Source of the DNA: Rossellomorea orangium
GTDB lineage: Bacteria > Bacillota > Bacilli > Bacillales > Bacillaceae_B
Length of the DNA: 64,000 nt
Reading direction: 5' to 3'
Assembly (NCBI RefSeq): GCF_019334305.1
Contig: NZ_JAHWGH010000008.1
Location: forward strand, 124,001-188,000
Shown here: positions 1 to 64,000 of the stretch, one piece after another
Numbering within the stretch: position 1 is the first letter of the stretch
Layout: every line of letters begins with the position of its first letter
Notes under the pieces: model-generated
Databases searched by the model: none
What the model was told of the DNA's origin: nothing
Seen by the model: the letters and a program-made list of their open reading frames with translations, nothing else
Program-made: the position numbers and the translations under genes

Positions 1-879
1 GCGCTGTTTTCAGCGACGATGTCCAAGGATATCCGCAAGATCGGCAAGCGCTATATGAATCGTCCCCATAATGTACAGATCCGTGAAAAAGAAAAGATCG
101 TACAGGAAATTCAGCAGGAAGTCGTGGAAACGACGGATCGTATGAAACTCGATGCCCTCAGCCAGACGATTCATGAGGTTCAGCCGTTCCTCGGAATCAT
201 TTTCTGCCGGACAAAGAGAAGGGTTAGTAAGCTCCTTGGGGATCTCAAAGCAAGGGGCTTTCTAGTCGATGAGCTCCACGGTGACCTGTCCCAGGCAAAG
301 CGGGAAAACGTGATGAAGAAGTTCAGGGACGCAAAGCTCCAACTTCTTATTGCGACAGACGTGGCAGCACGCGGGCTTGACGTCGAGGGTGTCACACATG
401 TATTTAATTATGACATTCCACAAGATGTAGAAAGCTACATTCACAGAATCGGACGTACGGGCCGAGCCGGGAACGACGGGCTTGCCATCACGTTTGTAGC
501 ATTAAAGGATAAGCAGGACCTGGAAGTGATTGAAAAAGGGATTGGTCGTTCCTTGCCCCGTCGGGTTGTAGAGGTTGTTCCTGCGAAAGGGACCTCTAAT
601 GCGCCTAAAGGATCCAATGAAAGTGCGAAAGATCGCCGTGAAAAGAAGATTCAAGCGAATAAAGACCGTAAAGCACGGCACCCACGTGGAGGCAGACCAC
701 GGACGGATGAAAGTAATGGTCCTTCACACAAGAGGAGTTCCGGTCGAGTGGACTCACGTCGAAGTGGTGAATCAACGGCCTCTTCCAGGGGCAGCCGAAG
801 AGGCTCTACGGAAAGGACTAACTCCGGTACTAAGCGAAATAGCGGGGGAAGATCCACTTCCAGTCGCAGAGGAATGTAG
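1..879 (+). CDS. DEAD-box ATP-dependent RNA helicase, 3' part (5' end outside window)
   Basis: The frame is open from base 1, so the gene begins before the window. The first residues (ALFSATM) carry helicase motif III (SAT). The rest is the RecA-like domain 2: motif IV region GIIFCRTK, motif [10 protein letters not shown] at about residues 119-127 and motif [12 protein letters not shown] at about 148-157 of the visible 292. The last ~95 residues are a low-complexity tail rich in Arg, Ser and Gly, typical of an RNA-binding extension. Such helicases remodel RNA structure in ribosome assembly and mRNA decay. Which Bacillus paralogue (CshA, CshB, YfmL or DbpA type) it is cannot be settled without the N-terminus; the CshA/YfmL type fits best. 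Confidence 0.93.
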
Positions 880-884
880 CCTGT

Positions 885-923
885 TAGCATGGTGACACTA
901 GTGTCATCATGCTATTTATTTTG
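885..923 (+). terminator. Rho-independent terminator after the helicase
   Basis: TAGCATG...CATGCTA forms a long stem around a GACACTAGTGTC core. A T-rich tract follows. Confidence 0.85.
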
Positions 924-1038
924 ACTGGATACCTTTGATAATTTCTGAATATTCCCAAAAATATAGCGGGATCTGGTAAAATGATTCCTATAAACGATTC
1001 ACAGCAGTCATTACGAATCAGAAGGGATGGATATACAT

Positions 1039-2619
1039 ATGCATGTACCATTAGTGTTGACGGATTTTCTCGATCGGGCAGTGGAGTTATATGGAGACAA
1101 GGTCGCGATCATCGATGATGAAAAACGATTGACCTATAAGCAGCTTAATGACAGGGTGAATCAGCTGGCAAGGGGTTTGAATCAATTTGGGATAGAGAAG
1201 GGCGACAAAGTCGCGTACCTTGCTCCTAACACGACGGAGATGCTGGAAGGATTCTATGGTGTCTACTCTGTCGGAGCGGTCATGACGCCATTGAACACCA
1301 GATTAAAGCCTGCAGATTATCAATTTATCCTGACCCATAGTGAGAGTAAGGCCTTGTTTGTCGATGAAGAGCTCTATCCTTTGGTTCAACCGATACTTTC
1401 AGAGGTTCCTCATTTGGAGCATGTGGTGATACTCGGTAAGGAGAGGGACGGACACCCCGGATATGAAGAATGGAGAGGCTCTTTCAGCCGGGAGTTTTTC
1501 AACCGGGTAGACTTGGAAGAGACGGATATCGCGTCCCTTCTCTATACGAGCGGGACAACGGGAGATCCGAAGGGAGTCCTTCTTACCCACAGGTCTAATT
1601 ATTTACATGCCTTGTCATCCATGCATCACTTAAAAGTCTCTGATCAAGACACGCTTCTTCACGTCCTGCCGATGTTTCATGTGAATGGATGGGGGTCACC
1701 ATTTTATTATACAGCTAACGGTGCGACCCAGGTGATGCTTCGAAAAGTAGATCCGGAAGTGATTTTGGACAAAGTGGAGAAGCATGGTGTCACCGTCATG
1801 CATATGGCACCGACGGTTCTTAATATGCTTCTGGAATCCTACCCGGAGAGGGAGCGTTCCATCGGGCAGGATGTGAGGGTGGTCATTGCCGGATCTGCAC
1901 CTCCACCGGCATTTGTCCGGAAAGTGGAAGAAAATCTGAAATGGGAATTCATCCAAGTATATGGGATGACTGAAATTTCGCCACTAATCACGACTTCCAT
2001 CCCAAGGTCTTCGGAACAGGGCAGACCTAAGGAAGAAACATACCGACTGAAAGCGAAGGCGGGCTACAGCATGATTGGAAGCAAGGTGAAAGTGGTAAGT
2101 GAGCTGGGGGAAGAAGTGCCTCATAACGGTAAAGAAATCGGTGAGATCGTGACCAGGACTAATACGGTGATGGAAGGCTATTACAAAAACCCCGAAGCCA
2201 CAAAGCAGACGATCCGGGAAGGGTGGCTTCATACGGGGGATATGGCGACCGTTGACGAAGATGGATATATTGAAATTGTCGACAGGATGAAAGACGTGAT
2301 CATCAGCGGAGGGGAAAATATCTCATCCATTGAAGTAGAGGGTGCCCTTTACGAGCATGATAGTGTGCTGGAAGCAGCCGTTGTGGCGGTTCCTCATGAA
2401 AGGTGGGGGGAAGTTCCCCATGCAGTGGTCGTTCTCAGGGATGGGCACAGTGTCACAGAAGAAGATCTCATAACGTTTACAAGAGAAAAACTTGCCCACT
2501 TCAAGGCGCCGAAAAATATAACCTTTGCCAAAGAGTTACCCAAAACGGCCTCCGGTAAGATCCAAAAAGTGGTCATCAGAAAAGAGTTCTGGAAGGATCA
2601 TGATCGGATGGTGCATTGA
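1039..2619 (+). CDS. Long-chain fatty-acid--CoA ligase (AMP-forming acyl-CoA synthetase)
   Basis: This ANL-superfamily enzyme of 526 residues activates a fatty acid with ATP to an acyl-adenylate and then an acyl-CoA. Visible motifs are the P-loop-like LLYTSGTTGDPKGVLLTH, the A5 motif VYGMTE, the HTGD motif followed by DRMKD, and the C-terminal lysine motif KTASGKIQK. Full length for the family. An upstream ATG at 1027 directly abuts GAAGGG and has no room for a ribosome site, so the ATG at 1039 (about 12 bases downstream) is preferred; this is uncertain by four codons. It is monocistronic between two terminators. It could feed the fad operon 23 kb away, but the exact acyl chain preference cannot be read from sequence. 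Confidence 0.9.
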   Translation: MHVPLVLTDFLDRAVELYGDKVAIIDDEKRLTYKQLNDRVNQLARGLNQFGIEKGDKVAYLAPNTTEMLEGFYGVYSVGAVMTPLNTRLKPADYQFILTHSESKALFVDEELYPLVQPILSEVPHLEHVVILGKERDGHPGYEEWRGSFSREFFNRVDLEETDIASLLYTSGTTGDPKGVLLTHRSNYLHALSSMHHLKVSDQDTLLHVLPMFHVNGWGSPFYYTANGATQVMLRKVDPEVILDKVEKHGVTVMHMAPTVLNMLLESYPERERSIGQDVRVVIAGSAPPPAFVRKVEENLKWEFIQVYGMTEISPLITTSIPRSSEQGRPKEETYRLKAKAGYSMIGSKVKVVSELGEEVPHNGKEIGEIVTRTNTVMEGYYKNPEATKQTIREGWLHTGDMATVDEDGYIEIVDRMKDVIISGGENISSIEVEGALYEHDSVLEAAVVAVPHERWGEVPHAVVVLRDGHSVTEEDLITFTREKLAHFKAPKNITFAKELPKTASGKIQKVVIRKEFWKDHDRMVH

Positions 2620-2625
2620 TAATAA

Positions 2626-2650
2626 AAGGCATGCAGCTGCATGCCTTTTT
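2626..2650 (+). terminator. Rho-independent terminator after the acyl-CoA synthetase
   Basis: Perfect palindrome GGCATGCAGCTGCATGCC followed by TTTTT. Confidence 0.88.
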
Positions 2651-2803
2651 CCATTTCCATGGACAAACGCCCTTATTTCATCGATACATGATGCTCGTCG
2701 TCCCTGTTTAGGCTTATGCGGCATAACTTATAAAAAGGAAGTTTTATCAGCATAATAACAGGGAAAAGCAGTGTTTAAGAGTAGACAAATGGAGGGCGTA
2801 AAG

Positions 2804-3661
2804 ATGAGTTTAAATTCCCCGTTGGTTCCGAATTCGAAAACGCATTGTGCCAATGAGTATGGAAAGCTAAAAAAAGTAGTGGTGGTTTCACCTGAAAATA
2901 TGCAAATCAACGAAATCATAAATGAAACTCAAAAGCACTTTTTAAATGACAATATCAATATAGATAAAGCTGTTCTGCAACATAAACAATTTGTAGACAC
3001 ATTAGAAAAAAATGGTTCAGAGGTCATTCATCTTCCGGCATCCCCTGAATTCAATGAGCAAGTCTTTACAAGAGACATTGGCTTCACCATCCATGATCAG
3101 TTCTTCGTAGCATCGATGAATACTGAAGTCAGGCGTGGGGAAGTGGAGACGCTAAAGACTTGGCTGAAGGAAGGTGAGATCCCTTATCGTGAACTTCTTC
3201 ATTCCATAGAAGGAGGGGATGTCCTCGTGGATGAAGAAAATATCTGGATCGGGGTGAGTGGCCGGACGAATCAATTGGCCATCCAATCGTTGCGAAATCA
3301 ACTCCCGCAATACACCGTTCATGAAATGCCTTTAAGGGAAGACATCCTCCACTTGGATTGTGTCTTTACCATCATTTCGAGTGATTGGGCACTTGTCTAT
3401 CCGCCGGCATTTTCAAAAGAGGATCTAAAGACCATCAAGAAGCATTATCATACCATTACGGTCACAGATCGTGAACAATTTCAAATGGGGCCGAATGTGT
3501 TGGCGATCGGTGACGGAAAGATCATCAGTCTCATCCAGAACGAAGCTTTAAATGAACGGATCAGAGCGGAAGGATTTCAGGTGATCGAGCTCGACTTATC
3601 GGAAATCATTAAGTCGGGTGGGTCATTCCGCTGCTGTACTCTTCCCCTTATAAGAGAATGA
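2804..3661 (+). CDS. Dimethylarginine dimethylaminohydrolase-like amidinohydrolase
   Basis: 285-residue member of the amidinotransferase/arginine deiminase fold, closest by eye to the DDAH-like proteins of Bacillus (YkgA type). Family members hydrolyse guanidino groups through a Cys-His-Glu centre. Visible candidates are TRDIGF, IEGGDV, HLDCVF and the C-terminal SGGSFRCC, where one of the paired cysteines would be the nucleophile. The open frame extends upstream to a GTG at 2771, but GGAGGG at 2791-2796 sits seven bases before the ATG at 2804, which is taken as the start. It stands alone between terminators. Substrate is not determinable; arginine deiminase activity is an alternative. Confidence 0.82.
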   Translation: MSLNSPLVPNSKTHCANEYGKLKKVVVVSPENMQINEIINETQKHFLNDNINIDKAVLQHKQFVDTLEKNGSEVIHLPASPEFNEQVFTRDIGFTIHDQFFVASMNTEVRRGEVETLKTWLKEGEIPYRELLHSIEGGDVLVDEENIWIGVSGRTNQLAIQSLRNQLPQYTVHEMPLREDILHLDCVFTIISSDWALVYPPAFSKEDLKTIKKHYHTITVTDREQFQMGPNVLAIGDGKIISLIQNEALNERIRAEGFQVIELDLSEIIKSGGSFRCCTLPLIRE

Positions 3662-3672
3662 TATTGAAAAGA

Positions 3673-3698
3673 ACAGGTGACTTTTTGCCTGTTTTTTT
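3673..3698 (+). terminator. Rho-independent terminator after the DDAH-like gene
   Basis: Short stem ACAGG...CCTGT followed by seven T. Confidence 0.75.
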
Positions 3699-3701
3699 AA
3701 A

Positions 3702-3718
3702 TTTACATAAGCTTTACT
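3702..3718 (+). promoter_or_regulatory. Possible PhoP box pair upstream of the alkaline phosphatase
   Basis: TTTACA at 3702-3707 and TTTACT at 3713-3718 are direct repeats with an 11-bp period. This matches the known PhoP-binding arrangement TT(A/C/T)A(C/T)A with 5-bp gaps. Further repeats in phase are weak, so this is a candidate only. The position, about 80 bp before an alkaline phosphatase start, supports it. Confidence 0.45.
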
Positions 3719-3801
3719 CTCCTGTATTCGTTTCGTAAATGGTTCTTCATATTTCCCCTTTATTCTTCTACATGTACCACGAATTATAGGAGGTAGGGAA
3801 A

Positions 3802-5181
3802 ATGAAGAAATCGATGAAGAAGATCCTTCCATTAGCGGTGGTTTCCACATTAGCTCTTGGAAGTGTCATAGGAATGAACCAGGACGACACAGAAGCAAGT
3901 GCGAAGGAATCGAAGAACGGCAAAGCCAAGAACGTCATCTTTATGATCGGTGATGGAATGGGTGTACCTTACACAACCGGCCTTCGTTATATGAACGACA
4001 ATCCTGATACTGTCGAAATGGAAAAGACGGCATTTGATCCTTACCTTGTCGGACTACAAACGACGTATCCGGAAGATGAAAAAGAGAACGTTACAGACTC
4101 TGCAGCTGCTGCAACAGCCATGAGCGGTGGAGTGAAGACTTATAATAATGCAATTGCAGTGGATAACGATAAATCAGATGTGAAAACGGTACTGGAACAG
4201 GCGAAAGAAAATGGCATGTCTACAGGAATTGTAGCTACATCTGAAATCACGCATGCTACACCGGCATCTTACGGGGCACATGAAGAGTCACGTAAGAGCG
4301 AAGATGCGATTGCCAATGATTATTATGATGAAATGATCAACGGTAAACATAAGATTGATGTCATGTTGGGTGGAGGAACGGATTTCTTCGAACGTGATGA
4401 CCGTAATGTGGCAGAACAATTCAAAAAAGACGGATACAGCTATGTAAAATCAGCTGATGAGCTTAAAAAAGATAAGAATGATCAAATCCTTGGTCTGTTC
4501 GCTGAATCCGGAATGGACAAGATGATTGACCGTGATGAGAAGCAACCGAGCTTAGCGGATATGACGACGGCTGCCCTTGACCGTTTAAAAGGAGATAAAG
4601 ATGGTTTCTTCTTAATGGTGGAAGGTAGTCAGATCGATTGGGCCGGCCATGATAATGATGTAGTCGGTGCGATGAGTGAAATGAGAGACTTTGAACAAGC
4701 ATTTGAAAAAGTAAGAGATTTTGCAAAAGAAAATGGAGAAACTCTTGTCATCGTGACGGCAGACCATTCAACAGGTGGAATCTCAATTGGTTCAGACGGT
4801 GAGTACAACTGGGATCCGGCTCCAATCCAAGCGGCAAAGCATACACCTGACTATATGGCAGAGCAGATTGTGAATGGTGCATCGGTTGAAGAAACATTAG
4901 CGAATAATATCGACCTTGAACTGACGCCTGAAGAAATCGCATCTGTGAAAACCGCGGCTGAAAAAGGTGATCAAACGGAAATCGATAATGCGATCGAGAA
5001 GATTTTTGATACCCGTTCTGGAACGGGCTGGACAACAGACGGGCACACTGGTGACGACGTTCCTGTTTATGCCTTTGGTCCACAAAAAGAGAAATTTGCC
5101 GGTTTGATCGATAATACAGATCAGGCAAACCAAATCTTTGAACTTTTGAAGAACAAAGGGAAAATTAAAGACAAGAAATGA
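3802..5181 (+). CDS. Secreted alkaline phosphatase
   Basis: 459-residue PhoA-family phosphomonoesterase. An N-terminal signal peptide (KKSMKK, then a hydrophobic stretch) ends near EASA-KE, so it is probably exported. Metal and active-site motifs are visible: MIGDGMG, the catalytic-serine motif TDSAAAATAMSGG, VEGSQIDWAGH and TADHSTGG, with HTGDDVPV near the C-terminus. AGGAGG precedes the ATG. It is a single-gene unit with a possible Pho box upstream and a strong terminator downstream, consistent with phosphate-starvation induction (inference). It corresponds to the PhoA/PhoB alkaline phosphatases of B. subtilis; which one is not decidable here. Confidence 0.95.
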   Translation: MKKSMKKILPLAVVSTLALGSVIGMNQDDTEASAKESKNGKAKNVIFMIGDGMGVPYTTGLRYMNDNPDTVEMEKTAFDPYLVGLQTTYPEDEKENVTDSAAAATAMSGGVKTYNNAIAVDNDKSDVKTVLEQAKENGMSTGIVATSEITHATPASYGAHEESRKSEDAIANDYYDEMINGKHKIDVMLGGGTDFFERDDRNVAEQFKKDGYSYVKSADELKKDKNDQILGLFAESGMDKMIDRDEKQPSLADMTTAALDRLKGDKDGFFLMVEGSQIDWAGHDNDVVGAMSEMRDFEQAFEKVRDFAKENGETLVIVTADHSTGGISIGSDGEYNWDPAPIQAAKHTPDYMAEQIVNGASVEETLANNIDLELTPEEIASVKTAAEKGDQTEIDNAIEKIFDTRSGTGWTTDGHTGDDVPVYAFGPQKEKFAGLIDNTDQANQIFELLKNKGKIKDKK

Positions 5182-5191
5182 TCTGAATGAA

Positions 5192-5230
5192 GACCACGAC
5201 GGGGGACTTGCCCGGCGTGGTCTTTTCTTT
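5192..5230 (+). terminator. Rho-independent terminator after the alkaline phosphatase
   Basis: GACCACG...CGTGGTC stem followed by TTTTCTTTT. The 520-bp repeat is inserted directly in this T tract. Confidence 0.88.
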
Positions 5231-5231
5231 T

Positions 5232-5753
5232 GGCTGTTTTCCCAAAGATTGTTGCTATTCGCACACAAACTAAGATTTACGATGCTCTGTCATTTAGTTG
5301 TGGTGCAGGAGGGTGAAGGGAACAGTCCCGCTTTCCACGGACGTTCGGCCGAGCTTCCTCAGCAAAAACGCTTCCGGGGTCTCGGCATGTCCGTTTTTCG
5401 TAGGAGTCTACGAAGATCCCTTCACCCTCTAAAGAAGTAAGTAGTTGACAGAGCAAAATGGTTTGTGACCATCGGTTTAAAAAGAGTAAAGGACTATTGA
5501 ATAAAATCAGTCACTGCAACGAATGAAAAAGCAGTGGCATACGCAATCTCCACATTTCCTTTGTGATAGTCAAACTTTTCGTCAGTTGATTGGAGCGGAT
5601 GGTGCTCGACTCCTGCGGGAATAGCTGGACAGGTGAGACCCCGCAGGCGAAGCCGAGGAGGCTCACCGCCAGCCCCGCGGAAAGCGAGCACCTGTAGCGG
5701 AAATCAACCGCCACTCGCTACATCCAAAAGCAACAATGTTTACTAAGACAGCT
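5232..5753. repeat. 522-bp non-coding repeat element, copy 1 (MITE-like)
   Basis: This block matches 33086-33608 almost end to end, roughly 90% by eye. The ends are imperfect inverted repeats: GGCTGTTTTCCCAAAGATTG on the left against CAATGTTTACTAAGACAGCT on the right. It is flanked by identical 8-bp sequences TTTCTTTT at 5224-5231 and 5754-5761, as expected of a target duplication. Inside are two large inverted-repeat modules: a GAGGGTGAAGGGAAC arm at 5309-5323 pairing with one at 5415-5429, and a GC-rich branched module at about 5600-5705. Open frames inside are not convincing genes. The right end touches the stop codon of the sspH-like gene. Related GC-rich modules are, from memory, common in Bacillaceae intergenic regions; function unknown. 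Confidence 0.85.
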
Positions 5754-5760
5754 TTTCTTT

Positions 5761-5940
5761 TTATACCTCTTCTAAATCAGAAACACTTACTTCTGAACGT
5801 TCTTCCAAAGGCCCTCGAAGATGCACAACAGCCGTTTTTCCGTCTTCTGATACAGAGTCGATCCAAACGGATGCATCTTTGTATTTGACCTGGATGTCTG
5901 CTGAAGAAGATAAGATCTGTTTTACTCGATTTTGGTCCAT
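5761..5940 (-). CDS. sspH: Small acid-soluble spore protein, H type
   Basis: A 59-residue frame reading MDQNRVKQILSSSADIQVKY onwards and ending SDLEEV. Length and pattern match the H-type SASP family (SspH): an N-terminal RVKQIL-like helix, V-W-I-D, then a C-terminal V-S-L-E-E segment. H-type SASPs are made in the forespore late in sporulation; their role is minor or unclear. CCTCCT at 5949-5954 is a strong ribosome site on the minus strand. The repeat element ends eight bases past the stop codon, so the gene's native terminator may have been displaced. Confidence 0.85.
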   Translation of the reverse strand: MDQNRVKQILSSSADIQVKYKDASVWIDSVSEDGKTAVVHLRGPLEERSEVSVSDLEEV

Positions 5941-6050
5941 AATTCATTCCTCCTAATGTTTTCATTGATTAGTGTGTCCCAATTCGGTAGAACCATGAGC
6001 CGCATAATCCCAATGGGAAATTGATACTCTAATAGTGAAAGGATGATGAT

Positions 6051-6203
6051 ATGAAGAAGCAGGAAGAAAGAATGTCCCCTACAGAAGCCAACATGGAGTT
6101 AAACGAACGATTAAATGGTGATGATGAGAGGGAAGCCGACCAGAGTCACATACATGTTGAATCGAACATGATTCCGGTGAATATCTCTAAGGAAGATGAC
6201 TGA
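6051..6203 (+). CDS. Small acidic protein of unknown function (50 aa)
   Basis: A 50-residue frame beginning MKKQEERMSPTEANMELNER and ending in KEDD. It is very hydrophilic and acidic, has no hydrophobic segment and no motif I recognise. A GAAAGGA ribosome site precedes the ATG, and the frame ends just before a strong two-way terminator shared with the convergent SASP-like gene. That placement and the flanking spore genes suggest a small sporulation-related protein, but this is only context. Confidence 0.6.
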   Translation: MKKQEERMSPTEANMELNERLNGDDEREADQSHIHVESNMIPVNISKEDD

Positions 6204-6219
6204 AACCTTTTCCAACCAA

Positions 6220-6252
6220 AAACCTGCCTGAAACGAATCAGGCAGGTTTTTA
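6220..6252. terminator. Two-way Rho-independent terminator
   Basis: AAACCTGCCTGA...TCAGGCAGGTTT stem with T on one side and A on the other. It serves the 50-aa gene and the convergent SASP-like gene. Confidence 0.88.
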
Positions 6253-6393
6253 CTATTTCGTTTTACTTTTCTGGTCTTTATTATGCTTATTTCCCTTACT
6301 GTTGTCCCCGCTTGTGATTTCGCTTGCAAACTCTGTCGTGCCTCGTTTAGGTGAATTTTGGTTCTCACTGCCCCGATTGTTTTTCTTTGTCAA
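6253..6393 (-). CDS. Short gamma-type-like small acid-soluble spore protein
   Basis: A 46-residue basic, Asn- and Lys-rich frame that contains GTTEFASE. This closely resembles the GTEFASET repeat of the gamma-type SASP SspE, which stores amino acids in the spore core and is cut by the Gpr protease at that motif. Only one motif is present, against two or more in SspE. The start is a TTG preceded by GGAGGGATTCC. Its short length and single repeat mean it could belong to another minor SASP family. Confidence 0.65.
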   Translation of the reverse strand: MTKKNNRGSENQNSPKRGTTEFASEITSGDNSKGNKHNKDQKSKTK

Positions 6394-6567
6394 AGGAATC
6401 CCTCCATATTAGTAAAATCGATATTAGTTTTTGATAAGGACAAGGGGACTATTCAATTCGGGGAGAATATATGTCTTTATTCCTAAATTTAACAATCAGG
6501 ATGAATTTTTATCAGTGCTGAACGATAATGAAGAAAAGAACGCTTTTCTATGGGGAGGGCAATGCTG

Positions 6568-7944
6568 ATGCATGAAAGAATGAAAGAAATGCGGGAAGGA
6601 AAACCAGGCAGGTGGTTCAAAGATGAGGAAGCAGCGAATACGGAAGGGTTTCCGGTCTTGTTTGTCCATGGCATCAATACTTCATCAGACACGTGGCTTT
6701 CGAATAATGATATGCTCCCCATCATCCGTGGAGCCGGTTATCAATCGGTGTTCATCGATTTGCACCAGGACGAAGACATGTGGACGAATGGAGCTATTTT
6801 AGCAGAGAAAATAGGTGAAATGTACGATTCTTTAAAGGAAAAGCTCGTGATTGTCGGTCACAGCAAGGGAGGGATCGATGCCCAAACGGCACTGTTGCAT
6901 TACGGTGCTTCTCCTTATGTAGAACGGGTCATTACACTATCAACTCCCCATCATGGATCAGAGCTCGCCGATCTTGCCTTTAGTAAATGGGCGGGATGGC
7001 TGACCGATGCGTTGAAAAGCAAGACCCCTGCCGTCTTTTCATTGCAAACGGGCTATATGAAAGGTTTCAGGTCGGAAATGGACCGGCATGATCTTGCAAG
7101 AAGCATCCCTTTTTATACGTTTGGCGGTACAGGTTGGGGTGGAGCACAATCTGAATTGTTTTGGGGAGGGCTTTATTTAAGTCGATTTGGTCAGAGCGAT
7201 GGTGCTGTCCTGGTGAAGAGCTCCCGGCTTCCTTATGGCATAGAAGTGGCGGTACGGGACTGGACTCATTCGACCATTAAAGAAGGAAGTACCATTTTCC
7301 CTTATATGAAGGAGCTTCTCTCGGATGAGGTGAAAGCTGTAGTTCATGCTGAAGCGAACGAACATGTAAAGGAAGAGGAAACCTCGGTGCTTCACAGGGG
7401 AGGGACAGTAGATGGTATGGCAGTGGAACATTTCTCTGTGGAAGAAGGGGTTGAGAGGCTTACGATCGACTGGGTCAGCGATCAACGGGATACGATGTAT
7501 GAACTGGTGGGTCCGGACGGTCAAGTATACAGGCAGTGGAGTGTGGCTGAAGATGCTACAGGATATTTCCCCGGCGCTTTTCATCACAGCATCCAGCTTG
7601 CTGCTCCCATTACTGGAAGGTGGGAAGTAAGGGCTCACGCGTCTCAAGAACACTATATGCTGAGCATTCTCTTTCATAAGAAATTAGCAGTGACTTCCTT
7701 GACTGCAAGTGATCAAACGGTGTTGAAGAAAATGTATACGATCCACCATATCCCAATGAAGAGCGGGAAAAAACCCTCTACACTCATTACTTGTGAAGAT
7801 CTGTCGTCCCTGCCGCTGGCGGACTTTGAGGAAGGAATCCACAACATCACCCTTGACCTGGAAGGGAAAACGGAGCAGGGAAACGAATTTCAACGAACAG
7901 TGATTCAAACGGTGTATGTAGATGGAAAGGGAAATATTTATTAA
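6568..7944 (+). CDS. Lipase-like alpha/beta hydrolase
   Basis: 458-residue protein with an alpha/beta-hydrolase core in its first ~260 residues. The oxyanion-type motif FVHGIN is at residues 32-37, the nucleophile elbow GHSKG has Ser99, SDGAVLV carries a likely acidic residue and WTHSTI the likely histidine. STPHHGSE resembles bacterial triacylglycerol lipases. The remaining ~190 residues look beta-rich and may be a substrate-binding domain. No signal peptide is visible, so it may be cytoplasmic. Upstream in-frame ATGs at 6550 and 6562 overlap or crowd GGGGAGGG; the ATG at 6568 has the best spacing. Real substrate unknown. Confidence 0.8.
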   Translation: MHERMKEMREGKPGRWFKDEEAANTEGFPVLFVHGINTSSDTWLSNNDMLPIIRGAGYQSVFIDLHQDEDMWTNGAILAEKIGEMYDSLKEKLVIVGHSKGGIDAQTALLHYGASPYVERVITLSTPHHGSELADLAFSKWAGWLTDALKSKTPAVFSLQTGYMKGFRSEMDRHDLARSIPFYTFGGTGWGGAQSELFWGGLYLSRFGQSDGAVLVKSSRLPYGIEVAVRDWTHSTIKEGSTIFPYMKELLSDEVKAVVHAEANEHVKEEETSVLHRGGTVDGMAVEHFSVEEGVERLTIDWVSDQRDTMYELVGPDGQVYRQWSVAEDATGYFPGAFHHSIQLAAPITGRWEVRAHASQEHYMLSILFHKKLAVTSLTASDQTVLKKMYTIHHIPMKSGKKPSTLITCEDLSSLPLADFEEGIHNITLDLEGKTEQGNEFQRTVIQTVYVDGKGNIY

Positions 7945-7947
7945 GTG

Positions 7948-7999
7948 AAAAACAAAGGTCCGTCCCTCTGTATAAATAGGGACGGACCTTTGTTTTTAT
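7948..7999. terminator. Two-way terminator built from the GGGACGGACC arm
   Basis: AACAAAGGTCCGTCCCT pairs perfectly with AGGGACGGACCTTTGTT, with T and A tracts either side. It lies between the lipase-like gene and the convergent thioredoxin gene. Confidence 0.9.
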
Positions 8000-8310
8000 A
8001 GTGAATTCAGGAATTCTGTCACTTGTTCTGGTGATTTGGCGTTGGCGCTGTGCAGGTGAGCGATTTTTTCGCCGTTTTTGTATACCAGCAGGCTTGGAAT
8101 GCCCATGACGTCATATTTTTCAGCGATTTCCGGGAATTCGTCCTTATTGATGTCATACCATTTATATTGATTGAACTCTTCCATGATTTCATCAATGAAC
8201 ATGTCCATACGACGGCAGTCCGGACACCAGTCCGCATGGAATTTTACGATGACAGGCTCTGTTGAACCGATTAGATCGTCAAAGGTTTCTTTGTTTTTGA
8301 TTGATTGCAT
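7996..8310 (-). CDS. Thioredoxin-family protein (YdbP-like)
   Basis: 104-residue thioredoxin fold with active site WCPDC at about residues 28-32 and the conserved cis-proline segment GIPSLLVYKNG. It would act as a cytoplasmic thiol-disulphide exchange protein; partners are unknown. Size and CPDC motif match B. subtilis YdbP. AGGGAGG precedes the ATG. It is transcribed divergently from the neighbouring dehydrogenase and shares a two-way terminator with the lipase-like gene. Confidence 0.88.
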   Translation of the reverse strand: MQSIKNKETFDDLIGSTEPVIVKFHADWCPDCRRMDMFIDEIMEEFNQYKWYDINKDEFPEIAEKYDVMGIPSLLVYKNGEKIAHLHSANAKSPEQVTEFLNSL

Positions 8311-8434
8311 GATGCTAACCTCCCTTTTCCACTTATTTTATACAAAACCCTGCCCCATTGTAAAACGAATCATTTTTAGTCTGTCTTTGTACATGCTAAT
8401 ATGAGAATACATTTTCAAAGAAAAAGGTGACATT

Positions 8435-9472
8435 ATGCAGCCCATTAAAGTTGGTTTAGCAGGATACGGTTTCTCAGGACAAAGCTTTCATCGTCCTTTA
8501 TTAGTTCACTTAGAGGAATTTCACATTGAAGCGGTTCTGTCTTCCAAAGAAGAAAAAGTATTGAAAGACATAGAAGGAGCGACCGTCGTGTCGACACTTG
8601 ACGACTTGCTTCAGGAAGATATCGAGTTAGTGGTCATTACGACGCCTAATCACCTTCATTACAGCATGATTAAACAATCGTTACTAGCAGGCAAGCACGT
8701 CATCGTGGAGAAGCCATTTGTAACGAACAGCAAGGAAGGGGAAGAGCTGCTGGCTTTAGCAAAGGAAAAAGGCCTGCATCTCTCTGTCTTCCATAATCGA
8801 CGCTTTGATGCTGACTTCTTAACGATTCAGCAGTTATTAAAAGAAGAGGCGCTTGGTCAAATCTATACATATGAAGCTCATTTTGACCGATTCCGTCCCG
8901 CTATCAAGGACCGGTGGAAAGAGAACAAGATTGAAGGAGCAGGAGTACTGTATGATCTGGGTTCTCATCTTCTGGATCAGGCTTTAACCCTGTTTGGCAA
9001 GCCAAAATGGGTTCAGGCAGATGTCTTTCCACAACGGAACCCGGATAAAGCGGAAGATTACTTCGTTATCACCCTCGGATATGACGTTTTGAGAGTGCAA
9101 TTGTACTCACGCTCTATCGTCCTCGATCCGGGACCGCGTTATCAGGTTCATGGACTAAAAGGCAGCTACGTGAAACATGGGATGGATCGTCAGGAGGATG
9201 ATTTGAAGGCCGGAAAAAATCCTCTTTCAGAAGACTGGGGGATGGAAGAAGAAGAAAACTGGGGTATCCTGACAACCATTTCAGGGGAAGATGTGACATC
9301 TGAAGTCATTCCATCCGAAAAAGGGGATTATTCTCAATTTTATCTCGGTGTGTATGGTGCTCTAAGAGAAAATCAAGTTCTTCCCGTTGACCCTGAGGAT
9401 GCTTTACAGGTCATAAAAATCATTGAAGCGTGTAAAGAAAGTGCTGAAAGTGGACGGGTCATAACCTTATGA
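8435..9472 (+). CDS. Gfo/Idh/MocA-family NAD(P)-dependent oxidoreductase
   Basis: 345-residue dehydrogenase with an N-terminal Rossmann fold (GLAGYGFSGQSFHRP), the family signature EKP at about residues 92-94, and a C-terminal alpha/beta domain with DLGSHLLDQA containing the usual catalytic-region histidine. Family members oxidise sugars or inositols at a ring hydroxyl. It most resembles the YvaA/IolW-like group (scyllo-inositol dehydrogenase), but substrate cannot be fixed. AAAGGTGA precedes the ATG; single-gene unit. Confidence 0.85.
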   Translation: MQPIKVGLAGYGFSGQSFHRPLLVHLEEFHIEAVLSSKEEKVLKDIEGATVVSTLDDLLQEDIELVVITTPNHLHYSMIKQSLLAGKHVIVEKPFVTNSKEGEELLALAKEKGLHLSVFHNRRFDADFLTIQQLLKEEALGQIYTYEAHFDRFRPAIKDRWKENKIEGAGVLYDLGSHLLDQALTLFGKPKWVQADVFPQRNPDKAEDYFVITLGYDVLRVQLYSRSIVLDPGPRYQVHGLKGSYVKHGMDRQEDDLKAGKNPLSEDWGMEEEENWGILTTISGEDVTSEVIPSEKGDYSQFYLGVYGALRENQVLPVDPEDALQVIKIIEACKESAESGRVITL

Positions 9473-9481
9473 TCATTATAG

Positions 9482-9511
9482 AAGGCTCCCTTCATATGAA
9501 GGGAGCCTTTC
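9482..9511. terminator. Hairpin terminator between convergent genes
   Basis: AAGGCTCCCTT...AAGGGAGCCTT stem, weakly T-rich on the plus side. Confidence 0.75.
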
Positions 9512-9519
9512 ATTATGCG

Positions 9520-10626
9520 TTATTCCACCGTACCGGCTTCTAAAATCTGAACTCTTGCGTCCACGTTGAATTTCACTTGTGGATAGATGTTGTCCTCCCA
9601 TTCCTTGAAGTCAAACCCGCGTATACCATGCTTTTGGTTTTGGCCTATGCCTACAGGGTCGATCCCTAACTCCTGGAATTCTTTCAGCATTTTCATGCAT
9701 TTTTCTTCTATATCTTTCTTCATCGCTTTTTCCACTTCGATCACTTTGTCAGGCGTCAGATTTTTACCGGTATACTCCCGGATGATTCCCCTTATTTTCA
9801 CTCGGATGGTCACTTCAACGGGATCGCTGTTGTGTTTGACGATGATTTTACTCTTGGATATGAGACTTGTCACCGAGGCCTCAACGGACTTCTCCACATG
9901 CCCCCTGCTCCTTTCCTTCCCCATTTTGATCACGTGACTGCCTTCTGCAAACTTATCCACCAGAAGTTTAAAGAAAAACATATCTTTAGCAGGGATTTTC
10001 TTGACCATTTTATCTTTATCAAATAGTGCAATGCCAGTAATGGCGACGCTTTCGTTGGAAAGCTGCTTTAAGATTGGGAGATAAGGCGTTTGCCCCTCTT
10101 GAAAGTAATCATAGACGAACATATGAAGATTGGTCTCGGGCAACTCTCTCCGGGTGATATTATGATGAATCAAATTGGAAAGGTATGTCCCGTTGCCCCT
10201 TAATCCATAATTCCCTTTGATGAGTTCTCCGGCTTCCCCCTCTGTGACGGTTAAATAGAGCCGCGCTCCAACACTTGCGTCCCGTTGAAGGGAATCCCCG
10301 ATATCGATGATCCCCTTCTTTGCAAGTTCTTCCCCGACCAGCACGATGTCGAGTCCACCCCGTACCAGTGGCTGCTGTGACCTTCGTTCTAATTTTTCTA
10401 ATACTTCCCTGGTGGAGGATGCCTCGGCTGACAGTGTCCCATTTTGAATCGACTTATCTGCTAAATAAATAGGGAATAGGGATGTTCCCCTAATTTTATC
10501 CTCTCCCTCATAGTCGAACGCTTTTGCTGTCTCAATGTACAAATCATCAAGGATTTCTCTTTCTACACACCCAGACAGGAACATGGTGCAGATTAGAAGG
10601 GACGGGATGAAATAGCGACATTTCAT
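9520..10626 (-). CDS. Spore germination receptor lipoprotein, GerC (Ger(x)C) type
   Basis: 368 residues starting with a lipoprotein signal MKCRYFIPSLLICTMFLSGC (lipobox LSGC, lipidated Cys20). The body matches the Ger(x)C family: DIVLVGEELAKKGI early, then KMLKEFQELGIDPVGIG near the C-terminus. It is the C subunit of a nutrient germinant receptor in the spore inner membrane. Its ATG overlaps the stop of the preceding B-subunit gene in ATGA, indicating translational coupling. Germinant unknown. Confidence 0.92.
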   Translation of the reverse strand: MKCRYFIPSLLICTMFLSGCVEREILDDLYIETAKAFDYEGEDKIRGTSLFPIYLADKSIQNGTLSAEASSTREVLEKLERRSQQPLVRGGLDIVLVGEELAKKGIIDIGDSLQRDASVGARLYLTVTEGEAGELIKGNYGLRGNGTYLSNLIHHNITRRELPETNLHMFVYDYFQEGQTPYLPILKQLSNESVAITGIALFDKDKMVKKIPAKDMFFFKLLVDKFAEGSHVIKMGKERSRGHVEKSVEASVTSLISKSKIIVKHNSDPVEVTIRVKIRGIIREYTGKNLTPDKVIEVEKAMKKDIEEKCMKMLKEFQELGIDPVGIGQNQKHGIRGFDFKEWEDNIYPQVKFNVDARVQILEAGTVE

Positions 10627-11711
10627 TGTTTATGCCTCACTTTCTTCATGATGATCACCAGAAGCAATAGGGCAGGTACGTAAAAATAGTTAATGTAAAA
10701 ACCGATTTGCCCTGATATATCATTCAGGAAATTCACTTGCTTCCGATCGGTGAAAAAGGTAAGGGTGGATAGGCATAAAATGCATATGATCAATAACGAA
10801 GTCCTGTGCCTTAAAGGCGTCATCCGTTTTAAGATCCTGCTGGAACACCAGATGGCAATACAGACGTTTGGAAGAATGATGAGACACCAATTGGCGATCC
10901 CAATGTATTCGAATCGTTCTACAAACGGCATTTCGACAATCTTCCACATAGAGAGGGTGGCCCAGACGGTCTTTTCCAGCTGCTTCTGGCTAAAGAAGGC
11001 AAAGGAAATGATCGCTAACAATGTGTATAGGGTGGTGGTGGTGAATAGCCCCCAATGTGCATACTTCTGTGATTTTTTGGCGTCCTTTACAAAGGGATAA
11101 AGAATTAAAATGGATTCATAACCTAAATAGGTCAGGGACATATTCTTTGTAGAAATCAACAAATCCTTCACCGAATGATCAAAGACGGGCAGAACATTCC
11201 GAAAGTCTGAGTATTGGAAGGTAAAGGCGAACGTCAAAATGAGATAACTTGGAAGGATGATTCCGAAAAAAGCCGTTCCTGTGATCGTTCGGACTCCGCC
11301 GTTTACAATATAATAAACGAGTAGGAGAAAGAACAGGGAGAAGAAGAACGTACTCAACCTCGGGTACATCCATACCTGTAAAACTTCGATATACGTTCGT
11401 AAAATGGTGATGACAAGTAAGCTGAAATAGATAACAAATATAAAATTGAATACATTCCCTATCCATTTTCCAAATGCCAGAGTATGAGCAGATACAAGAT
11501 CTCCATCCACTTTGTCAAGGATGAGATACATCATCACCATGATAATATGTGTGAAAATACCTGCAAGAATAACAGAAATCCACCCATCGTATCCTGCATT
11601 CATTGAAATGACCCGTTGAAAGCCCAGTACCCCTGCTCCCACTTGAATGGAGTGGATGAGAAAGAATACGAGGAACGGTGATATTTTTCTTCTGTCTGGT
11701 ATCGGCTGCAT
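10623..11711 (-). CDS. Spore germination receptor permease-like subunit, GerB type
   Basis: 362-residue membrane protein of the GerAB/APC-like family with about ten hydrophobic segments. The N-terminus has ISPFLVFFLIHSIQVGAGVLG, a family hallmark. Structural work on GerAB family members indicates an amino-acid transporter fold that binds the germinant. The open frame runs up to 11729, but GGAGGTGATC sits just ahead of the ATG at 11711, which is chosen. It is the second gene of the A-B-C operon and overlaps the C gene by four bases. Confidence 0.9.
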   Translation of the reverse strand: MQPIPDRRKISPFLVFFLIHSIQVGAGVLGFQRVISMNAGYDGWISVILAGIFTHIIMVMMYLILDKVDGDLVSAHTLAFGKWIGNVFNFIFVIYFSLLVITILRTYIEVLQVWMYPRLSTFFFSLFFLLLVYYIVNGGVRTITGTAFFGIILPSYLILTFAFTFQYSDFRNVLPVFDHSVKDLLISTKNMSLTYLGYESILILYPFVKDAKKSQKYAHWGLFTTTTLYTLLAIISFAFFSQKQLEKTVWATLSMWKIVEMPFVERFEYIGIANWCLIILPNVCIAIWCSSRILKRMTPLRHRTSLLIICILCLSTLTFFTDRKQVNFLNDISGQIGFYINYFYVPALLLLVIIMKKVRHKQ

Positions 11712-11728
11712 CTGATCACCTCCAACCA

Positions 11729-13234
11729 TTATTCATCAATATCAAGCTTTTTCTTGCCTTCAGACGGTTTGAATCTAAAAGGCTTCTGTGTTCGCAAATA
11801 TTCCGGACGCCCTTTTTGCTTACTAAACGGAAGTCGAATGAGTGCATCTTTAAGGTCCTTTACCCTTGGAGGATAAAGGGGCTCTAAGAATGGCCTGCCC
11901 AAAGACGTTAATCGTAAGAGATGTCCCATAAGGAGGCAGAAACAATAAACGATTCCCAACAACCCCCAAAGCTGTGCGAACAAAAGAAACGGAAAACGCA
12001 GCAGACGAATGGTATTACTCATCCGGTATACGGGAGTGGTAAAGGAAGCAAGTGCAGCAAGCGCTACCAGGATGAGAAGTACATTACTCGTAATCCCCGC
12101 TTCAACGGATGCTGTCCCGATTACGATACCTCCAACGATACCAATGGTCTGACCGACCTTGGTCGGCAGGCGGGCCCCGGCTTCCCGCAACAGTTCAATC
12201 GTCAATTCAAGAAATAATGCCTCTAGTATCGGTGGCAGGGGAATCTCTTGTCTCGACGTGATGAGGGTTGCCATTAAATCCTTAGGAATCAGTTCATAAT
12301 GATAAGTCAATGCCGCTACATAGATGGGTGTAATTAAGATAGAGAATGCTACGGCGAATACACGAACGAGACGTAAGAATGACGAAATGAAGAAATTCAG
12401 AAAGTAATCCTCATATGCATTGAAAAATTCTACGAGAGTGGTAGGACCGATCAGAGCATGAGGAGATCCATCCACAAGAATCGCAACCTTCCCTTCCACC
12501 AATACAGAAGCGACCCGGTCAGGTCGTTCCGAGTCCAATAGTTGGGGGAAGGGGGATTTACTGTTATCTGCGATCAATTGTTCTATAAAGGAACTATCCA
12601 TGATTTGATCAAAGTCTATATCACGTAATCGTTGGCGAACGGTATTAACGTTGGCCTCATCTGCCAATCCGTCAATATAAAGTAACACCACCCGGGTATG
12701 GGTGAGCTTTCCGATATTGAATTCTTCCACAAGCATTTCCTTGATGGGCAGCCGTTTTCGAAGGAGGTTTAAGTTATCGCTGAGTGATTCCACAAATGCC
12801 TCTTTCGGACCGACGACGCTGAACTCGACCTCTGGTTGGGATACCTTTCTCCCCATCTCATTTTTAGTCGCGATGAAGGCGAATTTTCGGTTCGAAGCAT
12901 CCATTGTTAAGAGGGTATATCCGTTATAAAGCTTCTGCTCAATTTGAGATTCATCCGTGGAAATTTGAATATCCAGTACAGGAACCAGTGTCTTCAAATC
13001 ATCGAATGAATGAAAGTCTTTGGATAGTAAAGAGGGGAGGACGTCCTCCTGCAGGATTTTTCCATCGATCAGCGTTGTAAGGAAGTGGAGACTGAATTTG
13101 GCCCCTGTGTGAGGATTTTTATAAAATGCCTGTTTATAATCGGCAGATTTCTCTGCTTCCTTTTTCATGCTCTCATATGACTGCTTCTTCTTATCATGAT
13201 CATTATTCTTTTTGTTCTTAAAGAATGGAAACAT
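11729..13234 (-). CDS. Spore germination receptor subunit, GerA type
   Basis: 501-residue GerA-family protein. A hydrophilic N-terminal domain (~280 residues; KEMLVEEFNIGKLT and VVLLYIDGLADEANV are typical) is followed by several membrane segments with the family sequence PPILEALFLELTIELLREAG. In known receptors A, B and C subunits assemble in the inner spore membrane and trigger ion release on sensing nutrients. First gene of the operon. A basic, Lys-rich N-terminus precedes the conserved domain. The operon is likely forespore-expressed; I could not pin a sigma-G promoter. Confidence 0.93.
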   Translation of the reverse strand: MFPFFKNKKNNDHDKKKQSYESMKKEAEKSADYKQAFYKNPHTGAKFSLHFLTTLIDGKILQEDVLPSLLSKDFHSFDDLKTLVPVLDIQISTDESQIEQKLYNGYTLLTMDASNRKFAFIATKNEMGRKVSQPEVEFSVVGPKEAFVESLSDNLNLLRKRLPIKEMLVEEFNIGKLTHTRVVLLYIDGLADEANVNTVRQRLRDIDFDQIMDSSFIEQLIADNSKSPFPQLLDSERPDRVASVLVEGKVAILVDGSPHALIGPTTLVEFFNAYEDYFLNFFISSFLRLVRVFAVAFSILITPIYVAALTYHYELIPKDLMATLITSRQEIPLPPILEALFLELTIELLREAGARLPTKVGQTIGIVGGIVIGTASVEAGITSNVLLILVALAALASFTTPVYRMSNTIRLLRFPFLLFAQLWGLLGIVYCFCLLMGHLLRLTSLGRPFLEPLYPPRVKDLKDALIRLPFSKQKGRPEYLRTQKPFRFKPSEGKKKLDIDE

Positions 13235-13362
13235 ACTAATCCCTCATGTCCGAAGTCTATTCTACCCAGTAGTGTTTCCGAAAAAAGGAGAATTATGAAA
13301 AATAGAGGGGGAGAAGGAAAATAATCGTAAGGAGGGTGAGGGGAGCCTGGAATGTGAAAGAA

Positions 13363-13396
13363 AATAAGCCGGAAGGATAATCCCTTCCGGCTTACA
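13363..13396 (-). terminator. Rho-independent terminator of the siderophore-binding protein gene
   Basis: TAAGCCGGAAGG...CCTTCCGGCTTA stem, T-rich on the minus strand. Confidence 0.87.
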
Positions 13397-13397
13397 T

Positions 13398-14357
13398 TTA
13401 TTCCTTTTCTAAGAAATACTTCTCGATATCATCAAGCATTTGATTCGCTGCGATGACACCGCCTGCTGTATTCCAGATGCTATCATTGACTTCGTATACC
13501 CGATCTTTCTTCGCTACTTCAAGGTTCTGGAATAGAGGGTCGTTGATCCACTCTTCAGCAAGCTTATTCGCTTCGCCATCTCCCGTTTCATACGTGAAGT
13601 AGAATAGGACATCTCCATCCATCGCAGGGATGCGCTCTTTTGTCACCCCTTTTTCAGCAAAGTCGTCCACATCCTGACCTTCTGGACGGGCAAATCCTAA
13701 TTCATCCAGGATCACACCCGAGAAGGAATCTTTATGGTAGATTCGGACGTCTCCAGCCATGAAACGGACCATAGACACTTGCTGATTCAATTTATCTCCC
13801 AGTTTTCCTTTCAGGTCTTCAATGCGCTGATCATATTCAGCCAATACTTCTTTCCCTTTTTCCTCTTTATTTAACGCTTTCGCATACAATTCGAAGTTTT
13901 CTTTCCAGTCTCCGCGAAGGGTTTCAGCCATTACTGTCGGTGCGATTTCTTTCAGCTGATTATACTGCTCTTCCTGACGCATTTTATTTCCGATGATCAA
14001 ATCAGGTTGTAGCTTTGCAATTGCTTCAACGTTCAATTCACTCTCTGTTCCGACCACTTCAACATCCTTCATGTCGTCGGCAATATGTTCATACCAAGGG
14101 TCACCTGTCCATGATTGTACAGCGCCGACCGGCGTCACTCCCATGGAAAGAAGGGCTTCTGTTCCTTCATTTGTAAGAATGACGACCTTTTTAGGAGTAC
14201 CTTTGATTTCTGTCGTACCCATGGCATGTTCCACCGTGTATGTTTCTTCTTTCGTATCATTTCCTGCAGATTCATCTTTCTCGTCTTTATTTCCACAAGC
14301 TGCAAGAAATAGAAGAGTAGAAATCAACAGTAATGAAAGTAAGCTTCTCAATTTCAT
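13398..14357 (-). CDS. Iron-siderophore ABC transporter substrate-binding lipoprotein (YfiY-like)
   Basis: 319-residue FecB/FhuD-type binding protein. The signal peptide ends in the lipobox LAAC (Cys21). The mature part has the conserved TPKKVVILTNEGTEALLSMG segment and a long helix linking two lobes, and resembles B. subtilis YfiY (schizokinen/arthrobactin uptake). It captures ferric siderophore outside the membrane for the permease pair encoded divergently. A Fur box lies immediately upstream, so iron-starvation induction is expected. The ligand is inferred from resemblance only. Confidence 0.9.
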   Translation of the reverse strand: MKLRSLLSLLLISTLLFLAACGNKDEKDESAGNDTKEETYTVEHAMGTTEIKGTPKKVVILTNEGTEALLSMGVTPVGAVQSWTGDPWYEHIADDMKDVEVVGTESELNVEAIAKLQPDLIIGNKMRQEEQYNQLKEIAPTVMAETLRGDWKENFELYAKALNKEEKGKEVLAEYDQRIEDLKGKLGDKLNQQVSMVRFMAGDVRIYHKDSFSGVILDELGFARPEGQDVDDFAEKGVTKERIPAMDGDVLFYFTYETGDGEANKLAEEWINDPLFQNLEVAKKDRVYEVNDSIWNTAGGVIAANQMLDDIEKYFLEKE

Positions 14358-14388
14358 ATGTATATCCCCCTGATATTGGTTTATCGAT

Positions 14389-14407
14389 GATAATGATTAT
14401 CATTTAC
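14389..14407. promoter_or_regulatory. Fur box 1 (binding-protein side)
   Basis: GATAATGATTATCATTTAC is a near-perfect match to the Fur consensus GATAATGATAATCATTATC. It lies 32 bp ahead of the substrate-binding protein start. Confidence 0.88.
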
Positions 14408-14451
14408 ACTCATAATAGTAGATGAGAAGATTTTCATTGTCAACACCTAAA

Positions 14452-14476
14452 TGATAATGATTTTCAAAATCATTGA
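14452..14476. promoter_or_regulatory. Fur box 2 (permease side)
   Basis: TGATAATGATTTTCA followed by AAATCATTGA gives overlapping Fur-type inverted repeats about 90 bp before the first permease gene. The divergent promoters thus each have an operator. Confidence 0.78.
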
Positions 14477-14567
14477 CGCTTGTTTCATTCTTCTTTAAAA
14501 TAGTAAGGGTAGAATTGATTTCCTTTTCTTAAAGAAGACCTTTAACAAATAGAAAGGTTAGCACATA

Positions 14568-15554
14568 ATGAAAATTCAAAAACAACTTTTGATATTTATA
14601 GGTACATTCCTTTTTCTTATCTTGTGTGTCGGGATCAGTATTGTGTATGGTTACACGGACACGTCATGGAGGACCGCTTTCAATGCTTTTACCAATCCGA
14701 CGGGATCGACTGAGCATATCGTGCTCCAGACGATCCGGTTACCAAGGGCGCTGATCGCTGCGACAGTAGGGGCATCCCTGGCGATTTCAGGTGTCCTGAT
14801 GCAAACGTTGACCAAGAATCCTTTGGCTTCGCCGGGGATATTCGGTATCAATGCAGGCGGTGCCTTCATGGTGGTCGTTGCGGTTACGTTATTTGGTGTA
14901 ACCAACCTTCAATCCTTCACGTGGATTGCATTTCTAGGTGCTGCAATTGCAGCTGTAGGCGTTTTCGTCATCAGTTCCGCAGGGGATAAAGGCTTGACAC
15001 CAATGAAGCTGACTTTGGCAGGGGCCGCCATCACGGCGATGTTTTCTTCCTTTACACAAGGATTGCTTGTCCTGAATGAAGCGGCACTTGAACAGGTATT
15101 ATTCTGGCTGGCTGGTTCTGTACAGGGAAGAAGTCTGGAGATATTAAATGGCGTTTTCCCTTATATCGTAGTTGGATGGATCCTTGCTCTGATCATAGCG
15201 GGTAAGATGAACATCCTTGCCATGGGGGAAGATGTGGCAAAAGGGCTGGGCTTGAAAACGTCACTGATCAAGTTTCTCGCATTGGCCGTCGTCGTCCTGC
15301 TGGCAGGTGGCTCTGTCGCCGTTGCAGGTCCCATCGGTTTTATTGGTATCGTCATCCCTCATATAGCCAGGAAAATCATCGGAGTGGATCATCGGTGGCT
15401 CATTCCCTTCTCGGGACTTCTCGGAGCGGTATTACTCTTGGCCGCTGACGTTGGAGCCCGATACGTCATCATGCCCCAGGAGGTGCCCGTTGGCGTCATG
15501 ACCGCCATCATCGGTGCACCATTCTTCGTGTATGTTGCTAGGAAGGGGTTTTGA
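14568..15554 (+). CDS. Iron-siderophore ABC transporter permease (YfiZ-like)
   Basis: 328-residue FecCD-family permease with nine to ten predicted membrane helices. Hallmarks are RLPRALIAATVGASLAISG, LMQTLTKNPLASPGIFG and GFIGIVIPHIARKIIG, the coupling region that contacts the ATPase. It forms a heterodimeric channel with the next gene product. The start lies after AGAAAGG. It opens a five-gene iron-uptake run behind a Fur box, spaced three bases from the next gene. Confidence 0.92.
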   Translation: MKIQKQLLIFIGTFLFLILCVGISIVYGYTDTSWRTAFNAFTNPTGSTEHIVLQTIRLPRALIAATVGASLAISGVLMQTLTKNPLASPGIFGINAGGAFMVVVAVTLFGVTNLQSFTWIAFLGAAIAAVGVFVISSAGDKGLTPMKLTLAGAAITAMFSSFTQGLLVLNEAALEQVLFWLAGSVQGRSLEILNGVFPYIVVGWILALIIAGKMNILAMGEDVAKGLGLKTSLIKFLALAVVVLLAGGSVAVAGPIGFIGIVIPHIARKIIGVDHRWLIPFSGLLGAVLLLAADVGARYVIMPQEVPVGVMTAIIGAPFFVYVARKGF

Positions 15555-15557
15555 CAG

Positions 15558-16613
15558 ATGAATCGATTTATAGGAAAACGCTGGCTGAAGGATCGGGTAT
15601 CCATGCTCGTGGATTTATCCGCACTTAAGAAAGTACTCATCCTTGGTGTGATTACATTGCTTGTCCTGATTATGAGTACAGGTATAGGCGATTTAAAAAT
15701 CGCTCCCTGGAAGGTGGTAAGTGTCTTCTTTGGAGGCGGGACAAGCTTGGAACATCTCGTGGTGACGTCATTCCGCCTCCCAAGGATCATCATTGCTCTC
15801 CTGGCGGGAATGGCGCTGGCCGTTGCAGGGGGAATCCTTCAGGGAATGATCCGGAATCCCCTGGCTTCACCTGATATCATCGGAATCACAGGGGGAGCGG
15901 GAGCGGCTGTCGTAGCGTTTCTGACCCTTTTCAGCAACGATGACAATACGCTGATGGTGAGTGTTAAATGGCTCCCGGTCGCTGCATTTATCGGAGCGAC
16001 CATCATTGCATTTTTGGTCTATTTTTTAGCTTGGCGAAAAGGGGTATCTCCTGTAAGGCTCGTGCTGATCGGGATCGGGATATCCGCTTTAACACAAGCA
16101 TTGACGACATTGCTCATGATTCTCGGACCGATTTACCGGGCGAGTCAGGCAAATATATGGATCACGGGTACGGTGAACGGTTCCGATTGGCAGGATGTAT
16201 GGATATTGCTTCCCTGGAGCCTGGTCTTTATTCTCTTAAGCTTCTTTATTACCCGTCAACTGAATATACAGGAACTAGGAGAAGAAATTGCGACAAGTGT
16301 AGGAGGGAATGTCCAGCTTCAGCGCTTCTTCCTTCTACTAATGTCAACGGCTTTAGTAGGCGGGGCTGTTGCCTTCGCGGGAGGGATCGGATTTGTAGGC
16401 TTGATGGCTCCCCATATGGCAAGACGGATGGTCGGGTCTTCATTTGGGGCACTGCTACCTACTGCAGCCCTTATCGGCGGAATTCTCGTCATGGTGGCAG
16501 ATTTGATCGGAAGGACCTTATTCCTGCCCTTGGAAGTCCCTGCCGGAGTATTTACGGCAGCGATCGGTGCACCATATTTTATCTATCTTTTATTTAAAAC
16601 AAGAAATTCTTAA
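15558..16613 (+). CDS. Iron-siderophore ABC transporter permease (YfhA-like)
   Basis: 351-residue FecCD-family permease, partner of the preceding one. It shows FRLPRIIIALLAGMALAVAG, LQGMIRNPLASPDIIG and GFVGLMAPHMARRMVG. Compared with its partner it has a longer N-terminal segment before the first helix. In B. subtilis YfiZ and YfhA pair in the same way. Translation is probably coupled to the upstream gene, whose stop is three bases before this ATG. Confidence 0.92.
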   Translation: MNRFIGKRWLKDRVSMLVDLSALKKVLILGVITLLVLIMSTGIGDLKIAPWKVVSVFFGGGTSLEHLVVTSFRLPRIIIALLAGMALAVAGGILQGMIRNPLASPDIIGITGGAGAAVVAFLTLFSNDDNTLMVSVKWLPVAAFIGATIIAFLVYFLAWRKGVSPVRLVLIGIGISALTQALTTLLMILGPIYRASQANIWITGTVNGSDWQDVWILLPWSLVFILLSFFITRQLNIQELGEEIATSVGGNVQLQRFFLLLMSTALVGGAVAFAGGIGFVGLMAPHMARRMVGSSFGALLPTAALIGGILVMVADLIGRTLFLPLEVPAGVFTAAIGAPYFIYLLFKTRNS

Positions 16614-16628
16614 AGGAGTTGGCCATAG

Positions 16629-17447
16629 ATGAGTGATGCATTACAAACGAAAGATTTGACTCTATCCTACGGGGAGCGGACCATCATCGATGAATTGAAT
16701 ATTGACATTCCAAAAGGGGAGATTTCGGTCTTTATCGGCGGGAACGGCTGTGGTAAATCCACACTTCTTCGTTCCATCGCCCGTTTGCTTAAGCCGAAAC
16801 AAGGTTCGGTCCTCTTGGATGGGGAGGCAATCTCACGTTTATCAACAAAAGAAGTCGCTCGAAAAATGGCCATTCTCCCTCAATCTCCGACGGCTCCGGA
16901 AGGATTGACCGTCCTGCAACTCGTCAAGCAGGGGCGCTATCCCCATCAAACCTGGCTCAAACAATGGTCCCAAGAGGATGAGAAAATTGTCCAGGATGCA
17001 TTGAGAGCAACGAAGATGGAGGAGCTCAAGGACCGGAAAGTGGATGAATTATCAGGGGGGCAAAGACAGCGCGCGTGGATCGCCCTGACACTCGCTCAGG
17101 ACACTGACATCATATTATTGGATGAGCCTACGACGTATCTTGATATGACCCACCAGATCGAGATCCTGGACTTATTATTCGAACTCAATGAGAAGGAGCA
17201 GCGTACGATTGTCATGGTTCTTCATGATCTGAATCTCGCCTGCAGATATGCCCATAATATCGTCGCGATCCGGGATAAGCAGATTTACGCCCAAGGAAAG
17301 CCTGAAGAGGTGATCAGTTGTGAACTCGTAAAGAATGTGTTCGATATGGATTGTCAGGTTTCAAGGGACCCGCTATTCGGCACGCCATTATGCATTCCAT
17401 TCGGGAAAGGGCGCTGCATCTTGAAGGACGCAGTTGAGACGGGATGA
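16629..17447 (+). CDS. yusV: Iron-siderophore ABC transporter ATP-binding protein
   Basis: 272-residue FecE-type ATPase. Walker A is GGNGCGKSTLLRS at about residues 37-49, the signature motif LSGGQRQRAW, Walker B DTDIILLDEPTTYLD and the H-loop VLHDLNLACRYAHN. It energises the two permeases encoded just upstream. It resembles B. subtilis YusV, an ATPase that serves several siderophore importers, and the next-but-one gene is yusU, as in B. subtilis. Its final codons overlap the FhuF-like gene by four bases (ATGA). Confidence 0.9.
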   Translation: MSDALQTKDLTLSYGERTIIDELNIDIPKGEISVFIGGNGCGKSTLLRSIARLLKPKQGSVLLDGEAISRLSTKEVARKMAILPQSPTAPEGLTVLQLVKQGRYPHQTWLKQWSQEDEKIVQDALRATKMEELKDRKVDELSGGQRQRAWIALTLAQDTDIILLDEPTTYLDMTHQIEILDLLFELNEKEQRTIVMVLHDLNLACRYAHNIVAIRDKQIYAQGKPEEVISCELVKNVFDMDCQVSRDPLFGTPLCIPFGKGRCILKDAVETG

Positions 17448-18199
17448 ATTCCTTGACTGAGGAACAATGGGATACTCTTGGTAAATACCGGTTTCATGCG
17501 TCAACTGCTACTATTGAAGGAGTTGATGCAAGCACATTCTGCGACGGTGATGAGATGAGGGAGTACTTGTCACATCGCCTTTCATTGATTGGGACGGATG
17601 ATCTTAAAGTGGCAGCATCCTTATTTATGAAGCGATATGCTTTTGTAGCGGCCATGGGCTTGATGGCGATGACGTATTGGAATAAGAAATTAAACCTTAC
17701 GCCTGAAAACCTGATACTTGTGGATGAGGACAAAAAGGGTCTGTGGATACCTCACTTTCACCTGAAAGATGCGTCCGTGACGGAGTTTTCATCTCTTGAG
17801 GAAAAGAACGAGTTCATTCAATCCCTCTTCCGGGGGCATCTTGATCGGGTGATTCAAACATTAAAGAATGTTACGAAGCTTTCCAACCATATCCTTTGGG
17901 AAAACATCGCCGTATATGTATTCTGGGTATTTGAGAATGATGACTTCCTTATGAACGAAGGAATGAGGCATCGGCGTGATGACCAATTCCAGGATCTTCT
18001 GTCAGATGAAAACCGACAGTGGTTCGGCAGATATCGTACGAATCCATTGGCAAAATATTATAGTAGGAAAGTAAATGTCGAGGGTGTAATGGACATGGTG
18101 CGTGTCAGGAAAACATGCTGTTTCTCCTATAAGCTGAAGGACGGGGAACAGTATCGCTGTAAAACCTGTCCGCAAACCTGTCTGGTGAAAAAGACCTGA
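17444..18199 (+). CDS. FhuF-like (2Fe-2S) ferric-siderophore reductase
   Basis: 251-residue protein whose C-terminus carries CC followed by CKTCPQTC, the cysteine arrangement of FhuF-type proteins that hold a [2Fe-2S] cluster and release iron from imported siderophore by reduction. The central part contains the family segment with NPLAKYYSRKV before the cysteines. It is translationally coupled to the ATPase gene, which makes an intracellular iron-release role in this importer operon likely. Function is inferred from motif and context. Confidence 0.85.
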   Translation: MNSLTEEQWDTLGKYRFHASTATIEGVDASTFCDGDEMREYLSHRLSLIGTDDLKVAASLFMKRYAFVAAMGLMAMTYWNKKLNLTPENLILVDEDKKGLWIPHFHLKDASVTEFSSLEEKNEFIQSLFRGHLDRVIQTLKNVTKLSNHILWENIAVYVFWVFENDDFLMNEGMRHRRDDQFQDLLSDENRQWFGRYRTNPLAKYYSRKVNVEGVMDMVRVRKTCCFSYKLKDGEQYRCKTCPQTCLVKKT

Positions 18200-18226
18200 T
18201 TCATCACTCATAAGGAGGTAAACGTA

Positions 18227-18490
18227 ATGAAGGAATTTCCTGAACAATTTGATGCATTGCTTGAAAAGTACACGGAGCTATTGGTTGGAGAATCCGACGC
18301 CGGCAAGAAAGAAATGGTGACACAATATGCACTTTACTCATTCATCGCCAAAAACATGCCTTCACTCGTGAAGCATTGGAATTCACTTTACCCTGAAGGC
18401 AAGGATGAAATGAAACGGATCGTCGGGGAGATCAAGAAGATGAATGAAGCTCATCGTGCGGAAATGAATGGGAAAAATAATGGAGAATAG
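18227..18490 (+). CDS. yusU: DUF2573 family protein YusU
   Basis: 87-residue soluble, charged protein beginning MKEFPEQFDALLEKYTELL. It matches B. subtilis YusU (DUF2573) in length and sequence and keeps the neighbour relation to yusV. It has no catalytic motif or membrane segment. AAGGAGGT precedes the ATG. Last gene of the iron operon before a terminator; function unknown. Confidence 0.85.
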   Translation: MKEFPEQFDALLEKYTELLVGESDAGKKEMVTQYALYSFIAKNMPSLVKHWNSLYPEGKDEMKRIVGEIKKMNEAHRAEMNGKNNGE

Positions 18491-18505
18491 CGGTTTAGAT
18501 TGATT

Positions 18506-18538
18506 AGTACCCTTTTGATGAGAAGAGGGTGCTTTTTT
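18506..18538 (+). terminator. Rho-independent terminator of the iron-uptake operon
   Basis: GTACCCTTTT...AGAGGGTGC stem followed by six T. Confidence 0.78.
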
Positions 18539-18604
18539 ATTGGAATTTGGAAGAGACGGGGAAGATAGATGGAGATTCTGAACGAGTTTGGGGGTTGGAG
18601 TAAT

Positions 18605-18630
18605 CAAAAAAGGCAGACCGGAGTCTGCCT
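18605..18630 (-). terminator. Rho-independent terminator of the CotF-like pair
   Basis: GGCAGACTCCGGTCTGCC hairpin followed by T tract on the minus strand, just past the stop codon. Confidence 0.85.
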
Positions 18631-18636
18631 TCAGCA

Positions 18637-18984
18637 TTATTGAACCTGACCGCCATACCCATAAGGGAATTGAGAAGAATATTGCTGGTGCTGTTGATAC
18701 GATTGTTGTATCTTCTGGCTGTCGGCGGCTTCAAGCTTGTACCAGCCTTTGCGGAACATTTCGTTGTATAACTCGCGCTGGGCGTTCTGTGTTTCATTAA
18801 AAATCGTGAGCAAGTCTTGGTATAGCGCTTGATGACTTGCTTCATTCAGAGCCGTACAGTACGAAGCCGTCATATACTTTTCCTGTGATAGGACATCGGT
18901 GATGAAGTCACGATCATTCATCTGGGGTGTAGCAGCTACTTGAGTTTGTGGATTTTGAATTTTTTGCTGATTTGGTTGATTCAC
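18637..18984 (-). CDS. Spore coat protein, CotF family
   Basis: 115 residues. After a Gln/Asn-rich N-terminus the core NDRDFITDVLSQEKYMTASY is the coat F domain signature, and the tail is Gln/Tyr/Gly-rich. CotF-type proteins are laid down in the spore coat. The start is GTG with AAAGGGG upstream. It is the second gene of a two-gene unit with the next CotF-like protein, 16 bases apart. Confidence 0.88.
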   Translation of the reverse strand: MNQPNQQKIQNPQTQVAATPQMNDRDFITDVLSQEKYMTASYCTALNEASHQALYQDLLTIFNETQNAQRELYNEMFRKGWYKLEAADSQKIQQSYQQHQQYSSQFPYGYGGQVQ

Positions 18985-19000
18985 GGTAGAGGACCCCTTT

Positions 19001-19258
19001 CTACATCATGTTTTGGTTCGTCGTGTTTAAATGTGCCAGTAGCTGTTGGTAGTGACGCTGATGCATTTGCCCGCATTTATCCAACTCGGCTTTAATCTCC
19101 GTATCCTGACAGTGAGCAGCGGCAAAGTGACACTTCTTCATAGCGTTCAGATTCCACGCCAGCATATCATTTAAATAAAGTGAATCTTTCGTTGTAAGCA
19201 TATTCGGTGGCTGTGTATAAGTCTGCTGCTGACTTCCTTGTTGAGGTTGTTGTTGCAT
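19001..19258 (-). CDS. Short CotF-like spore coat protein (YusN-like)
   Basis: 85 residues: a Gln-rich head, then NMLTTKDSLYLNDMLAWNL and CHFAAAHCQDTEIKAELDKC, the helical pattern of CotF-like proteins such as B. subtilis YusN, which also neighbours fadM. Three to four cysteine/histidine residues could crosslink in the coat (inference). GGGAGG precedes the ATG. It is co-transcribed with the 115-residue CotF protein, giving a probable interacting pair. Confidence 0.8.
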   Translation of the reverse strand: MQQQPQQGSQQQTYTQPPNMLTTKDSLYLNDMLAWNLNAMKKCHFAAAHCQDTEIKAELDKCGQMHQRHYQQLLAHLNTTNQNMM

Positions 19259-19575
19259 GTTCTATTCCTCCCTTTCCATATTTTCAGATATGCCTTCTTC
19301 GGGTTGATATTATAGGTAATATTACCCTGTATACGAAACGGTCAGAAAGCGATATCATCATAAGGCAAAGGTTATTTTTCCTACTATTCAACAGACTTAT
19401 TCACGGATTTACAAATTTCGATAATATTCTACTAAGAAAGTATTGAAAGTATATTCAAAACGTTTAAAAGGTGATAAAATATTGGTAGATATACTGGTAT
19501 GGACCTTCTCTTTTTTAGCAATAAAGAAAACGGTTTCATAGTATGGTATATATGTTTTTTCAGGGGGTAAGCAAC
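19259..19575. other. Gene-free stretch between the coat genes and fadM
   Basis: AT-rich intergenic DNA with divergent promoters expected. It holds a 12-bp palindrome GGTAATATTACC at 19315-19326. No small gene, FadR site or strong hairpin was seen. Confidence 0.5.
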
Positions 19576-20493
19576 ATGGAGCAAGCAATGCGTAATTTCT
19601 TTTTATTCCTTTCAAAAAATAAGCCGATGACGAAACTTGCTAAGAAATATGGCCTGCGCTTTGGTGCCGGTCGGTTCGTTGCAGGGTCTTCCATCCTGCA
19701 GGCAGTTGAGGTTATTCGCGAGCTGAATAGTCAGAATCTTGTTGTAACGATCGACTATTTGGGAGAGTTTGTGGACAATGAGCGTGAAGCAAACGAAATG
19801 GCCCTTGAATGCGTAGAGGCGATTCGTGCAATCGGAAGAGAGAACCTCAAATCTCAACTATCCCTTAAAATGACTTCAATGGGGCTCGATATTTCTGAAG
19901 AGGTTGTCATGAAGAATATGAGACTGATTCTTGATGAAGCAACCAAGCAGAACGTTTTCGTTACCATTGATATGGAAGACTACTCCCGTTGTGGAAAGAC
20001 CATTGATATTTTCACGCGTCTGAAGTCAGAGTATGATAACATCGGCACGGTCATTCAAGCCTATTTATATAGAACAGAAAAGGATATCGATGATTTGAAT
20101 GCGTATTCCCCCAATCTGCGTCTTGTAAAAGGGGCTTATAAAGAGTCACCTGAAGTTGCGTTTCCTGATAAGAAGGATGTAGACGATAATTTCAAAAAAA
20201 TCATTAAAACTCATTTGCTGAATGGGAATTATACGGCTATTGCCACCCATGACGATGAGATGATCGAATATACGAAAAGACTCGTGGAAGAATATAAGAT
20301 TCCACGTGATCAATTCGAATTCCAAATGCTTTTCGGTATCCGCGTGGAACGTCAGCATGAACTGGTCAAAGAAGGCTACAAAATGCGCGTCTATGTTCCA
20401 TACGGTACGGACTGGTACGGATATTTCATGAGAAGACTGGCTGAAAGACCGGCCAACGTCGCCTTTGTTCTAAAAGGGGTCATAAAGAAATAA
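19576..20493 (+). CDS. fadM: Proline dehydrogenase
   Basis: 305-residue FAD-dependent monofunctional proline dehydrogenase, oxidising proline to pyrroline-5-carboxylate. Visible family motifs are TIDYLGEFV early, VTIDMEDYSR, and the FAD/substrate-region RLVKGAYKE and QMLFGIR, with a C-terminal VPYGTDWYGYFMRRLAERP barrel end. The frame extends upstream to 19543, but AGGGGG before the ATG at 19576 sets the start. In B. subtilis this gene (yusM/fadM) neighbours fadN, as here, though four genes intervene in this window. No P5C dehydrogenase gene is nearby. Confidence 0.92.
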   Translation: MEQAMRNFFLFLSKNKPMTKLAKKYGLRFGAGRFVAGSSILQAVEVIRELNSQNLVVTIDYLGEFVDNEREANEMALECVEAIRAIGRENLKSQLSLKMTSMGLDISEEVVMKNMRLILDEATKQNVFVTIDMEDYSRCGKTIDIFTRLKSEYDNIGTVIQAYLYRTEKDIDDLNAYSPNLRLVKGAYKESPEVAFPDKKDVDDNFKKIIKTHLLNGNYTAIATHDDEMIEYTKRLVEEYKIPRDQFEFQMLFGIRVERQHELVKEGYKMRVYVPYGTDWYGYFMRRLAERPANVAFVLKGVIKK

Positions 20494-20565
20494 TAGTAAG
20501 TAGGATGTAGACTCTATGGATGTTCATAGGGTCTTATTTGTTTACATATGACAGGGGGAGAAAAG

Positions 20566-21060
20566 ATGAAATTGGTGCCGTTCCGAGTCGGGGGTTACTA
20601 TTTTAAGAAGATGATCAGTCTATACTGTCGGTTGTTCAACGTAGATCCCGTAGGCATGGAAGAACAGTTCAAACGTCATTCTACCTATCCCTTTTTTGAA
20701 GGATACCTGGCTATCGTTGATGGGGAGGTGGCAGGGTACATCTATGGTTATTCTTCAAGAAAAGGTCAGTACTATCACGATTTATTAGCACGCCATTTAC
20801 ATGCAGAACGGATATGGATGAAGAATTGCATGGAGCTGGTTGAGCTTGGTGTCGACCCGGCATACAGAGGCAGGGGAATCGCTAAACATCTTGTGGAGCA
20901 TTTATTGCAAAACAGAAGGGAAGAGAGAGTCCTGCTTACAACACGTAAAGATAATCATGGTGCCATTGCCTTTTACCATTCCAGGGGATTTCAGACGATC
21001 AGGGAGGGCTTCTTTCCTAACGTCCCTCATGAATACATCATTATGGGCAAACAATTATAA
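20566..21060 (+). CDS. GNAT-family N-acetyltransferase
   Basis: 164 residues with the acetyl-CoA-binding motif A VDPAYRGRGIAKHLVEHLL and a motif B region NHGAIAFYHSRGF. These enzymes transfer acetyl groups to amines; the substrate cannot be predicted. The upstream in-frame ATG at 20548 overlaps the ribosome site AGGGGGAG, so the ATG at 20566 is used. It stands between fadM and the antiporter with no clear operon partner. Confidence 0.85.
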   Translation: MKLVPFRVGGYYFKKMISLYCRLFNVDPVGMEEQFKRHSTYPFFEGYLAIVDGEVAGYIYGYSSRKGQYYHDLLARHLHAERIWMKNCMELVELGVDPAYRGRGIAKHLVEHLLQNRREERVLLTTRKDNHGAIAFYHSRGFQTIREGFFPNVPHEYIIMGKQL

Positions 21061-21163
21061 GGGGGGCATAAATTTATCCGGGGTGTAGTGCATAATCATT
21101 GTGATATAATTCACAATATTATATAATATAAGGAATAATCTTCATGAAATAAGAGGCGATACT

Positions 21164-22630
21164 ATGGAAATGACCATTGATAACTTGACCCTGCTCCTTG
21201 GCCTCTTGCTGTTGGTTGGCGTCATCACGGCTAAATTCTCCACACGACTTGGCGTCCCCTCACTGATCCTGTTCATCATCGTGGGTATGGTACTCAATAC
21301 ATATTTCTTCTTCGACAATGCTCCCATCACTCAATTCATCGGTACGCTTGCCCTGATCATCATTTTGTTCGAAGGTGGTCTTCAAACGAAATGGGGGAAT
21401 GTGCGAAAGGTATATAAACCTGCCTTATCCCTCGCAACGATCGGGGTGGTGGCCACTACTGTATCCATCGGTGTGGCAGCCAAGTACATACTCGATGTAA
21501 GCTGGCTTGAAGGGATGCTATTCGGGGCCATCGTCGGTTCCACAGACGCTGCAGCGGTGTTCTCCGTTTTAGGGAACAAAAACATCAAGCCGAAGATATC
21601 TTCCACACTGGAAGCCGAGTCCGGCAGCAATGACCCAATGGCCATCTTTTTAACGGTTGCTTTTTTACAATTGATTCAATTTCCAGGATTAAATCCAGCG
21701 TCACTGATCCTTAGTTTCTTTTGGCAGATGGGGATGGGATTGATACTCGGATTGGTTCTCGGATATGCTTCAGTGTGGATCATCAACAGAATCAACCTCG
21801 ATTCATCAGGTTTGTATCCGGTCCTATCCATCTCTCTAGCCATCTTCACTTATGCGTTCACGAGCATACTGGAGGCGAGTGGTCTGTTAGCCGTTTATAT
21901 CATGGCGATCGTTATGGGGAATAAGGAATTGACCTATCGCCATTCGATTGTCCGTTTTAATGAAGGGTTTGCGTGGATGATGCAGATCGTCATGTTTATC
22001 CTCCTCGGATTATTGGTATTCCCTCAGCACCTGCCGGGGATTGCATGGCAGGGAATTGCACTGGCTGTTCTGCTGATTGTGGTAGCGAGACCACTGGGCG
22101 TCTACTTAAGCTTAGCACTTGCCAAGAACTTCACGGTAAAAGAAAAGTTCTTTATTTCATGGGCAGGATTGAAAGGGGCAGTACCGATCGTATTGGCTAC
22201 TTATCCGATGGTAGCAGGTATCGAGAACAATGAAGTCATCTTCAACGTCGTATTCTTCGTCGTGCTCCTATCTGCCCTCATACAAGGGACGACGATTTCA
22301 CCATTGGCAAACTATCTGAAGCTAGCGGGAGAAGAGAAACCGCCGATTGCCCACAGCATCGAGCTCGTCTCCATCGGAAAAACAAATAATGAAATACTTG
22401 AAATCCTTATTAATGAGGGTGCATATATTACGAACAGGGCCATCAAAGACATCAATCTTCCACAGAAAACGTTGATTTCTGCCGTCATACGAAACAATGA
22501 ATTGATCACTCCCATGGGGGACACTCTGATCAAAGCAGGAGATACCCTCTATGTGCTCGCTGATAAAAGCCAGCGAAAACGTATTAATGAGATGCTGAAT
22601 GCGAAAGGGAAAGTAGTCGACAAGTCATGA
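21164..22630 (+). CDS. K+/H+ antiporter, CPA1 family with C-terminal TrkA-C domain
   Basis: 488-residue membrane protein. About 12-13 hydrophobic segments span residues 1-390, with FEGGLQTKW, GAIVGSTDAAAVFS and ESGSNDPMA, hallmark ion-path motifs of CPA1 (NhaP2/CvrA-type) antiporters. The final ~90 residues (IELVSIGKTNNEILEILI to ADKSQRKR) form a TrkA-C/RCK_C regulatory domain. It exchanges K+ (or Na+) for H+ across the cytoplasmic membrane. Single-gene unit ending in a strong terminator. Confidence 0.9.
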   Translation: MEMTIDNLTLLLGLLLLVGVITAKFSTRLGVPSLILFIIVGMVLNTYFFFDNAPITQFIGTLALIIILFEGGLQTKWGNVRKVYKPALSLATIGVVATTVSIGVAAKYILDVSWLEGMLFGAIVGSTDAAAVFSVLGNKNIKPKISSTLEAESGSNDPMAIFLTVAFLQLIQFPGLNPASLILSFFWQMGMGLILGLVLGYASVWIINRINLDSSGLYPVLSISLAIFTYAFTSILEASGLLAVYIMAIVMGNKELTYRHSIVRFNEGFAWMMQIVMFILLGLLVFPQHLPGIAWQGIALAVLLIVVARPLGVYLSLALAKNFTVKEKFFISWAGLKGAVPIVLATYPMVAGIENNEVIFNVVFFVVLLSALIQGTTISPLANYLKLAGEEKPPIAHSIELVSIGKTNNEILEILINEGAYITNRAIKDINLPQKTLISAVIRNNELITPMGDTLIKAGDTLYVLADKSQRKRINEMLNAKGKVVDKS

Positions 22631-22639
22631 AATGGAACA

Positions 22640-22673
22640 GAAAAAGCCATCTCCAAGGAGAGATGGCTTTTTA
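22640..22673. terminator. Two-way Rho-independent terminator
   Basis: AAAAAGCCATCTCC...GGAGATGGCTTTTT-type stem between the convergent antiporter and YczE-family genes. Confidence 0.9.
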
Positions 22674-22679
22674 CTTTGG

Positions 22680-23306
22680 TCAGTCTGCTGAAACGGCTGG
22701 TTTCCCCATCGATTTTTTTTCGAAGATCTGCTCGAAAATCGGGAAGCTGTATTGAACGACGAACCCTAACGTGAGAGTCACAATGATCGTTCCGATTCCG
22801 ATATCCCCTTTAAATAGGAAAGCGAGTGAAAGGGCAAATCCCTCACTGATGATCCTGGAGTTACGAAGATTTAAGCCGAATCGTGTGTGAATGGCCACCA
22901 TAAGTGTATCCATCGGGCTTGCCGGAAATTTAGCCTGCAGGTAAATGGCTATTCCAAGTCCCATCGTCAAGATCCCTGAAACAAGAGCGAATAGCTGATT
23001 GAACAGCATCTCAGGAGCATAATTGTTAAAGACAACGAGCAGCCAAAAATCGATTAACATCCCAATTAAAAGGATAGATCCCGCTGCCAATACATCCGGT
23101 TTTTTCTTCATAATAAGGGCATTCAAGCCAATGAGCACAATTCCATTGATGAAGACAGCAGTCCCCACCGTGATTCCGAACATATTCGATTCACCAACCG
23201 CCAGGGCATCCCAGGCAGAAGCGCCGAGTCCTGATTTAATAATGAGGGCAACCCCCATTGTTAAAATGAAAAGTCCAATTGTAAAAAACATAAATCTTCG
23301 CTTCAT
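22680..23306 (-). CDS. YczE/YyaS/YitT-family membrane protein
   Basis: 208 residues with five to six hydrophobic segments and the family pattern SGLGASAWDALAVG plus FPASPMDTLMV. These are integral membrane proteins of unknown transport role (COG2364 group). An ATG preceded by AAGGAG-like sequence opens it. Monocistronic, convergent with the antiporter. No substrate can be stated. Confidence 0.85.
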   Translation of the reverse strand: MKRRFMFFTIGLFILTMGVALIIKSGLGASAWDALAVGESNMFGITVGTAVFINGIVLIGLNALIMKKKPDVLAAGSILLIGMLIDFWLLVVFNNYAPEMLFNQLFALVSGILTMGLGIAIYLQAKFPASPMDTLMVAIHTRFGLNLRNSRIISEGFALSLAFLFKGDIGIGTIIVTLTLGFVVQYSFPIFEQIFEKKSMGKPAVSAD

Positions 23307-23542
23307 CTACACAAACTCCTTATCTGTAAACGTTCTCATTCAAATACTTAAAAAAACAGACAATCCACTTCGATCATGCTTTTAAAGTAGGAGGTCTGAC
23401 GTCTTCTAATGAATAATAATAGTTTACTTTAAAACGTGCGGGAAGGCAAAGTTAATTTTTGTATGGAAATGATGTTTGGTTTATGACAGTTTTTAACTAA
23501 TACAAGTTAACGGCTCATAAATCCGTAACCACTCAACCCCAT

Positions 23543-23580
23543 AAAAAAAACAGCACCAGATCACAACGGATCAGGTGCCG
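23543..23580 (-). terminator. Rho-independent terminator of yuzL
   Basis: GGCACCTGATC...GATCTGGTGC stem followed by eight T on the minus strand. Confidence 0.85.
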
Positions 23581-23592
23581 TTCCCAAACCTT

Positions 23593-23730
23593 TTATGGCT
23601 GTTTCTTAAATTGATTGTTCTGACTGTTCCTTTTACCGCCGCCGTCCATCTCAACCGTCGGACCGGCATCCCCCTTCACACTCGCTGCACTAACCCCAGC
23701 CTTAGAAGGATTCTTCTTATGCTTCGCCAT
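23593..23730 (-). CDS. yuzL: YuzL family small protein
   Basis: 45 residues beginning MAKHKKNPSKAGVSAASVKG and continuing DAGPTVEMDGGGKRNSQN. This matches my memory of B. subtilis YuzL, a small basic protein encoded next to fadN. GGAGGTG precedes the ATG. Sequence style (Lys-, Asn-, Gly-rich, no hydrophobic core) resembles minor spore proteins, but function is not known. It is divergent from fadN, as in B. subtilis. Confidence 0.82.
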   Translation of the reverse strand: MAKHKKNPSKAGVSAASVKGDAGPTVEMDGGGKRNSQNNQFKKQP

Positions 23731-24054
23731 ATCGAACACCTCCACCCCTAACATGCCCGAAACACGAATGAATTATGAGGGACGGACCTCCAAATTTAAG
23801 CGAAAACGAACACGAAAGAGAAGGGGAATCCCTTCAGAATAGGCTTTTTTAAAAAAATGGGAGGAGAAATGGCCGTCTACCTAAGGTCCGTCCCTCAAAA
23901 ATAACATATAAATAGTAGTAGTGAATTTGTTTTGGTATTTGTCTTCACGTGGACGGGTTTTGGTGAATAGGTTGCTGTAGACGGTTGTAGACGTTTGCCC
24001 ATTTGAGGGTGTGGGAGACATTAGTGAATTTTTTGTAAATTTAACGTTTAAATA

Positions 24055-24083
24055 TTGCGATATTTTAGAATATCCGATATATT
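24055..24083 (+). promoter_or_regulatory. Sigma-A-like promoter for the fad operon
   Basis: TTGCGA, 17-bp spacer, TATATT. The FadR operator lies about 45 bp downstream of the -10, suggesting block of elongation or a second promoter nearer the operator. Confidence 0.55.
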
Positions 24084-24127
24084 AGATGTAACAGGAACTC
24101 ATTCGAGTCTTTTTTTTAAGTAAAAAA

Positions 24128-24145
24128 TGAATGAGTATTCATTCA
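24128..24145. promoter_or_regulatory. FadR operator of the fadNAE operon
   Basis: TGAATGAGTATTCATTCA is a perfect match to the Bacillus FadR consensus TGAATGANTANTCATTCA. FadR represses beta-oxidation genes and is released by long-chain acyl-CoA. A weaker similar stretch (ACTCATTCGAGT) lies near 24095. Confidence 0.92.
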
Positions 24146-24170
24146 AAGTGTGTATAAGGGGGAAATACCA

Positions 24171-26555
24171 TTGGTTCGTAGAATTCAGAAAGCCGCAGTG
24201 TTAGGATCAGGAGTCATGGGTTCAGGAATAGCCGCTCATCTTGCAAATATCGGCATCCCGACAATGTTATTAGATATCGTACCAAGAGAATTGACCGACG
24301 AACATAAAGCAAAGGGACTGACAGAAGAGAGCAAGGCGTTTCGTAATCAATTTAGTGAAAACGCTTTAAAAAAGCTCTTCAAACAAAAACCGGCTCCATT
24401 AACATCAAAACAAAACGCTTCACTAATTACGGCAGGTAACTTTGAGGATGACCTTGCAAATATCGGGGACTGCGATTGGGTGATCGAAGTAGTTGTCGAA
24501 AACTTAGATATTAAGAAAAAAGTATTTGAGCAGGTGGAGCGCTACCGTAAACCTGGCAGCATCATCAGCTCCAATACGTCAGGGATCTCAATTGAGGCTA
24601 TGTCAGAAGGACGCACTGAAGACTTTCAGAAGAATTTCTTAGGTACGCATTTCTTCAATCCACCTCGTTACTTAAAGCTTCTTGAAGTGATTCCTACGAA
24701 AAAGACGGATCCGGAAGTCGTCAGCTTCATGAAGACATTTGGTGAAGACGTCCTCGGTAAAGGTGTCGTCATGGCGAAGGATACGCCAAACTTCATTGCA
24801 AACCGGATCGGAACATATGGATTACTGGTTACGGTACGGGAAATGCTGAAGGGCGGCTACTCTGTAGGAGAAGTGGATTCCATCACAGGGCCGACGATCG
24901 GAAGACCGAAAAGTGCGACATTCCGTACACTTGATGTAGTGGGACTTGATACGTTCGCACATGTTGCAAAAAATGTGTACGACCAAGTGGATGGCGAAGA
25001 GCAAAAGGTGTTCGAAGTACCGGCCTTTATGCAAAAAATGCTTGAAAATGGCTGGCTTGGAAGTAAGAGCGGTCAAGGCTTCTTCTTGAAGCAAGGAAAA
25101 GAAATACTCGAACTGAACCCTGAAACATTGGAATATCAGCCACGCAAAAAGCTGAAGACAGCTTCACTTGAAATGGCGAAAAATGAAAAGGGATTAAAAA
25201 ATAAAGTAAAATCACTTGTTTACGCAAAAGATCAGGCAGGTAGCCTTCTTTGGAATATCGTGTCACCGGTCTTACTCTATTCGGCACAGCTACATGGCGA
25301 AATCGCCGATGATATCGTAGGGATCGACCAGGCCATGAAATGGGGATTCGGATGGGAAATGGGACCATTTGAAACATGGGATGCCATCGGAGTTGAAAAA
25401 TCCGTAACCCGTATGAAGGAAGAAGGCCACACTGTACCTCAGTGGGTTGAAACCATGCTTTCAGAGGGTCATTCTACTTTCTACAAAGAAGAAGATGGAG
25501 AGCGATATTTCTATCACAACGGTGACTACCAACTGGTAGAGCGGAATCCTAAAGCTCTTGATTTAAAAGCTCTGAAAAAACAGGGGAATCTGATCAAGAA
25601 AAATTCCGGAGCGAGCCTGATCGATATCGGGGACGGAATTGCCCTTCTTGAATTCCATTCTCCAAACAACGCCATCGGGATGGATATAACGCAAATGATC
25701 AACTTTGCCGTTGATGAAGTGGAGAAGAATTACAAAGGTCTTGTCATCGGAAACCAGGGCAAGAACTTCTGTGTAGGAGCAAACCTTGCCATGATTCTTA
25801 TGGAAGCACAGGATGACAACGTCTTTGAAATTGATATGGTCGTAAAACACTTCCAGCAGGCTATGATGAAGATCAAATATTCCTCTAAACCAGTTGTTGC
25901 AGCGCCATTCGGTATGACATTAGGCGGAGGTAGCGAAGTCTGCTTACCGGCTGCCCACATCCAGGCTTCCATGGAAACCTACATGGGATTGGTTGAAGTC
26001 GGTGTAGGATTGATCCCTGGGGGAGGCGGAAACAAAGAGCTTTATATGAAGCACTTAGCCAACCTGCCGAACGGTGTGGAATTCGATCTTCAAAAAGTAG
26101 CCAATAAAGTATTCGAAACGATTGCCATGGCGAAGGTCTCCACATCCGGTGATGAAGCAAGGGACAATAATTTCTTAAACAAAGCAGATGGAGTGAGTGT
26201 GAACAATGATCATCTGTTATACGATGCGAAACGCGCAGCACTCAGCTTATACGAAGGTGGATACTCAGCGCCGATCCGTAAAAAGGTTCCGGTTGTAGGT
26301 GAACCAGGTTACGCGACTCTGCTTCTAGGAGCTCAATCCATGTTCCAATCAGGCTTTATTTCAGAACATGACCTGATGATTGCGAAAAAACTTGCATACG
26401 TCATTGCAGGAGGAAAAGTACCATACGGAACCGAAGTAGACGAACAATATCTGCTGGATCTTGAAAGAGAAGCGTTCCTGAGCCTGGTTGCTCAGCCGAA
26501 ATCTCAGCAAAGAATGCAGCACATGCTTGTAAAAGGAAAACCATTACGCAATTAA
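24171..26555 (+). CDS. fadN: 3-hydroxyacyl-CoA dehydrogenase / enoyl-CoA hydratase fusion
   Basis: 794-residue two-domain beta-oxidation enzyme. The N-terminal 3-hydroxyacyl-CoA dehydrogenase has the NAD-binding [18 protein letters not shown] and the catalytic-region [17 protein letters not shown]. The crotonase domain from about residue 480 has the acyl-CoA oxyanion pieces [10 protein letters not shown] and GMTLGGGSE. It hydrates enoyl-CoA and oxidises the product. The frame opens with a GTG at 24150, but AAGGGGG at 24156-24162 and alignment to FadN favour the TTG at 24171. First gene of fadN-fadA-fadE, under FadR. Confidence 0.95.
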
Positions 26556-26592
26556 TCAGCGTTTTTATCATATGAGAAAGCGGGGGAATATC

Positions 26593-27771
26593 ATGCGCGA
26601 AGCAGTCATTGTTGCTGGTGCAAGAACACCAGTCGGAAAATCACGAAAAGGATCATTGGCCGGGGTAAGACCGGATGATCTTGGAGCACTTGTAGTCAAG
26701 GAAACCCTCAAGCGTGCAGGAAATTATGAAGGTAACATTGATGATTTGATCATCGGATGTGCCATGCCTGAAGCAGAACAGGGATTGAATATGGCACGGA
26801 ATATCGGAGGACTTGCAGGTCTTCCGGACTCGGTACCTGCGATCACGATTAACCGTTACTGTTCATCTGGACTACAATCCATTGCCTATGCGGCAGAAAA
26901 AATCATGCTCGGTCACTCAGACACAGCCATTGCAGGTGGAGCAGAATCCATGAGCCTTGTTCCTATGATGGGTCACGTGGTCCGTCCCAACGCAAAGCTC
27001 GCTGAAAACGCTCCTCAATATTACATGAGCATGGGTCACACGGCGGAACAGGTGGCAACTAAGTTCGGCGTATCCCGTGAAGATCAGGATGCCTTTGCCG
27101 TGCGAAGCCACCAAAAAGCAGCCAAGGCAATCGCTGAAGGGAAATTCGATGATGAAATCGTACCTGTTGATGTCCTTCATCGCTCAGTGAACGGTAACAA
27201 TAAGCTCGTCGAGAAATCCTTCCAATTCACAAAGGATGAGGGTGTGCGTGCGGAAACAAGCTCGGAAGTACTGGCTAAATTACGCCCGGCTTTCAATGTG
27301 AAGGGTTCTGTAACGGCAGGGAACTCTTCGCAAACGAGTGACGGGGCTGCGGCTGTCATGGTGATGGATCGTGAAAAGGCAGGTTCACTGGGACTACAGC
27401 CGATGGCGAAGTTCAGAAGCTTTGCAGTAGCGGGAGTTCCACCTGAAATCATGGGAATCGGGCCGGTTGAAGCGATTCCACGGGCATTGAAGATGGCAGG
27501 GCTTGAGCTTTCAGACATCGGATTATTTGAACTGAATGAAGCTTTTGCTTCCCAGTCCATCCAGGTCATCCGTCAGCTCGGATTAGACGAAGACAAAGTA
27601 AACGTGAATGGTGGGGCCATCGCTCTTGGTCATCCGCTTGGCTGTACAGGCGCGAAGCTTACCCTTTCACTTGTCCATGAAATGAAACGCAGAAACCAGC
27701 AATTCGGTATCGTCACCATGTGCATCGGAGGCGGAATGGGAGCAGCAGGAGTATTTGAATTAATAGGTTAA
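26593..27771 (+). CDS. fadA: Acetyl-CoA acyltransferase (3-ketoacyl-CoA thiolase)
   Basis: 392-residue thiolase that cleaves 3-ketoacyl-CoA to acetyl-CoA and a shortened acyl-CoA. Seen: the nucleophile region [14 protein letters not shown] (Cys near residue 92), [23 protein letters not shown] with the catalytic histidine, and CIGGGMGAA with the second cysteine. The ATG at 26593 follows GCGGGGGAA; an earlier ATG at 26572 lacks a site. Second gene of the fad operon, 37 bases after fadN. Confidence 0.95.
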
Positions 27772-27776
27772 TAGAG

Positions 27777-27808
27777 GAGGGACGGACCTCTCACTGAGAG
27801 GCCCTCCC
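27777..27808 (+). other. Intercistronic hairpin between fadA and fadE
   Basis: GGGACGGACCTCTC pairs with GAGAGGCCCTCCC. No T run follows, so it is not a classic terminator. It may act as an mRNA processing or stability element that sets relative fadE level (inference). Confidence 0.55.
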
Positions 27809-27846
27809 AACTCACTACAAAATAATCAATTTTAGGGGGATTCGAA

Positions 27847-29631
27847 ATGGCGAATCAAACAGATAAGTTAATCAAAGGCGGAAGTTTCTTAATTGAAGAT
27901 GTAAGCTTTGAACAAGTTTTCACACCTGAAGATTATTCCGATGAGCAAAAAATGATTGCAAAAACGACGGAAGATTATGTCCTGAATGAAGTGGTACCTG
28001 TCATTGACAATCTGGAAAACCATGAGTTCGATCACTCTGTCCGCCTTTTAAAAGAAGCTGGAGACCTTGGTCTTCTTGGTGCGGATGTACCTGAAGAGTA
28101 CGGCGGATTGGGCCTTGATAAAGTAAGTTCGGCTTTGATTGCTGAGAAAATGTCACGTGCTGGCGGATTCTCCATCTCTCACGGTGCCCATGTGGGGATC
28201 GGTTCCCTTCCAATCGTTCTTTTCGGTAACGAAGAACAAAAGCAAAAGTATCTTCCTGCACTTTCAACTGGTGAAAAGTTAGCGGCTTATGCACTGACTG
28301 AGCCAGGTTCAGGTTCTGATGCCCTTGGTGCAAAAACGACGGCTAAATTAAACGCTGAAGGTACCCACTATATCTTAAATGGGGAAAAACAATGGATCAC
28401 AAACTCTGCATTTGCCGATGTGTTCGTTGTTTATGCGAAGATTGATGGGGAGCACTTCTCAGCATTCATCGTGGAAAAAGAATTCCCTGGCGTTTCAACA
28501 GGACCAGAAGAAAAGAAAATGGGGATCAAGAGTTCATCGACTCGTACATTGATTCTTGAAGATGCTGAAATCCCAGTGGAAAACCTACTTGGGGATGCTG
28601 GCAAAGGTCATATCATTGCCTTCAACATCTTAAATATCGGTCGTTACAAATTAGGAGTAGGTGCAGTGGGAGCAAGTAAGCGCGCTCTTGAAGTAACGGT
28701 TCAATACACGAACCAACGTCAACAGTTCAAAACTCCGATCTCAAGCTTCAACTTAACGAAAGAAAAGCTTTCAACGATGGCAGCACGCTTATATGCAGCT
28801 GAAAGCTCCGTTTACCGTACAGTTGGCTTATTCGAGGATCGTATGAGCAAGCTGTCGGATGAAGAAGTAAAGAATGGAACAGAGGTTGCCAAATCCATTG
28901 CTGAATACGCAATAGAGTGTTCACTGAACAAATTCTTCGCAACGGAAGTACTGGATTATATCGTTGATGAAGGCGTTCAACTTCACGGTGGATACGGTTT
29001 CATGCAGGAATATGAAATCGAAAGAATGTACCGCGACTCCCGTATCAACCGTATCTTTGAAGGAACGAATGAAATCAACCGTCTTCTTGTTCCTGGCACA
29101 TACCTTCGTAAAGCGATGAAGGGTGAATTACCACTACTTCAAAAAGCACAGGCGCTTCAAGAAGAGTTAATGATGCTTATGCCTGAAGAAGTGGGCGATG
29201 AGCCACTGGCACAGGAAAAATACCTTGTGAAAAATGCGAAGAAAATCGGCTTGATGCTGTCTGGATTAGCAGCACAGAAATACGGTAAAGCCCTTGAAAA
29301 AGAGCAAGAAATCCTAGTGAACATCGCGGATATCGTTTCTGAGGCTTACGCAATGGAATCCGTTGTTCTTAGAACGGAAAAAGCGATTGAAAAAGGTGGC
29401 GTAGAGAAAGCGAAGCAAAAACTTCTTTACACACAAATCTTCTGTCAGGAAGCATTCAACAAAATCGAACAGCATGCGAAAGAAACACTTGTTGCAACCG
29501 AAACTGGTGACACACTTCGCATGATGCTGTCAGCACTTCGTAAGTTCACCCGCCACACACCGATCAACGTGATCGCAGTGAAGCGTGAAGCATCAGAAAA
29601 ACTGATCGACTCAGAAAAATATGCACTGTAA
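27847..29631 (+). CDS. fadE: Acyl-CoA dehydrogenase
   Basis: 594-residue FAD-dependent acyl-CoA dehydrogenase for the first step of beta-oxidation. Seen: AYALTEPGSGSDA (FAD/substrate motif), WITNSAFADVFVV, the family signature QLHGGYGFMQEYEIERMYRDSR split over the active site, and FEGTNEINR. It is longer than the usual ~380 residues because of a C-terminal extension of ~190 residues, as in B. subtilis FadE (YusJ). AGGGGGA precedes the ATG. Last gene of the operon. Confidence 0.95.
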   Translation: MANQTDKLIKGGSFLIEDVSFEQVFTPEDYSDEQKMIAKTTEDYVLNEVVPVIDNLENHEFDHSVRLLKEAGDLGLLGADVPEEYGGLGLDKVSSALIAEKMSRAGGFSISHGAHVGIGSLPIVLFGNEEQKQKYLPALSTGEKLAAYALTEPGSGSDALGAKTTAKLNAEGTHYILNGEKQWITNSAFADVFVVYAKIDGEHFSAFIVEKEFPGVSTGPEEKKMGIKSSSTRTLILEDAEIPVENLLGDAGKGHIIAFNILNIGRYKLGVGAVGASKRALEVTVQYTNQRQQFKTPISSFNLTKEKLSTMAARLYAAESSVYRTVGLFEDRMSKLSDEEVKNGTEVAKSIAEYAIECSLNKFFATEVLDYIVDEGVQLHGGYGFMQEYEIERMYRDSRINRIFEGTNEINRLLVPGTYLRKAMKGELPLLQKAQALQEELMMLMPEEVGDEPLAQEKYLVKNAKKIGLMLSGLAAQKYGKALEKEQEILVNIADIVSEAYAMESVVLRTEKAIEKGGVEKAKQKLLYTQIFCQEAFNKIEQHAKETLVATETGDTLRMMLSALRKFTRHTPINVIAVKREASEKLIDSEKYAL

Positions 29632-29638
29632 GTAAGTC

Positions 29639-29678
29639 AGGGACGGACCTCCGAATCGGAGGTCCGTCCCTATTTTTG
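29639..29678 (+). terminator. Terminator of the fad operon (GGGACGGACC type)
   Basis: AGGGACGGACCTCC pairs perfectly with GGAGGTCCGTCCCT; TATTTTTGTT follows. Confidence 0.92.
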
Positions 29679-29687
29679 TTCTATAAC

Positions 29688-29716
29688 TTGACATACCGAA
29701 CCCAGTAAATTATTAT
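29688..29716 (+). promoter_or_regulatory. Sigma-A promoter of the SDR-arsR operon
   Basis: TTGACA at 29688-29693, 17-bp spacer, TATTAT at 29711-29716: near-consensus strong promoter. Confidence 0.8.
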
Positions 29717-29718
29717 AT

Positions 29719-29750
29719 GTTTAAACACTTGAACGTTTAAGTGTTTAAAC
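29719..29750. promoter_or_regulatory. Long palindromic operator for the ArsR-family regulator
   Basis: GTTTAAACACTT at the left and AAGTGTTTAAAC at the right form perfect 12-bp arms around an 8-bp centre. It starts three bases after the -10, the right place to block transcription. ArsR-type autoregulation by the downstream regulator is inferred. Confidence 0.75.
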
Positions 29751-29774
29751 ATTAAAACAAGGTGGTTACCATAA

Positions 29775-30554
29775 ATGAATAAAACGGTATTGATAACAGG
29801 AGCTTCAAGCGGGATCGGGTTAAACTTCAGCCATAAATTTGCAGGATCTGGCCATGATGTGATTCTTGTAGCCCGTAGTGAGGGAAAGCTTCAAACTCTT
29901 TCAAATGAAATCGAGAACAAGTACGGAGTAAAGACGTATGTATTTACTTCAGACCTTTCAAAGCCTGATGCTTCAAAGAAATTGTTTGAAGAAATAAAAG
30001 CCCAAGGAATACAAGTGGATATTTTAATCAATAATGCAGGGTTCGGTCTATTTGGAGAGTTTGAGCAAACGGATTTGTCAAAGGAACTGGACATGATCCA
30101 AGTGAATATCACAGCCCTTACAGAGTTGAGTAAGTATTTTGGTAAAGAGATGGTGAAGAGGAAGAAGGGACAAATATTAAATGTAGCATCAACCGCTGCG
30201 TTCCAGCCCGGACCGTTGATGGCAGTGTATTACGCGACAAAAGCCTATGTACTGTCTTTCTCGGAAGCTCTCGCGAATGAGTGGGCACCACATGGAGTGA
30301 ATGTGACGGCCCTATGCCCGGGAGCCACTAAAACGGGATTCAGTGACGCTGCGGAACTTCAGTCCTCCAAACTGTTCCAATCAGGCGTGATGAGTGTCGA
30401 AGATGTAGTGGAGGAAGGGTATAAACAGATGATGACAAGCACTAAAACGGTCATTGTCCCAGGGATGAAAAACCGGATTCTCACACAATCAATTCGGTTC
30501 ATGCCGCGTAAAATGGTCACCAGTATTGTTCGTAAGGTACAAGAACGGGTATAA
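29775..30554 (+). CDS. Short-chain dehydrogenase/reductase
   Basis: 259-residue classical SDR. The cofactor motif is GASSGIG at residues 8-14, NNAGFG is present, and the active-site YYATKAY has the Tyr-x-x-x-Lys pair near residues 155-159 preceded by NVASTAAF. It reduces or oxidises an unknown carbonyl/alcohol with NAD(P). It is the first gene of a two-gene unit with an ArsR regulator, under a palindromic operator. The pair interrupts the fadE-yusI order known from B. subtilis, suggesting later insertion. Confidence 0.88.
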   Translation: MNKTVLITGASSGIGLNFSHKFAGSGHDVILVARSEGKLQTLSNEIENKYGVKTYVFTSDLSKPDASKKLFEEIKAQGIQVDILINNAGFGLFGEFEQTDLSKELDMIQVNITALTELSKYFGKEMVKRKKGQILNVASTAAFQPGPLMAVYYATKAYVLSFSEALANEWAPHGVNVTALCPGATKTGFSDAAELQSSKLFQSGVMSVEDVVEEGYKQMMTSTKTVIVPGMKNRILTQSIRFMPRKMVTSIVRKVQERV

Positions 30555-30586
30555 TTAATAGTGAATGAGTTTGAAGGGAGAACACT

Positions 30587-30889
30587 ATGGGTCAAAAAGC
30601 AATCGATACATTTCGTGCTTGTATACCATTATTTCAAGCGCTGAGCGATCCTTATCGTCAAGATATCATTTTACTTCTTGCCGAACAAGAACCTCTTACG
30701 GTCAATCAGATAACTGATAATCTGACACTATCCCGGCCTGCTGTTTCGCACCATTTAAAAATCCTGAGGGATCAGCAATTAGTATCCATGGAACAAAAAG
30801 GAACCCAGCGTTTCTATTCTCTTGAATTGGATAATGCAACCGACCTCCTTAAAGAGTTGGTAGAAACGGTAGAAAATCAATGCAGCTAA
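30587..30889 (+). CDS. ArsR-family winged-helix regulator
   Basis: 100 residues with the ArsR winged helix: QALSDPYRQDIILLLAEQ, then the recognition helix LSRPAVSHHLKIL and the wing GTQRFYSL. No CxC or other cysteine metal site is seen in the helix; the only cysteines are at the N-terminal FRAC and the penultimate residue, so it is more likely to sense a non-metal signal. It probably represses its own operon through the 29719-29750 palindrome. Confidence 0.88.
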   Translation: MGQKAIDTFRACIPLFQALSDPYRQDIILLLAEQEPLTVNQITDNLTLSRPAVSHHLKILRDQQLVSMEQKGTQRFYSLELDNATDLLKELVETVENQCS

Positions 30890-30949
30890 TGTTTCTGAAA
30901 AGAAGGATACTTACGGATATTGTCGAATGTAAGAAATAGATGACTGTTG

Positions 30950-30983
30950 CCGGACGGGGATTTCCCCGTCTCCGGATTTTATT
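30950..30983 (+). terminator. Rho-independent terminator after arsR-type gene
   Basis: CCGGACGGGG...CCCCGTCTCCGG stem followed by ATTTTATT. Confidence 0.8.
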
Positions 30984-30999
30984 GAAAGGTGGTGGAATG

Positions 31000-31356
31000 A
31001 TGTCATTGACTTTTTATTCTTATCCGAAGTGCGGTACATGCCGCAAAGCTAAAAAGTGGCTGGAAGACCAGGGCACAGCTTTGAATGAAGTACATATTGT
31101 AGAGAATCCGCCCTCAAAAGAAGAACTTAAGAGCATGTATGAAAAGAGCGGATATCCTCTTAAGAAGTTTTTCAATACAAGTGGAAAAAAATATCGTGAA
31201 CTTGGTTTAAAAGATAAAGTGAATTCAGCATCGGATGATGAATTATTGGAAATCCTTTCCTCTGACGGAATGCTGATCAAACGTCCGATTACAACGGATG
31301 GAAACCAGGTTACAGTAGGTTTTAAAGAAGAAACATTTGAAGATACCTGGAAGTAA
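31000..31356 (+). CDS. yusI: Spx/ArsC-family protein YusI
   Basis: 118-residue arsenate-reductase-like protein with the CGTCRKAKKWL redox motif (CxxC near residues 11-14) and the conserved KKFFNTSGKKYRELGLKDK and LIKRPI segments. It resembles B. subtilis YusI closely and keeps its place beside gcvH. Family members are either thiol oxidoreductases or Spx-type RNA polymerase regulators; YusI has no proven role. Two adjacent ATGs exist; the second, at 31000, matches the B. subtilis start. Confidence 0.88.
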   Translation: MSLTFYSYPKCGTCRKAKKWLEDQGTALNEVHIVENPPSKEELKSMYEKSGYPLKKFFNTSGKKYRELGLKDKVNSASDDELLEILSSDGMLIKRPITTDGNQVTVGFKEETFEDTWK

Positions 31357-31485
31357 TTCGGGGCCCTGGATTCCCTAAATCATGGGCTATGAAAAAGTTT
31401 CATTATTCATACTTGGTTTTCTTGCTTTTTCAATGAAAAGTGTGTCAATATTAGGTTGTATAACTAGCATTTGGAGGGATAGAGA

Positions 31486-31869
31486 ATGAGTACACCGAAA
31501 GAACTTCGTTATTCAGAAGAACACGAGTGGGTCAAAGTTGAAGGGGAAAATGTACGCGTAGGAATTACATCATTTGCACAATCTGAACTGGGCGATATCG
31601 TATTCGTCGAGTTACCTGAGGTTGGCGATGAAATCAAAGCAAATGAGCCATTCGGCAGTGTTGAATCGGTTAAGACCGTTTCTGAGCTGTATGCCCCTGT
31701 TTCTGGTAAGGTGGTAGAAGTGAATGAAGAGCTGTCCGACAGCCCTGAATTCGTGAACGAATCACCTTATGAAAAGGCATGGATGGTCGTTGTTGAGCCT
31801 TCAGATGCTGGAGAAGTAGACAAGCTTATGACAGCTGAACAGTATGACGAAATGATTAATGAAGGATAA
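31486..31869 (+). CDS. gcvH: Glycine cleavage system H protein
   Basis: 127-residue lipoyl carrier. The lipoylated lysine is in [19 protein letters not shown], near residue 63. It shuttles the aminomethyl group among P, T and L proteins, and in Bacillus also passes lipoyl groups from LipM/LipL; lipA is elsewhere in this window. TTGGAGGG precedes the ATG. It ends at a terminator. Confidence 0.96.
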
Positions 31870-31880
31870 TATCTGCCAGG

Positions 31881-31916
31881 ACACCTTGAGGATTTCTCAA
31901 GGTGTTTTGTTTTTCT
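31881..31916 (+). terminator. Rho-independent terminator after gcvH
   Basis: ACACCTTGAG...CTCAAGGTGT stem, then TTTGTTTTT. Confidence 0.88.
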
Positions 31917-31962
31917 TTTTGGGCATCATATGACTACGCGTAAATAGAAAGGATGAAGACGT

Positions 31963-32199
31963 ATGGTCCTTGAACCAAAGAAATTAGATGTGACAGGCAG
32001 AGTCACTGGTAAACTAAAAAATGGTGAAGTTGAGTTATACCTTGATAATCAACCGATCGGCAAAATGAGTCTGCCTCTTGATGGGGTAACTCTGGAACCG
32101 AACTTTGAAGCAAAGGAAAATAAAATTTATCAAAGCTATACTTCCACTGATGGACATGACGCCAGATATACGGATTGTGATGAAGGTGGATGGTGTTAG
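31963..32199 (+). CDS. yusG: DUF2553 family protein YusG
   Basis: 78 residues, soluble, beginning MVLEPKKLDVTGRVTGKL and ending CDEGGWC. It fits B. subtilis YusG (DUF2553) by size, sequence feel and position after gcvH. Two C-terminal cysteines are notable, but no function is known. GAAAGGATG precedes the ATG. Confidence 0.82.
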   Translation: MVLEPKKLDVTGRVTGKLKNGEVELYLDNQPIGKMSLPLDGVTLEPNFEAKENKIYQSYTSTDGHDARYTDCDEGGWC

Positions 32200-32208
32200 A
32201 TTTTCTCG

Positions 32209-32240
32209 GTGCCAGATTCATTATTGAATCTGGCACCATT
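32209..32240 (+). terminator. Hairpin terminator after yusG
   Basis: GGTGCCAGATTCA...TGAATCTGGCACC, a 13-bp perfect stem followed by ATTTCT (weak T tract). Confidence 0.75.
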
Positions 32241-32373
32241 TCTATACGTAATGAAACAAACCACTTGCACTATTTTTTGTAAACATGAGAAAATATGAGT
32301 AGAAAGTGGACATCATCTCTTGTTATCTGAATATACTATCCTAATCTTATTTCTGAAAGATAAGGTGATGATC

Positions 32374-32733
32374 ATGATGGAACTTGACGAAAAGGTAATT
32401 ATCGTTGAAGGAACAACCGATAAGAGAAAAGTAAAAGACATTATTAAAGAACCAATTGAAATCATTTGCACAAATGGAACGATCAGTATTACAAAGATGG
32501 ACGAACTGATTGACGAACTGTTTGAAAGGGATGTGTACATCCTGGTGGATGCCGATGATGCAGGTGAGAAGTTACGTAAACAGTTTATGCGTGAATTTCC
32601 TGAGGCCGGACACCTTTACATCGACCGGATGTACAAAGAAGTAGCCGCAGCTCCTGAATATCACCTTGCCTCTGTTCTGATCGGAGCAAACATTGATGTG
32701 CATAAACAATATCTTGGAAAAAGGATGATCTAG
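32374..32733 (+). CDS. yusF: Toprim-domain protein YusF
   Basis: 119 residues forming a small Toprim fold: KVIIVEGTTDKRKV supplies the conserved glutamate and VYILVDADDAGEKLRK the DxD metal motif. Stand-alone small Toprim proteins are thought to act on nucleic acid; role unproven. AAGGTGATG precedes ATGs at 32374 and 32377; either may start. It is two bases from yusE, so the two are one transcript. Confidence 0.88.
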   Translation: MMELDEKVIIVEGTTDKRKVKDIIKEPIEIICTNGTISITKMDELIDELFERDVYILVDADDAGEKLRKQFMREFPEAGHLYIDRMYKEVAAAPEYHLASVLIGANIDVHKQYLGKRMI

Positions 32734-32735
32734 TT

Positions 32736-33047
32736 TTGATCGAGGTAAGCAGTACAGAAGAATTACAGCAATCGATTGATGGTCATACGTTAGCAGCCGT
32801 ATACCTTTATACACCAATGTGTGGTACATGCCAGGTTGCAGGTAAAATGATGGACGTTGTGGAGAAACTTCCCCAGTCGTTCCATTTTGTGAAAGCAAAC
32901 TTGAACTACTTGCCCGAATATGCAGAAGAGCACTCCATTGAAAGTGTACCCTGCCTGCTCCTCTTAAAAGATAGCGTGGAACAAGAAAGGATTTATGCCT
33001 TTCAATCCGTTCCATTCATCTATGAGACCATCACCAAGAATGCTTAG
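32736..33047 (+). CDS. yusE: Thioredoxin-like protein YusE
   Basis: 103-residue thioredoxin-fold protein with active-site CGTC in YTPMCGTCQVAGKMM and the cis-proline segment ESVPCLLLLK. It starts with TTG, preceded by AAAAAGGATG that overlaps the end of yusF. Probable cytoplasmic thiol exchange protein; partner unknown. Same order as in B. subtilis (yusF-yusE). Confidence 0.85.
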   Translation: MIEVSSTEELQQSIDGHTLAAVYLYTPMCGTCQVAGKMMDVVEKLPQSFHFVKANLNYLPEYAEEHSIESVPCLLLLKDSVEQERIYAFQSVPFIYETITKNA

Positions 33048-33053
33048 AGAGAT

Positions 33054-33081
33054 AAAAGACCTTTTTAAAGAGGGTCTTTTT
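33054..33081 (+). terminator. Rho-independent terminator after yusE
   Basis: AAAGACC...GGGTCTTTTT stem and T tract. The second 520-bp repeat is inserted in this T tract. Confidence 0.85.
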
Positions 33082-33085
33082 GTTT

Positions 33086-33608
33086 GGCTGTTTTCGCAAA
33101 GATTGTTGCTATTCTCATACAAACCAAGATATACGATGCCCTGTCATTTAAGTTATGGTGCAGGAGGGTGAAGGGAACAGTCCCGCTTTCCACGGACGTT
33201 CGGCCGAGCCTCCTCAGCAAAAACCGCTTCCGGGGTCTCGGCACGCCTGTTTTCCGTAGTAGTCTACGCAGTTCCCTTCACCCTCTGGAGTAGTATGTGT
33301 TGACAGAGCAAAATGGTGTGTGACCATCAGTTTTAAAAGAGTATGGGACTATGAAATAAAATCAGTCACTGCAACGAATGAAAAAGCAGTGGCATACCCG
33401 ATCTCCACATTTCCTTTGTGATAGTCAAATTTCGCGTCAGTTGATTGGAGCGGAAGGTGCTCGACTCCTGCGGGAAACGCTGGACAGGTGAGACCCCGCA
33501 GGCTAAGCCGAGGAGGCTCACCGCCAGCCCCGCGGAAAGCGAGCACCTGTAGCGGAAATCAACCGCCACTCGCTACATCCAAAAACAACAATGTTTACGA
33601 AAACAGCC
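33086..33608. repeat. 523-bp non-coding repeat element, copy 2 (MITE-like)
   Basis: Second copy of the 5232-5753 element in the same orientation. Ends GGCTGTTTTCGCAAAGATTG and the inverse of GGCTGTTTTCGTAAACATTG match at 21 of the outer 23 positions when the arms are aligned. Identical 8-bp sequences TTTTGTTT flank it at 33078-33085 and 33609-33616. Internal inverted arms GAGGGTGAAGGGAAC at 33164-33178 and GTTCCCTTCACCCTC at 33271-33285 are perfect. A second GC-rich branched module lies at about 33445-33565. No real coding frame is seen. It appears better preserved than copy 1. Confidence 0.87.
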
Positions 33609-33834
33609 TTTTGTTTTTATACTTTGGACATTTTAGCATTTTTCTTTCTACATTCGCAGACATATTTCTCGGGAAATGGTTCGAATCCCCTCATTTTTTG
33701 ACCTTCCATCATCCAAATTCTTACTGTTCGACAAATTTGATACATCCGTTCAAAACATGTCGAGAATGTTTAAAAGGGAATGATCACCTGAAGTGGAATT
33801 GTAAGTATATAGAAGTTTCACTGGGAGGGTATTC

Positions 33835-34188
33835 ATGCGACTATATTTAGAGGAATTAGTAGATCAGTGTCATTCAAGATACCATTTACGACTCTTGTTT
33901 CCAGACAGCCCATTTATCCTTCATTTTCAACGCAGGGATTGGATCTATGGAATTTCCATTTCGAACAGCCGTTGTGCAGTATTAGAAGATATAATGCCTG
34001 AAGCACATTTTGTGATCGAGGGAGAAGAGGGGGATATCATTTCTCTGTTGACAGGTGAAGAGCGATTGTCCCAACTGGTTGAAAAAGGAATCCTTGAAGT
34101 CAGGGGAGGATACCGCCCGCTGCTATTTGTGGAGTCGGTGCTTTGGTTGACAAGGTCCAGGGTGAAGGAACCGGTTAAAGTGTCATAA
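33835..34188 (+). CDS. yusD: Conserved hypothetical protein YusD
   Basis: 117 residues starting MRLYLEELVDQCHSRYHLRL. By position between yusE and metN it corresponds to B. subtilis YusD. The fold, with a HFVIEGEEGDIISLLTGEERL segment, recalls SCP2-like lipid-binding domains, but this is a weak resemblance. GGGAGGG precedes the ATG. It lies outside the S-box-controlled met operon. Function unknown. Confidence 0.72.
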   Translation: MRLYLEELVDQCHSRYHLRLLFPDSPFILHFQRRDWIYGISISNSRCAVLEDIMPEAHFVIEGEEGDIISLLTGEERLSQLVEKGILEVRGGYRPLLFVESVLWLTRSRVKEPVKVS

Positions 34189-34202
34189 AAGTAAAAAAAG
34201 AA

Positions 34203-34232
34203 TTGACACTTTTCTATATCCGATGATAGAAT
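34203..34232 (+). promoter_or_regulatory. Promoter upstream of the S-box leader
   Basis: TTGACA at 34203-34208, 18-bp spacer, TAGAAT at 34227-34232. It would give a leader of about 50 bases before the aptamer. Confidence 0.6.
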
Positions 34233-34290
34233 CTCTCTTGTAGCAAATTTTCAGAGTCTTTAGCTAATAAAATTAAATAACTTGATACTT

Positions 34291-34457
34291 TACTCTTATT
34301 TAGAGAGGTGGAGGGACGTGCCCTATGAAGCCCGGCAACCGTCAATGAAAATTGAAATGGTGCCAATTCACTCAAAGCGATTGCTTTGAAAGATGAGAGA
34401 AAGGATAGTCCTATATATGATTATGCCTTTCTGCTTATCGCAGGAGGGCATTTTTTT
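34291..34457 (+). promoter_or_regulatory. SAM-I (S-box) riboswitch with terminator
   Basis: The aptamer shows the S-box landmarks: CTTATTTAGAGAGGTGGAGG, then GACGTGCCCTATGAAGCCCG, GCAACC, and closing GATGAGAGAAAGG, spanning about 34291-34404. A transcription terminator follows (ATGCC...GGGCAT with seven T, 34423-34457). When S-adenosylmethionine is plentiful the aptamer closes and transcription of metNPQ stops. Confidence 0.95.
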
Positions 34458-34551
34458 ATTGAATATCCTGAAAGAGCTTGAGAGGTTGCAGGGATATATT
34501 TACAATCCTGATTAAAACGACCGTTTTACTTAGAAAGAAGGTGGAGACAAC

Positions 34552-35574
34552 ATGATCAGTATTTCAGATGTAAAGAAAATCTATCAATCCAAAAATGGTC
34601 CGATTGCTGCAGTTGATGGAGTAAATATTGACATTGCCGAAGGAGAAATTTTTGGAGTGATCGGCTATAGTGGTGCAGGTAAAAGTACGCTGATTCGGAT
34701 GCTCAATGGACTCGAGGTTCCGAATCAGGGTATTGTCGATGTGAATGGACAAATCGTTTCCAAGGTGAAGGGGAAAAAGTTGCGAGAGGCAAGACAGTCC
34801 ATTGGAATGATTTTTCAACACTTTAACCTCCTCTGGTCCCGGACTGTCCTGCAAAATATTATGTTCCCCTTGGAAATTGCAGGGGTACCCAAGAAGGAAA
34901 GGATACAAAGAGCCAATGAATTATTGGTGCTGGTCGGATTGGAAGGCAGAGGGGATGCCTATCCTTCTCAACTGAGCGGAGGGCAGAAACAAAGAGTCGG
35001 GATAGCGAGGTCTCTGGCGAATAATCCAAACGTCCTTCTATGCGATGAAGCCACCTCAGCATTAGACCCGCAAACCACCGATTCCATCCTTGATTTGCTG
35101 GTGGACATCAATCAACGGTTAGGACTCACAATCGTCTTGATCACCCATGAAATGCATGTGATCAAAAAAATCTGTCACCGTGTGGCTGTCATGGAAAAAG
35201 GGAAGGTTGTAGAAATTGGTGATGTCCTGGAAGTGTTCCGGAATCCACAAGAGCAGGTGACAAAGCGATTTGTAAAGGAAGTATCCCAAGGAGAGGAAAC
35301 GGGAGAAACAATTCAGCACCTATTGGAACAGTATCCGAATGGAAAAGTCATTAAATTTACATTCGTGGGCGATTCGACTGAGCAACCGCTCATCACCAGC
35401 CTGATCAGGAAATTCGATCTTGAAGTCAATATCCTGCAAGGGCAAATTTCACAAACACAAAAAGGAGCTTACGGTACGCTATTCGTCCATCTGGACGGGG
35501 AAGAACAGACGGTCAACAAAGCCGTTCAGTTTGCCGAAGAGCAGTTGGTTAAGGTGGAGGTGTTACGAGGATGA
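34552..35574 (+). CDS. metN: Methionine ABC transporter ATP-binding protein
   Basis: 340 residues. Walker A GYSGAGKSTL is near residues 38-47, signature LSGGQKQRVGIARSLA, Walker B NVLLCDEATSALDP, H-loop ITHEMHVI. A C-terminal NIL domain (from about residue 260) binds methionine for feedback inhibition in this family. It powers import of methionine through MetP. GAAGGTGGAG precedes the ATG. It overlaps metP by four bases. Confidence 0.95.
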   Translation: MISISDVKKIYQSKNGPIAAVDGVNIDIAEGEIFGVIGYSGAGKSTLIRMLNGLEVPNQGIVDVNGQIVSKVKGKKLREARQSIGMIFQHFNLLWSRTVLQNIMFPLEIAGVPKKERIQRANELLVLVGLEGRGDAYPSQLSGGQKQRVGIARSLANNPNVLLCDEATSALDPQTTDSILDLLVDINQRLGLTIVLITHEMHVIKKICHRVAVMEKGKVVEIGDVLEVFRNPQEQVTKRFVKEVSQGEETGETIQHLLEQYPNGKVIKFTFVGDSTEQPLITSLIRKFDLEVNILQGQISQTQKGAYGTLFVHLDGEEQTVNKAVQFAEEQLVKVEVLRG

Positions 35575-36239
35575 TGGAGAACTTATTTCCGAATGTGGAT
35601 TGGGAAAAGATGTGGGAAGCCACCCTTGAAACCCTTTATATGACCGGGATGTCGGTGTTAATTACATTTGTATTGGGGATGATCCTTGGAATTTTGTTAT
35701 TTCTTACATCCAAGGAAAATTTGTGGGAGAACAAGCTTACTTATACCATAACGAGTGCAGTGGTCAACGTGTTCCGCTCCATCCCGTTCATTATCCTGAT
35801 TGTACTATTGATTCCCTTCACCAAATTATTATTGGATACGATACGTGGAGCGAACGCAGCTCTTCCTGCTTTGATCATAGGAGCGGCTCCTTTCTATGCC
35901 AGGATGGTTGAGATTGCTCTGAGAGAAGTGAACAAAGGCGTCATTGAAGCAGCGAAAGCAATGGGAGCTAAAACGAGTACAATTATATGGAAAGTATTGA
36001 TTCCTGAATCACTTCCGGCTTTAATATCAGGAATCACAGTAACAGCCATCGCCCTCGTTGGATATACAGCGATGGCAGGGGTCATCGGGGCAGGAGGCTT
36101 GGGGAATCTCGCCTATCTGGATGGATTCCAGCGCAGCAGGGAAGATGTAACACTGGCAGCAACGATCATGATTTTACTTGTCGTTTTCGCCATTCAACTA
36201 ATAGGTGATTTCTTTACAAATAAATTAGATAAAAGATAA
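35571..36239 (+). CDS. metP: Methionine ABC transporter permease
   Basis: 222-residue permease with five membrane helices and the ABC coupling motif EAAKAMGAKTSTIIWKVLIP. The N-terminal NLFPNVDWEKMWEATLETL is typical of MetI/MetP. It forms the homodimeric channel of the methionine importer. The start overlaps metN (ATGA), so translation is coupled. Confidence 0.94.
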   Translation: MMENLFPNVDWEKMWEATLETLYMTGMSVLITFVLGMILGILLFLTSKENLWENKLTYTITSAVVNVFRSIPFIILIVLLIPFTKLLLDTIRGANAALPALIIGAAPFYARMVEIALREVNKGVIEAAKAMGAKTSTIIWKVLIPESLPALISGITVTAIALVGYTAMAGVIGAGGLGNLAYLDGFQRSREDVTLAATIMILLVVFAIQLIGDFFTNKLDKR

Positions 36240-36255
36240 AAAGGAGAGAATGATA

Positions 36256-37080
36256 ATGAAAAAATGGGCAGCAGGTATTATTGCAGCAACGAGTATCTTT
36301 GGTTTAGCAGCATGCGGGAGTGATTCAAGTTCCGGAGGGAGCGACGAGAAGGAGTTAGTGGTTGGGGCATCGAATGTACCTCATGCAGAAATCCTTGAAC
36401 AAGTGAAGCCGATCTTAGAGGAGGAAGGGATCGATCTTCAAATCGAAACGTATCAGGACTATATCCTACCGAACAAAGACCTGGATAATGGGGACCTGGA
36501 TGCGAACTATTTCCAAACCACACCGTATATGGACTTACAAATGAAAGAAAATGACTATGATTTCGTCAACGCCGGCGGAATTCATATCGAGCCGATCGGT
36601 GTATACTCTAAAAAGTATAAATCACTTGAGGACCTTCCAGAAGGCGCAACGATTCTCATGAGTAACTCCGTTTCCGACCATGGACGCATCCTCACATTAT
36701 TGGAGAAAAAGGGTCTGATTACATTAAAAGACGGTGTCGAGAATACACAGGCTCAACTGGAAGACATCAAAGAAAACCCTAGAAAGCTGAAATTCGATTA
36801 TGAATACGAAGCAGCCCTGCTTCCACAAATGTATGAAAATGAAGAAGGGGATGCGGTCGTCATCAATTCGAACTATGCCATCGATGCTGGCTTGAAGCCA
36901 CTCGAAGATTCAATTGCCATCGAAGACAGTAACTCACCGTACGTAAATGTGATTGCGGTGAACAAAGGTGATGAAAACAAAGAAGAGGTAAAAGCTTTGG
37001 TTGAGGCATTGCGCTCAAAAGAAATCCAGGACTTCATCAATGAAGAATGGGACGGAGCGGTTGTACCGGTAACTGAATAA
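36256..37080 (+). CDS. metQ: Methionine ABC transporter substrate-binding lipoprotein
   Basis: 274 residues. A lipoprotein signal ends in LAAC (Cys20). Family hallmarks are VGASNVPHAEILEQVKPIL, QDYILPNKDLDNGDLDANYF and PIGVYSKKYKSLEDLPEGA. It captures methionine outside the membrane for MetNP. An ATG at 36250 overlaps AAGGAGAG; the ATG at 36256 has proper spacing. Last gene of the S-box operon. Confidence 0.95.
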   Translation: MKKWAAGIIAATSIFGLAACGSDSSSGGSDEKELVVGASNVPHAEILEQVKPILEEEGIDLQIETYQDYILPNKDLDNGDLDANYFQTTPYMDLQMKENDYDFVNAGGIHIEPIGVYSKKYKSLEDLPEGATILMSNSVSDHGRILTLLEKKGLITLKDGVENTQAQLEDIKENPRKLKFDYEYEAALLPQMYENEEGDAVVINSNYAIDAGLKPLEDSIAIEDSNSPYVNVIAVNKGDENKEEVKALVEALRSKEIQDFINEEWDGAVVPVTE

Positions 37081-37087
37081 CAATCAT

Positions 37088-37121
37088 AAGCCGATGCTGA
37101 CTATTCAGCATCGGCTTTATT
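37088..37121 (+). terminator. Rho-independent terminator of metNPQ
   Basis: AAGCCGATGCTG...CAGCATCGGCTT stem then TATTT. Confidence 0.9.
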
Positions 37122-37216
37122 TGATCACAGCCCTTTCCGTAATTTAATAACATAATCATTTCCTGATTGGCTCATACTATTTCCGATGAATCTATTTTGA
37201 GATGGAGTTGAATGAA

Positions 37217-37582
37217 ATGCAGATGGAACCGAGAAATACAACAGAAGCAGCCCTTCATGATTATAAAATGGGACTTGGAATCTTCACTGAGAAAATGCCG
37301 GAACTGGCAGAGCAGTACAACACATTTACTGAGCACTGCTTTAGAGAAGGAGTACTTACCAAAAAAGAAAAACAGCTGATTGCCCTTGGAATCAGTCTGT
37401 ATTCACAGGATGAATACTGCATCATCTATCACACAAAAGGATGCCTCGATCAAGGGTGCAGTGAGGAAGAAATCCTTGAGGCCATCGGCGTAACAGCTGC
37501 ATTCGGCGGAGGAGCCGTCATGAGCCAGGCAGTCACCCTGGTTCAACAGTCCATTCAAGACTTGAATCAATTAAAGCAATAA
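37217..37582 (+). CDS. yurZ: Carboxymuconolactone decarboxylase (AhpD-like) family protein YurZ
   Basis: 121-residue all-helical CMD-family protein, placed between metQ and sufC as yurZ is in B. subtilis. The redox motif of AhpD-type members (CxxC-x3-H) is only partly present: the segment DEYCIIYH keeps the second cysteine and the histidine, but the first cysteine is Asp. A disulphide peroxidase function is therefore unlikely without another cysteine, such as the one in TKGC. The ATG at 37217 follows GGAG at a good distance; an ATG at 37202 has no site. Confidence 0.8.
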
Positions 37583-37906
37583 CCTAATCGAGAGGGAGAA
37601 ATCCTTCTCTTTTTTTATATTACGGTACATTCAACCTAACGAAATAGTCGCGAAAACTTAATAAATATACAAAGTGGTTAATAAATTTCCGTTGATGCAC
37701 TATTAATTGGCAGTATAATGGCGGAATTTTGTGAAAACTTAAGGGTAGCCCCCGGGAGTGATTCTGAAGGTGAATTTTTCAGAAAAAATGATGAAATACC
37801 GGTTTTGTCTTATGAACGAGGGGGTAGTATAGTTGTAAAGTAATTAAAAACCTGAAAGGAATGATTCATTATCGACTCTCTTGAGAGTATCTCGTACACA
37901 AGTGAA
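37583..37906. other. Stretch between yurZ and the small ORF
   Basis: After the yurZ terminator it carries a promoter TTGATG (37692-37697), 16-bp spacer, TATAAT (37714-37719), then a ~150-base leader with a GGGTAGCCCCCGGGAGTG patch. No recognised riboswitch was identified. Confidence 0.5.
37589..37618 (+). terminator. Terminator after yurZ
   Basis: GAGAGGGAG...CCTTCTC imperfect stem followed by seven T. Confidence 0.72.
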
Positions 37907-38065
37907 ATGGAAAAGGCTATGCATGGAGCCCATGGGATTGGTTATGAGGTGTACAAACGAAAGCATGATGTCAGGATGCAAGTAGAGCAAAAGAGAGAGC
38001 AGGAATACAAGGAAAGCAGAAGAATGATTGCGGCCCTTGATCGCAGGGTGCACGCTAATATATAA
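37907..38065 (+). CDS. Small charged protein of unknown function (52 aa, start uncertain)
   Basis: A 52-codon frame from ATG 37907, rich in Lys, Arg and Glu, with a helical central part (KHDVRMQVEQKREQEYKESR) that may form a coiled coil. The ATG has no good ribosome site. The same frame is open back to 37868, where an ATT is preceded by GAAAGGA at seven bases, giving a 65-codon version. A promoter upstream (37692) and a strong terminator downstream support a real transcript. No family recognised. Confidence 0.5.
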   Translation: MEKAMHGAHGIGYEVYKRKHDVRMQVEQKREQEYKESRRMIAALDRRVHANI

Positions 38066-38366
38066 TAAGGAAGAAAAAAGGAAACCAGTGTAGGATGTGC
38101 ACTGGTTTTTTGCTGTTTATAGATGATGAAAGGGCAGAAAACCGGCTAAAGTCCGCCAAAGAGAAACAAGTCATCGACATCCTACATTTTTCCACCCATT
38201 TAGGACAACAATAGATAAGGATTCTATCGTCCGGTTAACATGAACTGACAACTTGAAAAAGTTGATTATAGCTTTTATTTGTTATAAGATTGTAATGAGA
38301 ATAAATTGAGAATGATTAAAGAATTGTATTCTTAAATTCATTATAAAGTCACGGAGGTAAATACAC
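38066..38366. other. Stretch between the small ORF and sufC
   Basis: Holds the terminator at 38081-38112 and an AT-rich sufC promoter region with candidate -10 TATAAG near 38283. No clear Fur, PerR or riboswitch signal was seen. Confidence 0.45.
38081..38112 (+). terminator. Rho-independent terminator after the small ORF
   Basis: AAACCAGTG...CACTGGTTT stem and T tract. Confidence 0.85.
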
Positions 38367-39152
38367 ATGGCAGGTTCTACTTTAACAATTAAAGATCTTC
38401 ATGTTGAGATTGAAGGAAAGGAAATCCTGAAAGGGGTTAACCTTGAAATTAAGGGTGGAGAAATCCACGCAGTAATGGGACCAAATGGTACAGGTAAATC
38501 AACTTTATCTTCTGCGATCATGGGTCACCCGAAGTATGAAGTGACAAAGGGAAGCATCACGTTCGACGGTGAAGATGTCCTTGAAATGGAAGTGGATGAG
38601 CGCGCTCGCGTAGGTCTATTCCTTGCAATGCAATATCCAAGTGAAATCAGTGGCGTAACGAACGCAGACTTTTTACGTTCAGCCATCAACAGCCGTCGTG
38701 AAGAGGGCGAAGAAATTTCCCTTATGAAATTCATCCGCAAAATGGATTCCGAAATGGAATACCTTGAGATGGATCCGGACATGGCTCAACGTTACCTGAA
38801 CGAAGGATTCTCAGGCGGAGAGAAGAAACGTAATGAAATCCTTCAATTAATGATGATCGAACCAAAGATCGCTATCCTTGATGAAATCGATTCAGGTCTT
38901 GATATCGATGCTCTTAAAGTTGTTTCAAAAGGAATCAACAAAATGCGTGGGGAAGATTTCGGTTGCCTGATCATCACTCACTATCAGCGTCTTCTTAACT
39001 ACATCACTCCAGATCATGTTCACGTCATGATGCAGGGACGCATTGTGAAATCAGGCGGCGAAGAATTAGCTCAACGCCTTGAGGCGGAAGGATATGACTG
39101 GATTAAAGAAGAGTTAGGAATCAAAGACGAAACTGTTGGCCAAGAAGCGTAA
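38367..39152 (+). CDS. sufC: Fe-S cluster assembly ATPase SufC
   Basis: 261-residue ABC-type ATPase of the SUF scaffold. Walker A GPNGTGKSTLSSA is near residues 38-50, signature region FSGGEKKRNEI, Walker B IAILDEIDSGLDIDALK, H-loop ITHYQRLL. It binds SufB and SufD and drives cluster assembly on the SufBCD complex in the cytoplasm. GGAGGT precedes the ATG. First of sufCDSUB. Confidence 0.97.
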   Translation: MAGSTLTIKDLHVEIEGKEILKGVNLEIKGGEIHAVMGPNGTGKSTLSSAIMGHPKYEVTKGSITFDGEDVLEMEVDERARVGLFLAMQYPSEISGVTNADFLRSAINSRREEGEEISLMKFIRKMDSEMEYLEMDPDMAQRYLNEGFSGGEKKRNEILQLMMIEPKIAILDEIDSGLDIDALKVVSKGINKMRGEDFGCLIITHYQRLLNYITPDHVHVMMQGRIVKSGGEELAQRLEAEGYDWIKEELGIKDETVGQEA

Positions 39153-39169
39153 GTGTTAGGGGGATGAAA

Positions 39170-42139
<2,970 letters not shown>

Positions 42140-42178
42140 TGCTCTCCTTCGGCCCTACCAAAGAATGGAGGAATCAAC

Positions 42179-43576
42179 ATGGCTAAGAAAGCGCCTGAGA
42201 TCGGGGATTATAAATATGGATTCAGCGATAAAGACGTTTCCATTTTCCGCTCGAAACGTGGTTTGACGCGTGAAATCGTAGAAGAAATCTCCCGCATGAA
42301 AGAAGAACCTCAATGGATGCTTGATTTCCGTTTGAAATCACTTGAGCATTTTTATAATATGTCAATGCCTCAATGGGGCGGAGATATGCAGGAATTGAAC
42401 TTTGATGAAATCACTTATTACGTGAAGCCATCTGAAAAATCTGAGCGCAGCTGGGATGAAGTACCTGAAGAGATCAAGCAAACATTTGATAAACTAGGGA
42501 TTCCTGAAGCTGAGCAAAAGTATCTTGCAGGGGTATCTGCACAGTATGAATCAGAGGTTGTATATCACAATATGCAATCAGATCTTGAAGATATGGGAAT
42601 CGTATTCAAAGATACAGATTCTGCTCTTAAGGAAAATGAAGAGCTATTCCGTGAGCATTGGGCGAAGGTTATCCCTCCTACGGATAATAAATTCGCTGCC
42701 TTGAATTCAGCGGTATGGTCCGGTGGATCGTTCATCTACGTACCTAAAGGGGTAAAGGTGGATACACCACTTCAAGCTTACTTCCGTATTAACTCTGAGA
42801 ACATGGGTCAGTTCGAGCGTACGTTGATCATCGTTGACGAAGGCGCAAGCGTTCACTATGTAGAGGGTTGTACAGCACCGGTTTACACAACGAACTCACT
42901 TCACTCTGCAGTCGTTGAGATCATCATCAAAAAAGATGCATACTGTCGATATACGACGATTCAAAACTGGGCGAACAACGTGTTCAACCTGGTAACGAAG
43001 CGTGCCGTATGTGAAGCGAACGCAACGATGGAATGGGTGGATGGAAACATCGGTTCAAAACTGACGATGAAATATCCGGCTGTCATCCTGAAAGGTGAAG
43101 GCGCACGTGGTATGACACTATCCATTGCACTTGCAGGGAAAGGCCAGCACCAGGATGCCGGAGCGAAAATGATCCACCTGGCACCTAACACATCTTCTAC
43201 GATCGTCTCTAAATCCATCTCAAAGCATGGTGGTAAAGTAACGTACCGTGGAATTGTACACTTTGGCCGTAAAGCAGAAGGCGCACGCTCAAATATTGAG
43301 TGTGATACGCTGATCATGGATAATCAATCGACTTCCGATACGATTCCTTACAACGAGATCCTTAACGATAACATTTCGTTAGAGCACGAAGCGAAGGTAT
43401 CAAAAGTATCTGAAGAACAGTTATTCTATCTGATGAGCCGCGGTATTTCAGAGGAAGAAGCAACAGAAATGATCGTAATGGGCTTCATCGAGCCATTCAC
43501 GAAAGAACTTCCGATGGAATACGCAGTTGAAATGAACCGTCTGATCAAGTTTGAAATGGAAGGTTCAATCGGATAA
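42179..43576 (+). CDS. sufB: Fe-S cluster assembly scaffold SufB
   Basis: 465-residue scaffold, full length for the family. Seen: the SufB family segments [51 protein letters not shown] and C-terminal [17 protein letters not shown]. It holds the nascent cluster with SufC and SufD. GGAGGA precedes the ATG. Last gene of the operon. Confidence 0.97.
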
Positions 43577-43586
43577 TCTACATGTC

Positions 43587-43621
43587 AAACTCCCTTGATG
43601 TTTATCAGGGGAGTTTTTTCT
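43587..43621 (+). terminator. Rho-independent terminator of the suf operon
   Basis: AAACTCCCTTGAT...ATCAGGGGAGTTT stem, then T tract. Confidence 0.88.
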
Positions 43622-43714
43622 TTTTCTAAATGGCGGTGGATCAAGCCAAACATAAGAATTTCCATTTCCCTTATGATAAAATGGACATGTTCATAATAAA
43701 GCAGGTGAATGCGG

Positions 43715-44557
43715 ATGATATACATAGGAGTCACAGGTTGGGGAGATCATGATACCCTTTATGAGAATATCTCTCTACGTGATAAATTAAAAGAATATGG
43801 AGCCCATTTTCCCATCGTAGAGGTAGACACGACGTTTTACGCGGTCCAGCCTGTTCGCAATGCTGAAAAATGGGTACGAGAAACACCGGAAAATTTTAAA
43901 TTCATTGTAAAAGCTTATCAGGGGATCACCGGGCATCAGCGTGGAGAAATCCCCTTCGAAACAAAGGAAGACATGTTCCGGGCATTCAAGGATTCCCTTC
44001 TGCCATATGTGAAGGCAGATAAATTAGCCATGGTCCTGCTGCAATTTCCACCATGGTACGACTGTAAAAAAGAGCATGTCGCATATATCCGGTATTGCAG
44101 GGAGCAGTTAAAGGACTTTCCCCTTGCACTTGAATTCCGTCATCAGAGCTGGTTCAGACCGGAGTATCGGGAAAAGACCTTATCCTTCATGGGAAATGAA
44201 GGCTGGATCCACAGTATTTGCGATGAACCACAGGCAGGAGAGGGGTCTGTACCTCGGGTGCTCGAAGCCACCCATAAAGAGGCTACGCTCATTCGGTTTC
44301 ACGGCAGGAATCTGTATGGATGGAATAAACCGAATGGGGAAGACTGGCGTGAGGTTCGCTATCTTTATCGCTACAATCGTGCCGAACTGGAAGAGTGGAT
44401 TCCTCACATTCATCGCTTACATGAAAACTCGAAAGATTTATATATTTTATTTAACAATAATTCTGGAGGAGACGCCGCAGCAAATGCGAAAGAACTGATT
44501 GAATTGCTGGGCATCGAGTATGACGGGCTTGCACCGAAGCAGCTGGATCTTTTCTAA
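43715..44557 (+). CDS. yunF: DUF72 family protein YunF
   Basis: 280 residues in a TIM-barrel-like fold: IGVTGWGDHDTLY at the start, VEVDTTFYAVQP, LALEFRHQSW and YILFNNNSGGDAAANA near the end are DUF72 hallmarks. The reaction is not established. ATG 43709 overlaps the GCAGGTG site; ATG 43715 has correct spacing. Heads the yunF-yunE-yunD-yunC run. Confidence 0.88.
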   Translation: MIYIGVTGWGDHDTLYENISLRDKLKEYGAHFPIVEVDTTFYAVQPVRNAEKWVRETPENFKFIVKAYQGITGHQRGEIPFETKEDMFRAFKDSLLPYVKADKLAMVLLQFPPWYDCKKEHVAYIRYCREQLKDFPLALEFRHQSWFRPEYREKTLSFMGNEGWIHSICDEPQAGEGSVPRVLEATHKEATLIRFHGRNLYGWNKPNGEDWREVRYLYRYNRAELEEWIPHIHRLHENSKDLYILFNNNSGGDAAANAKELIELLGIEYDGLAPKQLDLF

Positions 44558-44577
44558 TGACAGGAGATGAAAGATAG

Positions 44578-45402
44578 ATGGAATGGATTGTTCTTCTATC
44601 CATTGGACTTTTAGCAGGGGCGATCGGTTCCCTCGTCGGACTCGGCGGTGGTGTGATCGTTGTACCTGCCTTGATATACTTTGGTACATATACAACCTTG
44701 ATAGATGGCATGAACCCTCAAACGGCTGTAGGTACTTCTTTGGTTATTATGATTTTTACGGGATTATCATCCACCCTTGCTTACTTGAAGCATAAAACCG
44801 TCGATTATAAAAGCGGCTTGATTTTCTTTGCCGGGAGCGGACCTGGTTCCATAGTCGGTGCGTGGGTGAACAAAGGCTTGAATATGGAGAGCTTTAATCT
44901 TTACTTCGGAATTTTCATGATATTGATAGCCGTGATTCTGATGGTGCGGAATAAATTAAAGCCCATTGAAAAATTCAGGAATGCATCCTTCCAACGGGAA
45001 TTCACCGATCCAAGCGGAGAGACATTTCGCTACGGATATCCTCCTGTCCTGGGTGCGGCCATTGCCTTTGTCGTCGGCTTCACATCCGGATTATTCGGCA
45101 TTGGAGGGGGCTCATTGATGGTCCCTGCCATGATCCTGATCTTCTTATTCCCACCTCATGTGGCCGTGGCAACGTCCATGTTCATGATTTTTCTGTCGGC
45201 AATTGTAAGTTCCGGCACACATGTCCTGTTCGGGAATGTTAAATGGCTCTATGCACTCGCTCTCATCCCGGGAGCCTGGATCGGCGCAAAGATCGGGGCG
45301 TATATCAACACGAAGCTCGAATCCAAAGTATTGGTTAGTGTATTGAGAATTATTTTGATATTAATTGGAATTCGGTTGATTTATCAAGGAATGACAGGAT
45401 AA
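44578..45402 (+). CDS. yunE: TauE/SafE-family sulfite/anion exporter YunE
   Basis: 274-residue membrane protein of about eight helices in two repeated halves, with the family motif GSLVGLGGGVIVVPALIY in the first half repeated as FGIGGGSLMVPAMILIF in the second. Family members export sulfite or organosulphur anions; the cargo here is unknown. AGGAGATG precedes the ATG, 20 bases after yunF. Confidence 0.88.
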   Translation: MEWIVLLSIGLLAGAIGSLVGLGGGVIVVPALIYFGTYTTLIDGMNPQTAVGTSLVIMIFTGLSSTLAYLKHKTVDYKSGLIFFAGSGPGSIVGAWVNKGLNMESFNLYFGIFMILIAVILMVRNKLKPIEKFRNASFQREFTDPSGETFRYGYPPVLGAAIAFVVGFTSGLFGIGGGSLMVPAMILIFLFPPHVAVATSMFMIFLSAIVSSGTHVLFGNVKWLYALALIPGAWIGAKIGAYINTKLESKVLVSVLRIILILIGIRLIYQGMTG

Positions 45403-45429
45403 TATACCTCCTATAGGAGTGAACGACTT

Positions 45430-46782
45430 ATGAGAGAAACCATTCATATTTATCATACGAACGATCTTCACAGTCACTTTGAACATTGGCCCAGGATCAG
45501 AGATTTCCTCAAACAGCGAAAACAGCAGCATGTGATGGACGGGGACTCTGTGTATGTATTCGATATCGGAGATCACGTTGACCGATGGCACCCTTTGAGT
45601 GAAGCGACGTTGGGACTAGGGAATGTAGAGTTATTAAATGAAGCGGGGTACGATGCCGTCACAATCGGCAATAACGAAGGGATCACCCTTGATTATGATG
45701 ATTTAAACAATCTCTATAAAGATGCCGAATTTGATGTGATTGTCGGGAACCTGCTGGATCAGTCATCCGGGCGTCCCGACTGGATAGATACTCACCGGAT
45801 TTATCAGACGGGTAGAGGAGGGAAGATTGGTGTCATTGGATTAACGGCCTATTTCAAGCCTTTTTACGAAGCGCTCGGCTGGAATATCACTTCACCAATA
45901 GATGAATTAAAGAGATTGGTTGACGAGCTTCATCCCAAAGTGGATATGATCATTCTGCTTTCGCACTTAGGAATCAAGGATGACGAGATGATTGGGGAGC
46001 AATTCCCTGAAATAGACGTCATTCTCGGTGCACATACCCACCATGTATTACCTGTGGGCAAAATGGTGAAAGGGACCATGCTGGGTGCCGGAGGGAAATA
46101 TGGTCACTACGTCGGTCATGTGACCATTGAAGTGGATACGGCTACAAAGCAAATCGTAGAAAAAAAGGCAGTGTTATATGAACAGCATGAACTCCCTTCA
46201 GTTGAGGGGGAAGAAGAGGAGATTCTTGATTGGATTCGCAAGGGGGAAAAATTATTAGAGCAAGAGATTACCCGGCTGAAAGCACCTCTCCCAGTCGATT
46301 GGTTTCAGCCATCCCTCCTTCCTGACAGGCTTTGTGCAGCACTTGTGGAATGGTGTAGTGCTGATTGCGGATTCTTAAATTCAGGTCTTCTTATGGATGG
46401 TCTTCATGAGGGAGCAGTGACAAAGCAGGATTTGCATAGCATCCTTCCCCATCCCATCAACCCATGTATGATCCGGATGAAGGGAGCTGAGCTGAAGGAA
46501 ATCATTAAGCAGACTCTCAATGAGGATTGGCCGAATCTTGAAGTGAAGGGCCTTGGGTTCAGGGGGAAAGTGATGGGTAGATTTGTATATTACAATATTC
46601 ATTTCAGTAACCATGATATCCTGATTGGAGACTCCCCGATCGAGCCTTCAAAAATGTACAAACTGGCGCTTCCTGATATGTTCACTTTCGGTCACTTCTT
46701 TCCAGACCTTCAAAGGCTTGAGAAAAAGTACTTTATGCCGGAGTTTTTACGGGACGTTTTGGAATGGAAATTAAAGCAGTAA
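45430..46782 (+). CDS. yunD: Metallophosphoesterase/5'-nucleotidase-family protein YunD
   Basis: 450 residues. N-terminal calcineurin-like phosphoesterase with IYHTNDLHSHF, DIGDH, TIGNNEG, LLSHLG and GAHTHH metal-binding motifs; C-terminal 5'-nucleotidase domain after about residue 285. No signal peptide is visible, so unlike secreted UshA-type enzymes it is probably cytoplasmic. Substrate unknown. Follows yunE by 27 bases. Confidence 0.88.
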   Translation: MRETIHIYHTNDLHSHFEHWPRIRDFLKQRKQQHVMDGDSVYVFDIGDHVDRWHPLSEATLGLGNVELLNEAGYDAVTIGNNEGITLDYDDLNNLYKDAEFDVIVGNLLDQSSGRPDWIDTHRIYQTGRGGKIGVIGLTAYFKPFYEALGWNITSPIDELKRLVDELHPKVDMIILLSHLGIKDDEMIGEQFPEIDVILGAHTHHVLPVGKMVKGTMLGAGGKYGHYVGHVTIEVDTATKQIVEKKAVLYEQHELPSVEGEEEEILDWIRKGEKLLEQEITRLKAPLPVDWFQPSLLPDRLCAALVEWCSADCGFLNSGLLMDGLHEGAVTKQDLHSILPHPINPCMIRMKGAELKEIIKQTLNEDWPNLEVKGLGFRGKVMGRFVYYNIHFSNHDILIGDSPIEPSKMYKLALPDMFTFGHFFPDLQRLEKKYFMPEFLRDVLEWKLKQ

Positions 46783-46838
46783 ATAGGTCACCGTTTCTTC
46801 ATTCATAACATACATATGAGTGAAGGGAGCGATGAAAT

Positions 46839-47141
46839 ATGATGAATGTATCTCCAATTACCATTGGAGGACATACCTTTACAGCCATATCTGTTGAACT
46901 TCCGAAAACCAATCTCCTCGTCGTGACGAGTGAAAAAGGATATATCATGTGTGGGGCACTTGATGTTGCGCTGCTGAATGAGAAGTTAAAGGACAGGGGG
47001 ATCATCGCCGGAAGAGCGGTCGGTGTGAAAACCATTGATCAGCTACTGGATGCGCCACTGGAGTCCATCACCTACGAAGCTGCGAATCTCGGTATCCATA
47101 CAGGGATGGCCGGCAGGGATGCGCTGTTAAAGATGATATAA
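46839..47141 (+). CDS. yunC: DUF1805 family protein YunC
   Basis: 100 residues with the conserved LVVTSEKGYIMCGALDVALL and AGRAVGVKTIDQLLD. It matches B. subtilis YunC in length and position. No known activity. AAGGGAG precedes tandem ATGs at 46839 and 46842. Last gene of the yun run. Confidence 0.86.
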   Translation: MMNVSPITIGGHTFTAISVELPKTNLLVVTSEKGYIMCGALDVALLNEKLKDRGIIAGRAVGVKTIDQLLDAPLESITYEAANLGIHTGMAGRDALLKMI

Positions 47142-47150
47142 AAGTTGAGA

Positions 47151-47183
47151 ATGACCAGTGCTCATAACAGAGTAACTGGTCTT
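47151..47183 (+). terminator. Hairpin terminator after yunC
   Basis: GACCAGT...ACTGGTC stem followed by TTTGTTA. Confidence 0.65.
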
Positions 47184-47290
47184 TGTTATGGGAGAAAGAG
47201 AATCATTAAGGGGGAATTTGAGCTATTGGTAGGTGGATCCCGCATGTAGAAAGGGGTTTATCACATTTTCACATTGCTGGTATAAGGATA

Positions 47291-47400
47291 ATTGCGTCAA
47301 AATCGACCGTGATTGCGTCATTATATGATTTATTGCGTCAAAACCGACCGTAATTGCGTCATTATTTTAATTATTGCGTCAAAGTCACCCGCAATTGCGT
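47291..47400. repeat. Iteron-like array of six ATTGCGT(CA) repeats
   Basis: ATTGCGTCA begins at 47291, 47312, 47332, 47353 and 47373, and a sixth truncated ATTGCGT at 47394. Intervals are 21, 20, 21, 20, 21 bp. The 41-bp higher unit alternates a GACCG-containing spacer with an AT-rich spacer. All repeats face the same way. Confidence 0.9.
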
Positions 47401-47517
47401 ATTTTAACAAAAAAAGGAAATTGAGTCCCGTATCTAACCCGCTTCACATCCATAAAACCCCATCTAATCCCCCTTATGTCTTCAATATTCTTTCATGAAT
47501 ATTTAACCAAATACACC

Positions 47518-47545
47518 TTGCAAGATCATTTTTATCCTTTATAAT
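47518..47545 (+). promoter_or_regulatory. Sigma-A-like promoter of the HD-GYP gene
   Basis: TTGCAA, 16-bp spacer, perfect TATAAT, 54 bases before the start codon. Confidence 0.65.
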
Positions 47546-47598
47546 GGAGATACTAGGAAATTTTGTCGAAAAATGAAAGAATTACATAGGAGAATTCT

Positions 47599-48711
47599 AT
47601 GAGGCTTATATCAACTCGGGCTTTAAAACCCGGCATGGTTCTAGCTACAACGGTATATAATATGAGAGGTCAAGCTTTGATTCATGATAACGTTCCTATT
47701 ACAGAACGCATGATTTACAGGTTGAAGGAGCTTAGTATTCAGTATGTCTATATTGAAGACTCTCTTTCCAGTGGAATCCATGTAAAGGGGTCCGTTTCGA
47801 GTAAAGTGCGGCAGCAGGCGATCCAAAATATTGAGACGGCCTTCAATCAAATAAGTACCTCTAAAGAGCAGCCAGGGTTATTTATGATTGAGAATAGTGC
47901 CAAGCAGTTGAAACAGGTGATAGATGTCGTCCTGTCAGAGGTCAAGGCGAACCATGATCTTCTCACCATTTTGACAGATGTGTTTACATATGACTCCTAT
48001 ATTTTTCATCATTCATTCAATGTAACGTTATATACGCTTTCCATCGGGCTTGAACTCAAGCTGTCCCAGAAGCAGCTGGAGCAGCTTGGAGTGGGGGCGA
48101 TCCTTCATGACATCGGCAAGATGCTGGTTCCTGAAGAGATCCTTCTCAAGCCGGGTAAACTCACAGAAGACGAATTCTGTGAAATCAAGAAACATTCGGA
48201 GCATGGCTTTGACATTCTGAGACAGCTTCATTCTGTATCCCTGATCATCGCCCATTGTGCGTACCAGCACCATGAGAGGCTCGATGGCTCCGGTTATCCA
48301 CGGGGGATCAAGGGAGAAGACATTCATCCTTTTGCAAAGATCATCGCTGTGGCCGATGTATTTGACGCCATGACTTCGAATCGAGTTTATAGAAAAGCCA
48401 TGCTTCCTCATCAGGCATTGGAGGTCTTGTATGCGGGTTCTGGATCTCTGTTTGATTCCCAAGTGATCGAAGCCTTCCGTTCATCGGTGGCCATCTATCC
48501 TACTGGAATGATCGTCGAGCTAAATGATGGGAGGAAAGGGATCGTCACCGATCAAAATAAAGGGGTGACGGACAGACCAGTGATCCGTATCATCGAAGTG
48601 GGCGGAGAGGAACTGAATTCTCCTTATCCTTTGGATTTAAGCAAGGAACTGGATAAGGTCATCACAGGCTTTGACCCCGATTATGAACCGCAATCTCTGA
48701 AGATTACATAA
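47599..48711 (+). CDS. HD-GYP domain phosphodiesterase
   Basis: 370 residues. An N-terminal ~110-residue region (LKPGMVLATTVYN) is followed by an HD-GYP domain: HDIGKMLVPEEIL carries the HD pair, then HHERLDGSGYPRG is the GYP signature. Such proteins hydrolyse cyclic di-GMP, tying them to motility or surface lifestyle; enzymatic activity is inferred from intact motifs. TAGGAG precedes the ATG. Confidence 0.9.
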   Translation: MRLISTRALKPGMVLATTVYNMRGQALIHDNVPITERMIYRLKELSIQYVYIEDSLSSGIHVKGSVSSKVRQQAIQNIETAFNQISTSKEQPGLFMIENSAKQLKQVIDVVLSEVKANHDLLTILTDVFTYDSYIFHHSFNVTLYTLSIGLELKLSQKQLEQLGVGAILHDIGKMLVPEEILLKPGKLTEDEFCEIKKHSEHGFDILRQLHSVSLIIAHCAYQHHERLDGSGYPRGIKGEDIHPFAKIIAVADVFDAMTSNRVYRKAMLPHQALEVLYAGSGSLFDSQVIEAFRSSVAIYPTGMIVELNDGRKGIVTDQNKGVTDRPVIRIIEVGGEELNSPYPLDLSKELDKVITGFDPDYEPQSLKIT

Positions 48712-48728
48712 ATTTTTGCGTTAATCTC

Positions 48729-48770
48729 TCCTTACCAAGCATACAAATAGCTTGTAAGGGGGGATTTTTT
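48729..48770 (+). terminator. Hairpin with T run overlapping the yunB start
   Basis: CCTTACCAAGC...GCTTGTAAGG stem, then GGGGATTTTTTT. It looks like the HD-GYP terminator, yet it contains the yunB ribosome site and its T run reaches the TTG start codon. Confidence 0.7.
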
Positions 48771-49534
48771 TGTCAAAGTTCAAAACCTACAAACCCCGAA
48801 GAGGAGGTCCACTGCCTTTTCGACATGTGATGATCATTACATTTTTGTTTTTTATGATCTCAACTGGATTTGGATTATGGATCATTAACAAAGGGTTGAA
48901 ACCGACCCTTCTTGCTTATGCCGAGACACAGACCAGCAGGATTGGTACCCTGGTGATTAATAAAGCGATCAATAAGAAGATTGCCGATGTACTGGATATT
49001 TCGGATATAACCGAAGAAGTGAAGAACCAGGAAGGCGATATCGTTTCGTTTAAATACAATACGCAGACCATCAACAGGGTCCAGGCAGAAATCACGAATC
49101 TGGTCCAACAGAATCTTCAGGAAGCTGAGGCAGGGAATATTGAAAATCTGGAGTTCCTCACTGAAGTGGAAATTGATGAAGGGAAGTCGAAAGCATCGAA
49201 GGGCATTACGTATTCCGTCCCTCTAGGTCAGGCTACGAACAACGTTTTACTCGGAAACCTGGGGCCGAAGATACCCATTCGCTTTCATTCCATCGGTGAC
49301 GTGCGTTCCGATGTGAAAACGACGGTAGAGCAGTTTGGCATCAATAACGCAGTAGTGAAAGTATTTGTGGAGCTTGAAGTAAATGTACAGATCATCATCC
49401 CATTTGCAACGAAAACCGAAACGATCAAGCAGGATATCCTGGTTGCCATGGGAACGGTTCATCTGGATGTACCGCAATTTTATAACAATGGTGGAGGAGA
49501 TTCCGGACCATCCATTGAAATTCCCACAAATTAG
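48770..49534 (+). CDS. yunB: Sporulation protein YunB
   Basis: 254 residues: a short basic cytoplasmic head, one membrane segment (MIITFLFFMISTGFGLWII), then an extracytoplasmic domain with PTLLAYAETQTSRIGTLVIN. It corresponds to B. subtilis YunB, a sigma-E-controlled protein needed for full sporulation. The start is TTG after AAGGGGGGA. The ribosome site lies within the preceding hairpin. Confidence 0.9.
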   Translation: MSKFKTYKPRRGGPLPFRHVMIITFLFFMISTGFGLWIINKGLKPTLLAYAETQTSRIGTLVINKAINKKIADVLDISDITEEVKNQEGDIVSFKYNTQTINRVQAEITNLVQQNLQEAEAGNIENLEFLTEVEIDEGKSKASKGITYSVPLGQATNNVLLGNLGPKIPIRFHSIGDVRSDVKTTVEQFGINNAVVKVFVELEVNVQIIIPFATKTETIKQDILVAMGTVHLDVPQFYNNGGGDSGPSIEIPTN

Positions 49535-49547
49535 TACGGAAAAAAAG

Positions 49548-49576
49548 TTGTCAAAAGAATGATAGTTTGTTATATT
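49548..49576 (+). promoter_or_regulatory. Promoter of the lysine-riboswitch leader
   Basis: TTGTCA, 17-bp spacer, TATATT, about 25 bases ahead of the aptamer. Confidence 0.65.
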
Positions 49577-49599
49577 AATAAAGAAAATTTTATAACACA

Positions 49600-49857
49600 C
49601 CACATCATCAGTCCGATGGGGTAGAGGCGCAGGGTTCAAGAGTAATCTGTTCGAGGATGACAACGAAGAAAACAGATGAAAGGGAATCTTTGCCGAAGTA
49701 AATATGCTTGTCAAAGGGATATTTGCTGGGGTTGTCTTGAAGAAGGATAACACTGTCATTATAGGGAAATCTCTATAATGGGGAGCTACAGATCGTGATG
49801 GAGCACTTACGTTACTAACAAAGGTAATGATAGTTTCTCTATCGTTGCCTTTTTTTA
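49600..49857 (+). promoter_or_regulatory. Lysine riboswitch (L-box) with terminator
   Basis: Aptamer at about 49600-49800 with the L-box landmarks GTAGAGGCGC, AGAGTAATC, AAGGGAATCTTTGCCGAAG, TGCTGGGGTTGTC, CACTGTCATTATAG and GGGGAGCTAC in the expected order. A terminator follows (GGTAATGATAG...CTATCGTTGCC and seven T, 49822-49857). Lysine binding should stop transcription of the following transporter. Confidence 0.93.
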
Positions 49858-49911
49858 TTATCCTCTGTCATGCTACGATGGTTCCCCCCTATCAAATAGG
49901 AGGAGGACACT

Positions 49912-51474
49912 ATGGAAAACACGATTTACTCATTATTACCACCCCTTTTAGCCATTCTTATGGTTATACTCACAAGACGGGTCCTGCTTTCATTGGGAGT
50001 AGGGATTGTCGCATCTGCCTTTCTGTTGGCGGATTTATCAATACCCAAAACATTCAGCTTTATATGGGACGCCTTTAAGGGTATCTTTGTCGCAGATGGC
50101 GGACTGAATACCTGGAATGTCTACATCATTTTCTTCTTACTCATTCTCGGTGTTATCACGGCATTTGTGAATATCTCAGGCGGAAGCCGCGCGTTCGGTG
50201 AATGGGCGATGAAACGAGTGAAGACAAGGCAGGGTGCACAGCTTCTGGCTGCGGTATTAGGTATCATCATTTTTATTGACGACTATTTCAATGCCCTTGC
50301 TGTCGGTCAGGTTTCAAGGCCCATCACCGACCGTCACAGAATTTCACGAGCAAAATTAGCCTATATCATTGATTCAACATCGGCTCCGATCTGTGTTGTT
50401 TCACCTATTTCCAGCTGGGGAGCTTATATTATCGGGATCATCGGTTCGATTCTTACTGCTCACAGTATCACGGAATATACGGCATTTTCAGCTTTCATTC
50501 AAATGATCCCGATGAACCTTTACGTATGGGCAGCAGTCTTACTTGTTGTAATGGTTGCCTATAAGGGTCTTGATTTCGGTAAAATGAAAGAGCATGAAGT
50601 ACGTGCCATTGAAACCGGAGATCTTTATGATCCCGGCAAAGAAATTCCCGGTGAATTGAAAAACGATCTTCCAGTCAGCTCAAAAGGATCTGTGGGCGAT
50701 CTTGTCTGGCCGATTGTGGCTCTTGTCATCGGTACAGTTTCCATGATGCTATGGACTGGTTATCAAGCGGTGGGATCCTTTGATCTACTGCCTATTTTTG
50801 AAAATACGGATGTTACCAAATCGTTACTATACGGTGGATTATTCGGACTTGTGGTTGCCCTGATCTTCTTCCTTCGCCAAGTAAGCCTAAAAGGAATTGA
50901 AGGAAGTGCTCTAGGAACGGCTGTACTGGAAGGAATCAAGTCCATGCTTCCGGCTGTTTACATCCTGATCTTTGCCTGGACCATCGTCACTCTTATCGAC
51001 CAATTGCAAACAGGAACGTATCTTGCCGGTCTGGTAGAGCAATCTAACCTACCGATGCAGGCACTGCCGGTCATTTTATTCCTTGTTGCCGGAATCATGG
51101 CCTTCTCAACGGGAACATCCTGGGGATCGTTCGGGATTCTCCTGCCAATCGCCGGAGAAATTGCTGCAGCGTCAGATGTAACGATCTTACTTCCTGCCAT
51201 GGCAGCGGTGCTTGCGGGATCTGTTCTGGGTGACCACTGTTCACCGATCTCAGACACGACGATCCTTTCCTCTACAGGTGCAGGAAGCAACCATATCGAT
51301 CACGTCATCACGCAGCTTCCATATGCGATTATTGGTGCGGTAGTAGCCGCAATCGGTTACCTGGTATTAGGATTTACGGGAAGCACCATCCTTGGACTCG
51401 TGGTTGTCATCATTTTAATTCTGGCAATCGCATTTCTGTTCGGTGAAAAAGCAAAGCCTGCATCTGCAGAATAA
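49912..51474 (+). CDS. NhaC-family transporter, probable lysine importer
   Basis: 520-residue carrier of the NhaC superfamily with about 11-12 helices. Hallmarks are FIDDYFNALAVG, STSAPICVVSPISSWG and the repeat TGTSWGSFG with GDHCSPISDTTILSS. Generic annotation would be Na+/H+ antiporter, but the lysine riboswitch directly upstream argues for lysine transport, as proposed for the LysW group by comparative genomics. AGGAGGAC precedes the ATG. Single-gene unit. The cargo is inferred. Confidence 0.88.
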   Translation: MENTIYSLLPPLLAILMVILTRRVLLSLGVGIVASAFLLADLSIPKTFSFIWDAFKGIFVADGGLNTWNVYIIFFLLILGVITAFVNISGGSRAFGEWAMKRVKTRQGAQLLAAVLGIIIFIDDYFNALAVGQVSRPITDRHRISRAKLAYIIDSTSAPICVVSPISSWGAYIIGIIGSILTAHSITEYTAFSAFIQMIPMNLYVWAAVLLVVMVAYKGLDFGKMKEHEVRAIETGDLYDPGKEIPGELKNDLPVSSKGSVGDLVWPIVALVIGTVSMMLWTGYQAVGSFDLLPIFENTDVTKSLLYGGLFGLVVALIFFLRQVSLKGIEGSALGTAVLEGIKSMLPAVYILIFAWTIVTLIDQLQTGTYLAGLVEQSNLPMQALPVILFLVAGIMAFSTGTSWGSFGILLPIAGEIAAASDVTILLPAMAAVLAGSVLGDHCSPISDTTILSSTGAGSNHIDHVITQLPYAIIGAVVAAIGYLVLGFTGSTILGLVVVIILILAIAFLFGEKAKPASAE

Positions 51475-51485
51475 TGGAAATGAAG

Positions 51486-51519
51486 ACCAGAAGCCAACCG
51501 GCTTCTGGTTTTTTTTCTT
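51486..51519 (+). terminator. Rho-independent terminator after the lysine transporter
   Basis: ACCAGAAGCC...GGCTTCTGGT stem and eight T. Confidence 0.9.
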
Positions 51520-51645
51520 GTATGGAGGATGAATTCACTTTATGATTCTATCGCCTCCCATTCTCCAAATTCCGACAAAATTCTTATAGTGAAATAGTAC
51601 TGCCGGATTTTTGTGAAATTCTTATGAAATCACTAAAATAAAGCT

Positions 51646-51674
51646 TTGACAATTGTCCCGGAACTAGCTATACT
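51646..51674 (+). promoter_or_regulatory. Sigma-A promoter of the NSS transporter operon
   Basis: TTGACA, 17-bp spacer, TATACT. Confidence 0.8.
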
Positions 51675-51758
51675 GACTTTAGATTATAAATAATCTGAAA
51701 ATATAAAAATTTCAAATACCTATTAAATGGTAGTTGGAAAGAACTAGGGGGGAACAGC

Positions 51759-53285
51759 ATGGAAAATCGTGCACAGTTTGGTACACGGGCAGGATTTATT
51801 CTAGCTGCTGTCGGATCGGCAATCGGTCTAGGGAACATTTGGCGTTTCCCGGCAGTAGCGTATGAAAATGGCGGGGGAGCATTCTTCATTCCTTATTTAT
51901 TCGCTCTTTTGACAGCAGGGATTCCATTATTAGTACTTGAGTTTACAATCGGTCATAAGTACCGTGGTTCAGCACCTTTATCTTATTTCCGTCTTAATAA
52001 GAAAACAGAATGGCTTGGCTGGTGGCAGGTATTAATTGCCTTCGTCATCTCCACCTATTATGCCGTCATTATCGCCTGGGCGATGTCGTACAGCGTATTT
52101 TCTTTCAACTTAGGTTGGGGAAAGGATACAGAATCCTTCCTGTTCAGCGATTATTTAAAACTTTCGGTTGATGCAGGTCAGACGGGAAGCGTGGTTCCAG
52201 GAGTATTCATCCCGCTTGTCATCGTATGGGCCGTAACACTTGGTATCCTTTTCAAAGGAGTAAAGAAAGGGATCGAAGTAGCGAATAAAATCTTTATTCC
52301 AGCACTTGTTATCTTATTCTTAATTATTGTTGTTCGCGCTTTAACGTTACCTGGGGCGATGGATGGACTTGATGCATTCTTCAAACCTGACTTCAGCAAA
52401 ATCGCTGATCCTGGCGTTTGGGTGGCAGCATACGGGCAAATATTCTTCAGCTTATCCATTGCCTTTGCCATCATGATCACGTACTCAAGTTATCTTCCGA
52501 AAAAATCGGATATTACGAACAATGCCTTCATCACTGGCTTCAGTAACTCAGGCTTTGAATTATTGGCCGGTATCGGGGTGTTTGCCGCATTAGGTTTCAT
52601 GGCTCAATCGCAAGGTGTTGGTGTGCAGGAAGTAGTAAGTGGCGGCGTAGGACTAGCGTTTGTCGTCTTCCCACAGATCATTAACGAATTCCCGGCATTC
52701 AACGAAGTATTTGGTTTCTTATTCTTTGCTTCGCTGGTCCTTGCCGGTCTGTCATCATTGATTTCCATATCGGAAACCTATGTAGCAGCCGTTTCGGAGA
52801 AATTCGGGATTTCACGTAATAAAGCCGTACTATTCGGAGGCGGACTTTCAGCCATCGTCTCTATTCTTTTCGCCACACAGGGCGGACTATTGTTCCTGGA
52901 TGTAGCAGATTACTTCATTAATCAATTCGGAGTGGCGTTTGTAGGATTAGTGGAAGTGGTAGTAATAGCCTGGTTCCTTCGCAAACTGGGAGCATTCCAA
53001 TCCCATGCGAATGGAATTTCTGATATCCAGCTTGGTGCATGGTGGAAAGTATGTTTAGGTGTTATCACACCGATAGTCCTTGGTTGGATGATGTTTGGAT
53101 TATTCAAAATGAATTTACTGAAAGAATTTGAAACGGAAACGGGTAACTACGGAGGGTATTCCGATACATTCGTAATGTACAGTGGATGGTTTGTAGCTGC
53201 ATTTGCGATTATTGTAGGAGTCGCTTTCGGATTTAAACGCTGGCACTCCAAGACAGAAGCGGAAAGCTATAAGGAGGTAAGCTAA
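51759..53285 (+). CDS. Sodium-dependent amino-acid transporter, NSS (SNF) family
   Basis: 508-residue LeuT-fold symporter. The first helix has GTRAGFILAAVGSAIGLGNI followed by WRFPAVAYENGGGAFFIPY, the Na+ and substrate site of the family. About 12 helices are visible. Because the next gene is a MetS-type small subunit, it probably imports methionine and/or alanine, as the MetPS system does in Corynebacterium. AGGGGGGA precedes the ATG. Strong promoter upstream; no riboswitch seen. Confidence 0.92.
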   Translation: MENRAQFGTRAGFILAAVGSAIGLGNIWRFPAVAYENGGGAFFIPYLFALLTAGIPLLVLEFTIGHKYRGSAPLSYFRLNKKTEWLGWWQVLIAFVISTYYAVIIAWAMSYSVFSFNLGWGKDTESFLFSDYLKLSVDAGQTGSVVPGVFIPLVIVWAVTLGILFKGVKKGIEVANKIFIPALVILFLIIVVRALTLPGAMDGLDAFFKPDFSKIADPGVWVAAYGQIFFSLSIAFAIMITYSSYLPKKSDITNNAFITGFSNSGFELLAGIGVFAALGFMAQSQGVGVQEVVSGGVGLAFVVFPQIINEFPAFNEVFGFLFFASLVLAGLSSLISISETYVAAVSEKFGISRNKAVLFGGGLSAIVSILFATQGGLLFLDVADYFINQFGVAFVGLVEVVVIAWFLRKLGAFQSHANGISDIQLGAWWKVCLGVITPIVLGWMMFGLFKMNLLKEFETETGNYGGYSDTFVMYSGWFVAAFAIIVGVAFGFKRWHSKTEAESYKEVS

Positions 53286-53286
53286 C

Positions 53287-53394
53287 ATGACTGGAAGTGC
53301 AATTGCAATGATGGTGGTCGGAATGGTCATCATTTGGGGAGGATTAGCAGCTAGTATCATGAACGCTGTTTCCAAATCGAAGAAACAGGTATAA
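53287..53394 (+). CDS. MetS-type small subunit of NSS transporter (35 aa)
   Basis: A 35-residue frame starting one base after the transporter stop: MTGSAIAMMVVGMVIIWGGL and a basic end SKSKKQV. It is a single membrane helix with a positive C-terminus, the pattern of the methionine/alanine-import small subunit family. AAGGAGGTAAGC at the end of the transporter gene is its ribosome site. Required for transport in the MetPS paradigm; here inferred. Confidence 0.85.
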   Translation: MTGSAIAMMVVGMVIIWGGLAASIMNAVSKSKKQV

Positions 53395-53400
53395 AGGAAG

Positions 53401-53436
53401 AAGCAGACGATGGATCCTCCATTGTCTGCTTTTTTA
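53401..53436. terminator. Two-way terminator between MetS-type gene and lytH
   Basis: AAGCAGAC...GTCTGCTT stem with T tract; it overlaps the end of lytH. Confidence 0.85.
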
Positions 53437-54438
53437 ATGTTTCCTGCTTTCGATTCTGTCCTGGCGCTCCCACATTCGTAGATGGGGATACGGATCAAAC
53501 GACCATTCTGTCAGGCCGTTATCCTTGTACATACCGTAATGCAAATGGGGAGGGAATTTTCCTGACGTTCCCGGAGGTCCATAACCCGAACTTCCGACCC
53601 CGCCGATTACCATGCCCGGCTCGACCACCTGTCCTACATGAAGATCTTTGGCAAAGCCACTCAAGTGGGCGAAGTAGTGATACGTGTTATTGATGTCACG
53701 GATCCCAATGCGCCAGCCTCCATAACGGTTCCAGCCTTTCATCTCGATGATGCCGTATGAGGTGGCTCTCACCGGTACACCATAATCAGCGAATAGGTCC
53801 GTCCCTTCATGGATCCGTCTTCCACCCCAACCACGGGCATCTCCCCACGTGTTCCGGTAACTATAGTTAAATCTCAGGGGAAGGGGAAAGGCTTTTTTAT
53901 TCAAATGAATCGTTCCGTATTGTTTATATATTTTGGCATTTCCCATGATGATACTGACGGTTTTATCCCGTTTGTAATAATCCCAAAGTGCCAGCTTGAA
54001 GTTATCGCGATCGATACCATATCTCAGTATGAAGTCTGTTAAGGAAGCAAGAATATCTTCATCATTTTTCAGACTTGCTTTCCCATCCAGGTCTCCGTCC
54101 CGGCCGATTCCATTGAATAGTGCAATGGTTTCCGGATTCTCATCATCAGAGCGTGGATTCAGAGGGCCAATCCACTTTTCGGGTTCCATATAAATTGAGA
54201 TATAAGAAGAAGGCTTTTCTCTATCTTTCCGGGCGAACCGGAGACTTCGTTCATATTGATCAATGGCAGCTAAGTAGTACCAGGGAATATGAGTCAAGGC
54301 CTCGCTCTTTTGAAACAATTCCATTCTTTTGGTGTATATCTGCTCATCCGTAAGCTTTTCTGCTGCAAAGCCCTGAGTTGGACTTATCACGAAGGAGAAA
54401 AGGACAATGAGTATGACCAATCTTTTGTACAAAATCAT
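53434..54438 (-). CDS. lytH: Sporulation L-Ala-D-Glu endopeptidase LytH (M23)
   Basis: 334 residues with a signal/anchor (LVILIVLFSFVISPTQGFA), a helical middle and a C-terminal M23 metallopeptidase with HEGTD and HLH zinc motifs (GRRIHEGTDLFADYG; PPHLHYGMY). In B. subtilis LytH trims cortex peptidoglycan side chains to single alanines under sigma-K. It keeps its place next to lipA. Convergent with the NSS operon. Confidence 0.92.
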   Translation of the reverse strand: MILYKRLVILIVLFSFVISPTQGFAAEKLTDEQIYTKRMELFQKSEALTHIPWYYLAAIDQYERSLRFARKDREKPSSYISIYMEPEKWIGPLNPRSDDENPETIALFNGIGRDGDLDGKASLKNDEDILASLTDFILRYGIDRDNFKLALWDYYKRDKTVSIIMGNAKIYKQYGTIHLNKKAFPLPLRFNYSYRNTWGDARGWGGRRIHEGTDLFADYGVPVRATSYGIIEMKGWNRYGGWRIGIRDINNTYHYFAHLSGFAKDLHVGQVVEPGMVIGGVGSSGYGPPGTSGKFPPHLHYGMYKDNGLTEWSFDPYPHLRMWERQDRIESRKH

Positions 54439-54656
54439 CCCTCCATTTTTAGGGGCCTATTTGTAGTTTGTATCGTTCATCGGGATTCATAATCATCAAT
54501 AAATGGTAATAGGGTATCGCATGCTTGTTTTCACTTTTTTAGTATGATAAAGTGACAAAAGAAGTATATTGATGATGGCTTTTTTACATAGGATGAACGA
54601 TACAGCGTTTCACTCTTTGCCTAAGTCAGAATTATTTAGGATTGGAGATGAGGGGT

Positions 54657-55574
54657 ATGAGCAAGAAAGATGAACATATTCGTAAACCGGATTGGCTTAA
54701 AATTAAGCTGAATACGAACGATAATTATATGGGCTTGAAAAAAATGATGCGTGAAAACAATCTTCATACTGTTTGTGAAGAGGCTCGCTGTCCGAATATT
54801 CATGAGTGCTGGGGAACAAGACGTACGGCAACTTTCATGATCCTGGGAGATATTTGTACACGTGCCTGCCGTTTTTGTGCGGTTAAAACAGGTCTACCAA
54901 CTGAATTGGATCTTAAAGAACCAGAACGTGTTGCGGTTTCCGTACAATTAATGAATCTGAAGCACGTGGTTATTACGGCTGTTGCCCGTGATGACTTAAA
55001 AGACGGCGGATCACAAGTCTTTGCTGAAACCGTTCGAGCCATTCGTCGTAAGAGTCCTTTCACTTCCATTGAAGTACTGCCTTCAGATATGGGAGGGGTT
55101 TTTGATAATATTAAAACATTAATGGACGCAAAGCCCGACATCATGAATTACAATGTCGAAACGGTCCGCCGCCTGACTCCAAGAGTTCGAGCACGTGCGA
55201 CCTATGATCGTACATTGGAATTCCTGCGCCGTGCAAAAGAACTGAATCCTGATATTCCGACAAAATCAAGCATCATGGTTGGTCTTGGGGAAACGAAGGA
55301 AGAAATTCTTGAAACGATGGATGATTTACGCGCCAATCATGTTGATATTGTGACTTTGGGTCAATATCTGCAACCATCGAAGAAACACTTGAAGGTTCAA
55401 AAGTATTACCATCCAGATGAATTTGCCGAACTCCGTGAAGCCGCTATGGAAAAAGGCTTCAGCCACTGTGAAGCAGGACCGCTTGTCCGTTCTTCTTACC
55501 ATGCCGACGAGCAGGTAAACGCAGCAGCCAAAGCAAGACAAGCCAAAGGTGAGCAGGAAGTTCAAAACGCATAA
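54657..55574 (+). CDS. lipA: Lipoyl synthase
   Basis: 305-residue radical-SAM enzyme that inserts two sulphurs into octanoyl groups. It has the auxiliary cluster [12 protein letters not shown] (CX4CX5C) and the radical-[11 protein letters not shown] (CX3CX2C), plus the C-terminal RSSYHADEQ serine motif. The frame opens at TTG 54642, but GAGGGGT and the conserved start favour ATG 54657. It supplies lipoate for GcvH and other carriers. Monocistronic. Confidence 0.96.
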
Positions 55575-55588
55575 TTTCACATAACAAG

Positions 55589-55635
55589 AAAAGGACTGAC
55601 CTGTCGGAGTTGCACTCTTACAGTCAGTCCTTTTT
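55589..55635. terminator. Two-way terminator between lipA and yutC
   Basis: AAAGGACTGAC...GTCAGTCCTTT stem with T on one side and A on the other. Confidence 0.82.
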
Positions 55636-55649
55636 GTAGCAGATGGAGA

Positions 55650-56381
55650 TTAATCCATCATTTTATCAGTACCTGTATCAGTGTAGTCATTACGTTTCTG
55701 ACGGTCCATGTTGATTTTATGGGTGTCATCGTCACGCATTTCGTACTGATCAGATGTCATTTCGCCGTTGGCATTCTCTCCGGAATCGACATTTCTTCCT
55801 TGTGGAGAATCTTTCAGCATTAGGTTGATGGTGTCGTCAATGGCTGTATTGGCGTTTTTGCTGTCACTATCCATTTTGGCCAGGTTTTCGACATTCCGCA
55901 TCAAAGACTTATCATCGGTCACATAGACATGGTACCAGCGTGGGATGACGGACATGGCCGTTTTCTTTACCTGATCGGCTACTTCAAAACGGCCGTCTTT
56001 ATCTTTTTTGTCGGTCACATAGGAGACAAGAACTTCTTCGTCCGTCACAAGGGTAGAGCAATCTTTCACGTCAGGAAGAGCGACACTCATCTTGCTGATG
56101 CTGTCTGCTACCTGTTCGCGATTGATGCTGTACATATCCTTCCTGGAGATGTTTTGACCACCGGTGGGACTTTTCTGCTGTCGGACGTAACCGAAGTCTT
56201 CCCCTCTGTGGGCTCCTTTTTTGGTCCAGCTGTCTTCGTTATACAGGTCTTCCCTGTCCCTGACGTTGATTGTATTTCCATTCTCGTGGAACATTTCTTC
56301 ATTGGCCGTGTCAATGCCATTACAGGCAGTTCCGATTAGCGTAATGCTCAGAACCGTCGTACCTAGAATTAATTTATTCAA
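55650..56381 (-). CDS. yutC: YhcN/YlaJ-family sporulation lipoprotein YutC
   Basis: 243 residues. A short signal ends in GTAC with Cys20, a relaxed lipobox. The core YVTDKKDKDGRFEVADQVKK to VIPRWYHVYVTDD matches the YhcN/YlaJ family of spore-membrane lipoproteins. It is very hydrophilic with an Asp-rich tail. The frame extends to a GTG at 56390 inside the ribosome site AGGGGGTG; the TTG at 56381 is the better start. Next to lipA as in B. subtilis. Confidence 0.85.
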   Translation of the reverse strand: MNKLILGTTVLSITLIGTACNGIDTANEEMFHENGNTINVRDREDLYNEDSWTKKGAHRGEDFGYVRQQKSPTGGQNISRKDMYSINREQVADSISKMSVALPDVKDCSTLVTDEEVLVSYVTDKKDKDGRFEVADQVKKTAMSVIPRWYHVYVTDDKSLMRNVENLAKMDSDSKNANTAIDDTINLMLKDSPQGRNVDSGENANGEMTSDQYEMRDDDTHKINMDRQKRNDYTDTGTDKMMD

Positions 56382-56502
56382 CTTAAACACCCCCTATTTG
56401 ATAGGGTGACCATCTCGTATGGTAATTTTTCATAGAAATTAATGGACAATCCGTTATAATTTAAGATAAGGAAACGAAAGTGGGTGGACAGAGGTGATTT
56501 GC

Positions 56503-56769
56503 GTGCAGAACACATGCTATGAAATCGTCGACGAATTCAGAGATGGATTCAACGAAGAAGCGTTTAAGGAAAGATATAGCGATATTTTAAGCAAGTACGA
56601 TTATATCCTCGGCGATTGGGGATATGGACAGCTCAGGCTGAAGGGGTTCTTTGAAGATCACAATCAAAAGGCTTCTTTCGATACAAAGGTAAGTACTCAT
56701 AAGGATTATTTATATGAATACTGCAATTTCGGATGCGCTTATTTTCTCGTGAAGAAAGTCAATAAATAA
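56503..56769 (+). CDS. yutD: DUF1027 family protein YutD
   Basis: 88 residues beginning MQNTCYEIVDEFRDGFNEEA. Conserved features are DYILGDWGYGQLRLKGFF and the C-terminal YLYEYCNFGCAYFLVKK with two cysteines. It matches YutD of Firmicutes; function unknown. GAGGTG precedes the GTG at 56503 by six bases; an upstream in-frame GTG at 56494 lies inside that site. Confidence 0.85.
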   Translation: MQNTCYEIVDEFRDGFNEEAFKERYSDILSKYDYILGDWGYGQLRLKGFFEDHNQKASFDTKVSTHKDYLYEYCNFGCAYFLVKKVNK

Positions 56770-56776
56770 AGGGTGA

Positions 56777-56814
56777 GAAAGGAACAAACGGTGACCGTTT
56801 GTTCCTTTCTTTTT
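56777..56814. terminator. Two-way terminator after yutD
   Basis: GAAAGGAACAAACGG...CCGTTTGTTCCTTTC, a 15-bp perfect stem with T tract. Confidence 0.92.
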
Positions 56815-57121
56815 ACTTATTTTCAGTATAGGGGGGTTCTTCGTTTACATCAGGGTCGGCATGAACAGGGTGTGAACCTGGTTCCTGTCGCGGTATATCC
56901 TGATGGAGGGATTTATTTTCATAATTGAAGGCACTATAATAGCGTTGGCCTTCTTCCCACGGGGTGCTTTTGTTTTCGACAGGGGTATGCTTTCCTCTTG
57001 GAGAACCATAGGGACCTTCGGGAAGGGTTTCAGGTACGATGAAATTGCGGTACGTTTCTACATTTGAGAAATCACTGTATACTTCTTCCTCTTTATCCTT
57101 GTAGTCGCGTTTTTTACTCAT
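56813..57121 (-). CDS. DUF3905-like hydrophilic protein
   Basis: 102 residues, very hydrophilic, with YRNFIVPETLPEGPYGSPRG and a PWEEGQRYYSAFNYENK segment. I associate this with the DUF3905 family of Bacillus proteins, possibly sporulation related; not certain. GGTGGGAG precedes the ATG at 57121; an earlier in-frame start at 57133 lies in that site. Convergent with yutD. Confidence 0.7.
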   Translation of the reverse strand: MSKKRDYKDKEEEVYSDFSNVETYRNFIVPETLPEGPYGSPRGKHTPVENKSTPWEEGQRYYSAFNYENKSLHQDIPRQEPGSHPVHADPDVNEEPPYTENK

Positions 57122-57191
57122 TTGATCTCCCACCTTTCATACCATTAGTATGTGAGGGGGAGATGGAGTTCATTCTCTCGGGAGCAATTGA

Positions 57192-57461
57192 TTATAGGAT
57201 AATTTCACCCAAAAAGTCCCTTAATTCTTCTGCTTCTTCATCTGTTAATTTAAATACACTTTCTATATAGCCGGGTTCATCCAGGTCATCCCTTCCCATA
57301 ATGGCAAAACGATTGCCTTGAAGGTCCAGTACTAATGATTTCCCGTAATACCGTTCCGTCTGAGTAATGGCCAGGTCATACCGTTGACTTTCCCCCATGA
57401 AACTTACGAACCGGGTTTTAGTGTTTTCCATATCATCATATAAATAAAAGCGTTCACTCAT
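57192..57461 (-). CDS. DUF3055 (SAV0927-like) family protein
   Basis: 89 residues: MSERFYLYDDMENTKTRFVS at the start, later KSLVLDLQGNRFAIMGRDDL and an acidic C-terminus ending LGEIIL. It fits the DUF3055 family common in Bacillales. No known function. AGGAGG precedes a GTG at 57464 and an ATG at 57461; the ATG is preferred. Confidence 0.78.
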   Translation of the reverse strand: MSERFYLYDDMENTKTRFVSFMGESQRYDLAITQTERYYGKSLVLDLQGNRFAIMGRDDLDEPGYIESVFKLTDEEAEELRDFLGEIIL

Positions 57462-57594
57462 CACGATGTCCTCCTCTTTTTCTGCTCATTTCATCATACC
57501 AAACCAGAGCGGGAATTGCAGGATGTATCTGAATGATGCAGAAATTATGTTAAAATAAAGTGTGAGGATTTTGTCCAAGAAAGAGGTGTGCATC

Positions 57595-58032
57595 ATGTAT
57601 TTTGTAGACAGGGAAAAGATTGAAGAAATTCTGGTCTATATGAGTGAGCAGCTTACGATTGTCAGTCGTCATGAGCAGTGGAACTCTACATTAGAAAAGC
57701 TTGCACTGGAGAGGAGTGCCCACGTCATTATAGAATCCATTCTGGATGTTGGAAACAGCATGATCGATGGATTTATCATGAGGGATCCCGGCAGCTATGA
57801 GGATATCATTGACATTCTCCTTGATGAAAAGGTGATCACTGACAGCATGAGTGAAGACCTTAAACGTCTCGTCGAGCAGCGGAAACGACTGGTCCAGGAT
57901 TACACATGTGTTGATCACGAAAAGTTACATACAACCTTACATGAAGTGTCCGAAACGCTGAACCAATTCCCAACACAGGTCCGAAACTACCTGGAAAACG
58001 AACTGGGTCCTGTATCGGCATTTAAAAATTAA
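57595..58032 (+). CDS. yutE: HepT-like DUF86 protein YutE
   Basis: 145-residue four-helix HEPN-fold protein. The HEPN ribonuclease motif R-x4-H-x-Y appears as RKRLVQDY, with Gln in place of the catalytic histidine. No MNT nucleotidyltransferase antitoxin gene is adjacent, so a classic toxin-antitoxin pair is not present. It corresponds to B. subtilis YutE by place. GAGGTG precedes the ATG at 57595. Confidence 0.82.
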   Translation: MYFVDREKIEEILVYMSEQLTIVSRHEQWNSTLEKLALERSAHVIIESILDVGNSMIDGFIMRDPGSYEDIIDILLDEKVITDSMSEDLKRLVEQRKRLVQDYTCVDHEKLHTTLHEVSETLNQFPTQVRNYLENELGPVSAFKN

Positions 58033-58137
58033 GAGTATTTGACAGCGCTTTCTATTTAGGGGCGCTGTCTTATTTTTCATTCAATGCCATACTGAATAAT
58101 GGACATACTAAACATAACGTTATGGAGGTACTACAAG

Positions 58138-58902
58138 ATGAAAGAATATAAAGGATATTTAATCGATCTCGATGGGACGATGTATAAAGGGAAAGAGAAG
58201 ATCGAGGAAGCCGGTGACTTTGTAAGACGATTGCAGGAAAAAGGCGTACCTTATCTGTTCGTCACAAATAATTCTTCGCGGAGACCTGAGCAGGTAGCTG
58301 AGAAGTTGCGTTCATTTGACATCCCGGCAGAGAAGGAACAAGTATTTACAACATCCATGGCGACTGCTCAGTATATGGCGAAAGAAAAGCCGAACGGGAC
58401 TGCCTATGTCATTGGTGAGGAAGGGATACGGTCTGCCCTTCAAGAACACGGCATTATGTTTCAGGAAGATAAACCTGATTTCGTTGTGGTGGGCATCGAC
58501 CGTGAGATCAATTATGAGAAGCTGTCACTCGCTTGCTTGGGAGTGAGGAATGGGGCCACGTTCATTTCAACGAATGGGGACATCGCAATTCCGACAGAGC
58601 GGGGGCTGCTTCCTGGGAATGGTTCCTTGACCTCTGTGGTGACTGTGTCCACTCAGACCGATCCGATTTTTATAGGAAAGCCGGAGTCCATCATCATGGA
58701 ACAGGCACTATCTGTCCTGGGCGTGCAGAAGGAAGATACGCTGATGGTTGGAGATAATTATGACACGGATATTCTGGCTGGAATAAAAGCAGGGCTCGAT
58801 ACCTTGCTTGTTCATACAGGTGTCACAACGAAAGAGGCATTAAGTAAAAAGCATATTCAGCCAACCTATACAATTGAAACATTGGACCAATGGGATATAT
58901 AA
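58138..58902 (+). CDS. yutF: HAD-family sugar/nucleotide phosphatase YutF
   Basis: 254-residue NagD-type HAD hydrolase. HAD motif I is IDLDGTMYKG (nucleophile Asp near residue 9), motif II VTNNSSRRP, lysine motif FIGKPE, motif IV VGDNYDTDI. Related proteins dephosphorylate p-nitrophenyl phosphate and small sugar phosphates or nucleotides. GGAGGT precedes the ATG at 58138. Last gene before a 590-base gene-free stretch. Confidence 0.88.
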   Translation: MKEYKGYLIDLDGTMYKGKEKIEEAGDFVRRLQEKGVPYLFVTNNSSRRPEQVAEKLRSFDIPAEKEQVFTTSMATAQYMAKEKPNGTAYVIGEEGIRSALQEHGIMFQEDKPDFVVVGIDREINYEKLSLACLGVRNGATFISTNGDIAIPTERGLLPGNGSLTSVVTVSTQTDPIFIGKPESIIMEQALSVLGVQKEDTLMVGDNYDTDILAGIKAGLDTLLVHTGVTTKEALSKKHIQPTYTIETLDQWDI

Positions 58903-59492
58903 TAACCAAAAAATATGGAGGCTGCACTGCAGCCCCCACCTCTTTATTAGCCCTGCTGAGTACTCAAATAGAAAAAATGTCTTAAATTAGTAACACATTC
59001 ATAATAGACAACACACGTCTGTATAAGTAAAATAGAACTAGTGTGAAAAGAAGTAAGCAAAATACTATTTATACTTCAGGGGACCTTTGTCACGGTCCTT
59101 TTCGCTAACAGTATTTCCGCCTCTATAGCTATTGTTGAAAGTATGGTAGTAAGAACGTAAATTATACTCCTATTGTATTATGTGGTTTTCCTCTAACTAA
59201 CTTTAATCTTTCCAATATTTGAGTACTCAGAAGGACCAGAAAACAGAAACTGAAGAGAGAAAGTAAAGATTTTTTCGATTTTTTTAAAAAATATTTCGGA
59301 ATTAAGTGTAAAGGTATAAAACTAGGGTAAACATCAAAGGTAGTAGGGGACTATTAGCATTGATACCTTTTCAATTTCTAACTATTCTTTACGAATGCAA
59401 ACAACTTTAAGAATGAAAGTCACTGTTTCTTAGCTTGATTTTCGAAACATTCCACGTCATTTCTAAAGAATTTTTAAAAGGGTAGTGAGGTA
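58903..59492. other. 590-base gene-free stretch before the XRE gene
   Basis: It starts with a weak hairpin GGCTGC-ACT-GCAGCC (58917-58937) that may end yutF transcripts. A 15-bp sequence CTGAGTACTCAAATA at 58956-58970 recurs inverted at 59216-59230. A hairpin AGGGGACC...GGTCCTTTT lies at 59078-59103. The rest is AT-rich, without a supportable gene. Confidence 0.6.
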
Positions 59493-59744
59493 ATGAGTAT
59501 TACAGTTACAGGACTTGTCGGAAAGAAAATAAGGCACCATAGAAGAGCGAAAGAAATCACTATACAAGAATTAAGTCACAAATGTGGATTGACGGTCAAT
59601 TATATTTCGTTGATTGAAAAGGGAGAGGCAAACCCTTCCCTGAACAAGCTGAATGCCATTGTATGTGCTCTTGATGTTCAGTGGGAAGACATTATGCCGA
59701 CTTGTGAGGAACACGAAGACATCTACAATCAAACGATTCTTTAA
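59493..59744 (+). CDS. XRE-family helix-turn-helix regulator
   Basis: 83 residues, almost all one HTH_3 domain: GKKIRHHRRAKEITIQELSH, then CGLTVNYISLIEKGEANPSL as the turn and recognition helix. A short acidic tail follows. No sensor domain. Its stop codon overlaps, on the other strand, that of a small Sda-like frame. GTAGTGAGGT precedes the ATG. Targets unknown; repeated TGAGTACTCA palindromes upstream are possible sites. Confidence 0.87.
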   Translation: MSITVTGLVGKKIRHHRRAKEITIQELSHKCGLTVNYISLIEKGEANPSLNKLNAIVCALDVQWEDIMPTCEEHEDIYNQTIL

Positions 59745-59863
59745 TGAACTAATTTTCTCTTTTTAATTTCTTGTTCGATCAGTATGATAAATTCATTACT
59801 GAGTTTTAACTGTTTTGCTTTTTCATAAGCATCGATCAGGGCTTTGTCACTCAGGAGCCGGAT
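59741..59863 (-). CDS. Sda-like sporulation checkpoint inhibitor with non-standard ATC start
   Basis: A 40-codon minus-strand frame reads (I/M)RLLSDKALIDAYEKAKQL then KLSNEFIILIEQEIKKRKL. It follows B. subtilis Sda (pattern LSD-LLI-SY-KA-ELN-FI-LIE-EIKRR) over nearly its whole length. Sda blocks the sporulation kinase KinA when DNA replication is disturbed. GAGGTG (59871-59876 on the complement) stands seven bases before ATC, at the residue matching the Sda initiator methionine. No ATG, GTG or TTG is in frame, so it uses a rare ATC start, uses CTG, or is inactivated. A DnaA-box-like TTATCCACT lies about 160 bases upstream. Confidence 0.6.
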   Translation of the reverse strand: MRLLSDKALIDAYEKAKQLKLSNEFIILIEQEIKKRKLVH

Positions 59864-60179
59864 AAGAATTCACCTCAATTATTTTCAAACGTATGTATGG
59901 TTGGGTGGAACTTGTATACTCCAATGGTAGTGAGAGCCTTTATTCGGTGTGTATATTTTTTTTTGAATGTTCTGGGTACAATTATATTAAATATAATTAC
60001 AACTATAATTGTAATTATATAAAATTATCCACTGATATGCAATCCTAAAGTTAGTTAAATGGATCTATTTATTCTTACTGTATAGTCATTTAGGGCAGAT
60101 CGTATCATTTACCTTGTGTACTTTTTTTATCACTAAAAAATCAGACGACTCTGTCGTCTGATTTGGATACTTATTTCCT
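59864..60179. other. AT-rich stretch between the Sda-like frame and yutG
   Basis: Very AT-rich; ATAATTAC...GTAATTAT inverted repeat at about 59993-60018, a DnaA-box-like TTATCCACT at 60025-60033, and the yutG terminator at 60138-60164. Confidence 0.55.
60138..60164 (-). terminator. Rho-independent terminator of yutG
   Basis: AAATCAGACGAC...GTCGTCTGATTT stem with T run on the minus strand. Confidence 0.9.
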
Positions 60180-60680
60180 TCATTCTGAACATTTTGCCCT
60201 GTGTGCCAAACGGCTTGATGCGGCGGCTGCAATGGCGCCCACAATATCATCAAGGAAAGTATGGCACATTCCCGAAGATTTATCATTCAATTTCTCCAGT
60301 ATCCCCGGTTTTTGCTTATCGATGTATCCGTAGTTTGTAAATCCAATCGAACCATATACATTCACAATGGAAAATGCCAGGATTTCATCCACACCGTATA
60401 AGCCCTCATCCACTTCTACAATCGCCTGCAGGGGCTCCATCAGCATTTTTTTCTCAGCTAATATATCAAGTTGAATGCCTGTCAGGATCGCATTCTGTAC
60501 TTCACGCTTCGTTAACACACGCTCAACGTTATAAATACATTCCTTAAGTTCAAGATCAGGATGATACTTTTGTTGAAGGTACATGACTAATTGAGCGATA
60601 TCTTCTATTTCCACTCCTCTTTCATGCAGCCATTTACGTGCGGTACTTTCTAATAAATCCATTGATTCCTTATCCTTCAT
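60180..60680 (-). CDS. yutG: Phosphatidylglycerophosphatase A-like protein YutG
   Basis: 166 residues. The C-terminal GMCHTFLDDIVGAIAAAAS is the PgpA-like signature; DEILAFSIVNVYGSIGFTNYG precedes it. Bacillus YutG is annotated as a PgpA-related low-temperature-requirement C protein. Unlike E. coli PgpA it lacks clear membrane helices, so the phosphatase role is unproven. A GTG at 60689 lies in the ribosome site AAAGGTG; the ATG at 60680 is used. Confidence 0.84.
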   Translation of the reverse strand: MKDKESMDLLESTARKWLHERGVEIEDIAQLVMYLQQKYHPDLELKECIYNVERVLTKREVQNAILTGIQLDILAEKKMLMEPLQAIVEVDEGLYGVDEILAFSIVNVYGSIGFTNYGYIDKQKPGILEKLNDKSSGMCHTFLDDIVGAIAAAASSRLAHRAKCSE

Positions 60681-60921
60681 CCTATTCACCTTTTTCTTTG
60701 AAAGATTATATAACCCCTATTTCGATTAGACGAAGCCTTGTTTTACTCATATGATTCCCTTTTGGAAAATAGACATAATAATAGCTTCTATTCTCATTCT
60801 TGCCCATCTCTGGTTTTGGATATTCATGAATGGATCGGATTAGTCGTTCTCCAACTATATAGAGAGAAGGTTATATACGAATGGCGAAAAAGAACGGTCA
60901 TTATAGATAGGAGAGGTCTGT

Positions 60922-61923
60922 ATGTCTCAAGAGATTCTGAATAAACATTTTGGGTTGCATCCTGAGCGGGCATTCTACGATGGAATGATGGATCGATATA
61001 TGGTTGGGGGATTAGTATATAGTATTGTAGGCGTATCAAATATGGAACAGGAAACCCTGGTGGAACTTTACAAATTGGCTGAGCATCTAAAAAGTGCAGG
61101 AGATCGCCATGTTTCCACCTTTGTCCAGAGTAACGAAGGAAGATTCCTCGTTGTGGAAAAGGATAAAGACTATGTCGTCCTCAGAAATGAAAGCCTCCAG
61201 TCCCCACCTGACAAGAAGCTTGGCAGAAAGCTTAGTAAATTTCACTACAGGGGACGGACCTATGAAGAAAAGGTAGAAAAGATCAATCGCATGGGGCAGT
61301 GGAAGGGGCTGTGGGAAAAGAGGCTGGCTCAGTTGGAAAAGGCGTATTATCAGGTCATTCAGGATCAGCCTGCTGATGAATTTGAACGCCGGTTTGTGGA
61401 AAGCTATCCGTATTATAGTGCTTTGTCCGAGAACGCCATACAGTATCTGGTCGACACGGAACTGGATGAAGACCCGACGCCAGAGGACGCAGGCACGATT
61501 TGCCATGAACGGTTCCTTGAGTCCACCTGGGGGACGGAAGTGTGCATTCATTTTCCGTTTCAATGGGTATTCGATCACTGTACCCGGGACATAGCAGAAT
61601 GGGTAAGGGAACGATATTTCATGAGGAGCCAGACATTTCATCCGGAGCTCCAGCAATTTATGAAAGAGTATGAATCGGTTACACCCCTTTCGCCATTTTC
61701 ATGGCGGCTCCTGTATTCCCGGCTTTTATTCCCGCTGCATTATTTCGAGTGCGTAGAGGAGTATTACATTTCACAATCGGAGCAGAAGAAAAAGACGGTT
61801 GAAGAGAAGCTTGAGAGATATTTGAGAAATTCTCATCAGTACGAATCGTTTCTGTCTGATTTTTATCATCTGTCGGAGGTACCCGTTAAGAAATGGGGGA
61901 TTCCTCTTATCGCCTGGTTATAA
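60922..61923 (+). CDS. yutH: Spore coat-associated kinase-like protein YutH
   Basis: 333 residues of the CotS/YutH group, an aminoglycoside-phosphotransferase-like fold. Conserved pieces are GRKLSKFHYRGRTYEEKVE (N-lobe to C-lobe link) and CHERFLESTWG. Classical catalytic HxD and DFD residues are not evident, so it may be a pseudokinase. YutH is a coat protein in B. subtilis. AGGAGAGG precedes the ATG. Confidence 0.88.
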   Translation: MSQEILNKHFGLHPERAFYDGMMDRYMVGGLVYSIVGVSNMEQETLVELYKLAEHLKSAGDRHVSTFVQSNEGRFLVVEKDKDYVVLRNESLQSPPDKKLGRKLSKFHYRGRTYEEKVEKINRMGQWKGLWEKRLAQLEKAYYQVIQDQPADEFERRFVESYPYYSALSENAIQYLVDTELDEDPTPEDAGTICHERFLESTWGTEVCIHFPFQWVFDHCTRDIAEWVRERYFMRSQTFHPELQQFMKEYESVTPLSPFSWRLLYSRLLFPLHYFECVEEYYISQSEQKKKTVEEKLERYLRNSHQYESFLSDFYHLSEVPVKKWGIPLIAWL

Positions 61924-61997
61924 CCCCTGCCCTTTAATGAGTGGGACCTTCGCTTTTATGCTAAACTGAAAAAAAGAAGTGAAGGTGGGGAATACAT

Positions 61998-62960
61998 ATG
62001 AAGCCATACGTCTATGTGACAAGAAAATTGCCGGAGTCCGTCATCGATCCGTTACGGGAAGATTTCAAGGTGGAGATGTGGGATCGGGAGGATGCACCTG
62101 TGCCAAGGAATATCCTCCTTGATAAAGCAGAGAAAGCTTCAGCATTACTGACCATGCTGTCGGACAAGGTCGACCGGGAGCTCTTACAGAGAGCAAGCTC
62201 CTTGAAGGTTGTATCCAACCTTGCAGTCGGCTATGACAATATAGATGTTGAAGCGGCAAAGGAAAAAGGGATCACCATTACGAATACGCCTGATGTATTG
62301 ACAGAAACCACGGCCGACTTAACATTTGCCTTATTAATGGCTGTTGCAAGAAGGGTTGTTGAAGCCGACAGATATATAAAAGAAGGAAACTGGAAAAGCT
62401 GGTCACCCCTTCTCCTTGCAGGCACCGATATTCATCACAAAACCATGGGGATTGTCGGTATGGGAAGTATAGGTGAAGGTGTGGCGAGAAGGGCGAAAGG
62501 GTTCAATATGGATGTATTATACTACAATCGCTCCAGAAAGCCCGAAGCAGAAACTGGCATCGGAGTAAGGTATGCTCCATTCGAAGAGCTTCTTGCTCAA
62601 TCGGATTTCGTTGTCATCCTTGCACCTCTGAGTCCTGACACAGAAGGGATGTTTCAGGAAGAGCAGTTTAAAATAATGAAGGATACATCGATGCTCATCA
62701 ATGCAGCGCGGGGCCCTATCGTCAACGAAGATGCACTCGTACAGGCATTAAAAAGGGGGGACATCAGAGGAGCCGGATTGGATGTATTTGAAATCGAACC
62801 CATCAGTAAAGATCATCCTCTACTAAAGTTCGATCGAGTGGTCGCGCTTCCCCATATCGGAAGCTCTTCTCAGGATACCCGGAATAATATGATGACGCTT
62901 TGCGTGGAGAATATCAAAGCCGTTCTAAACGGAGACGGTCCGAAAACAGCGGTGAAGTAA
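61998..62960 (+). CDS. D-isomer-specific 2-hydroxyacid dehydrogenase (glyoxylate/hydroxypyruvate reductase type)
   Basis: 320 residues. NAD(P)-binding GIVGMGSIGEGVARRAKG near residues 153-170, then NRSRKPEAE (Arg suggests NADP preference), catalytic Arg in NAARGPIVNEDAL, Glu in DVFEIEP and His in LPHIGSSSQ. It reduces 2-keto acids such as glyoxylate; exact substrate uncertain. AAGGTGGGG precedes the ATG. Confidence 0.9.
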   Translation: MKPYVYVTRKLPESVIDPLREDFKVEMWDREDAPVPRNILLDKAEKASALLTMLSDKVDRELLQRASSLKVVSNLAVGYDNIDVEAAKEKGITITNTPDVLTETTADLTFALLMAVARRVVEADRYIKEGNWKSWSPLLLAGTDIHHKTMGIVGMGSIGEGVARRAKGFNMDVLYYNRSRKPEAETGIGVRYAPFEELLAQSDFVVILAPLSPDTEGMFQEEQFKIMKDTSMLINAARGPIVNEDALVQALKRGDIRGAGLDVFEIEPISKDHPLLKFDRVVALPHIGSSSQDTRNNMMTLCVENIKAVLNGDGPKTAVK

Positions 62961-62963
62961 AAG

Positions 62964-63001
62964 AAAAGCCTGAAATCCCTTGGAGGGATTTCAGGCTTTT
63001 A
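62964..63001. terminator. Two-way Rho-independent terminator
   Basis: AAAAGCCTGAAATCCCT...AGGGATTTCAGGCTTTT perfect stem between convergent genes. Confidence 0.93.
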
Positions 63002-63008
63002 ACATGCA

Positions 63009-63245
63009 TTAGAATACTTGCTCTACTTCAACGATCCCAGGAACTTCTTCCACTAATGCGCGTTCGATTCCTGCTTTTAATGTGATGGTTGAACTTGGGC
63101 AGCTTCCACATGCACCAAGTAAGCGTAATTTCACAATGCCATCTTCAACGTCTACAAGTTCACAGTCTCCACCATCGCGAAGTAGGAACGGACGTAATTT
63201 ATCTAATACTTCCTGAACGGGTGCAATCATTTCGTTTTCAGCCAT
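63009..63245 (-). CDS. yutI: NifU C-terminal-domain Fe-S carrier YutI
   Basis: 78 residues, the Nfu domain alone. The CxxC cluster motif is in [18 protein letters not shown]. Nfu proteins receive Fe-S clusters from the SUF scaffold (also encoded here) and deliver them to targets such as aconitase. AAGGAG precedes the ATG. Matches B. subtilis YutI. Confidence 0.94.
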
Positions 63246-63432
63246 AATTATCTACTCCTTTCCTTATTATCTATTATAATGACATATTCGCAAAAAATCT
63301 ATCAACCTGCAAACGATTGGGCGCATCTTTTTCAAGAAATGTTTCCCATGCCAAGAAAATCTCATAATATGGTTCCAACCTTCCTGGTTTTTTTGTAAAA
63401 TAAACAAAAGAAGAAACTAAGGGGAGAATCAT

Positions 63433-63759
63433 ATGGAGCGTAAGCCGGTTGAACTTCATGTTTATGGGGCGGAAATACTCTGTCCAAGCTGTGTAAACTT
63501 ACCATCATCGAAAGAAACATATGAATGGCTGGAGGCTGCTGTGAGCAGGAAATATCCGAATCAGCCATTTATGATTAAATATGTGGACATTCACAATCCA
63601 CCAGAAGAAGAATCTGTCAAACAGTTTGCCACAAGGGTGATTGAGGAAGATATGTTCTATCCGGTTGTTCTGTTGGAAGGAACTATTGTCGGAGAAGGAA
63701 ACCCCCGCTTGAAGACGATTTACTCAGAACTTGAGAAATATGGATATAAGGCAGTTTAA
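63433..63759 (+). CDS. yuzD: DUF1462 family protein YuzD
   Basis: 108 residues with a thioredoxin-like look: VYGAEILCPSCVNLPSSKET holds a CPSC pair, then VDIHNPPEEE and FYPVVLLEGTIVGEGNPR. It corresponds to YuzD, encoded divergently from yutI as in B. subtilis. An Fe-S or redox role with YutI is plausible but unproven. AAGGGGAG precedes the ATG. Confidence 0.88.
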   Translation: MERKPVELHVYGAEILCPSCVNLPSSKETYEWLEAAVSRKYPNQPFMIKYVDIHNPPEEESVKQFATRVIEEDMFYPVVLLEGTIVGEGNPRLKTIYSELEKYGYKAV

Positions 63760-63770
63760 GCCCTGAATTA

Positions 63771-63803
63771 GCCAATTTCATTTAAAGGAAATTGGCCTTT
63801 TTT
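63771..63803 (+). terminator. Rho-independent terminator after yuzD
   Basis: GCCAATTTC...GAAATTGGC stem and six T. Confidence 0.9.
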
Positions 63804-63862
63804 ATGTGTAACAGGCTCATGAATTGAAGCAACACCTTCATTATTATAAACTAATTAAGTAG

Positions 63863-63876
63863 ACTGACTAGTCAGT
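63863..63876. promoter_or_regulatory. TetR-type palindrome ahead of the P450 gene
   Basis: ACTGACTAGTCAGT is a perfect 14-bp palindrome about 20 bp before the start. Palindromes of the GACTGACTAGTCAGTC style are typical operators of TetR-family regulators. The regulator gene is not in the window. Confidence 0.6.
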
Positions 63877-63895
63877 TAATTAAAGGGGGTATATG

Positions 63896-64000
63896 ATGAA
63901 TTCGTTTGAATCTGTATTTCAGTCCAACTTTAAAAGCGGGGCATACTCATTTTATTCTCATTTGAGAGAAACGGAACCAGTATTCGCTGCTTGGGAAGGT
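63896..64000 (+). CDS. Cytochrome P450, N-terminal fragment (cut by window end)
   Basis: Only 35 codons are visible: MNSFESVFQSNFKSGAYSFY then SHLRETEPVFAAWEG. The pattern (A/P)Y-S-F-Y-x-x-LR-x-x-x-P-(V/I) is typical of the N-terminus of soluble bacterial P450s such as BioI. AAAGGGGGT precedes ATGs at 63893 and 63896. The heme-binding cysteine lies outside the window, so the call rests on this fragment only. Confidence 0.6.
   Translation, partial: MNSFESVFQSNFKSGAYSFYSHLRETEPVFAAWEG

What the first reader, a model, noticed from the sequence alone, without database searches (positions are those of the whole stretch)
5224..5761. A 522-bp structured non-coding element with terminal inverted repeats and 8-bp target duplication
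Seen: copies at 5232-5753 and 33086-33608 match end to end. Each starts GGCTGTTTTC and ends with the imperfect inverse. Each is flanked by its own identical 8-mer (TTTCTTTT; TTTTGTTT), placed exactly at the inverted-repeat borders. This is the anatomy of a non-autonomous transposable element. Unlike most MITEs, it contains two elaborate GC-rich inverted-repeat modules that could fold into branched RNA. No transposase is in the window. I recall the GC-rich core as a common Bacillaceae intergenic repeat that yields spurious proteins; I do not know it described as a mobile unit with these borders.
Basis: partly seen in the sequence, partly recalled or inferred. Interest (0 to 1): 0.72.

Follow-up and report, generated by a model that had tools for sequence, protein, structure and literature searches.

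The report
Mini jumping DNA with RNA-like hairpins
This is a 522-base gene-less DNA insertion, present in many copies in its genome and likely moved by the enzyme of a larger jumping gene (IS1595 family), whose hairpin core occurs in 311 of 397 sampled genomes of its bacterial order and is predicted to fold as RNA.

Summary
Both copies (5232-5753, 33086-33608) carry ~26-bp terminal inverted repeats and perfect 8-bp duplications, and relatives have empty sites with one copy of the target. The element is best read as a MITE of the IS1595 (ISXO2-like) family: IS1595 transposons in three genomes of the genus, two with full-length transposase genes, have nearly the same ends (up to 25 of 26 bases) and perfect 8-bp AT-rich duplications. 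No such transposase was found in the window's own draft genome. The two GC-rich modules are diverged, inverted copies of one structure. A covariance model of module 2 matches 311 of 397 genomes of the order (109 of 135 genera). Of 109 modules picked by that model's score, 74 lie beside one of two classes of IS1595-type ends, so the common Bacillaceae repeat is largely the core of such MITEs. Module 2 covaries strongly (21 of 28 pairs with two-sided changes, none of 500 shuffles). G-U exceeds A-C on one strand, and 47 loci point with transcription against 15 opposed; a smaller set gave 12 to 6. RNA-level selection is likely but unproven. A MITE is a known kind; this covarying core shared by two TIR classes was not found in 10 open-access literature searches.

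The parts
5224..5231 (.). left target-site duplication of copy 1 (TTTCTTTT)
   Evidence: 8/8 match to 5754-5761; one copy of the target at the empty site in relatives
5232..5257 (+). left terminal inverted repeat, copy 1
   Evidence: 24 of 26 bases identical to the left end of the IS1595-family transposon L226
5284..5454 (+). module 1, copy 1: GC-rich hairpin, diverged inverted copy of module 2
   Evidence: alignment to the reverse complement of module 2 scores 62, direct 19; R1 matches it on the minus strand only, 5312-5426
5510..5539 (+). small hairpin between the modules
   Evidence: read from the fold of the whole element
5585..5708 (+). module 2, copy 1: covarying hairpin found across the order
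   Evidence: R1 match, 152.2 bits; covariation
5728..5753 (-). right terminal inverted repeat, copy 1
5754..5761 (.). right target-site duplication of copy 1
33078..33085 (.). left target-site duplication of copy 2 (TTTTGTTT)
   Evidence: 8/8 match to 33609-33616; single copy in G006, L253
33086..33111 (+). left terminal inverted repeat, copy 2
   Evidence: 25 of 26 bases identical to the left end of L226
33138..33309 (+). module 1, copy 2
   Evidence: alignment to the reverse complement of module 2 scores 63, direct 18; minus-strand R1 match 33167-33282
33440..33563 (+). module 2, copy 2
   Evidence: R1 match, 152.6 bits
33583..33608 (-). right terminal inverted repeat, copy 2
   Evidence: 24 of 26 bases identical to the left end of L228
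33609..33616 (.). right target-site duplication of copy 2

Best explanation
The 522-bp element is a non-autonomous transposable element with IS1595-family (ISXO2-like) ends that has inserted at many AT-rich sites, likely moved in trans by an IS1595-family transposase. Shown: ends that match IS1595 transposons of the same genus, 8-bp AT-rich duplications, and empty sites in relatives. Inferred: the transposase binds the ~26-bp ends, excises or copies the element and joins it to a staggered 8-bp cut; the donor has since been lost from this genome, never resided in it, or is missing from the draft. The internal modules are a structure shared by two classes of IS1595-type MITE. The 522-bp form looks like two inverted halves, each made of an end, about 50 bp and a module. 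Inferred with less confidence: module 2 is kept as a folded RNA, read in the direction of the neighbouring genes, which would make insertions in that direction better tolerated or useful, for example as a stable structured 3' or intergenic RNA.
For: 8-bp duplications at the exact borders. Empty sites for copy 1 in G006 and G020, with the same joint seen but more diverged in G015 and G022, and for copy 2 in G006. IS1595-family transposons L226 and L227 (335-aa transposases) and L228 (286-aa ORF) have ends matching 22-25 of 26 bases at the window's copy-2 left end, and perfect 8-bp duplications. A Peribacillus element with an 8/8 duplication has a 92-aa ORF weakly resembling the IS1595 domain (18.2 bits, under the cut-off). 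Of 109 modules picked by model score, 74 have a class A or B end alongside, against 8 of 436 control positions and 5 of 109 with letters reversed. Covariation: 98.0% of cells paired, 21 of 28 pairs with two-sided changes, 0 of 500 shuffles as high, collapse when slid; 18 of 28 pairs in the alignment not fitted to the structure. G-U 49 against A-C 8; in strand-neutral pairs 30 against 3, or 11 against 3 as distinct types. Orientation 47 sense against 15 antisense, p = 6e-5.
Against: No IS1595 transposase was found in the window's draft genome, so present mobility is unproven. The element shares only about 28 end bases with the IS, so it is not a simple internal deletion of it. 35 of 109 modules had no recognisable end. 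The alignment was fitted to the structure, and relatedness inflates such counts. The orientation bias is weaker outside the genus (25 to 11, p = 0.03) and not significant in the set found by ends (12 to 6, p = 0.24), where module-less elements give 8 to 6. The minus-strand fold energy of module 2 is lower than the plus-strand one in alignment A1 but higher in A3. Module 1 shows no clear strand preference. No promoter inside the element stands out from shuffles.
Confidence: 0.87

Rival explanations
1. It is a purely selfish MITE; the palindromic modules are kept only because folded DNA aids transposition or copying, and the RNA is irrelevant.
For: The modules are shared by two classes of MITE and not found within the six IS1595 copies tested, as a feature of non-autonomous elements would be. 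The orientation bias is not significant in the set found by ends.
Against: A DNA hairpin should show no strand bias: G-U exceeds A-C 30 to 3 in strand-neutral pairs and orientation to genes is biased 47 to 15. Sequences and loci are not fully independent.
Confidence: 0.3
2. The module is an independent mobile repeat (REP-like) that inserted into MITEs several times and moves by another enzyme.
For: 35 of 109 modules lack recognisable ends; solo modules exist in the window's genome (L079-L082); another 117-bp hairpin repeat does appear inserted in module 2.
Against: The module faces the same class A end in 22 of 27 rows, at a spacing of about 45-50 bp in those read by eye. Some solo modules keep traces of the right end.
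Confidence: 0.15
3. The driver is an ISL3-family transposase, which also gives 8-bp AT-rich duplications and GGCT ends (recalled).
For: Similar duplication length and first bases (recalled).
Against: No ISL3 match in the window's genome; 6 of 36 genomes in the genus have one. The stretches around those 16 ISL3 matches (L100-L115) give no TIR pair and one single end hit, in L105, whereas IS1595 elements have the matching ends.
Confidence: 0.02
4. Segmental duplication or chance repeat without transposition.
For: Only two copies lie in the window.
Against: Empty sites, 60 ends in the genome against 1 in the control, duplications 66 of 140 against 3 of 1400.
Confidence: 0.01

Closest known systems
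IS1595 family (ISXO2-like) insertion sequences
   Same: Ends, 8-bp duplication and AT-rich target match those of L226-L228; the L226 and L227 transposases match PF12762.
   Different: No transposase; internal GC-rich modules that were not found within the six IS1595 copies tested.
Bacterial MITEs in general (review PMC10969869, passages read)
   Same: Small, no gene, inverted repeats with direct repeats, stable stem-loops, AT-rich targets.
   Different: The review calls MITEs typically AT-rich; here a GC-rich core with compensatory changes, matched in 109 genera and shared by two end classes. 522 bp is long for a MITE (recalled).
bcr1-bcr18 repeats of the Bacillus cereus group (PMC6542083, passages read)
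   Same: Interspersed repeats of 100-400 bp in Bacillus with mobile traits.
   Different: [quoted passage not shown] here 8-bp duplications and IS1595-type ends.
Bhal-1 stem-loop family of Bacillus halodurans (PMC2267715, table passages read)
   Same: Folding repeat of a Bacillus.
   Different: 74 bp; its sequence was not seen, so identity with the module core is untested.
Bacillaceae-1 RNA (Rfam RF01690; PMC2864571, table passage read)
   Same: A structured RNA of Bacillaceae that sits as an apical insert in two modules of L294.
   Different: Covers only the insert; no Rfam family matched module 1 or 2 of the window copies.

Membership tests
MITE of the IS1595 family | terminal inverted repeats like those of an autonomous IS1595 element | tested here: met
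   copy-2 left end 25 of 26 to L226, copy-2 right end 24 of 26 to L228
MITE of the IS1595 family | 8-bp target duplication (family value recalled; five of the six IS1595 elements seen here have it perfect, one 7/8) | tested here: met
MITE of the IS1595 family | no transposase gene of its own | tested here: met
   among ORFs of 60 aa or more, only ones of 63-69 aa inside the copies and two that run across a border
MITE of the IS1595 family | empty orthologous sites | tested here: met
MITE of the IS1595 family | mobilised by the IS1595 transposase | not testable with these tools
   needs a mobilisation assay
MITE of the IS1595 family | internal homology to the parent IS beyond the ends (not obligatory) | tested here: not met
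   identity by eye ends after about 28 bases
ISL3-derived MITE | ends match an ISL3 element | tested here: not met
bcr repeats | TTTAT motif repeats tied to mobility | tested here: not met
   duplications are varied 8-mers; definition from PMC6542083 passages
REP/BIME with RAYT transposase | associated Y1 (RAYT) transposase and tag | not tested
   no search for the Y1 transposase was run
known Rfam RNA family | match over the gathering score | tested here: not met
   for the window copies; among the related loci scanned the only match inside modules is the Bacillaceae-1 insert in L294

The most novel reading that the evidence does not exclude
Module 2 is an undescribed structured RNA class, spread through most of the order by riding inside two differently ended kinds of IS1595-type MITE, and kept by selection on the folded transcript in the direction of host genes: an RNA domain that travels on parasitic DNA and is repeatedly kept by the host.
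Probability: 0.35. Interest if true: 0.85.

Novelty: new variant of a known kind. Interest (0 to 1): 0.62.

Why it matters
It gives a mobile-element origin to a GC-rich repeat that recurs through Bacillus-like genomes. It names the likely enzyme. It also makes a testable claim: that a covarying hairpin carried by MITEs is selected as RNA, with a measurable strand bias. If true, a very large number of loci across the order would gain a common, checkable structure.

Tried and rejected
ISL3 as the driver was rejected. An 8.2-kb pair of ends in L060 proved to hold ordinary genes (carotenoid and transporter types, by eye) and no transposase seen among its ORFs, so it is not an autonomous element. 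Terminator preference: 11 of 66 insertions have a hairpin next to the target against 30 of 990 AT-rich control 8-mers, but the controls include coding DNA, so this may only reflect where insertions are tolerated. The terminator tool calls none beside the window copies, although by eye an imperfect stem and T-run precede both. Module 1 strand preference was undecided. Promoters inside the element were not above shuffles. Phages hold no match. Fifteen plasmid records hold a match, none covering 80% of the element; the 12 listed cover the module 2 region. Literature: 10 searches listed no paper that, by title, abstract start or the passages I read in six of them, describes this element; only open-access papers are held, so prior description elsewhere is possible.

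Full report
What is there. Two copies of one element lie at 5232-5753 and 33086-33608, 92% identical. Copy 2 begins GGCTGTTTTC and ends with its exact inverse; copy 1's right end is more diverged. Each copy is bounded by its own perfect 8-mer. Copy 1 follows an alkaline-phosphatase gene and copy 2 a thioredoxin-domain gene. The window belongs to a 4.57-Mb draft genome in 33 contigs; several contigs end inside copies of the element, so copy numbers are lower bounds. The genus is probably Rossellomorea: named Rossellomorea records carry class A ends, and the relative G006 has a contig of the same length as a record of Bacillus sp. NTK074B. This identification is an inference.

Copies in the genome. 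BLAST gives 55 matches and the end pattern 60 sites against 1 for the reversed pattern. Fifteen distinct copies under 660 bp with both ends could be read: 7 have an 8/8 duplication, 1 has 7/8, 4 have 6/8 and 3 have 5/8 or less. Over every locus held, 66 of 140 end pairs, chance pairings included, have 7-8/8, against 3 of 1400 when the right 8-mer is slid. The duplicated 8-mers are AT-rich, mostly T at the start and A at the end.

Empty sites. For copy 1, G006 and G020 carry the joined flank with a single T-rich target; G015 and G022 show the same joint, more diverged. For copy 2, G006 carries the joined flank with one TTTTGTTT. G020 and G022 have a different, module-2-only element at about the place of copy 2.

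The driver. In the window's genome no IS1595 or ISL3 domain match and no L226-like transposase was found. Five of 36 genomes of the genus have IS1595-domain matches and 13 of 36 have at least a fragment similar to the L226 transposase. The six loci show inverted ends with 8-bp duplications, perfect in five and 7/8 in one. L226, L227 and L228 have ends like the window's (copy-2 left end 25 of 26 to L226); L229-L231 have a second kind, about GGCT-TGTTAA. L226 and L227 have 335-aa transposase ORFs that match PF12762 at 59 bits, over the cut-off; L228 has a 286-aa ORF, and its match to L226 starts at residue 39, so it may not be intact. A Peribacillus element with an 8/8 duplication contains a 92-aa ORF with a weak PF12762 match, under the cut-off.

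The modules. Module 1 aligns with the reverse complement of module 2 (score 62-63) and not directly (18-19, about the shuffled mean; shuffled maximum 44). The module 2 model finds module 1 on the minus strand only; that model also scores 36-40 bits on the minus strand of module 2 itself, because the hairpin is partly self-complementary, so the inversion rests on the alignment. The whole element folds far better than shuffles (z -8.6). Module 2 was aligned from 50 loci and modelled. The model matches 311 of 397 genomes drawn from the order, in 109 of 135 genera, at E 1e-4, and 104 of 398 genomes, in 35 of 146 genera, in an even draw from the class at E 1e-6, where some families outside the order also match. 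No Rfam family matched the window copies inside the element.

Where modules sit. I examined 109 modules chosen by model score: 29 of the 30 loci given (one dropped at a contig end), and 80 more of the roughly 150 matches it listed. The model was trained on modules that partly came from elements with ends. Of the 109, 74 have a class A or class B end on at least one side within about 100 bp, against 8 of 436 control positions and 5 of 109 with reversed letters; 35 have none. Class B elements also show 8-bp duplications: 8/8 in L305, L314, L322 and L323, 7/8 in L304 and L324, of six tried. In the other direction, of 100 of the 110 stretches (8 kb or less) found by the class A end alone, 45 hold at least one module match somewhere (50 matches). 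In the module-bearing class A elements whose two ends were paired, the module faces the same end in 22 of 27 rows, two elements being counted in both directions.

Is it RNA? In 81 distinct aligned modules, 98.0% of cells pair, 21 of 28 pairs have two-sided changes and none of 500 shuffles reaches any of the five measures; sliding the partner collapses the signal. That alignment was fitted to the structure; in the unfitted one 18 of 28 pairs have two-sided changes. This shows a folded single strand but not which nucleic acid. G-U pairs number 49 against 8 A-C. As the fold itself favours G-U on its own strand, I repeated the count on pairs predicted from both strands: 30 against 3 in A3 and 23 against 8 in A1. 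By distinct pair types this is 11 against 3 and 14 against 7, so the support is moderate. The fold energies of the two strands do not decide: minus is lower in A1, plus in A3. For module 1 the two strands give similar counts.

Orientation to genes. Of 89 flank-independent loci with an ORF on both sides, 47 lie between two genes reading in the module's direction and 15 between two reading against it (p = 6e-5); 16 and 11 are mixed. Split by genus, the window's genus gives 24 to 5 and the others 25 to 11 (p = 0.03). An earlier count gave 29 to 7 of 47 loci, with only exact duplicates removed. The bias is thus clear in one set and only suggestive in the other.

Reading. The element is a MITE with IS1595-family ends. 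The broadly conserved core, shared by two end classes and biased in strand, is most simply read as a structure that these MITEs carry and that is selected as RNA. A DNA-level role in transposition remains the main rival. I call it a new variant of a known kind.

Noticed in passing
L011:1902-2018 and G000 C6:134386-134747, C14:4770-5133, C33:4212-4575, C9:180679-181168, C8:54886-55297: Five long-form copies (~649 bp where both ends are read) carry a 117-bp hairpin inside module 2 at GCTGGACAG. That hairpin is a separate repeat with 69 matches in the genome, in places in tandem arrays with a period of about 125 bp; no Rfam family reached its gathering score there.
   Followed up: partly
L294:935-1628: Three modules in tandem class A elements; two of them hold the Rfam Bacillaceae-1 RNA (RF01690) as an apical insert, so that RNA may travel on these MITEs.
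   Followed up: partly
L042, L043, L080: A solo module appears at what looks by eye like an orthologous place in three species, with the module more alike than the flanks: a candidate kept by the host.
   Followed up: no
L060:1097-9306: Two left-type ends 8.2 kb apart with 7/8 matching flanks enclose carotenoid-type and MATE-type genes (named by eye from the translations); no transposase seen.
   Followed up: partly
window 34293-34399 and 49614-49796: SAM and lysine riboswitches; a 117-aa ORF (33835-34188) lies between copy 2 and the SAM riboswitch.
   Followed up: no
window 5249-5440, 5494-5714, 33084-33293, 33349-33569: Short ORFs of 63-69 aa on both strands inside the element, a likely source of spurious protein annotation.
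   Followed up: no
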